In this document: positions 1 to 64,000 of the stretch, in pieces
How positions within the stretch are numbered: the first letter of the stretch is position 1
Layout of the letters: each line of letters starts with the position of its first letter
NCBI GenBank assembly: GCA_015484945.1
Contig: WFUO01000060.1
Coordinates: 1 to 64,000 of the forward strand
Source of the DNA: Gammaproteobacteria bacterium
GTDB taxonomy: Bacteria; Pseudomonadota; Gammaproteobacteria; WFUO01
DNA length: 64,000 nt
Reading direction: 5' to 3'
Translations under genes and position numbers: made by a program
Notes under the pieces: generated by a model
Seen by the model: the letters and a program-made list of their open reading frames with translations, nothing else
Told to the model about the DNA's origin: nothing
The model's database searches: none

Positions 1-138
1 CGCCGTTGCCGTCAGGGCCGTCCGGTCGTGCGCAGGGTTTGCAAGCGCGTGGTCGTGCGTCCTGGCCGGAAGGTCTGCAAACGCAAGCGGGTTGGCAGTA
101 GAAAGGTTTGCCGCAAGATACCTCACCAGCATCGGTGA
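1..138 (+). CDS. C-terminal part of an Arg/Lys/Cys-rich protein, truncated by the window edge
   Basis: Frame 1 is open from base 1 to TGA at 136-138: RRCRQGRPVVRRVCKRVVVRPGRKVCKRKRVGSRKVCRKIPHQHR; followed by a terminator-like hairpin. Confidence 0.5.
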   Translation, partial: RRCRQGRPVVRRVCKRVVVRPGRKVCKRKRVGSRKVCRKIPHQHR

Positions 139-168
139 CAGGTAATCTGGCAGCCTGGATAGCAGATG

Positions 169-201
169 GTCCGCGGGCATTCATGTCCGCGGGCTTTTTT
201 T
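169..201 (+). terminator. Rho-independent terminator
   Basis: gtccgcgg-gcattcatgt-ccgcgggc followed by a run of T. Confidence 0.7.
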
Positions 202-322
202 GTTACACGAAGGATAACGAACCGCCCTCGTTTCGCGTATGCCATTGAATTTACAGGGCCCACAGGGACTTCTGTCGTGGACATGATTTGCCCCGGCGTG
301 GGTGTGCCGCTCAATTCCGGCT

Positions 323-350
323 TTGCAAGGTGGGAGTGATACAGTACAAT
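323..350 (+). promoter_or_regulatory. Putative sigma70 promoter of carAB
   Basis: TTGCAA (323-328), 16-bp spacer, TACAAT (345-350). Confidence 0.5.
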
Positions 351-390
351 CATATTGGTCTGAAACACAGGTTCGACCAGACATTCTTTC

Positions 391-422
391 AAGCGGGAGT
401 CCCGGGGCGGGACTCCCGCTTT
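391..422 (+). promoter_or_regulatory. Hairpin in the carA leader, possible attenuator
   Basis: Near-perfect 13-bp stem aagcgggagtccc-ggggc-gggactcccgctt between putative promoter and carA start. Confidence 0.55.
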
Positions 423-447
423 GTACATCTGCGTTATGGAGGTCGTC

Positions 448-1590
448 TTGCGTAAACCCGCAATACTCGCGCTCGAAGATGGCAGTGTGTTCCACGGCAG
501 GTCGTTTGGCGTCGATGGCCAGACCACCGGCGAAGTGGTTTTCAATACCGCCATCACGGGTTATCAGGAGATTCTCACCGACCCTTCCTATGCCCGGCAG
601 ATCGTCACTCTGACCTACCCCCATATCGGCAACACCGGCACCAATGCCGAGGACGAGGAATCGGTACGCATTGCGGCCAGCGGCCTGGTGGTGCGCAATG
701 TGCCCTTGCTGCACAGCAGCTGGCGCGCCAGCGAATCGCTGGACGACTATATGACCCGCAATAACGTGGTTGGTATCTGTGATATCGACACCCGCCGCCT
801 GACGCGCATCCTGCGCGAGAAGGGGGCGCAGAATGGCTGCATCATGGCCGGGGACGACATCGATGAATCGGCCGCGCTGGCACGGGCGCGCGAGTTCCCG
901 GGTCTGAAGGGCATGGATCTGGCGCGAGAGGTCACGACCGATGATGCCTATGAATGGCTGGAGGGCACCTGGCACCTGAATACCGGTCACTCACGCCGTG
1001 ATCCGGCCGATCTGCGCTATCGGGTCGTGGCATATGATTTCGGCGTCAAGCGCAACATCCTGCGCATGCTGGTCGATCGCGGTTGTCATGTGACCGTGGT
1101 GCCTGCGCAGACGCCGGCCAGCGAAGTACTGGCCATGCAGCCCGATGGCGTGTTCCTGTCCAACGGGCCAGGTGACCCGGAGCCCTGCACCTATGCGATC
1201 GAGGCCATCCGCGAGATCGTCGATACCGGCACGCCGGTATTCGGCATCTGCCTGGGTCACCAGTTGCTGTCGCTGGCCAGTGGCGCGCGCACCGTGAAGA
1301 TGAAATTCGGCCACCATGGCGCCAACCATCCGGTGCTGGACAAGGCCACCGGCCGGGTCATGATCAGCAGCCAGAATCACGGATTCGCGGTGGACGAGGA
1401 CAGCTTGCCGGACAATATGCAGGCTACCCATGTCTCGCTGTTCGATGGATCGCTGCAGGGCGTGCATCGCAATGATCGTCCGGCGTTCAGCTTTCAGGGG
1501 CATCCCGAGGCCAGTCCGGGTCCGCATGATGTGGCGCCTCTGTTCGACCATTTCATCGAGCTGATCGACAACCACCGGCAACAGGGCTGA
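448..1590 (+). CDS. carA: Carbamoyl-phosphate synthase small subunit
   Basis: [17 protein letters not shown]... with class I glutamine amidotransferase motif [13 protein letters not shown] start at 448 chosen for upstream GGAGG; the ORF track starts at 421. Confidence 0.95.
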
Positions 1591-1628
1591 ACATAACAGC
1601 GCCAGTTTCGGAGACTGAACCAGAGACC

Positions 1629-4600
1629 ATGCCAAAAAGAACCGACATACACAGCATTCTGATCATCGGCGCCGGGCCGATCGTCATCGGCCAGGCCTGC
1701 GAGTTTGACTATTCCGGCGCCCAGGCCTGCAAGGCCCTGCGCGAGGAAGGCTACCGGGTGGTGCTGGTCAACTCCAATCCGGCCACCATCATGACTGATC
1801 CGGACATGGCCGACTCGATCTACATCGAGCCGATCCGCTGGCAGACCGTGGCCCGCATCATCGAAAAAGAACGGCCGGATGCCCTGCTGCCGACCATGGG
1901 CGGACAGACCGCGCTCAATTGCGCGCTGGATCTGGCGCACGAGGGCGTGCTGGAGAAGTTCGGCGTGGAGATGATCGGGGCCAGCGAGGACGCCATCGAC
2001 AAGGCCGAGGACCGTGACCGTTTCCGCTCGGCAATGCAGAATATCGGTCTCGACATGCCGCGTTCCGCTGTGGCTCATTCGCTGGAAGAGGCGCTCGAGG
2101 TACAAAAGACGGTGGGTTATCCGACCATCATACGCCCATCATTCACGATGGGCGGCAGCGGCGGTGGTATTGCCTACAACGAGAAAGAGTTCATCGAGAT
2201 ATGCGAGCGTGGGCTGGACCTGTCGCCGACCAACGAATTGCTGATCGAGGAATCCATTCTCGGCTGGAAGGAATACGAGATGGAGGTGGTGCGTGACCGC
2301 AAGGACAATTGCATCATCGTCTGCTCGATCGAGAACTTCGATCCCATGGGTGTGCACACCGGCGACTCCATCACCGTTGCACCGGCACAGACACTGACTG
2401 ACAAGGAATACCAGATCATGCGTGACGCCTCACTGGCGGTGTTGCGCGAGATCGGTGTCGATACCGGTGGTTCCAATGTCCAGTTCTCGATCAACCCAGA
2501 TAATGGCCGCATGATCATCATCGAGATGAACCCGCGTGTGTCGCGATCGTCGGCGCTGGCCTCCAAGGCCACCGGTTTTCCCATCGCCCGGGTGGCGGCC
2601 AAGCTGGCGGTCGGCTACACGCTGGACGAGCTGCAGAACGATATCACGGGGGGCCGGACACCGGCATCGTTCGAACCCTCCATCGACTATGTAGTCACCA
2701 AGATTCCGCGTTTCACGTTCGAAAAATTTCCTCAGGCCGATGCGCGCCTGACCACGCAGATGAAGTCGGTGGGTGAGGTCATGGCCATTGGCCGCACTCA
2801 GCAGGAATCCTTGCACAAGGCCCTGCGCGGTCTCGAGGTCGGTTCCGACGGTTTCGACGAGAAGGTCGATCTTGCGCGGGACGATGCGCGCGAGATCATC
2901 CGCCGCGAGCTGACCGTGGTCGGCGCGGATCGCATCTGGTATATCGGCGATGCATTCCGCGCCGGATTCTCGCTGGATGAGATTCACGCCATGACCAGCA
3001 TCGATCGCTGGTTCCTGGCCCAGATCGAGGATCTGATCCGTACCGAGGAATCCATACGCGGCAAGGCGCTGAAGGAGATTGACCGTGAACTGATGCGCGA
3101 ACTCAAACGCAAGGGCTTTTCCGACCGGCGGCTGGCCAGACTGCTCGGGATCGATGAAAAGCGTCTGCGTAGCCATCGTCATAAACTTGGCATACGCCCG
3201 GTGTACAAGCGCGTGGACACCTGCGCGGCGGAATTCGCCACCGATACCGCCTACATGTACTCCACCTACGAGGAAGAGTGCGAAGCCGAGCCGACAGACC
3301 GTGAAAAGATCATGGTTCTGGGCGGCGGACCAAACCGTATCGGTCAGGGCATCGAGTTCGATTACTGCTGTGTGCACGCTGCGCTGGCGATGCGCGAGGA
3401 TGGCTACGAGACCATCATGGTCAACTGCAACCCCGAGACGGTTTCCACCGACTATGATACTTCCGACCGGCTGTACTTCGAGCCGTTGACGCTTGAGGAT
3501 GTTCTCGAGATCGTTGACAGGGAAAAACCCACCGGTGTGATCGTCCAATATGGTGGCCAGACGCCGCTCAAGCTGGCGCGTGATCTCGAGGCGGCGGGCG
3601 TGCCCATCATCGGCACGTCGCCGGATTCCATCGATCTGGCCGAGGACCGCGAGCGCTTCCAGAAACTGATGGCCAGGCTCAACCTGCTGCAGCCGCCCAA
3701 CCGTACCGCGCGCGATGCGCACGAGGCGGTGCTGCTGGCGCGCGAGATCGGCTACCCGCTGGTCGTGCGACCGTCCTATGTGCTTGGTGGCCGGGCCATG
3801 GAGATCGTTTACAACGAGGAAGACCTGGAACGGTATATGACCGAGGCGGTACAGGTTTCCAACGAATCACCGGTGTTGCTTGACCGGTTCCTCAACGATG
3901 CCGTTGAGGTCGATATCGACGCCATCTGCGACGGCAAGGATGTGCTGATCGGCGGCATCATGGAGCACATCGAGGAGGCAGGGGTGCATTCCGGTGACTC
4001 GGCCTGCTCGCTGCCACCGTACACGCTCAGCCGTGACATCCAGGATCGCCTGCGCCGCAAGATCCGCGAGTTGGCGCTGGAGCTCGATGTGGTGGGGCTG
4101 ATGAACACCCAGTTCGCCATTCAGGGCGACAAGATCTACATGCTCGAGGTCAACCCGCGCGCTTCACGCACGGTACCGTTCGTATCCAAGGCCACAGGAC
4201 GACCGCTGGCCAAGATCGCCGCACGCTGCATGGTTGGCAAGACACTGGTCGAGCAGGGCGTGCTCGAAGAGATCGTGCCGGATTATTACGCGGTCAAGGA
4301 ATCGGTATTCCCGTTCATCAAGTTCCCGGGTGTAGATTCCATACTCGGCCCGGAGATGAAATCGACCGGCGAAGTCATGGGCGTGGGCGCCACCTTCGCC
4401 GAGGCCTTTGCCAAGGCCCAGTATGGTGCCGGGGTTGAACTGCCCCGCAGCGGCAAGGCCTTCATCAGCGTCAAGGACACCGACAAGGAGGCCGCGATCG
4501 AGGTGGCGCGTGACCTGCAGGCGCTGGGTTATGAACTCATCGCCACCGATGGCACGGCCCGGGCACTGAAAAACAGCGGTCTCGAATGCCAGGTGATCAA

Positions 4601-4847
4601 CAAGGTCTATCAGGGCGAGCCGCATATCGTGGACATGATCAAGAACGGCGAGATCAGCCTGATCGTCAACACCACGCTGGGCAAGCAGGCCATCGCCGAC
4701 TCCTACACCATCCGCCGCGAGGCCCTGAACCACAAGGTGACCTATACTACGACCATGGCCGGCGCGCGCGCGATGGCGCTGGCCCTGGGACAGCTGGATG
4801 GCGAGACCGTCATCAGCCTGCAGGAACTTCACAAGGAGGCCTCTTGA
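1629..4847 (+). CDS. carB: Carbamoyl-phosphate synthase large subunit
   Basis: 1072 aa with duplicated ATP-grasp domains. Confidence 0.98.
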
Positions 4848-5323
4848 TGGAAAAGGTGCCATTGACATTGCGTGGCGCGGAGAAACTCAAGGAAGAACTC
4901 AAGCGCCTGAAAAACGAGGACCGGCCGCGAGTCATCAAAGCCATTGCCGAGGCGCGTGAACATGGTGATCTGAAGGAAAACGCAGAATACCATGCTGCAC
5001 GTGAGGAGCAGAGTTTTATCGAAGGCCGCATCAAGGATATCGAGGCCAAGCTTTCGAATGCGCAGATCATCGACGTCACCAAGATGAACGCCGACGGCAA
5101 GGTCATCTTTGGCGCCACTGTGGTACTGGCAGATGAAGAGACCGGTGATGAGGTCAGCTATCAGATCGTTGGCGAGGACGAAGCCGACATAAAGCAAGGC
5201 AAGATCTCGGTTACCTCGCCGATCGCGCGTGCCCTGATCGGAAAGCACGAGGGTGATATCGCCGTTGTCAGGGCCCCGGGTGGCGACCGCGAGTACGAGA
5301 TCGTCGAGGTCAAATACATCTGA
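4847..5323 (+). CDS. greA: Transcription elongation factor GreA
   Basis: [22 protein letters not shown]...; ATG overlaps the carB stop (TGATG). Confidence 0.97.
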
Positions 5324-5787
5324 TGAGATTCGAGATGCGCAGTGGCGCGGAACGCATCGCCCTGACCCTGTGGGTGGGTGGCATGTGGGTGATCGGTTAT
5401 ATCGTTGCGCCCACACTGTTCACGGTGCTCGATGACAACCGGACGTTGGCCGGTGAGATCGCCGGCCGTCTGTTCACGATCATGAGTTATCTGGGCCTGG
5501 CGTGTGGTGTCATCATTCTGGTCGCCCTGCTGGTGCGTAATGGTGTGCGGTGGCGCGACGGGCGTGTGATCACGGTGTTGCTGATGCTGCTCGTCACGTT
5601 GGTTGGTCAGTTCGTGCTGCAACCGATGATGGCCGAGCTCAAGGCTGCGGGTATTGCTGAAGGCAGTGAAGCCGCCACACAGTTTGCCCTTCTGCATGGC
5701 ATCTCTTCATCGCTGTTTCTGTTCAACAGTCTGTTGGGGCTGGGGCTGGTCGTCTTTTCGTCTTCCGGCGGTTTGTCCGAAAACTGA
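5323..5787 (+). CDS. DUF4149-like membrane protein
   Basis: [33 protein letters not shown]...; start abuts greA stop. Confidence 0.75.
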   Translation: MRFEMRSGAERIALTLWVGGMWVIGYIVAPTLFTVLDDNRTLAGEIAGRLFTIMSYLGLACGVIILVALLVRNGVRWRDGRVITVLLMLLVTLVGQFVLQPMMAELKAAGIAEGSEAATQFALLHGISSSLFLFNSLLGLGLVVFSSSGGLSEN

Positions 5788-5796
5788 GGTCCTGCG

Positions 5797-6099
5797 TCAG
5801 TCTTCCTTGCCCGGAAAACGGATCCGCGCCTTGTGCGAGCGCCGGAAAAGCACCGCGACATGACCGATCTGCTGAACCAGGCTGGCGTTGACCTCGGCGC
5901 AGATTTTCCCGATCATGGCCTTGCGTTCCTCGCGTTCGGCACCGCTGATGCGGATCTTGATCAACTCGTGATGGGCAATGGCCTGCTCGATTTCGCGCAT
6001 GACGTTTTCGCTCAAGCCATGCTGCCCGATAAGTACCACGGGCTTGCGCGCGTGAGCCAGTTTTCTGAGATGACGCTTCTGGGGTTCGGTGAGTTTCAT
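5797..6099 (-). CDS. yhbY: YhbY-family ribosome assembly RNA-binding protein
   Basis: [54 protein letters not shown] domain. Confidence 0.92.
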   Translation of the reverse strand: MKLTEPQKRHLRKLAHARKPVVLIGQHGLSENVMREIEQAIAHHELIKIRISGAEREERKAMIGKICAEVNASLVQQIGHVAVLFRRSHKARIRFPGKED

Positions 6100-6379
6100 G
6101 ACACAATCACAACATGGCGGTCCGGATGAAGGGGGCCAGAGTGTAACACGAAGCCGGCGCGGATTCAGTGTGCCGGCCAGCCCGTTGAATACGGTCAAAC
6201 TGGATCTGGGTGTCATTCTGTTGCTGGGAGTATTGCTCGTGCTGACCGTTGACCGGCTGGTGCCAGGCCGTGTGTGGCAGATCGTGACCCTGGCCGGCGC
6301 CGGGGCACTGGGCGCCATCTGGCTGATATGGCGCGCACGGCGTATCGTCGCGCGCCAGGAGCGGGAAAATGGCGCGTAG
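6098..6379 (+). CDS. Small predicted membrane protein of unknown function
   Basis: Two hydrophobic segments ([33 protein letters not shown]); overlaps rlmE start by 11 nt. Confidence 0.5.
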
Positions 6380-6989
6380 CAAGAGCAGCAACCGTTGGTT
6401 GAACGAGCATTTTCGTGACGAATATGTCAAGCGCGCGCAGAGCGAGGGCTACCGCGCGCGCGCGGTTTACAAGCTCATGGAACTCGACGGGAAGGATCGT
6501 CTGATCCGGCCCGGCATGACGATCGTGGATCTGGGCGCCGCTCCCGGTGGCTGGTCGCAGTACGCGGCGCGCAGGCTTGCCGGCAAGGGCAGGATCATCG
6601 CCCTCGACATCCTCGGAATGGAACCGCTCGACGGGGTGGAATTCATCCAGGGGGATTTCCGCGAACAGGAGGTGCTCGACCGCTTGCTGGAAACATTGGG
6701 CGATCACCGGGCCGACCTTGTGATGTCAGACATGGCACCCAATATCAGTGGTATGAGCGCGGTCGATCAGCCACGCGCGATGTATCTGTGCGAGCTGGCA
6801 CTGGCGCTGGCTGACGAAGTACTGAAAAAGGGTGGTGATTTTATCGTCAAGCTGTTTCAGGGCGAGGGTTTCGATGACTATGCCAGACAGCTTCGGGCAC
6901 GATTCGACAAGGTGATGTTCCGCAAGCCCAGGGCCTCCAGACCCCGCAGCCGTGAGGTCTATGCGCTTGGCAAGGGCTTTCGAGGCTGA
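6369..6989 (+). CDS. rlmE: 23S rRNA (uridine-2'-O)-methyltransferase RlmE/FtsJ
   Basis: [17 protein letters not shown] motif, [34 protein letters not shown]-like N-terminus. Confidence 0.95.
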
Positions 6990-7136
6990 ACTTTGACGCT
7001 GGTCTGGGGTATTATAATAGTGTAATGTTTCATGCAGAGATTCGCGGATGTCAGCTGACCCCGATCAACGGATTTCCTGCCCCGGTCCGGTCACCAGCCG
7101 GCGTTGACTGAATTTTCAGGTAAAGAATTGAACGAT

Positions 7137-9056
7137 ATGGCCAAAAATCTGATTCTGTGGGTGATCATTGCAGTCATCCTGATGTCCGTGTTCAATCATT
7201 TCGGGCCCGGTACGCCGGCACGGAAGTACAGCTATTCGGAGTTCATCCAGGCGGTGCGCAGCAACCAGGTGCGCGAGGTCAAGATCGACGGACGCACGAT
7301 TCACGGCATCAGCGTCACCAATGAACGCTTCCTCACCTATGCGCCGCCCGGCGATACGGTGGCGATGATGAAAGACCTGCTCAATCACAAGGTCAATGTG
7401 ATCGCCACGCCGCCGGAAAAGACATCGATCTGGGCGCAGATCTTCATCTCCTGGTTCCCGATGCTGTTGCTGATCGGGGTGTGGATCTTCTTCATGCGCC
7501 AGATGCAGGGTGGCGGCGGTGGCCGCGGCGCAATGTCGTTTGGCAAGAGCCGCGCGCGCATGCTGGGAGAAGATCAGGTCAAGGTCACCTTTGCCGATGT
7601 GGCCGGTGTTGAGGAAGCCAAGGAAGAGGTGGCCGAACTGGTTGAATTTCTGCGTGATCCGGGCAAGTTCCAGAAGCTGGGCGGCAAGATCCCGCGCGGC
7701 GTGCTGATGGTCGGCAGCCCGGGTACCGGCAAGACCCTGCTGGCCAAGGCCATCGCCGGCGAGGCCAAGGTGCCTTTCTTTACCATATCGGGTTCCGACT
7801 TCGTCGAGATGTTCGTCGGTGTAGGCGCCTCGCGCGTACGCGACATGTTCGAGCAGGCCAAGAAGACCGCACCGTGCATCATCTTCATTGATGAAATCGA
7901 TGCCGTGGGTCGTCATCGCGGTGCCGGCCTCGGCGGCGGACACGATGAACGCGAGCAGACCCTCAACCAGCTGCTGGTTGAAATGGATGGCTTCGAGGGC
8001 AACGAAGGCGTTATCGTCATCGCCGCGACCAACCGCCCGGATGTGCTCGACCCGGCCCTGTTGCGTCCCGGACGCTTCGACCGTCAGGTGGTCGTGCCGT
8101 TGCCGGATGTGCGTGGGCGCGAACAGATTCTCAAGGTACACATGCGAAAAGTGCCGCTGGGTGACGACGTGAAACCTTCCATCATCGCTCGCGGCACGCC
8201 CGGTTTTTCGGGCGCCGATCTGGCCAACCTGGTCAACGAGGCCGCGCTGTTCGCCGCACGCGCCAACAAACGGGTCGTGACGATGGACGACTTCGAGCGC
8301 GCCAAGGACAAGATCATGATGGGCGCCGAACGCAAGTCCATGGTCATGAGCGACGATGAAAAGAAGCTTACCGCCTATCACGAGGCCGGGCATGCCATCG
8401 TCGGCCTGTCCGTACCGTCGCACGATCCGGTTTACAAGGTCACCATCATTCCGCGTGGCCGCGCGCTGGGCGTGACCATGTTCCTGCCCGAGGAAGACCG
8501 CTACAGTTACAGCAAGGAGCGCCTCAACAGCCAAATCTGTTCACTGTTTGGTGGCCGTATCGCAGAGGAGCTGATCTTCGGCGAGGACAAGGTAACCACC
8601 GGCGCCTCCAACGACATCGAGCGCGCGACCGAGATCGCGCGCAACATGGTTACCAAATGGGGCTTGTCCGAGAAGCTTGGACCGCTTGCCTACAGTGAGG
8701 ACGAGGGTGAGGTGTTCCTTGGTCATTCGGTGGCGCGTCACAAGAACATCTCTGACGAAACGGCGCACGACATCGACAGCGAGGTGCGGCATATCATCGA
8801 GAGCAACTATGCGCGTGCACGCAAGATCCTGGAAGACAATATCGACAAGCTGCACCTGATGGCAGATGCGCTCATCAAGTACGAGACCATCGACACCGAT
8901 CAGATCGACGATATCATGCAGGGCAAGCCGCCCCGTCCGCCGGCGGAATGGAGTGATGACGAGCCGACCGCAGGCACCGGAGATCAGGCCGGGCAGGCCG
9001 GCGAGCAACCCGGGAAAGGCAAGGGGCCAATCGGTGGTCCGGCTGGAGAGCACTGA
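7137..9056 (+). CDS. ftsH: ATP-dependent zinc metalloprotease FtsH
   Basis: Walker [17 protein letters not shown] region, HEAGH zinc site; [15 protein letters not shown] start chosen at 7137. Confidence 0.97.
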
Positions 9057-9292
9057 TCTTACGCCGCTGGTTGCGGTATGAGGCCCGATAGACAAAGGCA
9101 ATGTCCGTTTCTCAGGCATTGCCGCGTCATTTCGGCGCGGTTTAACTGAATGCGTTCTCCATGGTGAAGCCGGGCGGGTATCTGTACATGATGGACAGAT
9201 ATGGTTATTCCGGTTGCCTGGTAACTGTATCTGAATTGATTCTGGTTCTCCTATGTATCGCCTTCATTCAGGCGCATCATCTGTAAATAGAG

Positions 9293-10162
9293 ATGGATGA
9301 CGTGCATCCAGGTTTGCAGCTCGGCGACATCCGGCTCGAGGCGGGGCGCTGCCATGTCATGGGTATTCTCAATGTGACACCGGATTCGTTTTCCGATGGT
9401 GGTCGTTTCGCCGTCAGGGATGCGGCCTTGCGTCATGCCGAGGCGATGATCGACGAAGGGGTGGATATCATCGATGTCGGTGGCGAGTCCACCCGTCCGG
9501 GTGCTGAACCGGTTTCGGCCGATGAGGAACTGGCGCGCGTGATGCCGGTCATCGAGGAACTGTGCGCCAATCATGAGATACCGGTGTCGGTGGATACGAG
9601 CAAGGCCGAGGTCATGCGCGCGGCCGTGGATGCCGGCGCGGTCATGATCAACGATGTGCGTGCGCTGCGTGAGCCGGGTGCGCTGGATGTGGCTGCCGCA
9701 AGTGGGGTGGCCGTCTGCCTGATGCACATGCTCGGCGAGCCACGTACCATGCAGAATGATCCACGCTATGATGATGTCGTCGGTGAGGTGCTGAATTTTC
9801 TTCAACAACGCGTCGAGGTCTGCCGCGCTGCGGGAATAGACCGTACACGCATTGTGATCGATCCCGGTTTCGGTTTCGGCAAGACCCTTGTGCAGAACCT
9901 GCGCCTGCTTGCCTCGCTGGACCGTTTCGTTGCCACTGGCCTGCCAGTGCTGGCGGGTATATCGCGCAAGCGCATGCTGGGAGAGATACTGCATGGCGCG
10001 GATGTGAACCACCGCCTGTACGCGAGTGTCTCGGCTGCGGTAATATCGGCTCAGGCTGGTGTGGCTATCGTACGGGTGCACGATGTCGCCGCCACGCTGG
10101 ATGCACTCAAGGTGGTCGAGGCCTTGCGTGAACAGGAAGCGGTCGGTGATGCCCAAGCATAA
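9293..10162 (+). CDS. folP: Dihydropteroate synthase
   Basis: MGILNVTPDSFSDGG and DVGGESTRPGAEPV motifs. Confidence 0.96.
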   Translation: MDDVHPGLQLGDIRLEAGRCHVMGILNVTPDSFSDGGRFAVRDAALRHAEAMIDEGVDIIDVGGESTRPGAEPVSADEELARVMPVIEELCANHEIPVSVDTSKAEVMRAAVDAGAVMINDVRALREPGALDVAAASGVAVCLMHMLGEPRTMQNDPRYDDVVGEVLNFLQQRVEVCRAAGIDRTRIVIDPGFGFGKTLVQNLRLLASLDRFVATGLPVLAGISRKRMLGEILHGADVNHRLYASVSAAVISAQAGVAIVRVHDVAATLDALKVVEALREQEAVGDAQA

Positions 10163-10177
10163 AGAACTGGCGAGCAG

Positions 10178-11512
10178 ATGAGAAAATATTTTGGCACAGA
10201 CGGCATCCGTGGCAGGGTGGGGGAACACCCGGTGACCCCGGATTTCATGCTCAAGCTTGGCTGGGCCGCGGGTGTGGTGCTGGCGAGCGGCAATGGTGGA
10301 CGTGTGCTGATCGGCAAGGATACGCGCATCTCCGGCTACATGTTCGAATCCGCCTTGCAGGCCGGCCTGTCGGCCGCCGGGGTGGATATCCATTTGCTAG
10401 GTCCGATGCCGACCCCCGGCATCGCGTATCTGACCCGTACGTTACACATGGACGCCGGGATCGTCATCAGCGCCTCGCACAATCCCTATTACGACAACGG
10501 CATCAAGTTCTTCTCATCGGCCGGCACCAAGCTCGATGACGAACTGGAAAATGCCATCGAGGAATATCTCGAGCGCCCGATGACCACGGTGGATTCGAGT
10601 CATCTCGGCAAGGCACAGCGCGTGGCTGACGCGGCCGGGCGTTATATCGAGTTCTGCAAGGCCAGCGTACCGAATGGTCTCGATCTGCGTGGCATGAAGA
10701 TCGTCGTCGATTGCGCCAATGGCGCCACCTATCACATCACGCCACAGGTATTCCATGAGCTGGGTGCCGAGGTGGTCGAGACCGGCACCAGCCCCGACGG
10801 GCTCAATATCAACCAGGGTTGCGGGTCCACAAGTCCCGAAGCGTTGGCCGGGACTGTGGTGCGCGAACAGGCCGATGTAGGCGTGGCACTGGATGGGGAT
10901 GGCGACCGGGTGATCATGGTCGATGCACAAGGCCAGGTCGTGGATGGTGACGAACTGCTGTTCATCATTGCGCGCGCCCGCCATGCCAGGGGTGAGCTGC
11001 CTGGCAAGGTGATTGGCACACAGATGAGCAACCTGGGTCTCGAACATGCGTTGGCAGCGCTGGGCATCGGTTTCGAACGCGCCCGGGTCGGCGACCGCTA
11101 CGTGATGGAACGCCTGCACGCCAACGGGTCGGTCATTGGTGGTGAAGGTTCGGGGCATATCATCTGCCTGGACCGCACCACGACCGGTGATGGCACCATT
11201 GCCGCCCTGCAGGTGCTGGCCGCCATGCGTGAGACCGGCGAGCCGCTGCATGAACTCAAGTCTGGGATGCGCAAGTATCCGCAGATTCTCATCAATGTGC
11301 CGGCCGCGCAACAACTCGATCTCGACGGTCACGCCGATATCCAGGCCGTGGTCAGCGAGGCAGAGCAACAGCTCGACGGACAAGGCCGGGTGCTTTTGCG
11401 GCCATCGGGCACCGAACCGCTGGTGCGGGTCATGGTCGAGGGCAGGGATTCGCGGCTGGTCGAATCCCTGGCGCGTCGGATCGCCGATGCGGTACAGACG
11501 GCATTGGCCTGA
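10178..11512 (+). CDS. glmM: Phosphoglucosamine mutase
   Basis: [38 protein letters not shown]. Confidence 0.97.
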
Positions 11513-11549
11513 GTATTGCCCGGATTTTGGCGTATTTCCCCATATCCGA

Positions 11550-11578
11550 TTGATTTATTGGCGCATGACCGGTATTCT
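11550..11578 (+). promoter_or_regulatory. Putative sigma70 promoter of tpiA
   Basis: TTGATT, 17-bp spacer, TATTCT. Confidence 0.4.
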
Positions 11579-11626
11579 TGCCGGCGTTTTCCACGGCATT
11601 GAACGAATATTCAGGAGTCAGGCGGC

Positions 11627-12376
11627 ATGCGACGCAAGCTGGTAGCAGGTAACTGGAAGATGAACGGCAATCGCGAGAGTATCCGTACTCTCGTCGAGGG
11701 TATAAAAAACGGCTTGGATGGCGTGAACTGTGATGTGGCCGTCTGCCCTCCGGCCGTGTACATCCCCAAGGTCGCTGGCATGCTCGATGGCGTGCCTGTT
11801 GAGGTCGGCGCGCAGAATGTCTGTGATCAGGACAGCGGTGCCTTCACCGGCGAGATCTCGGGTGCCATGTTGGCCGAATGTGGCTGTAAATATGCGATCG
11901 TCGGTCACTCCGAACGCCGGAGCCTGTATGGCGAGACCGATGAGCTGGTCGCCGCGCGATTTGCCGCTGCGCGACGCAACGGCCTGGTGCCGATACTGTG
12001 TGTGGGTGAGACACTCGAGGAACGTGAAAACGGTACTACCGAGGCCGTGGTCGCGCGTCAGATCGACGCCGTCATCGCCGTCGAGGGTGTGGCCGGGTTC
12101 GATGGCGCCGTGATCGCCTACGAGCCGGTTTGGGCCATCGGAACCGGCAAGACCGCGACACCCGAGATGGCGCAGGAGGTACATGCCTTCATTCGCGGCA
12201 AGATCGCCGGGCTCGACCAGGCCATTGCCGACAAGCTGGTGATCCAGTACGGTGGTAGCATGAACCCGGGTAACGCGGCCGACCTTCTGGCGATGGAAGA
12301 CATCGATGGTGGACTGATCGGTGGCGCGTCGTTGAAGGCGGATGATTTTCTGGCGATCTGCAAGGCCGCCAGCTGA
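11627..12376 (+). CDS. tpiA: Triose-phosphate isomerase
   Basis: RRKLVAGNWKMNG, VGHSERR, AYEPVWAIGTG. Confidence 0.97.
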   Translation: MRRKLVAGNWKMNGNRESIRTLVEGIKNGLDGVNCDVAVCPPAVYIPKVAGMLDGVPVEVGAQNVCDQDSGAFTGEISGAMLAECGCKYAIVGHSERRSLYGETDELVAARFAAARRNGLVPILCVGETLEERENGTTEAVVARQIDAVIAVEGVAGFDGAVIAYEPVWAIGTGKTATPEMAQEVHAFIRGKIAGLDQAIADKLVIQYGGSMNPGNAADLLAMEDIDGGLIGGASLKADDFLAICKAAS

Positions 12377-12394
12377 ACAGGTAAACGAAATTTC

Positions 12395-12814
12395 ATGGAA
12401 ACTGTACTGCTCGTCGTTCTCGTACTGGTCGCCATCGCGTTGATCGCGCTGATCCTGCTGCAACAGGGCAAGGGTGCCGAAGCCGGTGCCGCATTCGGAG
12501 GCGGCGCTTCATCGACAGTGTTCGGCGCGCGTGGTTCGTCGTCGTTTCTGAGCCGCACCACAGCCATGCTGGCCACGTTGTTCTTCGTCATCAGCCTGGT
12601 GCTGGCTTCCCTGGCCTATCGCAAGGCCAATACCGCCGGCCTGAGCAAGACCAGTGCGGCCAGGAAACAGCCCGCCAAGGGCAAGCAGCCGGCCGGCGTC
12701 AAGCTCAAGGACGGTGTGCCGGTGGTGCCAGCCAAGCCTGCTGGCGAGATCAAAAAGACTGGCAAGCAGAGCGTGCCACCAGCCCCGGCCAAGGACAAGG
12801 CTGGCAGCCAGTAA
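12395..12814 (+). CDS. secG: Preprotein translocase subunit SecG
   Basis: [30 protein letters not shown]. Confidence 0.95.
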
Positions 12815-12844
12815 CAATTTTTTCAGGTGACAGGTGCGACTATT

Positions 12845-12929
12845 GCCGATGTGGTGGAATTGGTAGACACGCTGTCTTGAGGGGGCAGTGGCGCAAGCCG
12901 TGCCGGTTCGACTCCGGCCATCGGCACCA
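12845..12929 (+). tRNA. tRNA-Leu(GAG)
   Basis: Acceptor GCCGATG/CATCGGC, anticodon loop TTGAGGG, variable arm, encoded CCA. Confidence 0.95.
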
Positions 12930-12996
12930 TACCTGAATCGCATTTCTTATCCCGCTTTTCCCCGCTGCCCTGCCGTTGTTGGCACCGTGGTTGGCG

Positions 12997-13043
12997 TGCA
13001 CAGTGCGACAAGCTGTCACAAGGCCTGTGCATACCGTTTTTTT
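12997..13043 (+). terminator. Nested palindrome followed by T-tract, possible terminator
   Basis: TGCACAG[TGCGACA-AGC-TGTCACA]AGGC-CTGTGCA then TACCGTTTTTTT. Confidence 0.4.
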
Positions 13044-13102
13044 ATGGCCCCAAAAATCTTTTAACTCATTGTTTTAAAATAAGTAATCACATGGCATCAA
13101 AC

Positions 13103-13132
13103 TTGACACCCGTCGCCGAACTGCCCTAGACT
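13103..13132 (+). promoter_or_regulatory. Putative sigma70 promoter of the nuo operon
   Basis: TTGACA, 18-bp spacer, TAGACT, about 120 bp upstream of nuoA. Confidence 0.55.
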
Positions 13133-13254
13133 GCCTGACAGTGTTTGCACGCAACAATAACGAAGCTGACAAACGATAACGATAAGAACAACCGGACCCA
13201 GGGTCACCTGAAGTTCAACCTGGACGAAACTCGGGCGCTGTGGGAGTCAACCAT

Positions 13255-13611
13255 ATGCTGCAAAACTATCTGCCTATCCTGATCTTCCTCGCCATTGGCG
13301 TCCTTTTCGGGGTGGTGTTCCTGATCGCCGGTTTCGTCATGTCCCCGCACAAGCCCGATGCCGAGAAACTGTCGGCCTACGAGTGCGGTTTCGAACCGTT
13401 CGAGGACTCGCGCCAGGTTTTCGATGTGCGTTATTACCTGGTGGCGATCCTGTTCATCCTGTTCGATCTGGAGATCGCTTTCCTGTTTCCATGGGCCACG
13501 GTACTGAACGAGCTGGGTTGGTTCGGTTTCAACGCCATGCTTGTGTTCCTCGGGATCCTTGTCATCGGCTTTATCTATGAATGGAAAAAAGGTGCGCTCG
13601 AATGGGAATAG
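13255..13611 (+). CDS. nuoA: NADH-quinone oxidoreductase subunit A
   Basis: [19 protein letters not shown]...[39 protein letters not shown]. Confidence 0.96.
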
Positions 13612-14084
13612 AAGGCGTATTTCGCGAGGGTTTCCTGACCACCAGTGCTGACAAGCTCATCAACTGGGCGCGTACCGGTTCGATGTGGCCGATGACCTTC
13701 GGACTGGCCTGTTGTGCCGTTGAGATGATGCAGGCGGGTGCATCGCGTTACGATCTCGACCGGTTCGGCATGTTGTTTCGCCCCAGCCCGCGTCAGTCCG
13801 ATGTGATGATCGTAGCCGGAACCCTGTGCAACAAGATGGCCCCGGCATTGCGCAAGGTGTACGACCAGATGCCCGAGCCGCGCTGGGTGATCTCCATGGG
13901 ATCGTGCGCCAATGGGGGTGGCTACTATCACTATTCCTATTCCGTCGTGCGGGGCTGCGACCGCATCGTGCCGGTGGATATCTACGTACCGGGTTGTCCG
14001 CCTACGGCCGAGGCGCTGTTGTACGGCATTTTACAGCTGCACAACAAGATTCGCCGTACCAACACCATTGCCAGGGTGGATTGA
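13602..14084 (+). CDS. nuoB: NADH-quinone oxidoreductase subunit B
   Basis: [16 protein letters not shown] ... [38 protein letters not shown]. Confidence 0.97.
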
Positions 14085-14777
14085 ATGGCCGATGCACAGA
14101 CACTGGCGGCTTCGCTGCAAACACACTTCGGAGACCGGTTATCGAGCTGTGTCACGTCACTGGGTGAGGTGACCATAGAGGTTGCGCGCGAGAACATGCT
14201 GGGAGTGTTCCGTGATCTGCGTGACGAACCGGCGTTCTCATTCGAGGTTCTGATCGACCTGTGCGGTGTGGACTACAGCACCCTGGGCATGGACGAGTGG
14301 GAAACAGACTCGGCGACCCGTTCGGGTTTCAGCCGCGGTGTGCGGCGCGTGCGGCCCGATACTGCGTGCCACAAGCGTTTCGCCGTGGTCACCCATTTGC
14401 TGTCGATTCGCAACAACCAGCGCCTGCGTGTGCGCGTATTCGCCGAAGATGATGACATGCCGGTGGTCGATTCATTGACCGGTCTGTGGGCCTCGGTCGG
14501 CTGGTACGAACGTGAGGCATTCGACCTGTTCGGCATCGTGTTCGAGGGGCATCCCGATCTGCGCAGAATTCTCACTGACTACGGTTTCATTGGCCATCCC
14601 TTCCGCAAGGATTTCCCGCTCAGCGGGCACGTTGAGATGATCTACGACGAGGAAAAGCAGCGTGTCGTCTATCAACCCGTAAGCATCGAGCCGCGCGTGC
14701 TGGTGCCCAGGGTGATTCGTCACGATCACCGTTACGAGCATGCAGACGAACAGACCGGGGAGCAGGACGATGCCTGA
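14085..14777 (+). CDS. nuoC: NADH-quinone oxidoreductase subunit C
   Basis: [45 protein letters not shown]. Confidence 0.96.
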
Positions 14778-16023
14778 ATTCCGCAACCTGACGCTCAACT
14801 TCGGTCCGCAGCATCCGGCCGCGCACGGTGTGCTGCGCCTGGTGCTGGAAATGAACGGTGAGGTCATTGAACGCGCCGATCCGCACATTGGCTTGTTGCA
14901 TCGTGCGACCGAGAAACTGGCCGAGAGCAAGCCCTACAACCAGAGCATCGGCTATATGGACCGTCTCGACTATGTGTCCATGATGTGCAACGAGCACGGT
15001 TATGTGCTGGCCATAGAAAAGCTGCTGGGTATCGAGGTGCCGGAGCGCGCGCAGTACATTCGTGTGATGTTTGACGAAATCACCCGTATTCTCAACCATC
15101 TGTTGTGGCTGGGTGCGCACGCGCTGGATGTCGGTGCCATGACGGTGTTCCTGTATGCGTTCCGCGAGCGTGAGGATCTGATGGATGCCTACGAGGCCGT
15201 CTCGGGCGCGCGTCTGCACGCGACCTATTACCGCCCGGGGGGGGTCAGTCGCGATCTGCCGGACCGTATGCCGCAGTATCAGCCCAGCCGTTTCCGCAGC
15301 AAAAAGGACATCGAGCGTCTGAATGCCAACCGGCAGGGCTCCCTGCTGGATTTTCTCGAAGACTTCACCGAACGTTTTCCGCGCTACGTGGATGAATACG
15401 AGACCCTTTTGACAGACAACCGCATCTGGAAGCAGCGCACAGTGGGCATCGGCGTGGTTTCGCCCGAACGCGCCCTGCAGCTCGGTTTCAGTGGCCCGAT
15501 GCTGCGCGGTTCAGGCATCGAGTGGGATCTGCGCAAGAAGCAGCCCTATGAAGTCTATGACCGGCTGGATTTCGATATTCCGGTCGGTACCAATGGCGAC
15601 TGCTACGACCGTTACCTGTGCCGGGTGGAGGAGATGCGTCAGTCGAATCGTATCATCAAGCAGTGTATCGAGTGGCTGCGCGCCAATAGCGGTCCGGTGC
15701 TGCTGGAGGATCACAAGATCACGCCGCCGCGCCGCGCCGACATGAAAGGCGACATGGAGTCGCTGATCCACCACTTCAAGCTGTTTACCGAGGGCTTCAC
15801 GCTGCCCGAAGGCGAGGCCTATGCAGCAGTCGAACATCCCAAGGGCGAATTTGGCATCTATCTGATCTCGGATGGCGCCAACAAGCCCTATCGGATCAAG
15901 ATCCGTGCGCCGGGTTTTGCCCATCTGCAGGCCATGGACGAGATGGCACGCGGGCACATGCTGGCAGACGTGGTTGCGATCATTGGTACGCAGGATATCG
16001 TATTCGGGGAGATCGACCGGTGA
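14770..16023 (+). CDS. nuoD: NADH-quinone oxidoreductase subunit D
   Basis: [23 protein letters not shown]; start 14770 overlaps the nuoC end. Confidence 0.97.
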
Positions 16024-16526
16024 GCGCACAGGAAAAAGACATCATGCTGGCCGAGCTGTCGCAGCCGATTCGTGACGAGATCGATCAATGGATCGCCAAG
16101 TATCCGTCAGACCAGCGTCAGTCGGCCGTCATGGCCGCGTTGCGAATCGTTCAGGAACACAACGGCGGCTGGCTCACACAGCCACTGATGGACGCGGTGG
16201 CCGAATATCTCCAGATGCCACGTATCGCGGTGTATGAGGTAGCCAGCTTCTATTCGATGTACGAGCACAAGCCGGTCGGTAAACACAAGATCTGCATTTG
16301 TAACAGCATCTCGTGCATGCTCAACGGTTCCGAGCGTTTGCTCGACTATCTACAGCAGAAGCTCGGCATCGGACTTGGCGAGGTGACCGAGGACGGACGT
16401 TTCTCGATCAAGGAAGTGGAATGCCTGGGTGCCTGTATCGGCGCGCCGTGCGCGATGATCGGCAAGCGTTACTACGAAAACCTGACCCCGGAGAAACTGG
16501 ACCGGATCCTGGACGAACTCGACTGA
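16020..16526 (+). CDS. nuoE: NADH-quinone oxidoreductase subunit E
   Basis: [2Fe-2S] thioredoxin-like fold motifs CNSISCML...[14 protein letters not shown] start overlaps nuoD stop. Confidence 0.95.
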
Positions 16527-16536
16527 GGCATAGGGC

Positions 16537-17802
16537 ATGGCGAACGAAGTCTGTTTCAGAAATCTGCACCTCGAGAGTCCATGGCAGCTGGACGCCTACC
16601 AGCTGAACGGCGGTTATGAATCATTGAGGAAGATCCTCGCCGAGAAGATAGCCCCGGAAAAGATCATCGAAGAGCTCAAGCTCTCGGCCTTGCGCGGCCG
16701 CGGTGGTGCCGGCTTTCCAACCGGGGTCAAGTGGAGTTTCATGAAGCGTGAGGCGCCTGGGCAAAAATATATCGTCTGCAACTCGGATGAGGGCGAACCC
16801 GGCACCTGCAAGGACCGCGACATTCTGCGCTACAACCCGCACGCGGTGATCGAAGGCATGGCGATTGCCGGGTATGTGATTGGCGCCAGCGTCGGCTACA
16901 ACTACATCCGGGGCGAGTTCTGGGAACCCTACGAGCGTTTCGAGGCGGCGTTGGAAGAGGCGCGCGCGGCTGGTCTGCTGGGTGAGAATATCCTTGGATC
17001 GGGTTTCGATTTCGACATTCATACGCATCTGGGCGCCGGCGCCTACATCTGTGGCGAAGAAACCGCATTGCTGGAATCCATCGAGGGCAAGAAGGGCCAG
17101 CCGCGCTTCAAGCCGCCGTTTCCGGCCAATTTCGGGCTCTATGGCTGCCCGACCACGATCAACAATACCGAGTCCCTGGCATCGGTGCCCGAGATCCTGC
17201 GCAACGGCGGGCAGTGGTTTCTGGATATCGGCAAGCCCAACAATGGCGGCAGCAAGCTGTTCTCGGTATCCGGTCATGTGAACAAGCCGGGCAATTTCGA
17301 AGTGCCCATGGGTACCCCGTTCGCCGAGTTGTTGGAGATGGCCGGCGGTGTGCGCGACGGTCACCGGCTCAAGGCCGTGATTCCGGGTGGCTCGTCGGTG
17401 CCGGTGGTACCCGGCGACGTGATGATGGATGTGGACATGGACTATGATTCGATCTCGGCTGCCGGTTCCATGCTGGGCTCCGGCGCCGTCATCGTCATGG
17501 ATGAGACCACCTGCATGGTCAAGGTGCTCGCCAACCTCTCGCACTTCTATTACAACGAGTCCTGCGGCCAGTGCACGCCCTGCCGGGAGGGCACAGGCTG
17601 GCTGGCACGCGTGGTGCACCGTATCGAACATGGCCAGGGGCGTCAGCAGGATCTTGACATGCTGGTCGATGTGGCCGGCAAGATCGCGGGTCACACGATC
17701 TGTGCGTTGGGTGATGCCGCCGCAATGCCGGTGCAGAGCTTTCTCAAACACTACTACGACGAATTTGCCTACCATGTCGAGCATCGCAAATGCATGGTAT
17801 GA
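16537..17802 (+). CDS. nuoF: NADH-quinone oxidoreductase subunit F
   Basis: [31 protein letters not shown]. Confidence 0.97.
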
Positions 17803-17817
17803 GGCCGGGAACGGGAT

Positions 17818-20187
17818 ATGAGTGAAGAGGTCACATTCACGATCGAGATAGACGGCGTCAGCCTCGAGGCCAGGCCCGGCCAGATGTTGATCGAGGTCGC
17901 CGATGCCGCGGGTATCGACATCCCGCGTTTTTGCTATCACGACAAACTGTCAGTGGCAGCCAACTGCCGTATGTGCCTGGTGGACGTTGAAAAGGCACCC
18001 AAACCGCTGCCGGCCTGCGCCACACCGGTCATGGACGGCATGGTCGTGCATACCCGTTCGCCGCGCGCGCTGGCTGCGCAGAAGGCCACGATGGAGTTTC
18101 TGCTCATCAACCATCCGCTCGACTGCCCGATCTGTGACCAGGGCGGCGAGTGCGAATTACAGGACATCGCGGTCGGTTATGGGCGTGATGTGTCGCAGTA
18201 CAGTGAAGGCAAGCGCGTGGTCGGTGACCGTAACATCGGTCCCCTGATCGCCACCGAGATGACTCGTTGCATCCACTGCACGCGTTGTGTGCGGTTCGGT
18301 CAGGAGATCGCCGGCATCCGCGAGCTGGGCGCCACCGGTCGCGGCGAGCACACCACCATTGGCACCTATATCGAGGCCTCAGTCGATTCCGAGCTGTCCG
18401 GCAATGTCATCGACCTGTGTCCTGTCGGTGCGCTCACCGCCAAACCGTCGCGCTATTCGGCGCGCGCCTGGGAGCTGGTCCAGCATCAGGGTGTGGCCGC
18501 GCACGATTGCGTTGGGTCCAATATCTTCGTGCATACCTTCCGTGGCCGGGTCAATCGCGTGGTGCCGCGCACCAACGAGGCCATCAATGAATGCTGGATA
18601 TCCGACCGGGATCGATTCTCGTATGCCGGGCTGACGCATGAGTCGCGCCTGGAGCGGCCCATGGTCAGGCTGGATGGCGAATGGCGCGAGACGAGTTGGG
18701 AATCCGCGCTGGATATGACCGCACGCAAGCTTCGTGAAGCCGGCGCAGATACTGATATTCTGGTATCGCCAAGTGCCACGACCGAAGAGATGTATCTGCT
18801 TGGCAGGCTGGTACGCGCGCTCGGCGGCGCCAATATCGATCATCGACTGCGTCAAAGCGATTTCACGGGTGAACAGGCCATGCCCGCGATGCCATTGCTG
18901 GGTGTCGGTATCGACGAACTGGAGAAGCGTGATTCGGTATTGCTGGTTGGCTCAAACGTGCGCAAGGAACAGCCCATGATCTCCCATCGCCTGCGCAAGG
19001 CGGCACTAAAGGGTGCCGAGGTCATGTTCATCAATGCCCGCGAATACCCACTCAATTTTCCTGTTGCACACAGCCTCGTCGGGCATGATGCCGGGATCGT
19101 GCAACATCTTGCCGGCGTCACACGCGCCGCGCTGGATGCAGCGGGCCGGCAGGCTCCGGCGCATCTGCATGCCCTGCTGGACGGCATAGAGGTCGAGGCC
19201 ACACACCAGGCCATGGCCACCAGCCTGGCCGGGGCCGGCAACAGCAGTGTGATTCTGGGCACCCAGGCCAGCCAGATGCCCGGCTATTCGGCCCTGGTGC
19301 AACTGGCCAACGCGCTTGCAGAGGCGACCGCATCGAGTTGCGGCTTTCTTACCGACGGCGCCAACAGTGCCGGCGCGTGGGTTGCTGGTGCAGTGCCACA
19401 CCGGCATCCGGGCGGCACCGCGGACGACGCGCCGGGCAGGAATATGGCAAACATGTTGAGCCGGCCCGCAGACGCCTGCGTACTGTTCGGCATCGAGCCG
19501 GAGTACGACTGCGCCGACCCGGGGGCAGTCATGGATTGGCTGCGTGCCTGTGGTTCGGTCATCGTCATGACCGCCTATGTCAGCGACACGATGAAGGAAT
19601 ATGCCGATGTATTGCTGCCGATTGCGCCGTTCAGCGAGACCTCAGGCACCTTTGTCAATGCCAGTGGCGAGTGGCAGAGCTTCCAGGGCGCCAGCCGCGC
19701 GCTAGGTGAGAGCAGGCCCGGTTGGAAGGTGCTCAGGGTACTGGGCAACCTGTGTGACATCGATGGCTTCGATTACCAGACCTCAGAAGATGTACTGAAC
19801 GAGCTGCGCGAATTTGTCGAGGACAGCAACGCCAGCCAGGCGATCGCGGTCGTGGATGAAATTGCCCGGCCACAGATGGCGGGCGGGCTGGCAAGGATAT
19901 CCGCCGTGGCCATACACAACGTCGATGCCATCGTCAGACGCTCGGCGCCCCTGCAGCAGACCCATGACGCCGAACCGGGCATCGTGAGGATCAACAGCGG
20001 TCTGGCACGGAAGCTGGGTTTCAGCGATGTGGTCAGGGTGCTGGTCAAACAGGGCGGCCGGCAGAGCAGCATGGCGCTGGAAATCGACGACAGTATTCCG
20101 GACGACTGTGTTTGGGTACCGGCGGCCTGCGAGGGCAGTGCGCAACTGGGCCCGATGTACGGCCCTGTGGAACTGGAGGCCGACTAA
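17818..20187 (+). CDS. nuoG: NADH-quinone oxidoreductase subunit G
   Basis: Ferredoxin-like N-terminus, CPICDQGGECELQD, CIHCTRCVRFG. Confidence 0.96.
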   Translation: MSEEVTFTIEIDGVSLEARPGQMLIEVADAAGIDIPRFCYHDKLSVAANCRMCLVDVEKAPKPLPACATPVMDGMVVHTRSPRALAAQKATMEFLLINHPLDCPICDQGGECELQDIAVGYGRDVSQYSEGKRVVGDRNIGPLIATEMTRCIHCTRCVRFGQEIAGIRELGATGRGEHTTIGTYIEASVDSELSGNVIDLCPVGALTAKPSRYSARAWELVQHQGVAAHDCVGSNIFVHTFRGRVNRVVPRTNEAINECWISDRDRFSYAGLTHESRLERPMVRLDGEWRETSWESALDMTARKLREAGADTDILVSPSATTEEMYLLGRLVRALGGANIDHRLRQSDFTGEQAMPAMPLLGVGIDELEKRDSVLLVGSNVRKEQPMISHRLRKAALKGAEVMFINAREYPLNFPVAHSLVGHDAGIVQHLAGVTRAALDAAGRQAPAHLHALLDGIEVEATHQAMATSLAGAGNSSVILGTQASQMPGYSALVQLANALAEATASSCGFLTDGANSAGAWVAGAVPHRHPGGTADDAPGRNMANMLSRPADACVLFGIEPEYDCADPGAVMDWLRACGSVIVMTAYVSDTMKEYADVLLPIAPFSETSGTFVNASGEWQSFQGASRALGESRPGWKVLRVLGNLCDIDGFDYQTSEDVLNELREFVEDSNASQAIAVVDEIARPQMAGGLARISAVAIHNVDAIVRRSAPLQQTHDAEPGIVRINSGLARKLGFSDVVRVLVKQGGRQSSMALEIDDSIPDDCVWVPAACEGSAQLGPMYGPVELEAD

Positions 20188-20199
20188 CGGATCAACGAC

Positions 20200-21222
20200 A
20201 TGCTTGAAATGTTCTACGACGTCATCTGGATCGTGCTCAAGATCGCCCTGATACTGGCCCCGCTGCTGGTCGGCGTGGCCTATCTGACCTACGCCGAACG
20301 CAAGCTGATCGGCTACATGCAGGTACGTCTGGGCCCCAACCGTGTCGGGCCCAAGGGCTGGCTGCAACCGATCGCCGATGCCGTGAAGCTGGTATTCAAG
20401 GAAATCGTCATTCCCACGCGTTCCAACCGTTATCTGTTCCTGCTTGCGCCGTTGATCTCCATGGGGCCGGCACTCGCAGCCTGGGCCGTGGTGCCGTTTG
20501 GCGAGCACCTGGTCCTGGCCGATATCAATGCCAGCCTGCTCTATATCCTTGCGCTGACCTCGGTGGGCGTCTATGGCATCATCATTGCCGGCTGGGCGTC
20601 AAATTCCAAGTATGCCTTCCTTGGCGCCATGCGGTCGGCTGCGCAGATCGTCTCGTATGAAATCGCGATGGGCTTTGCGCTTGTCGGTGTCCTGATGGCG
20701 GCCTCGTCGCTGAACCTGAAGGAGATCGTGCTGCAACAATCGGGGAGTGTGCTGCACTGGTACTGGCTGCCTTTGCTGCCGTTGTTCGTGATCTATTTCA
20801 TCTCGGGCGTGGCGGAAACCAACCGCGCACCGTTCGATGTCGCCGAGGGCGAGTCCGAGATCGTGGCCGGTTTCCATGTCGAGTATTCCGGCGCGGCGTT
20901 TGCGATCTTCTTTCTTGCCGAATACGCCAATATCATCCTGATCTCATTGCTCACGGTGCTGATGTTCTTCGGTGGCTGGCTGTCACCGTTCCAGGGTACG
21001 TTCATGGAGGACTGGTTTGCCTGGATGCCAGGTCTGGGCTGGCTGCTGGCCAAGACCGCATTCTTCGCCTTCCTGTTCCTGTGGTTCAGGGCCACGTTTC
21101 CACGTTACCGCTATGACCAGATCATGCGTTTGGGCTGGAAGGTATTCATTCCGTTGACCATTATCTGGCTGCTGGTCGTGGGCGTCATGATCGTGGCCAA
21201 GCTGCCGCCGTGGTTTGCGTAG
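20200..21222 (+). CDS. nuoH: NADH-quinone oxidoreductase subunit H
   Basis: [31 protein letters not shown]. Confidence 0.97.
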
Positions 21223-21230
21223 GAGTCCGC

Positions 21231-21719
21231 ATGTCCAGATTGAAACACATCATAAAAAGCCTGCTGCTCCTGGAATTGCTCAAGGGCATGCGTCTGACCG
21301 GGCGTTACCTGTTTTCGCGCAAGATTACCATCCAATACCCGGAGGAGAAGACGCCCATATCACCGCGCTTCCGCGGACTGCATGCATTGCGCCGTTATCC
21401 GAATGGCGAGGAGCGTTGTATCGCCTGCAAGTTGTGTGAGGCCGTTTGCCCGGCGCTGGCGATTACCATCGATTCGGAGCAACGTGAGGATGGAACCCGG
21501 CGCACGACACGATATGACATCGATCTGTTCAAGTGCATCTTCTGCGGTTTTTGTGAAGAGGCCTGTCCGGTGGACTCCATCGTCGAGACACGCCACTTCG
21601 AATACCACTTCGAAAAGCGTGGTGAACAGATCATGACCAAACAGAAACTGCTCGCCATCGGCGATAGATTCGAGGAACAACTGGCCAGGGACAGGGCGGC
21701 AGACGCCCCGTACCGGTAA
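21231..21719 (+). CDS. nuoI: NADH-quinone oxidoreductase subunit I
   Basis: Two 4Fe-4S motifs [12 protein letters not shown] and [12 protein letters not shown]. Confidence 0.96.
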
Positions 21720-21746
21720 TGCGGACCGACAGAGTGACAACAGACC

Positions 21747-22349
21747 ATGGCATTTGAAAAAATCATTTTCTATCTGTTCTCCGCCATCCTGGTGCTGGCT
21801 GCCCTGCGCGTGATCACGGCGCGCAACCCTGTGCATTCCGCATTGTTCCTTGTACTGGCATTCTTCAGCAGCGCTGCTATCTGGGTTCTGCTCGAGGCCG
21901 AGTTCCTTGGCATCGTGCTGGTGCTGGTCTATGTAGGTGCGGTAATGGTGCTGTTCCTGTTTGTGGTGATGATGCTCAATATCAACATTGCGCAGTTGCG
22001 CGCAGGATTCATCCGTTACCTGCCGCTGGGTGCGGCGATTGGGCTGGTTGTGGTGGCTGAAATGGCCATCGTCATGATTCGCAACTTCGGCCTCGACAAG
22101 GTGGCCAGGCCGGCTGCCAAGGCCGCCGACTACAACAATACCGAGGCCATTGGACGGGTGTTGTACACCAAGTATCTGTATGCGTTCGAGATTGCCGCGG
22201 TGATCCTGCTGGTTGCCATTATCGCTGCCATTGCCCTGACCATGCGCAGGCGCAAGGATACCAAGCATCAGAATCCCTCCGAGCAGGTGAGGGTGCGCAA
22301 GCAGGACCGCTTGAGGGTCGTGAAGATGGACGCAGAGAAGAAACAATAA
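21747..22349 (+). CDS. nuoJ: NADH-quinone oxidoreductase subunit J
   Basis: Membrane protein with NuoJ motif ARNPVHSALFLVLAFFSSAAIWVLLEAEFLG. Confidence 0.94.
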   Translation: MAFEKIIFYLFSAILVLAALRVITARNPVHSALFLVLAFFSSAAIWVLLEAEFLGIVLVLVYVGAVMVLFLFVVMMLNINIAQLRAGFIRYLPLGAAIGLVVVAEMAIVMIRNFGLDKVARPAAKAADYNNTEAIGRVLYTKYLYAFEIAAVILLVAIIAAIALTMRRRKDTKHQNPSEQVRVRKQDRLRVVKMDAEKKQ

Positions 22350-22361
22350 CGGGGATAGCCG

Positions 22362-22676
22362 ATGGCACTGTCTGATTTTCTCATCGTTGGCGCGATACTG
22401 TTTTGCCTGAGCCTGGCGGGCATATTCCTCAACCGGAAGAATGTCCTGATCCTGCTGATGTCGATAGAGTTGATGCTGCTGGCGGTGAACATGAACTTCA
22501 TTGCCTTCTCGCACTATATGAAGGATGCCGCTGCACAGGTGGATGGGCAGATCTTCGTGTTCTTCATTCTTACCGTGGCGGCGGCAGAAGCGGCGATCGG
22601 ACTGGCGATCCTGGTGGTGATGTACAGAAACCGTAACACCATCGATGTCGAAGACATGGATACCATGAAGGGGTAG
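22362..22676 (+). CDS. nuoK: NADH-quinone oxidoreductase subunit K
   Basis: [24 protein letters not shown]. Confidence 0.95.
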
Positions 22677-22681
22677 CACAC

Positions 22682-24643
22682 GTGAGCGCAAACATGCAGT
22701 CGATCTACCTGGGCATACCACTAGCGCCGCTTGCGGGCGCCATCGTTGCCGGGCTGTTTGGCCGGCAGATCGGCAGGGCGGGAGCGCACTGGGCGGCCAT
22801 CATCGGTGTCGGCATCGCCTTCGTGTTGTCGTTGATCGTGTTCAAGCACCACATCATCGACGGCGCCCCTGATTTCAACGGCAATGTCTATACCTGGATC
22901 GAGAGCGGCGTACTTCATCTCGGTGTTGGTTTCCTTATCGACCCGCTGACCTGCATCATGCTCGTTGTGGTGACCTTCGTTTCGCTGATGGTGCACATAT
23001 ACACCATCGGCTACATGCACGATGATCCCGGATACCAGCGATTCTTCAGCTATATCGCCCTGTTCACGTTCTCCATGCTGATGCTGGTCATGGCCAACAA
23101 CTTCATGCAGCTGTTCTTCGGCTGGGAGGCCGTGGGCCTGGTTTCGTATCTGCTGATCGGTTTCTGGTTCAAGCGTCCCTCGGCGGTATATGCCAATCTC
23201 AAGGCGTTTCTCGTCAACCGCGTGGGTGATTTTGGATTTCTGCTGGGCATTGCGGCCGTAGCGCTGTATTTCGGATCACTGGACTACGCCACGGTATTCA
23301 GGGCCGCGCCGGGAGTGGCCAGTGAAACCATGCCGATTATGGCCGGTGTGGAGTGGAACGTGATCACCGTTACCTGCATCCTGCTGTTCATCGGCGCAAT
23401 GGGCAAGTCGGCGCAGGTGCCATTACACGTGTGGTTGCCGGATTCCATGGAAGGTCCGACGCCAATATCGGCATTGATCCATGCCGCGACCATGGTTACA
23501 GCCGGCATCTTCATGGTGGCACGCATGTCACCGTTGTTCGAGCTGTCGAGCACCGCACTGAGTGTTGTGCTGGTAATCGGCGCGATAACGGCCCTGTTCA
23601 TGGGTTTTCTTGGCCTGGTACAGAACGACATCAAGCGTGTGGTGGCCTATTCGACCCTTTCGCAACTGGGTTACATGACCGTGGCACTGGGCGCCTCCGC
23701 CTATGCTGCGGGTATCTTTCACCTGATGACGCACGCCTTCTTCAAGGCGCTGCTATTCCTCGGTGCGGGTTCGGTGATCATCGCCATGCATCACGAACAG
23801 GACATGCGCAAGATGGGTGGCCTGAAGAAATACATGCCGATCACCTACTGGACTGCGTTGATCGGGTCGCTGGCATTGATCGGGTTTCCGTTCCTGTCCG
23901 GTTTCTACTCCAAGGATGCAATCATCGAGGCGGTCCATCATTCGACCATTGCCGGTTCCACATTTGCCTATTGGGCTGTGCTGTTGGGTGTGTTCATCAC
24001 CGCGTTGTACAGTTTCCGAATGTTCTTTATGGTATTCCATGGCAAGGAGCGCATGGATGAACATACCCGCGAGCATCTGCGTGAAAGCCCCGCGGTCGTC
24101 ACTGTGCCACTGATCCTGCTGGCCATACCCTCGGCCATTATCGGGTTTCTGGCTGTCGAGCCGATGTTGTTCGGCGGTTATTTCGGCAATGCGATCAAGG
24201 TGTCGGAACCGAATGTGTTGGCCGAGATCGGAAAAGATTTTCATGGTGCTGCGGCCTTCGCCCTGCATGGCATGACACAGCCGCCATTCATGCTCGCCAT
24301 GGCCGGTGTTCTGGCCGCGTGGTTCTTCACCCTCAGGCGTCCTGACCTGGCGGATGCGATCAAGACGCGCTTTGGCCTGATATACCGGATTTTGCTGGAC
24401 AAGTACGGTTTTGACCGATTCAACGAGATCGTCTTTGCCGGTGGAGGGCGCAAGATCGGCCGTATATTGTGGCGCTTTGGCGACATGCGTCTGATCGACG
24501 GTCTGATCGTCAACGGTTCCGCACGTGTGGTCGGTTGGGTTGCGGGCATCGTCCGTCATGTACAGACCGGTTACCTGTATCACTACGCATTCATGATGAT
24601 CCTGGGTCTGTTGTTCTTCATGACCTGGCTGATAATGCGCTGA
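22682..24643 (+). CDS. nuoL: NADH-quinone oxidoreductase subunit L
   Basis: WEAVGLVSYLLIGFWF, PLHVWLPDSMEGPTPISALIHAATMVTAG. Confidence 0.97.
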   Translation: MSANMQSIYLGIPLAPLAGAIVAGLFGRQIGRAGAHWAAIIGVGIAFVLSLIVFKHHIIDGAPDFNGNVYTWIESGVLHLGVGFLIDPLTCIMLVVVTFVSLMVHIYTIGYMHDDPGYQRFFSYIALFTFSMLMLVMANNFMQLFFGWEAVGLVSYLLIGFWFKRPSAVYANLKAFLVNRVGDFGFLLGIAAVALYFGSLDYATVFRAAPGVASETMPIMAGVEWNVITVTCILLFIGAMGKSAQVPLHVWLPDSMEGPTPISALIHAATMVTAGIFMVARMSPLFELSSTALSVVLVIGAITALFMGFLGLVQNDIKRVVAYSTLSQLGYMTVALGASAYAAGIFHLMTHAFFKALLFLGAGSVIIAMHHEQDMRKMGGLKKYMPITYWTALIGSLALIGFPFLSGFYSKDAIIEAVHHSTIAGSTFAYWAVLLGVFITALYSFRMFFMVFHGKERMDEHTREHLRESPAVVTVPLILLAIPSAIIGFLAVEPMLFGGYFGNAIKVSEPNVLAEIGKDFHGAAAFALHGMTQPPFMLAMAGVLAAWFFTLRRPDLADAIKTRFGLIYRILLDKYGFDRFNEIVFAGGGRKIGRILWRFGDMRLIDGLIVNGSARVVGWVAGIVRHVQTGYLYHYAFMMILGLLFFMTWLIMR

Positions 24644-24667
24644 ATGGTCTGCAAGGGATGAAATTGC

Positions 24668-26203
24668 ATGTTTGAAGCAAATCTCAGTCTGACAATCTGG
24701 ATCCCGGTCATCGGTGGCCTGCTGATCCTGATCGCCGGTGACAAATGGTCGCGGCAACTGGCCCTGCTGTTTTCGGTTGCCACCTTCGTGATCAGCATTC
24801 CACTGTGGACCCAGTTCGATTCAGGCACTGCGGCCATGCAGTTCGTTGAGAAGCGGCCCTGGGTAGATACCTTCAATATCTATTACCACTTGGGTGTGGA
24901 CGGTTTCTCCATGCCGCTGATTGTACTGACCACATTCATGACCGTCATCGTCGTTATCTCGGCATGGGAAGTGATCAAGAAACGTCCCGCACAGTATATG
25001 GCCGCCTTCCTGATCATGGAAGGTATCATGGTCGGTGTGTTCAGCGCGCTTGATGCAGTGTTGTTCTACATCTTCTGGGAGGCAATGCTGATCCCGATGT
25101 TCCTGATCATTGGCATCTGGGGTGGGCCGAACAGGGTATATGCAACCATTAAATTCTTTTTGTACACCTTCCTTGGTTCGGTTCTCATGCTGGTTGCGCT
25201 GATCTACCTGTATCTCAAGACTGGCGACACCGCAGCCGCACGCAGTTTCTCGATACTCGATTTCCACAAGCTGCCACTGACGCTTACCGAGCAGATCTAT
25301 ATCTTCCTGGCTTTCCTTCTGGCCTTTGCCGTCAAGGTGCCCATGTGGCCGGTGCATACCTGGCTGCCCGACGCACACGTCGAGGCGCCGACTGGTGGTT
25401 CGGTGATCCTTGCAGCGATCATGCTCAAGATCGGTGGTTATGGTTTTCTGCGTTTCAGCCTGCCGATCACCCCGGATGCCAGCCGTGAACTGGACTGGTT
25501 GATCATTCTGCTGTCACTGGTGGCAGTGGTCTATATAGGTCTCGTGGCGCTGGTGCAAAAGGATATGAAGAAACTGATCGCCTATTCGTCGATCGCGCAC
25601 ATGGGTTTTGTGACCCTGGGTCTGTTCATTGCGTTTGCCATTTTCTCCAACCCCGAGATTGCTGGTCAGTCAGCGCGTTTCAAGACGGCGGCCCTGGGCA
25701 TCGAGGGCGCCATGGTGCAGATGATCTCGCACGGGTTCATATCCGGCGCCATGTTCCTGTGCGTGGGCGTATTGTACGACCGGCTGCACACCCGGGAGAT
25801 CTCGGCCTATGGCGGGGTCGCGAATGTAATGCCGAAGTTCGCCATGTTCATGGTGTTGTTTGCCATGGCCAACGCCGGTCTGCCAGGGACATCGGGTTTT
25901 GTTGGCGAGTTCATGGTCATCATCAGCAGCTTCTCTGCCAATATCTGGTATGCCTTTCTGGCTGCGACGACCCTGGTCATTGGCGCCGCCTATACGCTGT
26001 GGATGGTCAGGCGGGTATTGTATGGTGAGGTGGCCAACGACAATGTCGCAACATTGAAGGATATCGGTACGCGTGAGTACTTCATGCTCGCACTGCTGGC
26101 CATCGCCGTGTTGCTGGTAGGTGTGTGGCCCGCGCCAATAACCGAGGTATTGCACAGCAGTGTCAATAATCTGCTGCAGCACATCGCCGTGCCCAAGTAC
26201 TGA
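24668..26203 (+). CDS. nuoM: NADH-quinone oxidoreductase subunit M
   Basis: [35 protein letters not shown]. Confidence 0.97.
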
Positions 26204-26225
26204 ACATGCATGTGAGGAACAAGTC

Positions 26226-27665
26226 ATGAACATCGTCATGCCCAATTTCGCCAGCGTCCTGCCGGAGATGTTCGTACTCGGCATGGCCTGCGCGATCCTG
26301 GTGATCGACGCGTTACTGAGCGGGCGCAGGAAGGTGATTACCTATTCACTCAGCCAGTTGACGCTGCTTGGCGCACTGATACTCACAGTCATGCATAGCG
26401 GTGAAAAGGAAGTGGTGACCTTCGGCGGCACCTTCGTGCGTGACACCATGGGTGATTTCCTCAAGGTGTTTATCTATGTCATAACGGCTGTGGTATTCCT
26501 GTACTCGCGTGACTACATCAAGTCGCGCGGCATAGACAAGGGCGAATATTACGTTCTCGGCCTGTTCGGCATGCTGGGCATGATGATCATGGTCTCGGCA
26601 CACAGCCTGCTGACAATCTATCTCGGTCTGGAGCTGCTGTCGCTATCCCTGTATGCGCTGGTCGCCTTTCAGCGTGACAATGCCGTGGCTTCCGAGGCGG
26701 CAATGAAGTATTTCGTGCTGGGCGCTATCGCTTCGGGCATGTTGCTGTACGGTATGTCGATGCTCTACGGTGTCACTCATAGTCTGGACATCGGCAAGAT
26801 CGCGAGCTATATCGCCTCCCACCAGGAACAACAGATGATACTGGCCTTTGGACTGGTATTCGTCGTCGTCGGCCTGGCGTTCAAGCTTGGCGCAGTTCCG
26901 TTCCACATGTGGTTGCCGGATGTCTATCATGGCGCACCCACATCGGTGACGCTGTATATCGGCACGGCACCCAAGATTGCGGCTTTCGCGATGGCCATCC
27001 GTCTGCTGGTGGATGGCATGCAGGGCCTGGCAGCCGAATGGCAGGCGATGTTCATGGTGTTGGCCACATTGTCACTGGCCATTGGCAACATTGTTGCCAT
27101 TGCCCAGACCAACATGAAACGCATGTTGGCCTATTCGACCATATCGCATGTCGGTTTTCTGGTACTGGGTATCCTGGCCGGCACGCGTGAGGGATATGTG
27201 GCCTCGATGTTCTACACCATCACCTATGCGATCATGGCGCTTGGCGCTTTCGGCATCATCCTTCTGTTAAGCCGCAAGGGCTTCGAATCCGACCAGTTGG
27301 ATGATTTCAAGGGGCTTGCTGATCGCAGTCCCTGGATCGCCTTTCTGATGCTGCTCATCATGTTCTCGATGGCTGGTGTGCCGCCAACAGTCGGTTTCTA
27401 TGCCAAACTGATGGTTCTGCAGACAGTTATCGATGTCGATATGCTGTGGATCGCCATTGTCGCTGTGCTGTTCTCGGTGGTCGGCGCCTTCTACTATCTG
27501 CGTGTGGTCAAATTGATGTATTTCGACAAGCCATCCGGATCGGGCAGCCTCATCGAGGCCGGTATCGATACGCGCGTCATCGTCAGCAGCAATGCTATAC
27601 TGGTGCTCCTGCTCGGGCTGTTCCCGGGTGGGTTGATCGCACTGTGCCGATTGGCATTTGCCTGA
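26226..27665 (+). CDS. nuoN: NADH-quinone oxidoreductase subunit N
   Basis: [31 protein letters not shown]; start 26226 ([16 protein letters not shown]). Confidence 0.96.
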
Positions 27666-27680
27666 CAAAAAGAGTCTGAC

Positions 27681-27986
27681 ATGTCCCTGAACCTGATCAC
27701 CGGCCTGCTGCTGGTCGTGGCACTCGTGACCGCCAATCTGCCCTGGCTGACCTCCCGCTTTCTGTTGTTCATCCCGCTGCCACGGGGCAAGAACGAATGG
27801 TTGCGATTGCTCGAATGGCTGATCTTCTACTTTCTCACCGGCCTGCTGGCGTTGGGATTTGAACAACGTTGGACAGGCGGCATTCACGAACAGAAATGGG
27901 ACTTCTACGTCATCACCTTCAGCCTGTATCTGGTGTTCGCGTTTCCGGGCTTTATCTACTGTCATCTGCTGCAGCGTCGTCACTGA
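27681..27986 (+). CDS. DUF2818-like membrane protein following nuoN
   Basis: MSLNLITGLLLVVALVTANLPWLTSRFLLF...GFEQRWTGGIHEQKWDFYVITFSLYLVFAFPGF. Confidence 0.8.
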   Translation: MSLNLITGLLLVVALVTANLPWLTSRFLLFIPLPRGKNEWLRLLEWLIFYFLTGLLALGFEQRWTGGIHEQKWDFYVITFSLYLVFAFPGFIYCHLLQRRH

Positions 27987-28060
27987 CCGGCGCGGAAAAA
28001 AGTTTAGTGGATCATTCAAGTATTAGAATTCTATAATATATTGAAAACACTGAAAAAATA

Positions 28061-28105
28061 GTAGCTGCATTTTGCAACTATGGTATTATGCAACCATGCA
28101 GCTAC
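28061..28105 (+). promoter_or_regulatory. Long inverted repeat covering the start codon of the sensor kinase gene
   Basis: Perfect 10-bp arms GTAGCTGCAT (28061-28070) and ATGCAGCTAC (28096-28105); inner arms TTGCA (28072-28076) and TGCAA (28089-28093). Confidence 0.75.
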
Positions 28106-30051
28106 GTCAGAAACTTTTTATCGTTCTCAGCCTGATGGCCATGGTGCCACTGCTGTTTCTGCTGTTCGAGGTATTGGGCCGAACCGAACGCGATCTGGAG
28201 AACCGCGCATCGGCGGAGTTGTACAAGACCCTCGACAAGATGGCGCAGGAACTCAACACCCTGATGAACAACCAGAAATCCATCGTTCAGGGGCTTGCCA
28301 AGGTGCCCATCGTGCGCAGTTTCGCCAGCCTGATCGAGACTGGCGGCAGCCAGGAATACGAGAACAAGGCCAATCAGCTTGCTGCCTTCTTTCTGAACTA
28401 CCAGAGCACGGTGCCGAGTATTCAGGCCATCCGCTTTACCGACACGACTGGCAAGACCCTGGTCAAGATCAAGGAAGGGCACCTGGTGCCGCTCAGCAAG
28501 CGTGACGCCAGGGGCAGGGCCTATGTCGAGGATATCGCCTACAAGCCATTCTTCCAGTGGGCGCTGAAGACCCGCGACGGAATCTCGATATCTGACTTCG
28601 AGCGTGGCAAGGTGGCCGGAGAGGTCAACTTCTGTCCGGCCATGGTGCGCTATTCGGTGCCCATCCGCGACGAACTGGATACCCTGCAGGGTGTTCTCAT
28701 CGTCAACATGTGGGGGCGACGAGTGGATCACACGGTTGAGGCAGCGCTGGGTGGTTATCCTGGCAAGGTTTATATTGTCGAGCAAAGCAGTGACAGACAG
28801 CGGGATGGTGTTTATCTGTATCACAAGAACGCTGATTACCGTTTTGGCAACCAGCTCAAGACCGATTACCGTTTTTATCGAATTGCAGGCGCCGGTTTGT
28901 GGGAGCGTATTCGCAAGGGCCCAGACAAGGGCATGGTGGAAGGCGCGGACGGGGCCATGTATTACTACAACAAGTACGCCCCGTACCGGGATCGCGATAC
29001 CCGCTGGGTGTTGATGATCGAGGCCGACCGGTCCACGGTGCTGGCACCGGTGATCAAGCTGCGCAGCTGGATCGGATTCCTGATCGCCGTGATGCTCGTC
29101 ATCAGCCTGCTGATCGCTCGTTGGGTGGCGTCACGATTGGCTATGCCGGTACACGAGTTGGCACAGATCATCACCCGTTATGCCGATGGTGACAAGGCGG
29201 CCAGATACCAGGGTGAGCGTACCGACGAGATTGGTCTGGCCGGCAAGGCCTTCAACTATCTCACACGCAAGCTGGAGATTGCCGAAAAGGAACGCGACAA
29301 GGCCGAGTCGGCGATGCGTCAATCCGAGCGTCTGGCGGCGATTGGCCAGATGGCGGCGGGCATTGGTCACGAGATCAACAATCCACTGATGAACATCATG
29401 TCGCTGACATCGCTGATTCAGCAGTCCCTTCCCAAGGACGACAAACAGCTGCATGAAGACATCGAGGCGATCCAGAATGAGGGTAGGCGTTGTGCGCGCA
29501 TCGTACAGGGTATTCTCAATTTCGCCCGCGAGACGCCACCTGAATATCGTCATTTCGATATGTCACAACTGATCAACGAGACCCTGTTGCTGCTTCGCCA
29601 TCGTTTCGAAACCGCCGGGATCGAGCTGAAGAACGAGTGCCAGGAGAGCCTACCGATGGAGGGTGATACGGGTCAGTTGCAGCAAGTCCTGGTGAATGTA
29701 TTACTGAATGCACTGCAGGCATCGCCATCCGGCAGTACCATACACATCAGCAGCCGTCAGTGTGACCAGTCGGTATGCATCTCGATCAGCGATGAGGGAG
29801 AAGGCGTGCGGGAGGAAGACATCGAGCGTGTGTTCCATCCCTTCTTCTCGACCAAGGCAGAAGGCAAGGGGACCGGACTTGGCCTGTCGGTCAGTTACGG
29901 AATCATCCGCAAGCATGGCGGGACCATCACCTTGCAGAACCGCGAGCAGGGTGGTGTCAAGGTTAGTATCGTCATGCCCTTGCATGAACAGAAACAAAAA
30001 GACAACCACGATAACCAGGAAGAGATCAGAGATGCCGTCAACCAGTCTTAA
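28096..30051 (+). CDS. Sensor histidine kinase: periplasmic Cache-like sensor, HAMP, HisKA, HATPase_c
   Basis: Two TM segments, HAMP-like ITRYADGDKAARYQGERTDEIG, H-box MAAGIGHEINNPLMN, G-box GKGTGLGLSVSYGII. Confidence 0.92.
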   Translation: MQLRQKLFIVLSLMAMVPLLFLLFEVLGRTERDLENRASAELYKTLDKMAQELNTLMNNQKSIVQGLAKVPIVRSFASLIETGGSQEYENKANQLAAFFLNYQSTVPSIQAIRFTDTTGKTLVKIKEGHLVPLSKRDARGRAYVEDIAYKPFFQWALKTRDGISISDFERGKVAGEVNFCPAMVRYSVPIRDELDTLQGVLIVNMWGRRVDHTVEAALGGYPGKVYIVEQSSDRQRDGVYLYHKNADYRFGNQLKTDYRFYRIAGAGLWERIRKGPDKGMVEGADGAMYYYNKYAPYRDRDTRWVLMIEADRSTVLAPVIKLRSWIGFLIAVMLVISLLIARWVASRLAMPVHELAQIITRYADGDKAARYQGERTDEIGLAGKAFNYLTRKLEIAEKERDKAESAMRQSERLAAIGQMAAGIGHEINNPLMNIMSLTSLIQQSLPKDDKQLHEDIEAIQNEGRRCARIVQGILNFARETPPEYRHFDMSQLINETLLLLRHRFETAGIELKNECQESLPMEGDTGQLQQVLVNVLLNALQASPSGSTIHISSRQCDQSVCISISDEGEGVREEDIERVFHPFFSTKAEGKGTGLGLSVSYGIIRKHGGTITLQNREQGGVKVSIVMPLHEQKQKDNHDNQEEIRDAVNQS

Positions 30052-31399
30052 AATGCTTTTCGTCGATGACGATCCGGTGACCTGTTCTGTCATGCGCAGA
30101 AACTGTGACAAGGCAGGCTATGACTGCGAGGTATTCCAATCGCCTGTGGAACTGTTATCCGCATTCGAGAATAACGGGGCGGACTTCATTGTCACCGATT
30201 TGCGCATGCCGGAGCTCAATGGTTTTGAACTATTGAGCCGGATTCGTGAGATCGACCCGGATGTTCCGGTCGTCGTCATGACCGGCTACTCATCGGTCGA
30301 GAACGCGGTCGAGGCGATGAAACTCGGGGCCACGGATTTCATCAAGAAACCGTTCGATTTCGAGGAACTGCGTATCATCGTCCAGCGTACGCTGGATTCG
30401 CGTAAACTGCGTACCGAGAACCAGTTACTGAAAAAACGCTTGGGTCAGGAACGCAATCGTTTCGGCATGATCGGTGACACCCCGGTGATGCGCGAGCTGT
30501 TCAACCGAATCGAAAAGGTCGCCGAGGTCAGCTGCAATATCATCATCATGGGTGAATCCGGCACCGGCAAGGAACTGGTTGCCAAGGCCCTGCACGACTA
30601 CAGCCCACGCAAGGACGCGCCCTTCGTGGTCATAGATTGTGGCGCGCTGACCGAGACCCTGCTCGAGAGTGAGCTGTTCGGTCACGAGAAGGGTGCATTT
30701 ACCGGGGCTACCCAGCGCAAGACCGGTCTGATGGAACAGGCCAGTGGCGGCACCCTGTTTCTTGATGAAATCAGCAATATATCGGATGCCATGCAGATGA
30801 AACTGATGCGCGCCATAGAGGACCAGAAGATCACCCGCGTGGGCAGTACCGTTCCTATACCGATCGATCTGCGCATCATTGCAGCCAGCAACCGTAATCT
30901 GGAAAAAATGGTTCAGGATGGCGAATTCCGGCACGATTTCTACCATCGACTCAATGTCGTTAGTATTCATCTGCCACCATTGCGCGAGCGGCGCGAGGAC
31001 ATCCCGGCATTGATCGAACATTTCGTCGAGATGTTTGCCAAACGCTATGAGCGCAACATACAGGGTTTCGACAACGTTTCCATGCGCAGGCTCTATGATG
31101 CCGATTGGCCGGGCAATATCCGTGAACTGAAAAACACCATTGAGCGCTGCGTGATTCTGGCCGATGGTCCGATACTCAAATGGCCCGACCAGACGACCAC
31201 AAGCGATGACGGTAGCTCGGCGGATTTCATGAGCTTTCCCAGTGACAGTTTTCCTTCACTCGATCAGCTGGAGCAGGAGTACATCAATCATGTACTACGG
31301 CATGCCGATGGCAAGAAAACCCGCGCGGCACAGATCCTGGGAATCGACAAGACCACGTTGTGGCGCAAGTTGCGTCGCTACGAAGAGGAACGAGGCTGA
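30032..31399 (+). CDS. Sigma54-dependent response regulator, NtrC family (REC-AAA+-Fis HTH)
   Basis: Receiver MLFVDDDPVTC, Walker A GESGTGKE, GAFTGA, WPGNIRELKN, C-terminal HTH TRAAQILGIDKTTLWRKL; start 30032 overlaps the kinase end by 20 nt. Confidence 0.95.
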   Translation: MPSTSLKMLFVDDDPVTCSVMRRNCDKAGYDCEVFQSPVELLSAFENNGADFIVTDLRMPELNGFELLSRIREIDPDVPVVVMTGYSSVENAVEAMKLGATDFIKKPFDFEELRIIVQRTLDSRKLRTENQLLKKRLGQERNRFGMIGDTPVMRELFNRIEKVAEVSCNIIIMGESGTGKELVAKALHDYSPRKDAPFVVIDCGALTETLLESELFGHEKGAFTGATQRKTGLMEQASGGTLFLDEISNISDAMQMKLMRAIEDQKITRVGSTVPIPIDLRIIAASNRNLEKMVQDGEFRHDFYHRLNVVSIHLPPLRERREDIPALIEHFVEMFAKRYERNIQGFDNVSMRRLYDADWPGNIRELKNTIERCVILADGPILKWPDQTTTSDDGSSADFMSFPSDSFPSLDQLEQEYINHVLRHADGKKTRAAQILGIDKTTLWRKLRRYEEERG

Positions 31400-31457
31400 T
31401 GGCCGGATATGCACAGACCGGAATTGGCAAAAGGTTGTAATCTACCATCCCGACTTG

Positions 31458-31479
31458 CTGCATATGCTGCAAAATGCAG
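31458..31479 (+). promoter_or_regulatory. Candidate enhancer (UAS) palindrome
   Basis: CTGCAT-N10-ATGCAG; contains TGCAAAATGCAG, the exact reverse complement of CTGCATTTTGCA at 28065-28076. Confidence 0.5.
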
Positions 31480-31568
31480 AACCAGCCAATCGCCCATCAT
31501 CATATCAGCAATAAATGAAATTCTATAATTTATTGTTATTCTTAAAGAAATAGTGATAAAAATAAGCC

Positions 31569-31584
31569 TGGAATAGTACTTGCA
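31569..31584 (+). promoter_or_regulatory. Candidate sigma54 -24/-12 promoter
   Basis: TGGAATAGTACTTGCA with GG and GC separated by 10 nt; a TATAAT at 31591-31596 offers an alternative sigma70 reading. Confidence 0.5.
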
Positions 31585-31633
31585 AACACGTATAATCGAA
31601 TTGACTACAACAATACGCTAGGAGGAGGAAGCT

Positions 31634-32095
31634 ATGCTTTCCAAGAAGTTACTGTCAGTCGCGGGTGCAGTTGCTCTCAGTGCCACACTGGTTGGCTGCA
31701 ACACCGGTCCCAAGCTGGTCAAGGCCAAGAATGGCTACTATCAGCAGAAGGCTGTCTATCACATCAATGACATCAACCATGCCTATGGCGCACTGCGCAA
31801 CATCAAGAACCACCTGAACGCACTGGGTGACAAGAACGTAAAGATCATCGTAGTCACCCATTCCAAGGGCGCCTTCACGCTGGTTGACGGTTCGCGCGAC
31901 AAGAAGGGTCACACCTTCGAAAGCCAGATTCAGGCACTGGCCAACCGTGGCGTACAATTCGATATCTGCGCCAACACCATCCGTGGCAAGAAGATCGACA
32001 AGAGCAAGATCAACCTCAACGCCAAGGTCGTTCCTTCTGGTGTTGCCGAGCTGGCTCACCTGCAGCAGATGGGTTACGCCTACATCAAGCCCTGA
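31634..32095 (+). CDS. DsrE/DsrF-like (COG1416-type) predicted lipoprotein
   Basis: Signal peptide with lipobox LVGC; C-terminus GVQFDICANTIRGKKI...VPSGVAELAHLQQMGYAYIKP typical of DsrE-like proteins; strong RBS ggaggagg. Confidence 0.85.
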   Translation: MLSKKLLSVAGAVALSATLVGCNTGPKLVKAKNGYYQQKAVYHINDINHAYGALRNIKNHLNALGDKNVKIIVVTHSKGAFTLVDGSRDKKGHTFESQIQALANRGVQFDICANTIRGKKIDKSKINLNAKVVPSGVAELAHLQQMGYAYIKP

Positions 32096-32119
32096 GACCA
32101 GTTTCTCGGTTTGATTCTG

Positions 32120-32149
32120 GAAACGGGTGCTTCGGCACCCGTTTTTTTG
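32120..32149 (+). terminator. Rho-independent terminator of the lipoprotein gene
   Basis: aaacgggtgc-ttcg-gcacccgttttttt. Confidence 0.9.
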
Positions 32150-32310
32150 TGGGTGCCATGAACACGGTGAGGAACGAACACGCCGGGCACAGCGTGCTAA
32201 TATCGTAAGGTGGTCTGCTGGTGGGTTTGGCACCGCGCGTGTGCAGTCGTGGCGTCACGCAGCAGTGTGGCGATTCCATGCGTCCGGAAACGAACGGGTG
32301 CCGGGGGGGC

Positions 32311-32339
32311 TTGCAAAGCCCGATGCCGGTCTGTACTAT
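32311..32339 (+). promoter_or_regulatory. Putative sigma70 promoter of tRNA-fMet
   Basis: TTGCAA, 17-bp spacer, TACTAT, about 14 bp before the tRNA 5' end. Confidence 0.55.
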
Positions 32340-32352
32340 TCACCCTGCCGAT

Positions 32353-32429
32353 TGCGGGGTGGAGCAGTCTGGCAGCTCGTCGGGCTCATAACCCGAAGGT
32401 CGCAGGTTCAAATCCTGCCCCCGCTACCA
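32353..32429 (+). tRNA. Initiator tRNA-fMet(CAT)
   Basis: Anticodon stem GGG/CCC in GGGCTCATAACCC, 1:72 mismatch, encoded CCA, upstream of rimP-nusA-infB as in metY. Confidence 0.95.
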
Positions 32430-32447
32430 ATTCTTGCTTTTTGAATC

Positions 32448-32477
32448 AACGCCTTGCATATTGCGGGCGTTTTTTTG
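32448..32477 (+). terminator. Rho-independent terminator after tRNA-fMet
   Basis: aacgcc-N12-ggcgtt followed by T run. Confidence 0.7.
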
Positions 32478-32618
32478 TGGGGCATGTCCCGGGGTCTGGT
32501 CTGTTTTCGGGGCGCAGGCCGGAGGGGTGTTCGCCGGCGAGGCCATGAGTGAATCGGCAGAAGCGGTGATAGTCCGCGAATGAATGCCGGGACGACCTGA
32601 AAACATGCGTGTAAGTGC

Positions 32619-32646
32619 TTGCGATATAATGCTTTCATTGTATAAT
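32619..32646 (+). promoter_or_regulatory. Putative sigma70 promoter of the rimP-nusA-infB operon
   Basis: TTGCGA, 16-bp spacer, TATAAT. Confidence 0.6.
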
Positions 32647-32674
32647 ACGCGCAGTTAACGGAGTTCGACGAGGA

Positions 32675-32697
32675 GTGGGCCATTGGCCCATTTTTTG
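32675..32697 (+). terminator. Terminator-like hairpin in the rimP leader, possible attenuator
   Basis: TGGGCC-ATT-GGCCCATTTTTTG between promoter and rimP start. Confidence 0.6.
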
Positions 32698-32724
32698 TTT
32701 CCGCAAAAAAGGCAAGAGACTGGC

Positions 32725-33180
32725 ATGAATCAGGCGCCGGAACGGATTGAAAGGATCGTGGCCCCGATCGTGGAGGCACTGGGTTACGAACTCGTGGGGA
32801 TCGAGTACATCCGTGCCAAGGGAGGGGTGCTGCGCGTTTACATCGATACGCCATCCGGGATAAAAATCGATGATTGTCAGTTGGTTAGCGAACAGTTGAG
32901 CGCGGCGCTCGATGTCGAGGACCCGATCAGCGGGCAGTACACGCTGGAGGTCTCGTCGCCGGGCCTGGACCGGCCGCTGTTCCGGGCGGCGGATTTCGAA
33001 CGCTTTGCCGGTGAACAGGCGAGGATCTCGGTCATGATGCCGGTCGATGGCCGGCGCAAGTTCACCGGTGTACTCAAGGGTATGCAGGGTAACGATGTGA
33101 TTCTGGCAGTGGGAGACGAGGAAGTCCGTTTGTCACTGGATGATATACAGCAAGCGAGACTGGTGCCGAATTTTGATTGA
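32725..33180 (+). CDS. rimP: Ribosome maturation factor RimP
   Basis: ERIVAPIVEALGYELVGIEYIR..., VSSPGLDRPLF; start at 32725. Confidence 0.95.
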   Translation: MNQAPERIERIVAPIVEALGYELVGIEYIRAKGGVLRVYIDTPSGIKIDDCQLVSEQLSAALDVEDPISGQYTLEVSSPGLDRPLFRAADFERFAGEQARISVMMPVDGRRKFTGVLKGMQGNDVILAVGDEEVRLSLDDIQQARLVPNFD

Positions 33181-33210
33181 CGCACCGGTCACGGTTGGAG
33201 GCATTACTTA

Positions 33211-34746
33211 ATGAACAAAGAAATCCTGATGGTTGTGGACGCGGTCTCGAACGAGAAGGGCGTTGACAAGGAAATCATCTTCGAGGCCATCGAGGCCGCA
33301 CTGGCGTCCGCTGCCAAGAAGAAGCATGGCGGCGATATCGACGTTCGCGTGGCTATCGATCGCGAAACCGGTGAGTACGAGACCTTTCGCCGCTGGGAAG
33401 TGGTCGAGGACGACCTCGAACAGGATGCCCCGCTGCGCCAGATCACATTGTCGGCCGCGCAGGTCGATGAGCCGGAGATCAAGGTAGGTGATTTCGTCGA
33501 GGAACAGATTCCGTCTGTGGAATTCGGTCGTATTGCGGCACAGACCGCCAAACAGGTCATCGTGCAGAAGGTACGCGAGGCCGAACGTGCGCAGATCGTC
33601 GAACAGTACCAGGACCGGGTTGGTGAACTCGTTACCGGCGTTGTCAAGCGTGTGGAGCGTGGCAATGTCTATATCGATCTCGGTGGTCATGCCGAGGCCG
33701 TGATCCTGCGTGAGCACATGATTCCGCGCGAGGCACTGCGTCCAGGCGACAGGGTGCGGGGTTATCTCTACGATGTGCATTCCGAACCGCGTGGTCCGCA
33801 GTTGTTCGTCAGCCGCACGGCGCCCGAACTGCTGATCGAGCTGTTCAAGCTGGAAGTACCCGAGGTTGGTCAGGGTCTGATCGACATCATGGGCGCGGCG
33901 CGTGATCCAGGGCTGCGCGCCAAGATCGCCGTGCGCAGCAACGACGAGCGCATCGATCCAATAGGAGCCTGTGTGGGGATGCGTGGTTCACGCGTACAGA
34001 CTGTTTCCAACGAGCTGTCTGGTGAACGCGTCGATATCATCCTTTGGGACGAGAATATCGCCCAGTTTGCGATCAACGCCATGTCGCCGGCCGAGGTCAC
34101 TTCGATCGTGGTGGACGAGGACAGTCATACCATGGACATCGCGGTTGCCGACGACCAGTTGTCGCAGGCCATTGGACGTGGCGGGCAGAACGTCAAGCTG
34201 GCCAGTGAACTGATTGGCTGGAACCTCAATGTCATGTCCGAGAGTGACGCCGAGGAGAAGAACGAGGCCGAGGCAGAGATGATCATCAGGCAGTTCATGG
34301 AACAGCTCGATGTCGATGAGGAAATCGCCACGATCCTTGCCCAGGAGGGCTTTACCAGCATCGAGGAGATCGCCTATGTGCCGACCAGTGAACTGGCCGA
34401 GATCGAAGAGTTCGACGAGGAGATCGTCGAGGAACTGCGCGGCCGTGCCCGCGACGTGCTGCTGACCAAGGCCATCGTAGAGGAAGAGACGGTTGGTTCC
34501 AGCAAGCCGGAGAAGGAACTGCTCGAGTTGGAAGGCATGACCGAAGACCTGGCCTACAAGCTGGCCGCCAAGGGTATCGTTTCACGTGATGACCTGGCTG
34601 ATCTGGCAACCGACGAATTGCAGGAGATCGATGACAGTCTGGACGAGGCTGCTGCTTCCGGGTTGATCATGTCCGCACGCGCGCACTGGTTCAAGGAAGA
34701 TGAACAAGAAGAACAGACGGCGCCGCAGCAGGAACAGGCAGAGTAA
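33211..34746 (+). CDS. nusA: Transcription termination/antitermination factor NusA
   Basis: [35 protein letters not shown]1/KH region and C-terminal acidic repeats. Confidence 0.97.
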
Positions 34747-34763
34747 TTTCGGGGTAATTGTTG

Positions 34764-37256
34764 ATGTCAGATGTGACCGTAAAACAGTTTTCAGATGTGG
34801 TCGGGGTACCGGTGGACCGGCTCCTGAGCCAGTTGAGTGAGGCCGGAATCGAGGTGGCGGGCCCCGATGATACGATCACTGATGATGAAAAAATGACATT
34901 GCTCGAATACCTGCGCAAGAGTCATGGCAAACAGAGCGAGGCCGAGATCACGACCCCCCGTCAGATTACACTGCGCCGCAAGAGCCGCAAGGTTCTCAAG
35001 GTTGGCAGCGGACAGCGCAGCAGTTCGGGCAGAACCGTCAATGTAGAGATTCGCAAGAAACGCACCTATGTGAAACGCAGCGTGCTCGATGAGGAACGTC
35101 AGCGCCAGGAGGCCGAGGAGAAGGCGCGCCTTGAGGCCGAGCGCAAGGCTGCCGAAGAAAAGGCGCGTGAAGAAGAACAGCGCCGTGCCGCCGAAGAGGA
35201 ACAGGCACGTCAGGAGGCTGAGGAAAAAGCGCGCCGCGAGGCCGAGGAAAAGGCGCGAGAGGAAGCCGAACGACTGCGCCAGGAAGCCATTCAGCAGGCC
35301 GCGGCCCAGCCAGTGCCAGACAAGGAGCCGCGCAAGGCAGAGAAGAAGGACAAGCACAAGGAGAAGACCACCCGTTACGGACGCCAGGAGCTGCATGTCT
35401 CTGGTGACAAGAGTGGCCGCCGGCGTAAAAAGGGCAAGGTCCGCAGCCGTGGCGCAGCGTCCGGTGACAGCAGTCATGCCTTCGAAAAACCCACCGCGCC
35501 GATCGTGCGCGAGGTAACGATTCCCGAATCACTGACTGTGGCCGAACTGGCGCAAAAGATGTCGGTCAAGGCGGCCGAGGTCATCAAGGTCATGATGAAC
35601 CTGGGGTCCATGGTCACCATCAATCAGGTCATCGATCAGGAGACTGCAGCGATCGTGGTCGAGGAAATGGGCCACAAGGTCAAACTGCTCAAGGAAAATG
35701 CCATCGAGGAGGAGATCACCCTCCAGGAACAGGGAGAATACGAGCTCAAGCCACGCGCGCCGGTGGTCACCATCATGGGGCATGTCGATCATGGCAAGAC
35801 CTCGTTGCTTGATTACATTCGCAAGAGTCATGTAACGGCCAGCGAGGCCGGTGGCATCACACAGCACATCGGCGCCTATCATGTGGATACCGACAAGGGA
35901 ATGATCACCTTTCTGGATACGCCCGGACATGCGGCCTTTACCGCCATGCGCGCGCGCGGCGCCAAGGCGACGGACATCGTGGTGCTGGTCGTGGCCGCCG
36001 ATGATGGTGTCATGCCGCAGACGAAGGAGGCCATTCAGCATGCGCGCGCGGCCGATGTGCCGATCGTCGTCGCGGTCAACAAGATCGACAAGCCCGAGGC
36101 ACAGCCAGACAAGGTCAAACAGGAGCTGGTGGCCGAGGAAGTGGTTCCCGAAGACTGGGGCGGTGACATCATGTTCGTCAACGTCTCCGCGCATACTGGT
36201 GAGGGCGTGGATGAACTGCTCGACGCCATCCTTCTGCAGGCCGAGGTGCTGGAGCTCAAGGCGCCGGTCGATGGGCCTGCCCGTGGCATCGTCATTGAAT
36301 CACGTCTCGACAAAGGGCGCGGTCCCGTGGCATCCATCCTGGTCCAGGCCGGCACCCTGCACAAGGGCGATGTTTTGCTCACCGGTCAGGAATATGGCCG
36401 GGTGCGCGCCATGCTGGATGAGAACGGCAAACAGATTACCGAAGCCGGGCCATCGATTCCGGTAGAGGTATTGGGCCTTTCAGGTACCCCGAATGCCGGT
36501 GACGAAGCAATGGTGGTCAAGGATGAGCGCAAGGCGCGTGAAGTGGCTAATTTCCGTCAGGGCAAGTTCCGTGAAACCAAGCTGCAGCGCCAGCAGGCGG
36601 CCAAACTCGAGAATATGTTCGCGCAGATGCAGGAGGGTAACGTGCATACCCTCAACGTGCTGATCAAGGCCGATGTTCAGGGTTCGGTGGAGGCGTTGAC
36701 CGAGTCTCTGGCCAAGCTTTCCACCGACGAGGTGCGCGTCAATATTGTCGCCAGCGGTGTTGGCGGCATTACCGAGTCGGATGTCAACCTTGCGGTCGCT
36801 TCGAGCGCCATCATCATTGGTTTCAACGTACGCGCCGATGCCGCGGCCAAGCGCCTGATCGAGGAAGAAGGTGTTGATCTGCACTACTACAGCGTGATCT
36901 ACGATGCCATCGACGAGGTCAAGGCTGCCATGAGCGGCATGTTGGCGCCGGAGTTCAAGGAAGAGATCATTGGTCTGGCCGAGGTGCGCGATGTATTTCG
37001 TTCACCGAAGATGGGTGCCATTGCGGGTTGTCTGGTCGTCGAGGGTGTCGTCAAGCGCAACAATCCGATCCGTGTGCTGCGTGACAATGTCGTCATCTAC
37101 GAGGGTGAGCTGGAATCGTTGCGCCGTTTCAAGGAAGACGTCAACGAGGTCAAGGCCGGTATCGAATGTGGTATCGGTGTGAAAAACTACAATGACGTCA
37201 AGGTTGGCGACCAGATTGAGGTCTATGAGAAGGTCGAGGTCAAGCGCGAACTCTGA
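34764..37256 (+). CDS. infB: Translation initiation factor IF-2
   Basis: GTPase motifs [26 protein letters not shown]; charged N-terminal linker. Confidence 0.97.
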
Positions 37257-37305
37257 TCCGGCATCCGGACCGGCCATTGTCATGCCTCACAGGTAACATA
37301 AACAG

Positions 37306-37695
37306 ATGCCCCAGCAAAGCAGCCGCAGCCGTCGCGTCGGTGAACAGATCAAGCGTGAGCTGGCCTTGCTCATTCATGACGAGGTCAAGGATCCGCGCGT
37401 GCGTATGGTGACCGTCAATGCTGTCGAGGTGAGCCGTGATTTCACTCACGCGCGCGTGTATGTCACATCGCTGGTTCCCGAACAGGAAAGAGACGATCTG
37501 CTCGAGGGGCTGCACAAGGCTGCTGGATTCCTGCGCCGTGAACTGGGGCGCAGGATCTTTCTGCGCACCATACCGCAATTGCATTTTCACTATGACACAT
37601 CGATCGACAACGGTGCGCGCATGTCGGCCCTGATCAACGAGGCCGTGGCTTCCGACCGCGCCCGTCATGCCGATGACGAAGACGATGTTTCCTGA
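37306..37695 (+). CDS. rbfA: 30S ribosome-binding factor RbfA
   Basis: SRSRRVGEQIKRELALLIHDEVKDPRV. Confidence 0.96.
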   Translation: MPQQSSRSRRVGEQIKRELALLIHDEVKDPRVRMVTVNAVEVSRDFTHARVYVTSLVPEQERDDLLEGLHKAAGFLRRELGRRIFLRTIPQLHFHYDTSIDNGARMSALINEAVASDRARHADDEDDVS

Positions 37696-37707
37696 ACGGG
37701 TAGATCC

Positions 37708-38625
37708 ATGGGCCGACGCAACAAGCATCTGAAGGACATTACCGGTATCGTATTACTCGACAAGCCCGCCGGGTTGAGCTCGAATGCCGCCCTGCAACGT
37801 GTCAAACAGCTCTATCAGGCGCGCAAGGCAGGACATACCGGCAGTCTCGACCCGCTGGCCACCGGCATGCTGCCGATCTGCCTGGGTGAGGCGACCAAGG
37901 TTTCCGCCTTTCTGCTGGATGCCGACAAGCGCTACCGTGTGCGCTGTCGCCTCGGCGTCACCACCACGACCGCCGATGCCGAGGGCGAGGTGCTTGACAC
38001 CCGTCCGGTGCCCGAACTGGATGATGCCCGTATCGAGGCCGCGCTGGCCGGTTTCCGGGGCGAGATAGAGCAGACACCGCCAATGCATTCGGCGATCAAG
38101 CACAAGGGGCAGCGACTCTACAATCTGGCCCGCCAGGGCATCGAGGTGGAGCGTGAGAAACGCCGCGTAATCATTCATGAGTTGAAACTGCTGGGGCATG
38201 ACGAACACAGCCTTGAGCTCGAGGTGGCCTGCTCCAAGGGCACTTACGTCCGAACCCTGGCTGAGGAGATCGGCGAGGCGCTGGGCTGTGGCGCCCACGT
38301 GGAAGCGCTGCGCCGCCTGGCAGTGGGGCCGTTTGCCGATGGACAGGCCATGGTCACGCTGGCGCAGTTGGAAACCCTGGCCGAACAGGATGGCGAGAGC
38401 CTGCAGGACTGCCTGCTGCCGGTCGATGCCGCATTGGCCGACTGGCCGGAGGTGCGGCTCGATCGGGATTCAGCGTGGTATCTGCGTCAGGGGCAAGCCG
38501 TACTGGTGCCCAGGGCGCCTGTGAGCGGCATGCTGCGCCTGTATGAAGAAGGTGGCGTCTTCATTGGTGTAGGCAGCGTGCAGTCCGACGGCCGGGTGGC
38601 GCCAAAACGCCTGTTCAAGTGCTGA
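37708..38625 (+). CDS. truB: tRNA pseudouridine(55) synthase
   Basis: [39 protein letters not shown]. Confidence 0.97.
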
Positions 38626-38653
38626 AAAGCGCGGTATCCGGGGTGATTCGCGC

Positions 38654-38682
38654 TTGTGACGCGCGCCTTGGGCGGGTACAAT
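38654..38682 (+). promoter_or_regulatory. Putative rpsO promoter
   Basis: TTGTGA, 17-bp spacer, TACAAT. Confidence 0.5.
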
Positions 38683-38722
38683 ATGCCGCCGATATTGCTA
38701 ACATCATCAGGAGTTTATCCAC

Positions 38723-38992
38723 ATGTCACTGAGTGCAGAACAGAAGAGCGCGGTCGTCAAGGAATACCAGCTCTCGGCAACCGACACCGGTTCCCCGGAA
38801 GTCCAGGTTGCGTTACTGACCACGAACATCAATCATCTGACTTCTCATTTCAATCAGCACAAGCATGACCACCATTCGCGTCGTGGTCTGTTGCGGATGA
38901 TCAACCAGCGCCGCAAGCTGCTCGACTACCTGAAGAAGAAAGACGAGGATCGCTACAAGAGCCTGATCAAGCGTCTTGGTTTGCGCCGTTAA
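38723..38992 (+). CDS. rpsO: 30S ribosomal protein S15
   Basis: [43 protein letters not shown]. Confidence 0.98.
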
Positions 38993-39022
38993 TTGACACT
39001 GAACATCTGCAAGGAAAAATCC

Positions 39023-41110
39023 GTGGGCCCATCACCTATCAAGAAAGAATTTCAGTTCGGCGACCACAAGGTGGTTCTCGAAACCGGAGAGATCGCGCGT
39101 CAGGCAAGTGGCGCGGTTGTGGTCAATATGTCCGATACCGTCGTACTGGTTACGGCGGTTGGCAAGAAGGAGGCCGTCGAGGGGCGCGACTTCTTCCCGC
39201 TGACGATCGACTATCAGGAGAAGACCTATGCCGCCGGCAAGATTCCGGGTGGCTTTTTCCGCCGCGAAGGCCGGCCGAGCGAAAAGGAAACCCTGACCTC
39301 GCGCCTGATCGACCGTCCGCTGCGCCCACTGTTCCCCAAGGGCTTCACCAACGAGGTGCAGGTCATCGCCACGGTCATTTCCCTGAACAAGGAAGTCGAT
39401 CCAGAGATTCCCGCGCTGTTGGGCGCCTCGGCTGCGCTGTCGATTTCGGGCATACCGTTCAATGGCCCGGTTGGCGCTGCGCGGGTAGGTTATATCGATG
39501 GTGAATATGTCCTCAATCCCACAGCTTCACAGATCGCCCGCTCCGATCTCGATCTGACCGTCGCCGGCACCGAACATGCAGTCCTGATGGTGGAATCGGA
39601 GGCCAATCAGCTTCCGGAAGACGTGATGCTGGGCGCCGTTCTGTTTGGTCACGAACAGAGCAAGGTGGCGATCGAGGCGATTCGTGAACTGGCTGCCGAG
39701 GCCGGCAAGCCGGCCTGGGACTGGCAACCGCCGGAGAAGGACGAGGCGCTGATCGATGCGGTACGCGAGGTCTGTGGCGAGCAGCTCGAGGCTGCCTACC
39801 AGATCGCCGAGAAGCTGGAACGTCAGGACAAGGTCGCCGAGGCGCGCAAGCTGGCGGTCGAGAAACTGGCCGGAGAAGACGCACAGTATGACGAAGAGGC
39901 CGTGCTCGGCGCCTTTGGCACCCTGGAAAAACAGATCGTTCGCGGACGTATCCTGGCTGGCTATCCGCGCATCGATGGCCGCGATACCCGCACCGTGCGT
40001 CCACTGTACATCCGCACCGGGCTGTTGCCGCGCACGCATGGCTCTGCCCTGTTTACACGCGGTGAAACCCAGGCCCTGGCTATCACCACACTGGGCACCA
40101 GCCGCGATGCGCAAATCATCGATGCGCTTGAAGGTGAACGCAAGGAAACCTTCATGCTGCACTACAATTTCCCGCCCTACTGCGTCAACGAGACCGGCCG
40201 GGTAGGCAGCCCCAAGCGGCGTGAGATCGGTCATGGCCGTCTTGCCCGCCGTGGCGTGCAGGCCGTGCTGCCGAGCTATGACGAATTCCCCTATGTGATT
40301 CGCGTGGTGTCCGAGATCACCGAATCGAACGGTTCCAGCTCCATGGCCAGTGTTTGTGGTACCAGCCTGTCGCTGATGGACGCCGGCGTACCGCTCAAGG
40401 CACCGGTTGCCGGTGTCGCCATGGGTCTGATCAAGGACGAGGACAAGTTTGCCGTTCTTACCGACATCATGGGCGACGAGGATCATCTCGGGGATATGGA
40501 TTTCAAGGTCGCCGGCACCGAAAAGGGCGTCAACGCCTTGCAGATGGATATCAAGATCGAGGGTATTACGCGCGAGATCATGGAAGTCGCACTGGCACAG
40601 GCCAGGGAGGCCCGTCTGCACATTCTTGGCGAGATGAACAAGGTTATCTCCGAAGGCCGTGCCGAGATGTCCGAGCATGCCCCGAGCATCATCAGTTTCA
40701 AGATCAATCCCGAGAAGATCCGTGATGTCATCGGCAAGGGTGGTGCCACGATTCGTTCGATCACCGACGAGACCGGTGCCAGTATCGATATCAACGATGA
40801 TGGTGAGGTCAAGATCTTCAGCGTTGACAAGGCCGCCGGCGAAGAGGCGCGCAAGCGCGTCGAACTGATCACCGCGGATGTCGAAGTCGGCAAGATCTAT
40901 GAAGGCAAGGTCGCCAAGTTGATGGATTTCGGTGCCTTTGTCACCATCCTGCCGGGCAAGGACGGCCTCGTGCACATCTCCCAGATCAGCGACGAACGCG
41001 TCGAAAAGGTCAGTGACAAGCTGTCCGAGGGTGATGTCATCAAGGTCAAGGTTCTGGAGGTGGACAAACAAGGCCGCATTCGCCTCAGCATGAAAGCGGT
41101 GGGTGAATGA
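39023..41110 (+). CDS. pnp: Polyribonucleotide nucleotidyltransferase
   Basis: PNPase core with KH and S1 domains; GTG start at 39023 preferred over 38993. Confidence 0.97.
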
Positions 41111-41135
41111 TTTGTCAGAATGGCTGACATCTGCT

Positions 41136-41165
41136 AGAAAGGGGTCTTCGGACCCCTTTTCTTGT
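41136..41165 (+). terminator. Rho-independent terminator after pnp
   Basis: aaaggggtc-ttcg-gaccccttttctt. Confidence 0.85.
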
Positions 41166-41180
41166 CCTGGGAGACAGATC

Positions 41181-41750
41181 ATGCGTCGATTGCTCGTGCT
41201 GTTGAGTGTGTTTTTGCTGACGGGTTGTCTGGGTCAGAGCGTCAATCCTGTGAGCCCGGCCTCGCTCGCCGAAATGGACAGACGTCTGACCGGAAGCTGG
41301 AGAATGAGGGGTATCGACAAGGCAACCGGCAGGGTCAAGGGCATTCTTTGGTTGCATATCGGTCCCAGGTACAGCGAGCAGCCCTATCTGCAGGGGGTGA
41401 TGCTGTCTTTCGAGCGTGGGGTGATGAAAGTGAGCCAATACCTGTTGCATACGAGCAGGGTTGGTAACATATATTTCCTGAATATCAAGAGCGTGGTCGA
41501 TGGAAAACCCTCTGACCACTACATGATCATGAGATATACAATCGATGACAGGGGCTTGAGTCTGTATTTTCCCCTGCAACGTAAACTACGCGCGCTCATC
41601 GAGTCTGGCAGGCTGAAGGGGGTCGTCAAGGGCAGCTTCTCCAGCGTGACGTTGACCGATACCTCCGAGCAACTGGCCAGAGTGCTGTCCAGGAGTGCTG
41701 ACGAGATATTCGACAGCCGGGCATTTGGTCCGTTTCAGCGTATCAGGTAG
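41181..41750 (+). CDS. Predicted lipoprotein of unknown function
   Basis: MRRLLVLLSVFLLTGCLGQ lipobox; no family recognised. Confidence 0.75.
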   Translation: MRRLLVLLSVFLLTGCLGQSVNPVSPASLAEMDRRLTGSWRMRGIDKATGRVKGILWLHIGPRYSEQPYLQGVMLSFERGVMKVSQYLLHTSRVGNIYFLNIKSVVDGKPSDHYMIMRYTIDDRGLSLYFPLQRKLRALIESGRLKGVVKGSFSSVTLTDTSEQLARVLSRSADEIFDSRAFGPFQRIR

Positions 41751-41765
41751 TTATTCCTGCGCTGT

Positions 41766-42749
41766 CTAACCTGTTTGCGTATTCGCCACACAACATTGCT
41801 CGATCTCTTCCGGGATCCGCGATTCCAGCCAGTAACGTGGACGCAGCAGGCCGGCCGATTCGACGAATCCCACATGGCCACCACTGTCCGACAGCTCCAA
41901 TGTGACGACATCCGACAATTCGTCTGCATCGGGAATCGCGTCCGGGTACATGAAGGGGTCGTTACGGGCATGAATCAGCAGCAGTGGGGTCGTGACACGG
42001 CGCAGATATTGCCTGGCCGAGCAATGCGCGTAGTAGTTCTCAACATCGGTGAACCCGTGCACCGGGGCCGTGTAGGTATCGTCAAACTCGAACAGGTCAC
42101 GCGCTCGCCGGAGACGATCGCGGTCGAACCCAGCCGGAATATCGCGGTGCTTGGCGAGCACGGTAGATACCATGCGGCGTATCAGTGAGCGTTGATAGAT
42201 GCGCGAGAAGCCGTGCCGGAGCCGTTCCGCGCACTTGTGGAGTTCGTAAGGTGTGGATACCGCGATGGCAGCGCATAGCGGCAATGGCTTTTCATGATCA
42301 CTGAGCCATTTGATCAGGACGCTGCCACCGAGTGAGATACCGACCACGGCGATCGGCACATCCGGCTCGTCGAGTCGTATTTTCTGAAACACCGTTTCGA
42401 CATCCGTGGTGTCACAGGCATGGTAGCGGCGGGGCAGGCGGTTGGGTTCGCCACTGCAGCCGCGAAAGTGCATGACCACGGCACGCCAGCCCCGTTTTCT
42501 GAACGCATGCAACAGGCCGGCGGCATATCGTGAGCGGCTGGAGCCTTCAAGACCATGCAGCAGCAACACCAAAGGTGACGATGCGGTGCCGTCCAGCCAG
42601 TCCAGATCGATGAAGTCGCCATCCTGAAGCTCGATGCGTTCCCTGCGCAGAGGGGGTGGCTGGATCCGGCGCAACTGCCCGGCCCACAGGGTCTGCAAAT
42701 GAGCGCCGGGCAGCCACCAGGCGGGTCGAAAACGGCTGCGGACGATCAC
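41766..42749 (-). CDS. YheT-type alpha/beta hydrolase
   Basis: [49 protein letters not shown]. Confidence 0.9.
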
Positions 42750-44725
42750 GCGCGGTTTTCTGGTTCGATCCGGTTTTCCAGCAGGTGTTCGACCACCGAG
42801 GGATCGGCCAGGGTAGATGTATCGCCAAGATCGTCAACATCGCCAGCGGCGATCTTGCGCAGGATACGGCGCATGATCTTGCCAGAGCGTGTCTTGGGCA
42901 GGCCAGGCGCATACTGAATCACATCCGGTGTGGCGATGGGACCGATCTCGTTGCGCACGTGCTGGATCAGTTCCCTGTGCAGTTCGTCACTGTCCTCGAT
43001 ACCCGCCATCAGCGTTACGAAGGCATAGATACCCTGGCCCTTGATCGCATGCGAATAGCCAACCACAGCGGCCTCGGCCACCGACGGATGCAATACCAGC
43101 GCGCTCTCGATTTCTGCCGTACCAAGACGATGCCCGGACACATTGAGTACATCATCGACGCGTCCGGTGATCCAGTAGTAGCCATCGGCATCCCGTCTTG
43201 CGCCATCACCGGTGAAATACATCCCGGGCCAGGCACTGAAATAGGTGTCGATGAAACGCTGGTGGTCACCATACACGGTACGCATCTGGCCGGGCCATGA
43301 GCGCAACATCACCAGGTTGCCGGTACATTCGCCTTCCAGCAAGCGGCCGTCGTCATCGACGATACCCGGTTCGACGCCGAAGAAGGGCAGGCTGGCCGAA
43401 CCGGGCTTCATGTCCACCGCACCTGGCAACCCCGTGATCAGATGCCCACCGGTCTCGGTCTGCCACCAGGTATCCACGATCGGACAACGTCCGTCGCCGA
43501 CCACATGATAATACCATTCCCAGGCTTCCGGGTTGATTGGTTCGCCTACGGTGCCGAGCAGACGCAAAGACTTGCGCGAGGTCTTCTTGACTGGTGTGTC
43601 GCCCTCACGCATCAACGCGCGTATCGCTGTGGGTGCGGTATAGAAGGTGGCGACATCGTGCTTGTCACAGACTTGCCAGAAGCGCGAGGCATCGGGCCAG
43701 GTGGGAATGCCTTCGAACATCAGTGTGATGGCACCATTGGCCAGCGGACCATAGATGATATAGGTGTGCCCGGTGATCCAACCGACATCGGCCGTGCACC
43801 AATAGACCTCGCCATCCTTGTAATCGAACACATACTTGTGGGTGATGGCGGCGTACAACAGGTAGCCTGCGGTCGTATGCAACACACCCTTGGGCTTCCC
43901 GGTAGAGCCCGAGGTGTACAGAATGAACAGCGGGTCTTCGGCATCCATGATCTCGGGCGGACAATCGGCCGATACGGTGGCCATGGCCTCGTGATACCAG
44001 ACATCGCGCTCCGCATGCCAGTCGATTTCGCCGCCGGTGTGTCGTACGGTCAGAACGGTATGCACATTTGGGCATTCGGCCACGGCCTTGTCGGTGTTGG
44101 ATTTCAGGGGAATATGGCGGCCGCCACGCACGCCCTGATCGGCAGTGATGATCACGCGGCAATCGGAGTCGAGGATCCGGTCCTTGAGCGATTCGGGCGA
44201 GAAACCGCCGAACACGACCGAATGCACGGCACCAATACGAGCGCAGGCGAGCATGGCATAGGCGGCCTCTGGAATCATGGGCATATAGATGCATACCCGG
44301 TCACCCTTGCGCACGCCTCGTTCCTTGAGCACATTGGCCAGTTTGCAGACCTGTTCGTGCAATTCGCGATAGGTGATCTTCAGATCCTTGCCCGGATCGT
44401 CGGACTCCCAGATGATGGCGGTCTGGTCGCCGCGTGTTTTCAGGTGGCGGTCGATACAGTTGACCGTCACATTGATCTTGCCACCCTCGAACCAGCGAAT
44501 ATCGGCGGTGTTGAAATCCCAGTGCTGTACCCGGTCCCAGGTCTTTTCCCAGCTCAGAAACCTTTGCGCCTGTTCCGCCCAGAAGCCATCCGGATCCTCG
44601 ATCGATCTCTGGTACATCTGCTGGTAGCGTGTCTGGTCGATGTGTGCCTGTTCGACAAAGGCGGGGGAGGGTGAATAGCGCTTTTCGGTCACGATTGTGT
44701 TCTCCTCACGGTAGCCGTTGGCCAT
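42746..44725 (-). CDS. acs: Acetyl-CoA synthetase
   Basis: [40 protein letters not shown]. Confidence 0.95.
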
Positions 44726-44813
44726 GGGCGGGACGCCGGTTTCGCCAGTGCATGGGTTGATCGGATTTTCCTATACTTTCCCAGCCGTTAGTCATTGTCA
44801 ACCGTGCAACCGG

Positions 44814-45257
44814 TCAGCCGAAAAGGCGCTGCCACCAGCGCCTGCGGCTGCCGGTTTGAGGAAGGGCATCCTGAAGGTCCACGGGAGGCAGCGTCGATAC
44901 GATCCAGCCGGGTAGCGGTGGGTTGTCGCTGAATCCGCAGGTGACACCGAGGTTGTTGGGATCAAAGATCTTGATGAAGGAAGGCTTTTCCCGGTCATCA
45001 ACATAGACGATGCCGCAGTAGTCCTCCTGGTGTTCAGCACGTAACAGCTTGTTGATTTCGTCGATGAAACGCAACAGATCCTCGCGTGAAGCCGGTTTGG
45101 CAGGAGGTGTCTCGCCGACCGCGTAGATATAGAAATCGGCATGCCTGTCCTTTAGTGCCTGCCACAGGGCATCGAGCTGATGCCAGCGCAGGATACCGGT
45201 AAAGCTGCCGCGGAAGGCAGTGACAAAATCGCTGTTATGTTCAACCGGCTTTGGCAT
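44814..45257 (-). CDS. Hypothetical protein of 147 aa
   Basis: MPKPVEHNSDFVTAFRGSFTGILRWHQLDALWQALKDRHADFYIYAVGE...; start overlaps gluQ 3' end by 17 nt. Confidence 0.65.
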   Translation of the reverse strand: MPKPVEHNSDFVTAFRGSFTGILRWHQLDALWQALKDRHADFYIYAVGETPPAKPASREDLLRFIDEINKLLRAEHQEDYCGIVYVDDREKPSFIKIFDPNNLGVTCGFSDNPPLPGWIVSTLPPVDLQDALPQTGSRRRWWQRLFG

Positions 45258-46191
45258 CGATGGGGGCTCCCATGGCTTGGCTGGTGACGGCGGGTATCCG
45301 GGTAATGTCCCAGTGATGTATGGCCCAGTGCCAGATATCAGCAGTGTCAGCATGCATGAGTTCATCGGGGGGTTGCTGGCCAAGGAATTGCAAGGCATGA
45401 AACAGCTCCATGCCGGGCCGACGCAGATCCAGTGCTGCGGCACCGGTCTGTTTGCTAAGCTTTTGTCCCTGGCTGTTGACTACCACTGGCAAGTGCAGGT
45501 AACCGGGCGTTGGCAGGTCAAGAAGCCGTTGCAGGTAGATTTGTCGCGTGGTTGAGCCGAGCAGGTCCGTCCCGCGCACGACTTCAGTGATGCCCTGTTG
45601 CGCATCATCGACGACCACAGCCAACTGGTAGGCGAAAAGGCCATCTCCGCGGCGAACGACGAAGTCACCGACATCCCTTTCCAGATGCTGGGTACAGTTT
45701 CCCTGTAAGGCATCATCGAAGGTGATCTCGCTGTCACACACCCGTACGCGGATCGCGCCACGTGTCAGGTCCGTGACCGTGTTCGCGCGGCATGTTCCGG
45801 GATAGATGAAGCCGTCAGGGCTATGGATGGCCGTCTGTCTCAGCTTGCTGCGGGTGCACAGGCAGGTGAAACAGTGTCCGGCATCGATCAGATTGCCCAA
45901 TGCCTCGTGGTAGGCATCGAGCATGTGTGATTGCCAGCGGATATCGCCGTCCCATTCGAAGCCCAGCCGTTCCAGGCTCGCAAGGATGTCATCGGCTGCA
46001 CCGGGCACGTTGCGGGGTTCATCGATATCCTCGATACGCACCAGCCATTCGCCATGCCGTACCCGCGCCTGAAGATAGCTGCCCACGGCAGCCACCAGTG
46101 AACCGAAGTGAAGTGGCCCGGTAGGTGATGGCGCGAATCGGCCACGATAGCGTGTGCTTGAGGTTTCCCGTGTCTTCATGATGGCCGGCAT
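45241..46191 (-). CDS. gluQ: Glutamyl-Q tRNA(Asp) synthetase
   Basis: YRGRFAPSPTGPLHFGSLVAAVGSYLQAR; start may be 46179; next to dksA as in Escherichia coli. Confidence 0.93.
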   Translation of the reverse strand: MPAIMKTRETSSTRYRGRFAPSPTGPLHFGSLVAAVGSYLQARVRHGEWLVRIEDIDEPRNVPGAADDILASLERLGFEWDGDIRWQSHMLDAYHEALGNLIDAGHCFTCLCTRSKLRQTAIHSPDGFIYPGTCRANTVTDLTRGAIRVRVCDSEITFDDALQGNCTQHLERDVGDFVVRRGDGLFAYQLAVVVDDAQQGITEVVRGTDLLGSTTRQIYLQRLLDLPTPGYLHLPVVVNSQGQKLSKQTGAAALDLRRPGMELFHALQFLGQQPPDELMHADTADIWHWAIHHWDITRIPAVTSQAMGAPIDAKAG

Positions 46192-46285
46192 ATACGTGAC
46201 GGGATGCCAAAACGGCCCCGATAGCGGCAGTATGCATGAAGCGGGCAGCCGGTCTCAAGTCCGGCCGGGGATATCCGTGTATGAT

Positions 46286-46945
46286 TCAGCCGCGCTGTTT
46301 TTCGCGGATCTCGTCCAGGGTCTTGCAGTCGATGCACAGGGTGGCCGTGGGGCGCGCTTCCAGGCGTCGAATGCCGATCTCGATACCACAGGATTCACAG
46401 TATCCATATTCGCCGTTTTCCAGATCGATCAAGGATTCCTCGATCTTCTTGATCAATTTGCGCTCACGATCCCTGGCGCGCAGTTCGAGGCTGAACTCGG
46501 ATTCCTGCGTGGCGCGGTCGTTGGGATCCGGGAAGTTGGCCGCCTCGTCCTGCATGTGATGCACGGTACGATCGACTTCCTCCATCAGCTCGCGTTTCCA
46601 GCCCAGCAACAGGTTGCGGAAGTGTTCGCGCTGGGCCTCATTCATGTATTCCTCGCCCTTCTTTTCCTTGTAGGGCGTGAAATCGTCATATTGGTCACTG
46701 CTGGTGCGCTTTTTGACCGTGGTTTTCTTGGTTGTCTTCTTTTTCTTTGAAACGGCTTTTTTAGCGGCAACCTTTTTCTTCTTCACAGCAGTCTTTTTCT
46801 TCGTGACGGTTTTTTTCTTGGTCACGGTCTTCTTTTTGCTGACAGCCTTCCTGGTCGCGGCCTTTTTGCTCACGGTCTTTTTGGCGGCAGCCTTCTTTTT
46901 GGCTGGCGTCTTCTTTGCGGTTTTCTTGCTGGCTTTGGGCATCAT
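46286..46945 (-). CDS. dksA: DksA with Lys-rich N-terminal extension
   Basis: DksA core [38 protein letters not shown] and [25 protein letters not shown] zinc finger preceded by about 80 Lys-rich residues. Confidence 0.93.
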
Positions 46946-47176
46946 CCACTCCTGCCTGTGAATATCGCCGATATCCGCACGGATTCAGTGTCCGGAATTC
47001 GGTAAGCCTCCGGATTCTACACAAACCGGGCGATTTTACAACCACTGAGGGAGCATCACCCACACGGATTACGGGTCGAATATCGGCGCGTTTCCCAGTA
47101 TCCTACGCGCCAGTTTTTCGGAAGTTCCGGCGGTCTCGTTCGGGTTGACGGACTTCCTTCACCCGGACATGAATCG

Positions 47177-47938
47177 ATGAGTAACCTGCAAGCCCTGTTG
47201 TTCGATGTCGATGGCACTCTGGCGGATACCGAGAAAGACGGTCACCGCGTGGCCTTCAACCGCGCTTTCAGCGAGGCCGGACTGGACTGGCGATGGTCGG
47301 TGGACACCTATGCTGAATTGCTGTCGGTGACAGGCGGCAAAGAGCGCATCCGATATTATCTGGACCACTATTTGCCGGCGTTCGAGCCACCCGGCAAGGC
47401 CGATGAATGGATTGCCGGTCTGCACGCCGCCAAGACCCGTCATTACACCGGCATGCTGTCGCAAGGCCTGATACCGCTGCGCCCCGGCGTACGGCGCCTG
47501 CTGCGTGAGGCCAGGGAGGCCGGCCTGCGTCTGGCGATTGCCACCACCACCACGCCAGCCAATGTGACGGCCCTGCTGGAGCATTCGCTGGCGCCCGGAT
47601 CGAGCGACTGGTTCGAGGTCATCGCCGCCGGTGATGTCGTACCCGCCAAGAAACCGGCGCCGGACATCTATCACTATGCGCTGGCGCGGATGGGGCTGAA
47701 GCCGGAACAATGCCTTGCCTTCGAGGACTCGCGCAATGGTATTCTGTCTGCCACCGGCGCGGGGTTGAAGACCGTGATCACGGTCAACGACTATACGCGC
47801 AATGATGATTTCCATGAGGCCGTGGTGGTGCTGAGCCACCTTGGAGAACCGGACCAGCCCTTCGAGGTGCTGGCAGGAGACACGGGTGATGCAAGCCATG
47901 TGGACATTCCACTGCTGGAGCGCCTGCACAGGGATTGA
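47177..47938 (+). CDS. HAD-superfamily phosphatase, CbbY-like
   Basis: LLFDVDGTLADTEKDGHRVAFNRAF, KPAPDIYHYAL, AFEDSRNGI. Confidence 0.85.
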   Translation: MSNLQALLFDVDGTLADTEKDGHRVAFNRAFSEAGLDWRWSVDTYAELLSVTGGKERIRYYLDHYLPAFEPPGKADEWIAGLHAAKTRHYTGMLSQGLIPLRPGVRRLLREAREAGLRLAIATTTTPANVTALLEHSLAPGSSDWFEVIAAGDVVPAKKPAPDIYHYALARMGLKPEQCLAFEDSRNGILSATGAGLKTVITVNDYTRNDDFHEAVVVLSHLGEPDQPFEVLAGDTGDASHVDIPLLERLHRD

Positions 47939-47940
47939 CG

Positions 47941-49098
47941 ATGACTGAGCTGGCTGCGCGCCTGGCGGCCATCGAGCCGTTCCGGGTCATGGCCCTGCTG
48001 GCGCGGGCGCGCGAGCTGGAGGCTGCTGGCCGTTCCATCGTGCATATGGAGATCGGCGAGCCCGATTTCGAGTCGCCGGCGGCGGTGGTGGCCGCCGGCA
48101 TCGACGCCCTGCAGCGCGGCCGCACCCATTACACGCCAGCCGCCGGCCTGCCGGCTCTGCGCGAGTCGATCGCCTCTTATTACGCGCACCGTTATGGTGT
48201 CGATGTGCCGCCCTCCCGCATCCTGATTACGCCGGGGGCCTCCGGCGCCCTGTTGCTGGCCATGGCCGCGCTGATCAATCCGGGCGCCAAGGTCATGCAC
48301 ACCGACCCCGGCTACCCCTGCAACCGCAATTTCGTGCGCTTGTTCGATGCCGAACCGGTAAGCGTGAGACTGGATGCCGCGGACGGCTTCCGGCTTGACG
48401 TGCAACGCCTGCGGGAGGCCTGGCAGCCTGGTATCCGGGTGCTGATATTGGCCTCGCCGTCCAATCCTACCGGTGCGGTACTGGATGCCGGCACCCTTCG
48501 TGAGATCGCCGCGTTTGCACACAAGCGCGGCGCCACGGTAATCATGGACGAGATCTATCACGGGCTGGTTTATGGTGAACCGGCGCCGACCATGCTTGCC
48601 TGTACCGATGAGGCATTGGTGATCAACAGTTTCTCCAAGTATTTTGGCATGACCGGCTGGCGGCTGGGCTGGCTGGTGGCCCCGCAAGCGATGATCCCGG
48701 GCCTGGACCGGCTGGCGCAAAACATATTTCTGGCCGCGCCGACCATGGCCCAGTATGCGGCCTGCGCGGTGTTCAAAGCCGATACGCTGGCCCAGTTGGA
48801 GGAGCGCCGTGAGGTGTTGCGGCAGCGCCGGGATTTCCTTGTTCCGGCGTTGCGTGATATCGGCTTCGGCATCGATGCCGACCCGCAGGGTGCTTTCTAC
48901 GCCTATGCAGACTGCAGTCATTTCAGCGACGACAGCCAGGCGCTGTGCGAGCGCTTGCTGGAGGATGTTGGTGTGGCGATCACCCCTGGTCTGGACTTTG
49001 GCGCCCATCAGGCGTCACGCTTCGTGCGTTTTGCCTGGACCACTGGCATGGCGCAACTCGAGGAGGGCGTGAGGCGATTACGGGAGGCATTGTCGTGA
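47941..49098 (+). CDS. PLP-dependent class I/II aminotransferase
   Basis: IVHMEIGEPDFESP, ASPSNPTGAVL, NSFSKYFGMTGWRLGW. Confidence 0.92.
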   Translation: MTELAARLAAIEPFRVMALLARARELEAAGRSIVHMEIGEPDFESPAAVVAAGIDALQRGRTHYTPAAGLPALRESIASYYAHRYGVDVPPSRILITPGASGALLLAMAALINPGAKVMHTDPGYPCNRNFVRLFDAEPVSVRLDAADGFRLDVQRLREAWQPGIRVLILASPSNPTGAVLDAGTLREIAAFAHKRGATVIMDEIYHGLVYGEPAPTMLACTDEALVINSFSKYFGMTGWRLGWLVAPQAMIPGLDRLAQNIFLAAPTMAQYAACAVFKADTLAQLEERREVLRQRRDFLVPALRDIGFGIDADPQGAFYAYADCSHFSDDSQALCERLLEDVGVAITPGLDFGAHQASRFVRFAWTTGMAQLEEGVRRLREALS

Positions 49099-50651
49099 GG
49101 CTGTTTCTGATATGGCTGCTGCCGCTGGTAGCGGTGGCTGGCGAGCCCGAGATACTGGCTTCCGGCTTGACGGCCATCGACAACATCGCGCTGGGTGACA
49201 GGGGCGAGGTCTATGCCACGCTGGAGCGCCGCGCGCCGCACGGACGCCTGGTGCGTATCCGCAATGGCAAGGCCGAGACCCTGATCACGGGCCTGGACCG
49301 ACCGGATGGGCTTGTCCGGCGCGGACCCTGGTTGTATCTGACCGAAGAGGTCGGAAATGGGCGCATCATTCGTTATGATCTGCGCACCGGCAAATGGAAG
49401 GTGCTGGCGAGACTGGCATATCCCGAGGGTATCGTTGCGGACGCCGACGGGACCCTGTGGATATCACTGGACCGGCGCCAGGGGCGTGTCGTGCGCCTGC
49501 GTCCTGGGGGCACGCCCGAGACCGTGATCACCGGCCTGAACCGGCCCGAGGGACTGTGCCGGGCAGCCGATGGCAGCCTGGCGATCGCCGAAACCGCGAC
49601 CGGTCGGGTGCTGGTCTGGCAAAAGCGGCGCCTGCGGGTACTGGCCGGTGGCCTGACAGAGCCGGATCAGCTTCATTGCGCCGCCAATGGCGACATCCTT
49701 GTCAGTGAGGATGCCGATCCCGGACGAATCTGGCGTATTCACAAGGGGCGCTCACAGGTGATCCACACAGGCCTGCGTTCGCCCCAGGGGTTGCGCGTGG
49801 ACGTTCAGGGTCGTATGTATGTGGCCGAGCAAGGCAGCGGGCGCCTGTTGCGCATGCAGGCAAGGCCGGCAGTGCTGTGGCGGCGGCTGGAGCGGGGTCT
49901 GTCGCTGGCGGTATTGCCATCCCCATTGACACCTTCCACGCGGGATCAGGCGATCAACGTACTGCGCATCGAGCCACGCTATTTTCGTTTTCATCTGCTG
50001 ATGGCCGCGGCAAGCAGAGATGGCAGGCCTTTGCCGGTTTGGGCCTGGGTACGCAAACATGGTCTGGTGGCCGCCATCAACGCCAGCATGTACCAGCGGG
50101 ACCATCGCACCAGTGTCGCTTACATGCGTCGGCATGCTTACCGCAACAATCCCCGCCTGAGCCGCGACAACAGCTTTCTGGTCTTTGACCCTGTTTCTCC
50201 CCGTCTGCCCGACGTGCGTCTGCTGGATCGCGAGTGTGACGATATCCGCAAGGGTCTGCGGCAATACCGGGTGGTGGTGCAGAGCATTCGCATGATCTCG
50301 TGCAAGGGCCGCAATGTCTGGTCGCCGCAGCCACAGCGCTGGAGTACGGCCTTGATCGCCCAGGATCGCCAGGGAAGGATATTGTTCATCCATGCGCGAC
50401 CCGCGTTGAGTACACACAGGTTGATCCGCATGCTGCAGACCCTGCCACTCGATATCATGCGCGCCATGTACGTGGAGGGCGGGCCCCAGGCGCAGCTCTA
50501 TATAGACAGCACCGGCGGACGTTTTCATTTCACCGGTCTGCCAGCCCCTGGGCTCGATAATGTCAAGTTTGGCAAGCTGGCCTGGCCGGTACCCAATGTG
50601 ATCGGCATCAGCCGCCGGTCGGATGCTGTCATCCCGCGGCCATCGGACTGA
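49095..50651 (+). CDS. Secreted fusion: NHL/SMP-30-like beta-propeller plus phosphodiester glycosidase (DUF2233/NAGPA-like)
   Basis: GTG start at 49095, signal peptide, repeated ITGLDRPDGL/ITGLNRPEGL/HTGLRSPQGL units, then AAINASMY...YVEGGPQAQLYI. Confidence 0.7.
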   Translation: MRLFLIWLLPLVAVAGEPEILASGLTAIDNIALGDRGEVYATLERRAPHGRLVRIRNGKAETLITGLDRPDGLVRRGPWLYLTEEVGNGRIIRYDLRTGKWKVLARLAYPEGIVADADGTLWISLDRRQGRVVRLRPGGTPETVITGLNRPEGLCRAADGSLAIAETATGRVLVWQKRRLRVLAGGLTEPDQLHCAANGDILVSEDADPGRIWRIHKGRSQVIHTGLRSPQGLRVDVQGRMYVAEQGSGRLLRMQARPAVLWRRLERGLSLAVLPSPLTPSTRDQAINVLRIEPRYFRFHLLMAAASRDGRPLPVWAWVRKHGLVAAINASMYQRDHRTSVAYMRRHAYRNNPRLSRDNSFLVFDPVSPRLPDVRLLDRECDDIRKGLRQYRVVVQSIRMISCKGRNVWSPQPQRWSTALIAQDRQGRILFIHARPALSTHRLIRMLQTLPLDIMRAMYVEGGPQAQLYIDSTGGRFHFTGLPAPGLDNVKFGKLAWPVPNVIGISRRSDAVIPRPSD

Positions 50652-50672
50652 CCGCTTGCCAGCGCCTCCGAT

Positions 50673-51968
50673 TCAGGCGCAAGGCCTGGCAGTGGTCGGG
50701 CTGACGCCCTGCCGCGCCAGCATTGCCGCCCCCCAGGCCGCGTCACTGTGGGCCGCCGTATCGACAGGAAGACCCAGGAAGCGCTGGCGAATCTGTCGCC
50801 AGGTTTCATTGACGCTGCCGCCACCTGTGGTATGGACGGCCGATGGCGATGGCGCACCGGCCTCGGCCAGGCGCTGGTAACCGAGGCGCTCGATGGCCGC
50901 CAGCCCCTCCAGCAGGCCGTGCAGGAACCGTCTGTCGTCGTCTGGCCGCGGTGTCAGGCGGGGCGGGTAGTCGGGATCGCAGACCGGAAAACGCTCGCCG
51001 GGCGCGGTCAGGGGATAGTAGTCCAGGCCGCTCGATTGGGCCGGATCGATACCTGCGCTGAGCTGGCGCAACCGGGAGTCGCTGAAATACCGGCGTAATA
51101 CTCCAGCGCCGGCATTCGAGGCCCCGCCCGCGACCCACAGGTTCCCTAAACGGTGGCTGTAGATGCCGTAGCGGGCATTGGCGACCGGTCGTGGTGAGAC
51201 GATCTTCAGCACCATCGTGGTGCCCAGCGAGGTCACCGCTTCGCCAGATTCCTTCGCCCCGGTGGCGATGAAGGCCGCCATGCTGTCGGTGGTACCCGCC
51301 ACGACCGCGCAGTCGCGCGGCAGGCCGGTGGCATGGGCAGCCTGTGCCGACACGCGGCCGATGACGCTGCCTGGCTCGCGCACATCGGGCAGAATCTCCA
51401 TCGGCAGGCCGGTGGCTGCCAGCCAGTCCGGCCAGCGCTGCGCGGCAGGGTCGTAACCCAGTTTGAGGGCGTTATTGAGGTCGCTGGCCGGCTGCTTTCC
51501 ATGCAGGCAGGCTGCCAGCCAGTCGGCCTGGTGGGCGACCCGGGCCAGATCATTGCCGTAGTGGCGCATGAAGCCGAGCGCCTTCGCCAGGCTGGACGTG
51601 GGTCCGCGCGCCGGGCTGTCCAGCGGCGCATGGCGGGCGATGATACCCGCCGCCTCGACCTGGCTGCTGTCGTTGTACAGGCGCGACGGCCCGATCGGCT
51701 GGCCGTCACGGCCCAGGGGCAGGAGGGTGGCCGAAGTGCCGTCGATGGCCACGGCGCGTACATCACGGGGATCGATGCGCGTATGCATCTCACGCAGCAG
51801 ACGCCACAGGGCCTCGCGCCAGTGCGCGGCGTCCTGCAGGCGTTCCCGCTGGCGTGAGCGGGCCGGCGGCAGTGTCAGCGCCACCTGGCCCAGCAGCCGA
51901 TCATCGGCATCGATGGCCACCGCCCGGCAGCCACTGGTGCCAAAGTCGATGCCGATAAAAATATCCAT
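50673..51968 (-). CDS. FGGY-family carbohydrate kinase (xylulokinase/ribulokinase-like)
   Basis: MDIFIGIDFGTSGCRAVAID, VAGTTDSMAAFIATGA, HTTGGGSVNETWRQIRQ. Confidence 0.88.
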   Translation of the reverse strand: MDIFIGIDFGTSGCRAVAIDADDRLLGQVALTLPPARSRQRERLQDAAHWREALWRLLREMHTRIDPRDVRAVAIDGTSATLLPLGRDGQPIGPSRLYNDSSQVEAAGIIARHAPLDSPARGPTSSLAKALGFMRHYGNDLARVAHQADWLAACLHGKQPASDLNNALKLGYDPAAQRWPDWLAATGLPMEILPDVREPGSVIGRVSAQAAHATGLPRDCAVVAGTTDSMAAFIATGAKESGEAVTSLGTTMVLKIVSPRPVANARYGIYSHRLGNLWVAGGASNAGAGVLRRYFSDSRLRQLSAGIDPAQSSGLDYYPLTAPGERFPVCDPDYPPRLTPRPDDDRRFLHGLLEGLAAIERLGYQRLAEAGAPSPSAVHTTGGGSVNETWRQIRQRFLGLPVDTAAHSDAAWGAAMLARQGVSPTTARPCA

Positions 51969-51992
51969 TAAACAGTAAGATAACTATCCAGG

Positions 51993-52382
51993 TTAAGGTA
52001 ATTTCACAGGTTCTGGCGGGTGCCATTTCGGGTCGCGGTATTCGGCCACCACGTCGGTGTAGATGCCGCCGCGCACCTTGAATTCGGCAGTCAGGCGCAT
52101 GAAGCGTGGCGCGCAGGCACGTACCAGGTCATCCAGAATGCGGTTGGTGACATCTTCATGAAAGGCGCCCTCGTCGCGGAACGACCAGATATAGAGCTTG
52201 AGCGACTTGAGCTCCACGCAGCGCTGGTCGGGGACGTATTCAAGCAACAACTCGGCGAAGTCCGGCTGCCCTGTCTTCGGGCACAGACAGGTGAATTCCG
52301 GCATCCGGATACGGATGGTGTAGTCGCGTTGCGGATGGGGATTGTCAAAGGTTTCAAGGTCTTTGCTGGGTTTACTGGGCAT
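51993..52382 (-). CDS. queF: 7-cyano-7-deazaguanine reductase, short type
   Basis: [38 protein letters not shown]. Confidence 0.96.
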
Positions 52383-52428
52383 GGTGATTCCGTCGGCTGA
52401 TGCAGTGATGACACAATGAATAAAATAC

Positions 52429-52494
52429 TTTACACGAATCGCATTTCATCCGACACTATCGCGAGGCGCGGCGCACTGGCCGTATTCGTGTAAA
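52429..52494. promoter_or_regulatory. Perfect 11-bp dyad between divergent queF and smc
   Basis: TTTACACGAAT (52429-52439) and ATTCGTGTAAA (52484-52494). Confidence 0.6.
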
Positions 52495-52517
52495 ACGATA
52501 AAATATCCAAGGTTTTC

Positions 52518-55500
52518 ATGCGCTTAAGCAAAATCAAGTTGGCAGGTTTCAAATCCTTCGTGGATCCGACCACGCTCACCCTGCCAAGCAATCTGGTCGG
52601 GGTCGTCGGCCCCAACGGTTGTGGAAAATCCAATGTCATCGATGCCGTGCGTTGGGTCATGGGCGAGTCCTCGGCCAAGCATCTGCGCGGTGATTCCATG
52701 GCCGATGTGATCTTCAACGGCTCCAGCTCGCGCAAGCCGGTCGGCCATGCGTCGGTGGAACTGGTGTTCGACAATGCCGACGGGACCATCGGCGGCGAAT
52801 ACGCCAAGTTCAGCGAGATCTCCATCCGTCGCCAGGTCTCGCGTGATGGGCAATCCACCTATTACCTCAATGGCGCGCGTTGCAGGCGGCGTGACATCAC
52901 CGACATCTTCCTTGGCACCGGCCTGGGCCCGCGCAGCTATTCGATCATCGAGCAGGGCATGATCTCACGTCTGATCGAAGCCAAGCCGGAGGAATTGCGC
53001 GTCTATCTGGAAGAAGCGGCGGGTATCTCCAAGTACAAGGAACGCCGCCGGGAGACCGAGAACCGGATTCGTCATACAAGGGAGAATCTTGAAAGACTCA
53101 ATGACTTGCGTGAAGAAGTTGATAAACAACTTCAGCATCTGAAGCGACAGGCGCGCACCGCTGAGCGCTACAAGGAGCTCAAGCAGGAGGAACGCCGCCT
53201 GAAGGCCGAATTGCTGGCCTTGCGCCTGCAAGCCCTGGATACCGAGGCCGAGGCACAGGAAAGGGTCATCCGCGAGCACGAGACGGCACTCGAGGCCGCG
53301 GTTGCCCGTCAGCGCGCCATCGAGGCCGAGCTGGAACGTCAGCGTGCGTCGCATGTCGAGGCCACCGATGCCTTCAACGAGGTACAGGCGCGTTTCTACG
53401 GTATCGGCAGCGATATCTCGCGTCTGGAACAGGCCATTCAGCATGGCAAGGACATGCGCCACAAGCAGCAGGAGGACCTGCGGCAGATTATGCGCAGTCG
53501 CGCCGAGCTGGACAGTCATATCGACGCCGACCGGCAACGGGTCAGCGAGCTCGAAGCCCGGCTCGCTGAGGCTGAACCTTCGCTTGCGCAGCTGAGTGAG
53601 AGGCGTGAGCAGGCCGCCACGCAACTGCAGGAAGCCGAGACGGCCATGCAGGACTGGCAGCAGCGCTGGGAAGCATTCAACAATCGCTCTGCGGAATCTT
53701 CGGAATCCGCCCAGGTCGAACGAACCCGCATTGATCATCTCGAGCGTCACATCATCCAGTTGCAGCAGCGCCTCGACAAGCTAGACGAGGAAGACCGCAG
53801 CCTGGTCGTCGAGACACTGGAACGTGAAGCGGCTGATCATGGCGGACAGGCGGACGAACTCGCCAGCCGGGTGGCCGAATTACAGTCCCTTCTCGACGCC
53901 ACGCGCGACGAGATCGAGCAACAGCGCGAAACCCGCCAGCGCATCGAGCACGAACTTGGCGAACGACGTGGACGCATGCAGGATCTGCGTGGACGCCTGG
54001 CCTCCCTGCATGCCCTGCAGCAAGCGGCCCTGGGCCAGGGAGACGGTGCGGTAAGCGAATGGCTTGCGAGACAGGGTCTCGGCGATGCCACGCGCCTGGC
54101 GCAGCGGCTCGAAGTGGATAGCGGCTGGGAACATGCCCTCGAGACCGTGTTAGGCACACACCTCGAGGCCGTTTGTGTCGATGGCCTGGATCCACTGGCC
54201 GAAATCCTCGACTCGCTGCAGGAAGGTGGGCTGACACTGTTCGATACCCGTCAGCAGGGCAGCCGCGATCCTGCCGGTCAGGGGCACATGTTGCTTGACC
54301 ACGTTCGCGCCCCCTGGCCACTGGACAGCCTATTGGGTGGCATCCATGTTGCGCATAGTCTGGGCGAAGCCCTGGCCTTGCGTGATCGCCTGGGCGTGCG
54401 GGAGTCGGTCATCACCGCTGACGGTATCTGGATGGGCAAGGGCTGGTTACGAGTTGCGCGAGACAACGACGAACATGCCGGCGTATTGGCGCGCGAGAAA
54501 GAGATCAAGCAGCTCGAACAGGCGCTCGAATCACTCGCGGCCGACACCGAGCGTCTGCAAGCGCAGCTCGATGAGAGCCGCGAGGCCGAGCGTGCGCTGG
54601 AGATCCGGCGCGAGGAACTGCAACAGGAGATCAACCAGGCCCATCGCCGACAATCCGAGCTCAGCGCCCGTGCGAGCAACATCCATGTACGTATCGAGCA
54701 GGTGCGTGAACGCAAGCAGGCGATCGCGCGCGAGCGTGACGAATTGGGTGCGCAGATCGAGCAGGATACCGCGGAGGCGCGCCAGGCGCGTACCCGCCTG
54801 GAGACGCTGGTTGCCCAGATGGCCGGTATAGAACAGGAACGCGAGGGCCTGATGGCTGAACGCGACCGTTTGCAGTCGGCGTTGGAGCAGGCGCGCAAAC
54901 AGGCGCGCGAGGCGAGTGAGCAGGCGCACGGTATGGCGCTGGAGGTGCAGACCATGCGCAGCCAGCTCGAGGCTACACGTCAGGGGCTGGCGCGCATGGA
55001 ATCCCAACTCGACGAATTGAGTCAGCGCCAGCAGGTGTTGGAAGAGGTACTGGAGAACAGTCAGGCGCCAATCTCAGCGCAGGAACAGGAACTGGCCGCG
55101 CTGTTGGAACAGCGGGTCACGGTCGAGGCCGAACTGGGCGAGGCCAGAAAACGGCTCGAGGACATCGATGAACGCGTACGGACTCTGGAACAGCAACGCA
55201 GTGAGGCAGAACAGGATGTGCAATCGGTGCGCGCCGACCAGGAACAGTCGCGCATCGCCTTTCAGGAAATCAGGGTGCGCCGCCAGACCCTGCGCGAGCA
55301 GTTGGACGAGACCGGTTTTTCACAACAGGAATTGCTCGAGCAAATCGAGGCGGATGCCAGTATCGATATGTGGCAGGAACGGGTGGAAAAGATGGCTGCG
55401 CGTATTCAGCGCCTGGGCCCCATCAACCTGGCGGCCATCGACGAATTCGCCGAGCAGTCCGAGCGCAAGGTCTATCTCGACTCGCAATTCGAAGACGTGA

Positions 55501-56027
55501 CCGAGGCTTTGACGACCCTGGAAAACGCCATCCGCAAGATCGACCGCGAGACACGTACGCGTTTCAAGGAAACCTTCGACAAGGTCAACGCCGGACTCAA
55601 GGCCATGTTTCCACGTATGTTCGGTGGCGGCCATGCCTACCTGGAGCTGACCGGCGATGACCTGCTCGATGCCGGCGTCACCGTCATGGCGCGTCCCCCA
55701 GGTAAACGCAACAGCAGTATCCACCTGTTGTCAGGCGGCGAGAAGGCACTGACCGCCGTATCACTGGTATTCTCGATCTTTCAGCTCAATCCCGCGCCGT
55801 TCTGTATGCTCGACGAGGTCGATGCGCCACTCGACGATGCCAATGTGGGCCGTTTCTGCGACATGGTGCGGGAGATGTCGGAGAATGTTCAGTTTATCTT
55901 CATTACACACAACAAGATCACCATGTCGATCGCCAACCAGTTGTCCGGCGTCACCATGCATGAGCCTGGTGTATCGCGGCTGGTGGCCGTCGATGTCGAG
56001 GAAGCCGCAAAGATGGTTGCCGTCTGA
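52518..56027 (+). CDS. smc: Chromosome segregation protein SMC
   Basis: [59 protein letters not shown]. Confidence 0.97.
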   Translation: [1169 protein letters not shown]

Positions 56028-56088
56028 GGGCATTGAGTGACGGGATGGCGGCCCGGCCGGGGCACTCCATGAGCGAGACCGGTAAACT

Positions 56089-59739
<3,651 letters not shown>

Positions 59740-59749
<10 letters not shown>

Positions 59750-62505
59750 AGCCGCTCGCCAGGCTGTCACCACGCGTGATCTACGCATTTGTAGCTGGCG
59801 GCCTGTTACTGTCACTGGTGTTGGGTGGCATTGTCATCTGGCAGGATGTGGTACATAGCCGGCGCGAGTTCGAGCAGATGGCCGATGGTTATGCAAGCCG
59901 TGTCCTGCGCCGCCTGAACAGCAACGTGGCGGTACTCAATAGCATACGCGCCATGACCTTCACGCTGGATGAGCCAGATGATGAGCAGTTCGCCCTGTTC
60001 AGCCGTGAAGTGCTGAGGCAGAACAGCCAGATCAGATCGGTACGTTACCTGGTGCGGGTGAAAAGGAATGATCTCTCGACATTCGTTGCGGACATGCGCA
60101 AGCGTGGATATATCGATTTCCATGTCAAGGAGAGAAAGGGAAGGCGTTGGCAGCCTGTGAGCAGGCACGATATCTATTACGTGACCAAGTTTGTGGCGCC
60201 TTTCGAGCCGGTTCAGGTCCAGTTTCTGGGTCATGACATGTTTTCTGATCCGCGGTTTCACAAGTCGATCTATGCGGCCATCAACAGCGGTGAGGCAGTT
60301 GCTTCGCCACCAGTCATGTTACCCAATGGAGAGCGGGGTTATTTTCTGTTTCAGGCAGTTTATGCGGGTGGAGAACGTCCGGACAAGCTGTCCGAGCGGC
60401 GCAGAAGCGCCACGCGCTTAGTCGCCATAGCGATCAGCATACGCACCCTCATGACCGGGCTCAACGATCGTAGTGGCCTTGGCACGGTCAGGCTGGAAGC
60501 GATGGATGGTACCAGCAAGCCATCTGCCATCATGTATGACTATCGTGCCGGAAATGTGCCGGCTGCGAGCATATTGTTACCGGTATTTCACTTCAAGAGG
60601 CAATTGCTGAGTGGTGGACAGGTGTTCCGCCTGAGCATGGCGCGTCAAACCGACTTTGGTATTTTGCGGATTGACGTGATCATGATCGTCGTTTTCGCCA
60701 CCTTGCTGTTTACCGGCCTGCTGTATTATATCCTGCGCATGACACTGGCAAACCGTGCCGCCCGGCACAAGGCTCAGGCAGAATTGTTCCGTGAAAGAGA
60801 GCGTGCCGCGGTTACACTGTATTCCATTGCCGATGCGGTCATCACAACGGATACTGATGGCAGGGTTGATTATATGAACCCAGTGGCAGAACGCATGACC
60901 GGTTGGAGCGCCAATGATGCCAGAGGCGCCCCGGTGGATATCGTCTTTTCCATTGTCAACGAGTCGTCTCGCAGCCGTTACGAGATCCCACTGCACGAAT
61001 GTATCCGGCGTGGCAAGATCATCAAGCAGGAAAGTAACCTGGTGATTCTCAACCGTAATAACCAGCAGATACCCGTGTCGTTGTCAATTGCGCCGATTCG
61101 TGATCTCGATGGAGGCGTTAGCGGCACCGTGCTGATTCTTCAGGATGTCAGTCAGTCACGTGAGATGTCCCGCAAGTTATTGTGGCAAGCCAGTCATGAC
61201 GGGCTTACGGGGCTGGTCAACCGGCGTGAGTTTGAGCGGCGGTTGAAGTATGCGATTGAAACCGCGGGTAGCGAGATGGCAGCACGTTTTGTACTGTACA
61301 TGGATCTCGACCGTTTCAAGGTCGTCAACGATACTTGTGGTCATGTCGCCGGTGATGCCATGCTCAAGCAGATCGCCGGTCTGCTCAAGCCGCTGGTTTC
61401 CGGCAAGGATACACTGGCCAGGCTGGGTGGGGATGAATTCGGCATTCTCCTGATCTGTGATACGTACGCTGATGCAGAACAGGTGGCCGAGCGTATCATA
61501 GACAAGGTCAAGAAATACCGTTTTTCATGGGAGGACAAGACCTTCGAGATTGGCGTCAGTATTGGCATGGTGCGAATCATATCTGACGAGATATCCACTA
61601 TCGATGCGCTGAGTCACGCCGATTCTGCCTGTTATATCGCCAAGGAACGTGGTGGCAACCGTGTACATGTCTATATGTCGGATGATGATGCCCTGCTCAA
61701 GCGTCATGGTGAGATGCAGTGGGTGCATCGCATTACCCGGGCACATGAAGAATCCAGGTTTCGGCTTCATGTGCAACAGATAGTACCGCTCAACCGGAAG
61801 GAGGATGTCTATCATTACGAGATTCTTGTAAGGATGATGGATGAGAATGGTGAGGAAATACTGCCGACATCCTTCATTGCCGCGGCAGAACGATACAATA
61901 TGATCATAGATCTTGACAAATGGATCATTGAATCGGCCTTTTCGCATATCATTGACTATATCGCCTGCCGCCAGGCCAATCCGGTATTGCCACATCTGAC
62001 TTTCTCGATCAATCTGTCGGGGCAGTCGATCAGCGATCCTGGCATGATGCATTTTATTGCGGAAATGTTCGATCGCAATCCAGGCCTTGCCACTTGCGTG
62101 ACCTTTGAGATTACTGAGACATTTGCGGTATCCAACATGACCGAGGCGGGTGAATTCATTGCATTTCTGCGTGAGAAAGGTTGCCGGTTTGCGCTGGATG
62201 ATTTTGGTACCGGTGTCAGCTCGTTTTCATACCTGAAGAACCTTGATGTGGACTATCTCAAGATTGATGGCGAATTCGTCAAGGATGTGAGTTGCGACCC
62301 GGTTGATTTCGCCATGGTTAGTTCCATCAATCACATGGGGCATGTGATTGGCGTACGTACCGTAGCGGAATATGTCGAGAATGAGGCTGTCTATGAGTGT
62401 CTGAAGCAAATGGGGGTTGATTATGGTCAGGGTGTCTGGATGCAAGCCGTCGAACCCTTGAGTGATATGTTGCGCTCACATCTCGACAGATCACGGTCAG
62501 ATTGA
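59740..62505 (+). CDS. CHASE-PAS-GGDEF-EAL c-di-GMP protein
   Basis: Two TMs flanking a CHASE-like sensor, PAS, RLGGDEFGILL, YEILVRMMDENGEEI and DDFGTGVSSFSYLKNLDVDYLKIDG; start 59740. Confidence 0.92.
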
Positions 62506-62527
62506 AAGGAATGGATGTTGGAGGCGG

Positions 62528-62797
62528 TTATTCACCGGGGCTGCGTGCATCGATGCTAAGGGCATGGATTTCCTTGTGCATGGCGTCACCCAGTGCTTCA
62601 TAGACCATGCGATGTCGCTGAACCAGATTCTTGTCGTTGAAGGCATTGGCGACGATACGAACAATGAAATGGCCGCCACCTCCCTTTGCGCCTTCATGTC
62701 CGGCATGCTTGTGGCTTTCGTCGATGATCTCCAGCGATTGTGGCGACAGTGCATCGGTCAGACGTGTGCGGATCATCTCGATTCTCTGTTCATTCAT
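62528..62797 (-). CDS. BolA-family protein
   Basis: [49 protein letters not shown]. Confidence 0.92.
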
Positions 62798-63093
62798 GGC
62801 AGTACCTTTCTGAAGGGTTTGACTGTCACCTTGCGGTACACGCCAGCCTTGACATAGGGATCGGCATCCGCCCAGGCCTGTGCGTCATCCAGTGAATCGA
62901 ATTCGGCCACGATCAGGCTGCCGCTGAAACCTGCATCACCCGGATCCTCGGCATCAATAGCCGGATTGGGGCCGGCCAGCACCAGGCGTCCCTGGTCACG
63001 CAGCGCCTGCAGGCGCTGCAGGTGCTCGGGACGTGCCTGCAAGCGTTTGTCAATACTGTTCTCGTGATCCACACCAACGATCATGTAGAGCAT
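62794..63093 (-). CDS. YciI-like protein
   Basis: [28 protein letters not shown]...[25 protein letters not shown]. Confidence 0.93.
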
Positions 63094-63094
63094 C

Positions 63095-63649
63095 TCAGGA
63101 ATCTTCCCCGGTTTCTTCAGGCTGTATGTGACGAGCCAGATAGATGAACTGGCCGATCATGAACAGGATTGTCAGGCCTATGGTACCGTAGAACTTGAAA
63201 TTGACCCAGGCGTCGTTGCTGAAGTTCTTCATGATGTACAGGTTCAGAAAACCGATAGCGAGAAAGAACAGTGCCCAGCTCAAATTGAGCCTGGCCCAGA
63301 CATGGCGTGCCACGTTAATGGCCGAACCCATCATGTGTTCGACCAGCGGTTTGCGCAGGAACAGTGGGCTGAGAAGAAACACGATGCCGAACAGCCAGTT
63401 GATGATGCTGACTTTCCACTTGATGAAGCTTTCGTCGTGCAGCAGCAGGGTCAGGCCGCCGAACACCAGTATCAGTACCAGTGTGACCACGTGCATCTTT
63501 TCCAGCTTGCGGTGCCGCCACCAGTTGATGGACATCTGCACGACTGTGGCCGCCATCAGTACGCCGGTGGCGACGAACATATCGCTGCCGCTGATCTTGT
63601 AGGCAATGAAAAACAGTATCAGGGGAAAGAGGTCGAACAGGATTTTCAT
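63095..63649 (-). CDS. yciB: Septation protein A / inner membrane protein YciB
   Basis: [39 protein letters not shown]. Confidence 0.94.
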
Positions 63650-63733
63650 GGGTTTCAGGGTTTGTCGGGACAGATACCCATTATATGTGAATTCAGGGGT
63701 GTGAGTACAACCCGGCTGGGTTAGAATGGCTGG

Positions 63734-64000
63734 ATGAACCGTTGCTACGACCTGCATTCCCATTCCACGGCCTCGGACGGCACACTGACGCCGGCCGCGC
63801 TGGTTGCGCATGCCGCCGCGCAGGGTGTGGACGTCATGGCACTGACCGATCATGACACGACCGCCGGCCTGGACGAAGCGAGGGACGCAGCCAGGCAGCA
63901 TGGCATCGAACTCGTGCCCGGGGTCGAGATCTCGGTAACCTGGATGCGCAGGACCATTCATGTGGTCGGGCTGGGGATCGATCCGGGGCATGGGCCACTA
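63734..64000 (+). CDS. PHP-domain phosphoesterase, truncated by window end
   Basis: MNRCYDLHSHSTASDGTLTPAALVAHAAAQGVDVMALTDHDTTAGL. Confidence 0.85.
   Translation, partial: MNRCYDLHSHSTASDGTLTPAALVAHAAAQGVDVMALTDHDTTAGLDEARDAARQHGIELVPGVEISVTWMRRTIHVVGLGIDPGHGPL

Follow-up and report, generated by a model that had tools for sequence, protein, structure and literature searches.

The palindrome TGCA-N3-TGCA, found in dozens of sulfur-associated bacteria at both ends of a locus encoding a sensor kinase, a response regulator and a DsrE-family lipoprotein, can be assigned with good confidence to the NtrC-family regulator of the same locus (30032–31399), which would activate the DsrE gene by looped sigma54 activation and repress its own kinase operon. 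The DsrE lipoprotein gene itself is very probably switched on through sigma54 via this site. This gives a precise candidate operator for an apparently undescribed sulfur-linked two-component system, which occurs in many uncultivated Gammaproteobacteria and in the named strain Thiohalophilus thiocyanatoxydans. The most interesting part is the apparent change of the sigma factor around a fixed operator: the set of orthologs is a natural experiment on an enhancer-binding protein leaving sigma54, with the loop, the -12 element and the promoter position changed and the operator constant.

Organisation of the locus and definition of the site

In the window, that is, the whole analysed stretch of 64 kb, nuoL-nuoM-nuoN-DUF2818 are followed by the genes of the sensor kinase, the NtrC-family response regulator and the DsrE-family lipoprotein (Table 1). 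The regulator has the domains of an enhancer-binding protein (bEBP): a receiver, an AAA+ sigma54-interaction domain and a Fis-type HTH, with the GAFTGA motif intact (LFGHEKGAFTGA).

Table 1. Genes and candidate regulatory elements of the locus (window coordinates)
Feature	Position	Strand	Evidence
Sensor histidine kinase gene (dCache-HAMP-HisKA-HATPase)	28096..30051	+	Pfam; ATG start conserved in orthologs
NtrC-family response regulator gene, intact GAFTGA, Fis-type HTH (GIDKTTLWRKLRRY)	30032..31399	+	Pfam PF00072, PF00158, PF02954; motif alignment
DsrE/DsrF-family lipoprotein gene, lipobox LVGC	31634..32095	+	Pfam PF02635, E=3.3e-12; synteny in orthologous loci
TGCAAAATGCA, strong proximal candidate regulator site (enhancer)	31468..31478	.	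TGCA-N3-TGCA in 39/44 intergenic regions
TGTAATCTACC, weak distal candidate site, three helical turns (32 bp) upstream	31436..31446	.	Offset scan
TAATTTATTGTTA, IHF-like site between enhancer and promoter	31526..31538	+	Best IHF-consensus match, fixed distance and orientation in most loci
TGGAATAGTACTTGCA, candidate sigma54 -24/-12 promoter (GG-N10-GC)	31569..31584	+	Consensus match, conserved in 33/44 loci
TGCATTTTGCA, candidate operator in kinase leader, over predicted transcription start	28066..28076	.	39/44 leaders, mostly 27–36 bp before ATG
AATAGT, candidate -10 element of kinase promoter	28057..28062	+	4/6 matches here

The initial annotation described a palindrome CTGCAT-N10-ATGCAG about 90–110 bp before the -24 element, sharing a 12-mer in reverse complement with the kinase leader. 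The stretch CTGCATATGCTGCAAAATGCAG is indeed present at 31458–31479, 90–111 bp from the -24 element (TGG at 31569). The pair is also exact: CTGCATTTTGCA is found at 28065–28076 on the forward strand and its reverse complement at 31468–31479, and an exact copy is found nowhere else in the 64 kb; by estimate, two leaders some 150 bp long would share about 0.003 12-mers by chance. At up to two mismatches the window contains four matches of CTGCATTTTGCA vs 6.7 expected, so that the exact pair alone exceeds the background and the 2-mismatch copies do not.

With the kinase as the query over GTDB genomes, 49 orthologous loci were collected (about 47–62% identity), including those of T. thiocyanatoxydans and a Sulfuriflexus MAG. 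The gene order nuoN-(DUF2818)-kinase-regulator-DsrE is kept in most of them. We compared 44 regulator–DsrE intergenic regions, counting that of the window, and 44 kinase leaders, using dinucleotide shuffles as the background for motif counts. TGCA-N3-TGCA is present in 39 of the 44 intergenic regions (shuffle mean 0.31) and in 39 of the 44 kinase leaders (shuffle mean 0.72), its position being fixed relative to the sigma54 promoter at the DsrE end and to the kinase start at the other end. Hence the conservation in orthologous loci, on which the initial annotation had staked its proposal, holds at each end. In both leader sets, TGCA pairs at spacings 0–2 and 4–12 occur at the background level only, and spacing 3 alone is enriched.

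The invariant part, located here at 31468–31478 and 28066–28076, has three A/T-rich central bases and weakly conserved flanks. The left arm CTGCAT (31458–31463) is not conserved, being peculiar to the source genome, and the longer palindrome was dropped as the conserved unit. The true unit, as predicted from the orthologs, is the 11-bp palindrome TGCA-N3-TGCA.

Several loci deviate. The site is absent at both ends in L039 and L040, which keep a similar recognition helix, and at the kinase end only in L036–L038; in L076 the DsrE-end site has one mismatch, and in L071 GT replaces GC of the -12 element. In L065 and L066 the sites before DsrE are degenerate and no clear sigma54 promoter is seen, with GAFTGA intact; L069, L174 and L177 belong to the same group, although both the TGCA site and the sigma54 promoter occur before DsrE in L178, a member of the family that includes L174 and L177.

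The DsrE end

Across the loci, the sigma54 promoter has the form TGGAAYN5TTGCW. The distance from the centre of the site to the -12 GC is 92–128 bp, mostly 103–109 bp, and 109 bp in the window. A second, degenerate site has a single preferred offset, 31–33 bp upstream, with z = 4.4 at -32 in a scan of 39 loci, and in 35 of these 39 at least six of eight positions match TGYA-N3-TRCA at -33 to -31, although the position partly overlaps the regulator gene, whose conserved end with its stop-codon context may contribute to the signal. Thus, as is typical of bEBP targets, GG-N10-GC (TGGAATAGTACTTGCA) is preceded by a conserved site about 80–150 bp before the start and by spaced dimer sites, the second at -32.

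In most loci the IHF consensus is best matched at 35–37 bp upstream of -24 or, roughly a helical turn farther out, at 44–47 bp; of 31 such best matches, 24 share one orientation. No IHF-like phasing was found in the kinase leaders. An AT-rich stretch common to both leaders, ATTCTATAATWTATTG, was considered as a second regulator site and rejected, as its DsrE-end copy lies in the phased IHF-like position; at the kinase end it shows no phasing.

Read from the sequence, this arrangement is the anatomy of a looping NtrC-type sigma54 enhancer. The position ascribed to such an enhancer in the initial annotation is supported by the site conserved upstream of the sigma54 promoter. We infer the following sequence of events. 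The phosphorylated regulator would be loaded at the strong site and at the weak site 32 bp further upstream, the intervening DNA would be bent by IHF, and the GAFTGA loops would then touch sigma54-RNA polymerase at 31569–31584 and the promoter would be opened. As to the signal, the periplasmic dCache domain probably senses a sulfur compound in reduced form.

The kinase end

In most kinase leaders a TATAAT-like hexamer is situated 1–4 bp upstream of the site (up to 6 bp in two). Since the site directly follows this hexamer, it is expected to cover the start point. Several leaders have a weaker second site, some 19 or 26 bp farther downstream. The description as an enhancer fits the DsrE end only; the kinase-end copy, positioned at the start site, looks like an autoregulatory operator and not like an enhancer. 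Its position suggests that the operon is repressed by its own regulator: when bound over the sigma70 start point, the latter would most likely act as NtrC does at its own operon.

The kinase operator and the start codon are spanned by a perfect 10-bp inverted repeat, GTAGCTGCAT/ATGCAGCTAC, at 28061–28070/28096–28105. An Rfam search of the leader yielded no family match.

Loss of GAFTGA and a possible change of the sigma factor

In the motif alignment, the regulators of seven loci (L048, L052, L053, L056, L059, L063, L075) have GVNDA or NAFSGA in place of GAFTGA and retain the Walker motifs and the HTH. The regulator of L058 has the loop deleted; this locus has no readable promoter and so is not counted among the seven. 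All seven lack GG-N10-GC and keep the TGCA site. The two-by-two table, 7/0 vs 4/33, gives Fisher p = 8.6e-6, a value that ignores kinship among the loci. A single loss of GAFTGA is compatible with 62% of the bootstrap trees, and the joint loss of GAFTGA and the sigma54 promoter should be counted as one or two evolutionary events.

The L053 group features a conserved TTGCAC-N16-TATAGT with the TGCA site centred near -60, and L048 and L052 have a different sigma70 candidate, TTTCAA-N17-TATAAR, both being consensus matches within AT-rich DNA. Traces of the former -24 element are still visible in the GAFTGA-less loci. Loss of rpoN as the cause of GAFTGA loss is ruled out, as sigma54 is still encoded in every GAFTGA-less genome tested.

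GAFTGA would have decayed or been deleted and the -12 element would have decayed as well, with new sigma70 promoters arising beside the unchanged operator. We see about an even chance that, within one orthologous locus, ATP-driven activation of sigma54 promoters has given way to activation with sigma70, possibly on two independent occasions, and that, in addition, a DsrE/Sox sulfur regulon is formed from two paralogous sigma54 systems sharing the 11-bp operator.

The soxY-linked paralog and other candidate sites

The second of these systems is a paralogous kinase–regulator pair that adjoins soxY (Pfam PF13501) in the source genome and in many others. The soxY-linked regulators are 46–57% identical to the locus regulator and have the recognition helix LGINKSTLWRKL. 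In the source genome, the pair adjoins two soxY-like genes at positions 1–9000 of contig C49 (L137). The one at the contig edge is preceded by the same 11-mer, TGCATTTTGCA (L137 329–339), and by TGGCACAGGGCTTGCG; the first soxY-like gene has a further sigma54-like promoter, TGGCATGGCACTTGCG, ahead of it.

Targets across the genome were located by pattern matching alone. TGCA-N3-TGCA occurs at 17 places in the source genome, most of the other copies having G+C-containing centres, unlike the A/T-rich ones of the locus. The sites at sigma54 promoters are those of the DsrE gene, of soxY and of a short non-coding stretch on contig C4. A scan with a single pattern of enhancer plus promoter matched 25 of 369 genomes of the class, the DsrE and soxY loci included; part of the remaining matches is probably due to chance.

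Downstream of TGCATATTGCA on contig C4 (11189–11463; L141:2690–2964, minus strand) come a sigma54 promoter (TGGAACACATTTTGCT) and a non-coding stretch of about 110 nt ending with a G+C-rich hairpin and eight T. This stretch has no Rfam match and no DNA match in 113 relatives, and its folding is unexceptional (z = -1.1). It may encode a small RNA that depends on sigma54 and belongs to the same regulon. Another perfect palindrome of the TGCA-N3-TGCA form, GTGCAATATGCAC (L142:2116–2128, contig C64), is situated just upstream of a relA/spoT-like gene, where no convincing sigma54 promoter is found.

The probable binding protein

The locus regulator is the candidate binder because the sigma54 promoter vanishes together with GAFTGA while the site stays, and because the site recurs, with a sigma54 promoter, beside the paralogous soxY-linked regulator. 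Sequence comparison supports the initial proposal of a site for this regulator, with the site redefined as above. The loci that lack the site but keep a similar recognition helix (L039, L040), or that have degenerate sites and no clear sigma54 promoter with an intact GAFTGA (L065, L066), speak against it, as do those without the kinase-end copy (L036–L038). One genome contains both paralogous regulators, each with this site, so that either or both could bind it. The soxY-linked paralog, a heterodimer or both proteins may be the main binder, with cross-regulation of the DsrE and Sox genes; we consider this possible but clearly the less probable reading. In its favour, soxY has an identical 11-mer in an equivalent sigma54 arrangement, in the source genome and several others, and the DNA-binding regions of the two regulators are 47% identical, with near-identical recognition helices. 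However, the promoter type has changed along with the local regulator in the seven GAFTGA-less loci, and the spacing between the site and the promoter, typically 65–67 bp at soxY vs mostly 84–90 bp in the DsrE system, indicates that the systems are not simply interchangeable.

It is improbable that the site is that of an unrelated global regulator and sits in both leaders by happenstance. Short TGCA palindromes do serve several regulators, and one of the 17 genomic places is that upstream of the relA/spoT-like gene, but the site goes with this regulator subfamily in both paralogous neighbourhoods and in many families, and the centres of most other genomic copies differ from those at the locus. 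That the 12-mers match by coincidence or form a hairpin element in the RNA is hardly credible, since, although the kinase-leader copy lies inside the inverted repeat running into the start codon, that outer repeat is not general among the orthologs, unlike TGCA-N3-TGCA, which is conserved in 39/44 cases at fixed positions at both ends, and Rfam gives no match.

Comparison with known systems

We found no description of the kinase–regulator–DsrE locus in the open-licence literature searched. E. coli NtrC has tandem enhancer sites at glnA/glnALG about 32 bp apart, at -108 and -140, and represses its own sigma70-type promoters. Like it, the locus regulator is a two-component sigma54 activator, and the half-sites have TGCA in common. 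Unlike it, the site is an 11-mer, not a 17-mer, and the kinase type and the target, a sulfur lipoprotein, differ. Since the regulator scores 443.7 bits against the ntrC equivalog model TIGR01818, under the cut-off of 558.6, and its site is unlike the 17-mer NtrC box TGCACCAnnnTGGTGCA (PMC8743547), it can be judged to resemble NtrC in the mode of action, yet not to be NtrC.

The TspS/TspR system and other tspSR-sox-like clusters are likewise sigma54-dependent two-component systems that lie beside sulfur genes and have their sigma54 promoter preceded by an enhancer. The enhancers in related clusters are reportedly diverse. In Acidithiobacillus caldus, the TspR enhancer at sox is TGTCCCAAATGGGACA (PMC6335251), whereas the locus has a different site, its neighbours are nuo and DsrE, and the target is the DsrE lipoprotein gene beside nuo, not sox. 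The soxY-linked paralog, which agrees with TspS/TspR in its neighbourhood only, is probably of this kind.

Finally, NtrC of Rhodobacter capsulatus and Caulobacter lacks GAFTGA and acts at sigma70 promoters (PMC10274813). These proteins, too, are NtrC-family regulators that have lost the loop contacting sigma54. Here, unlike there, the loss occurred inside one orthologous locus, in seven loci plus L058 with its unreadable promoter, the operator being retained and the promoter changed.
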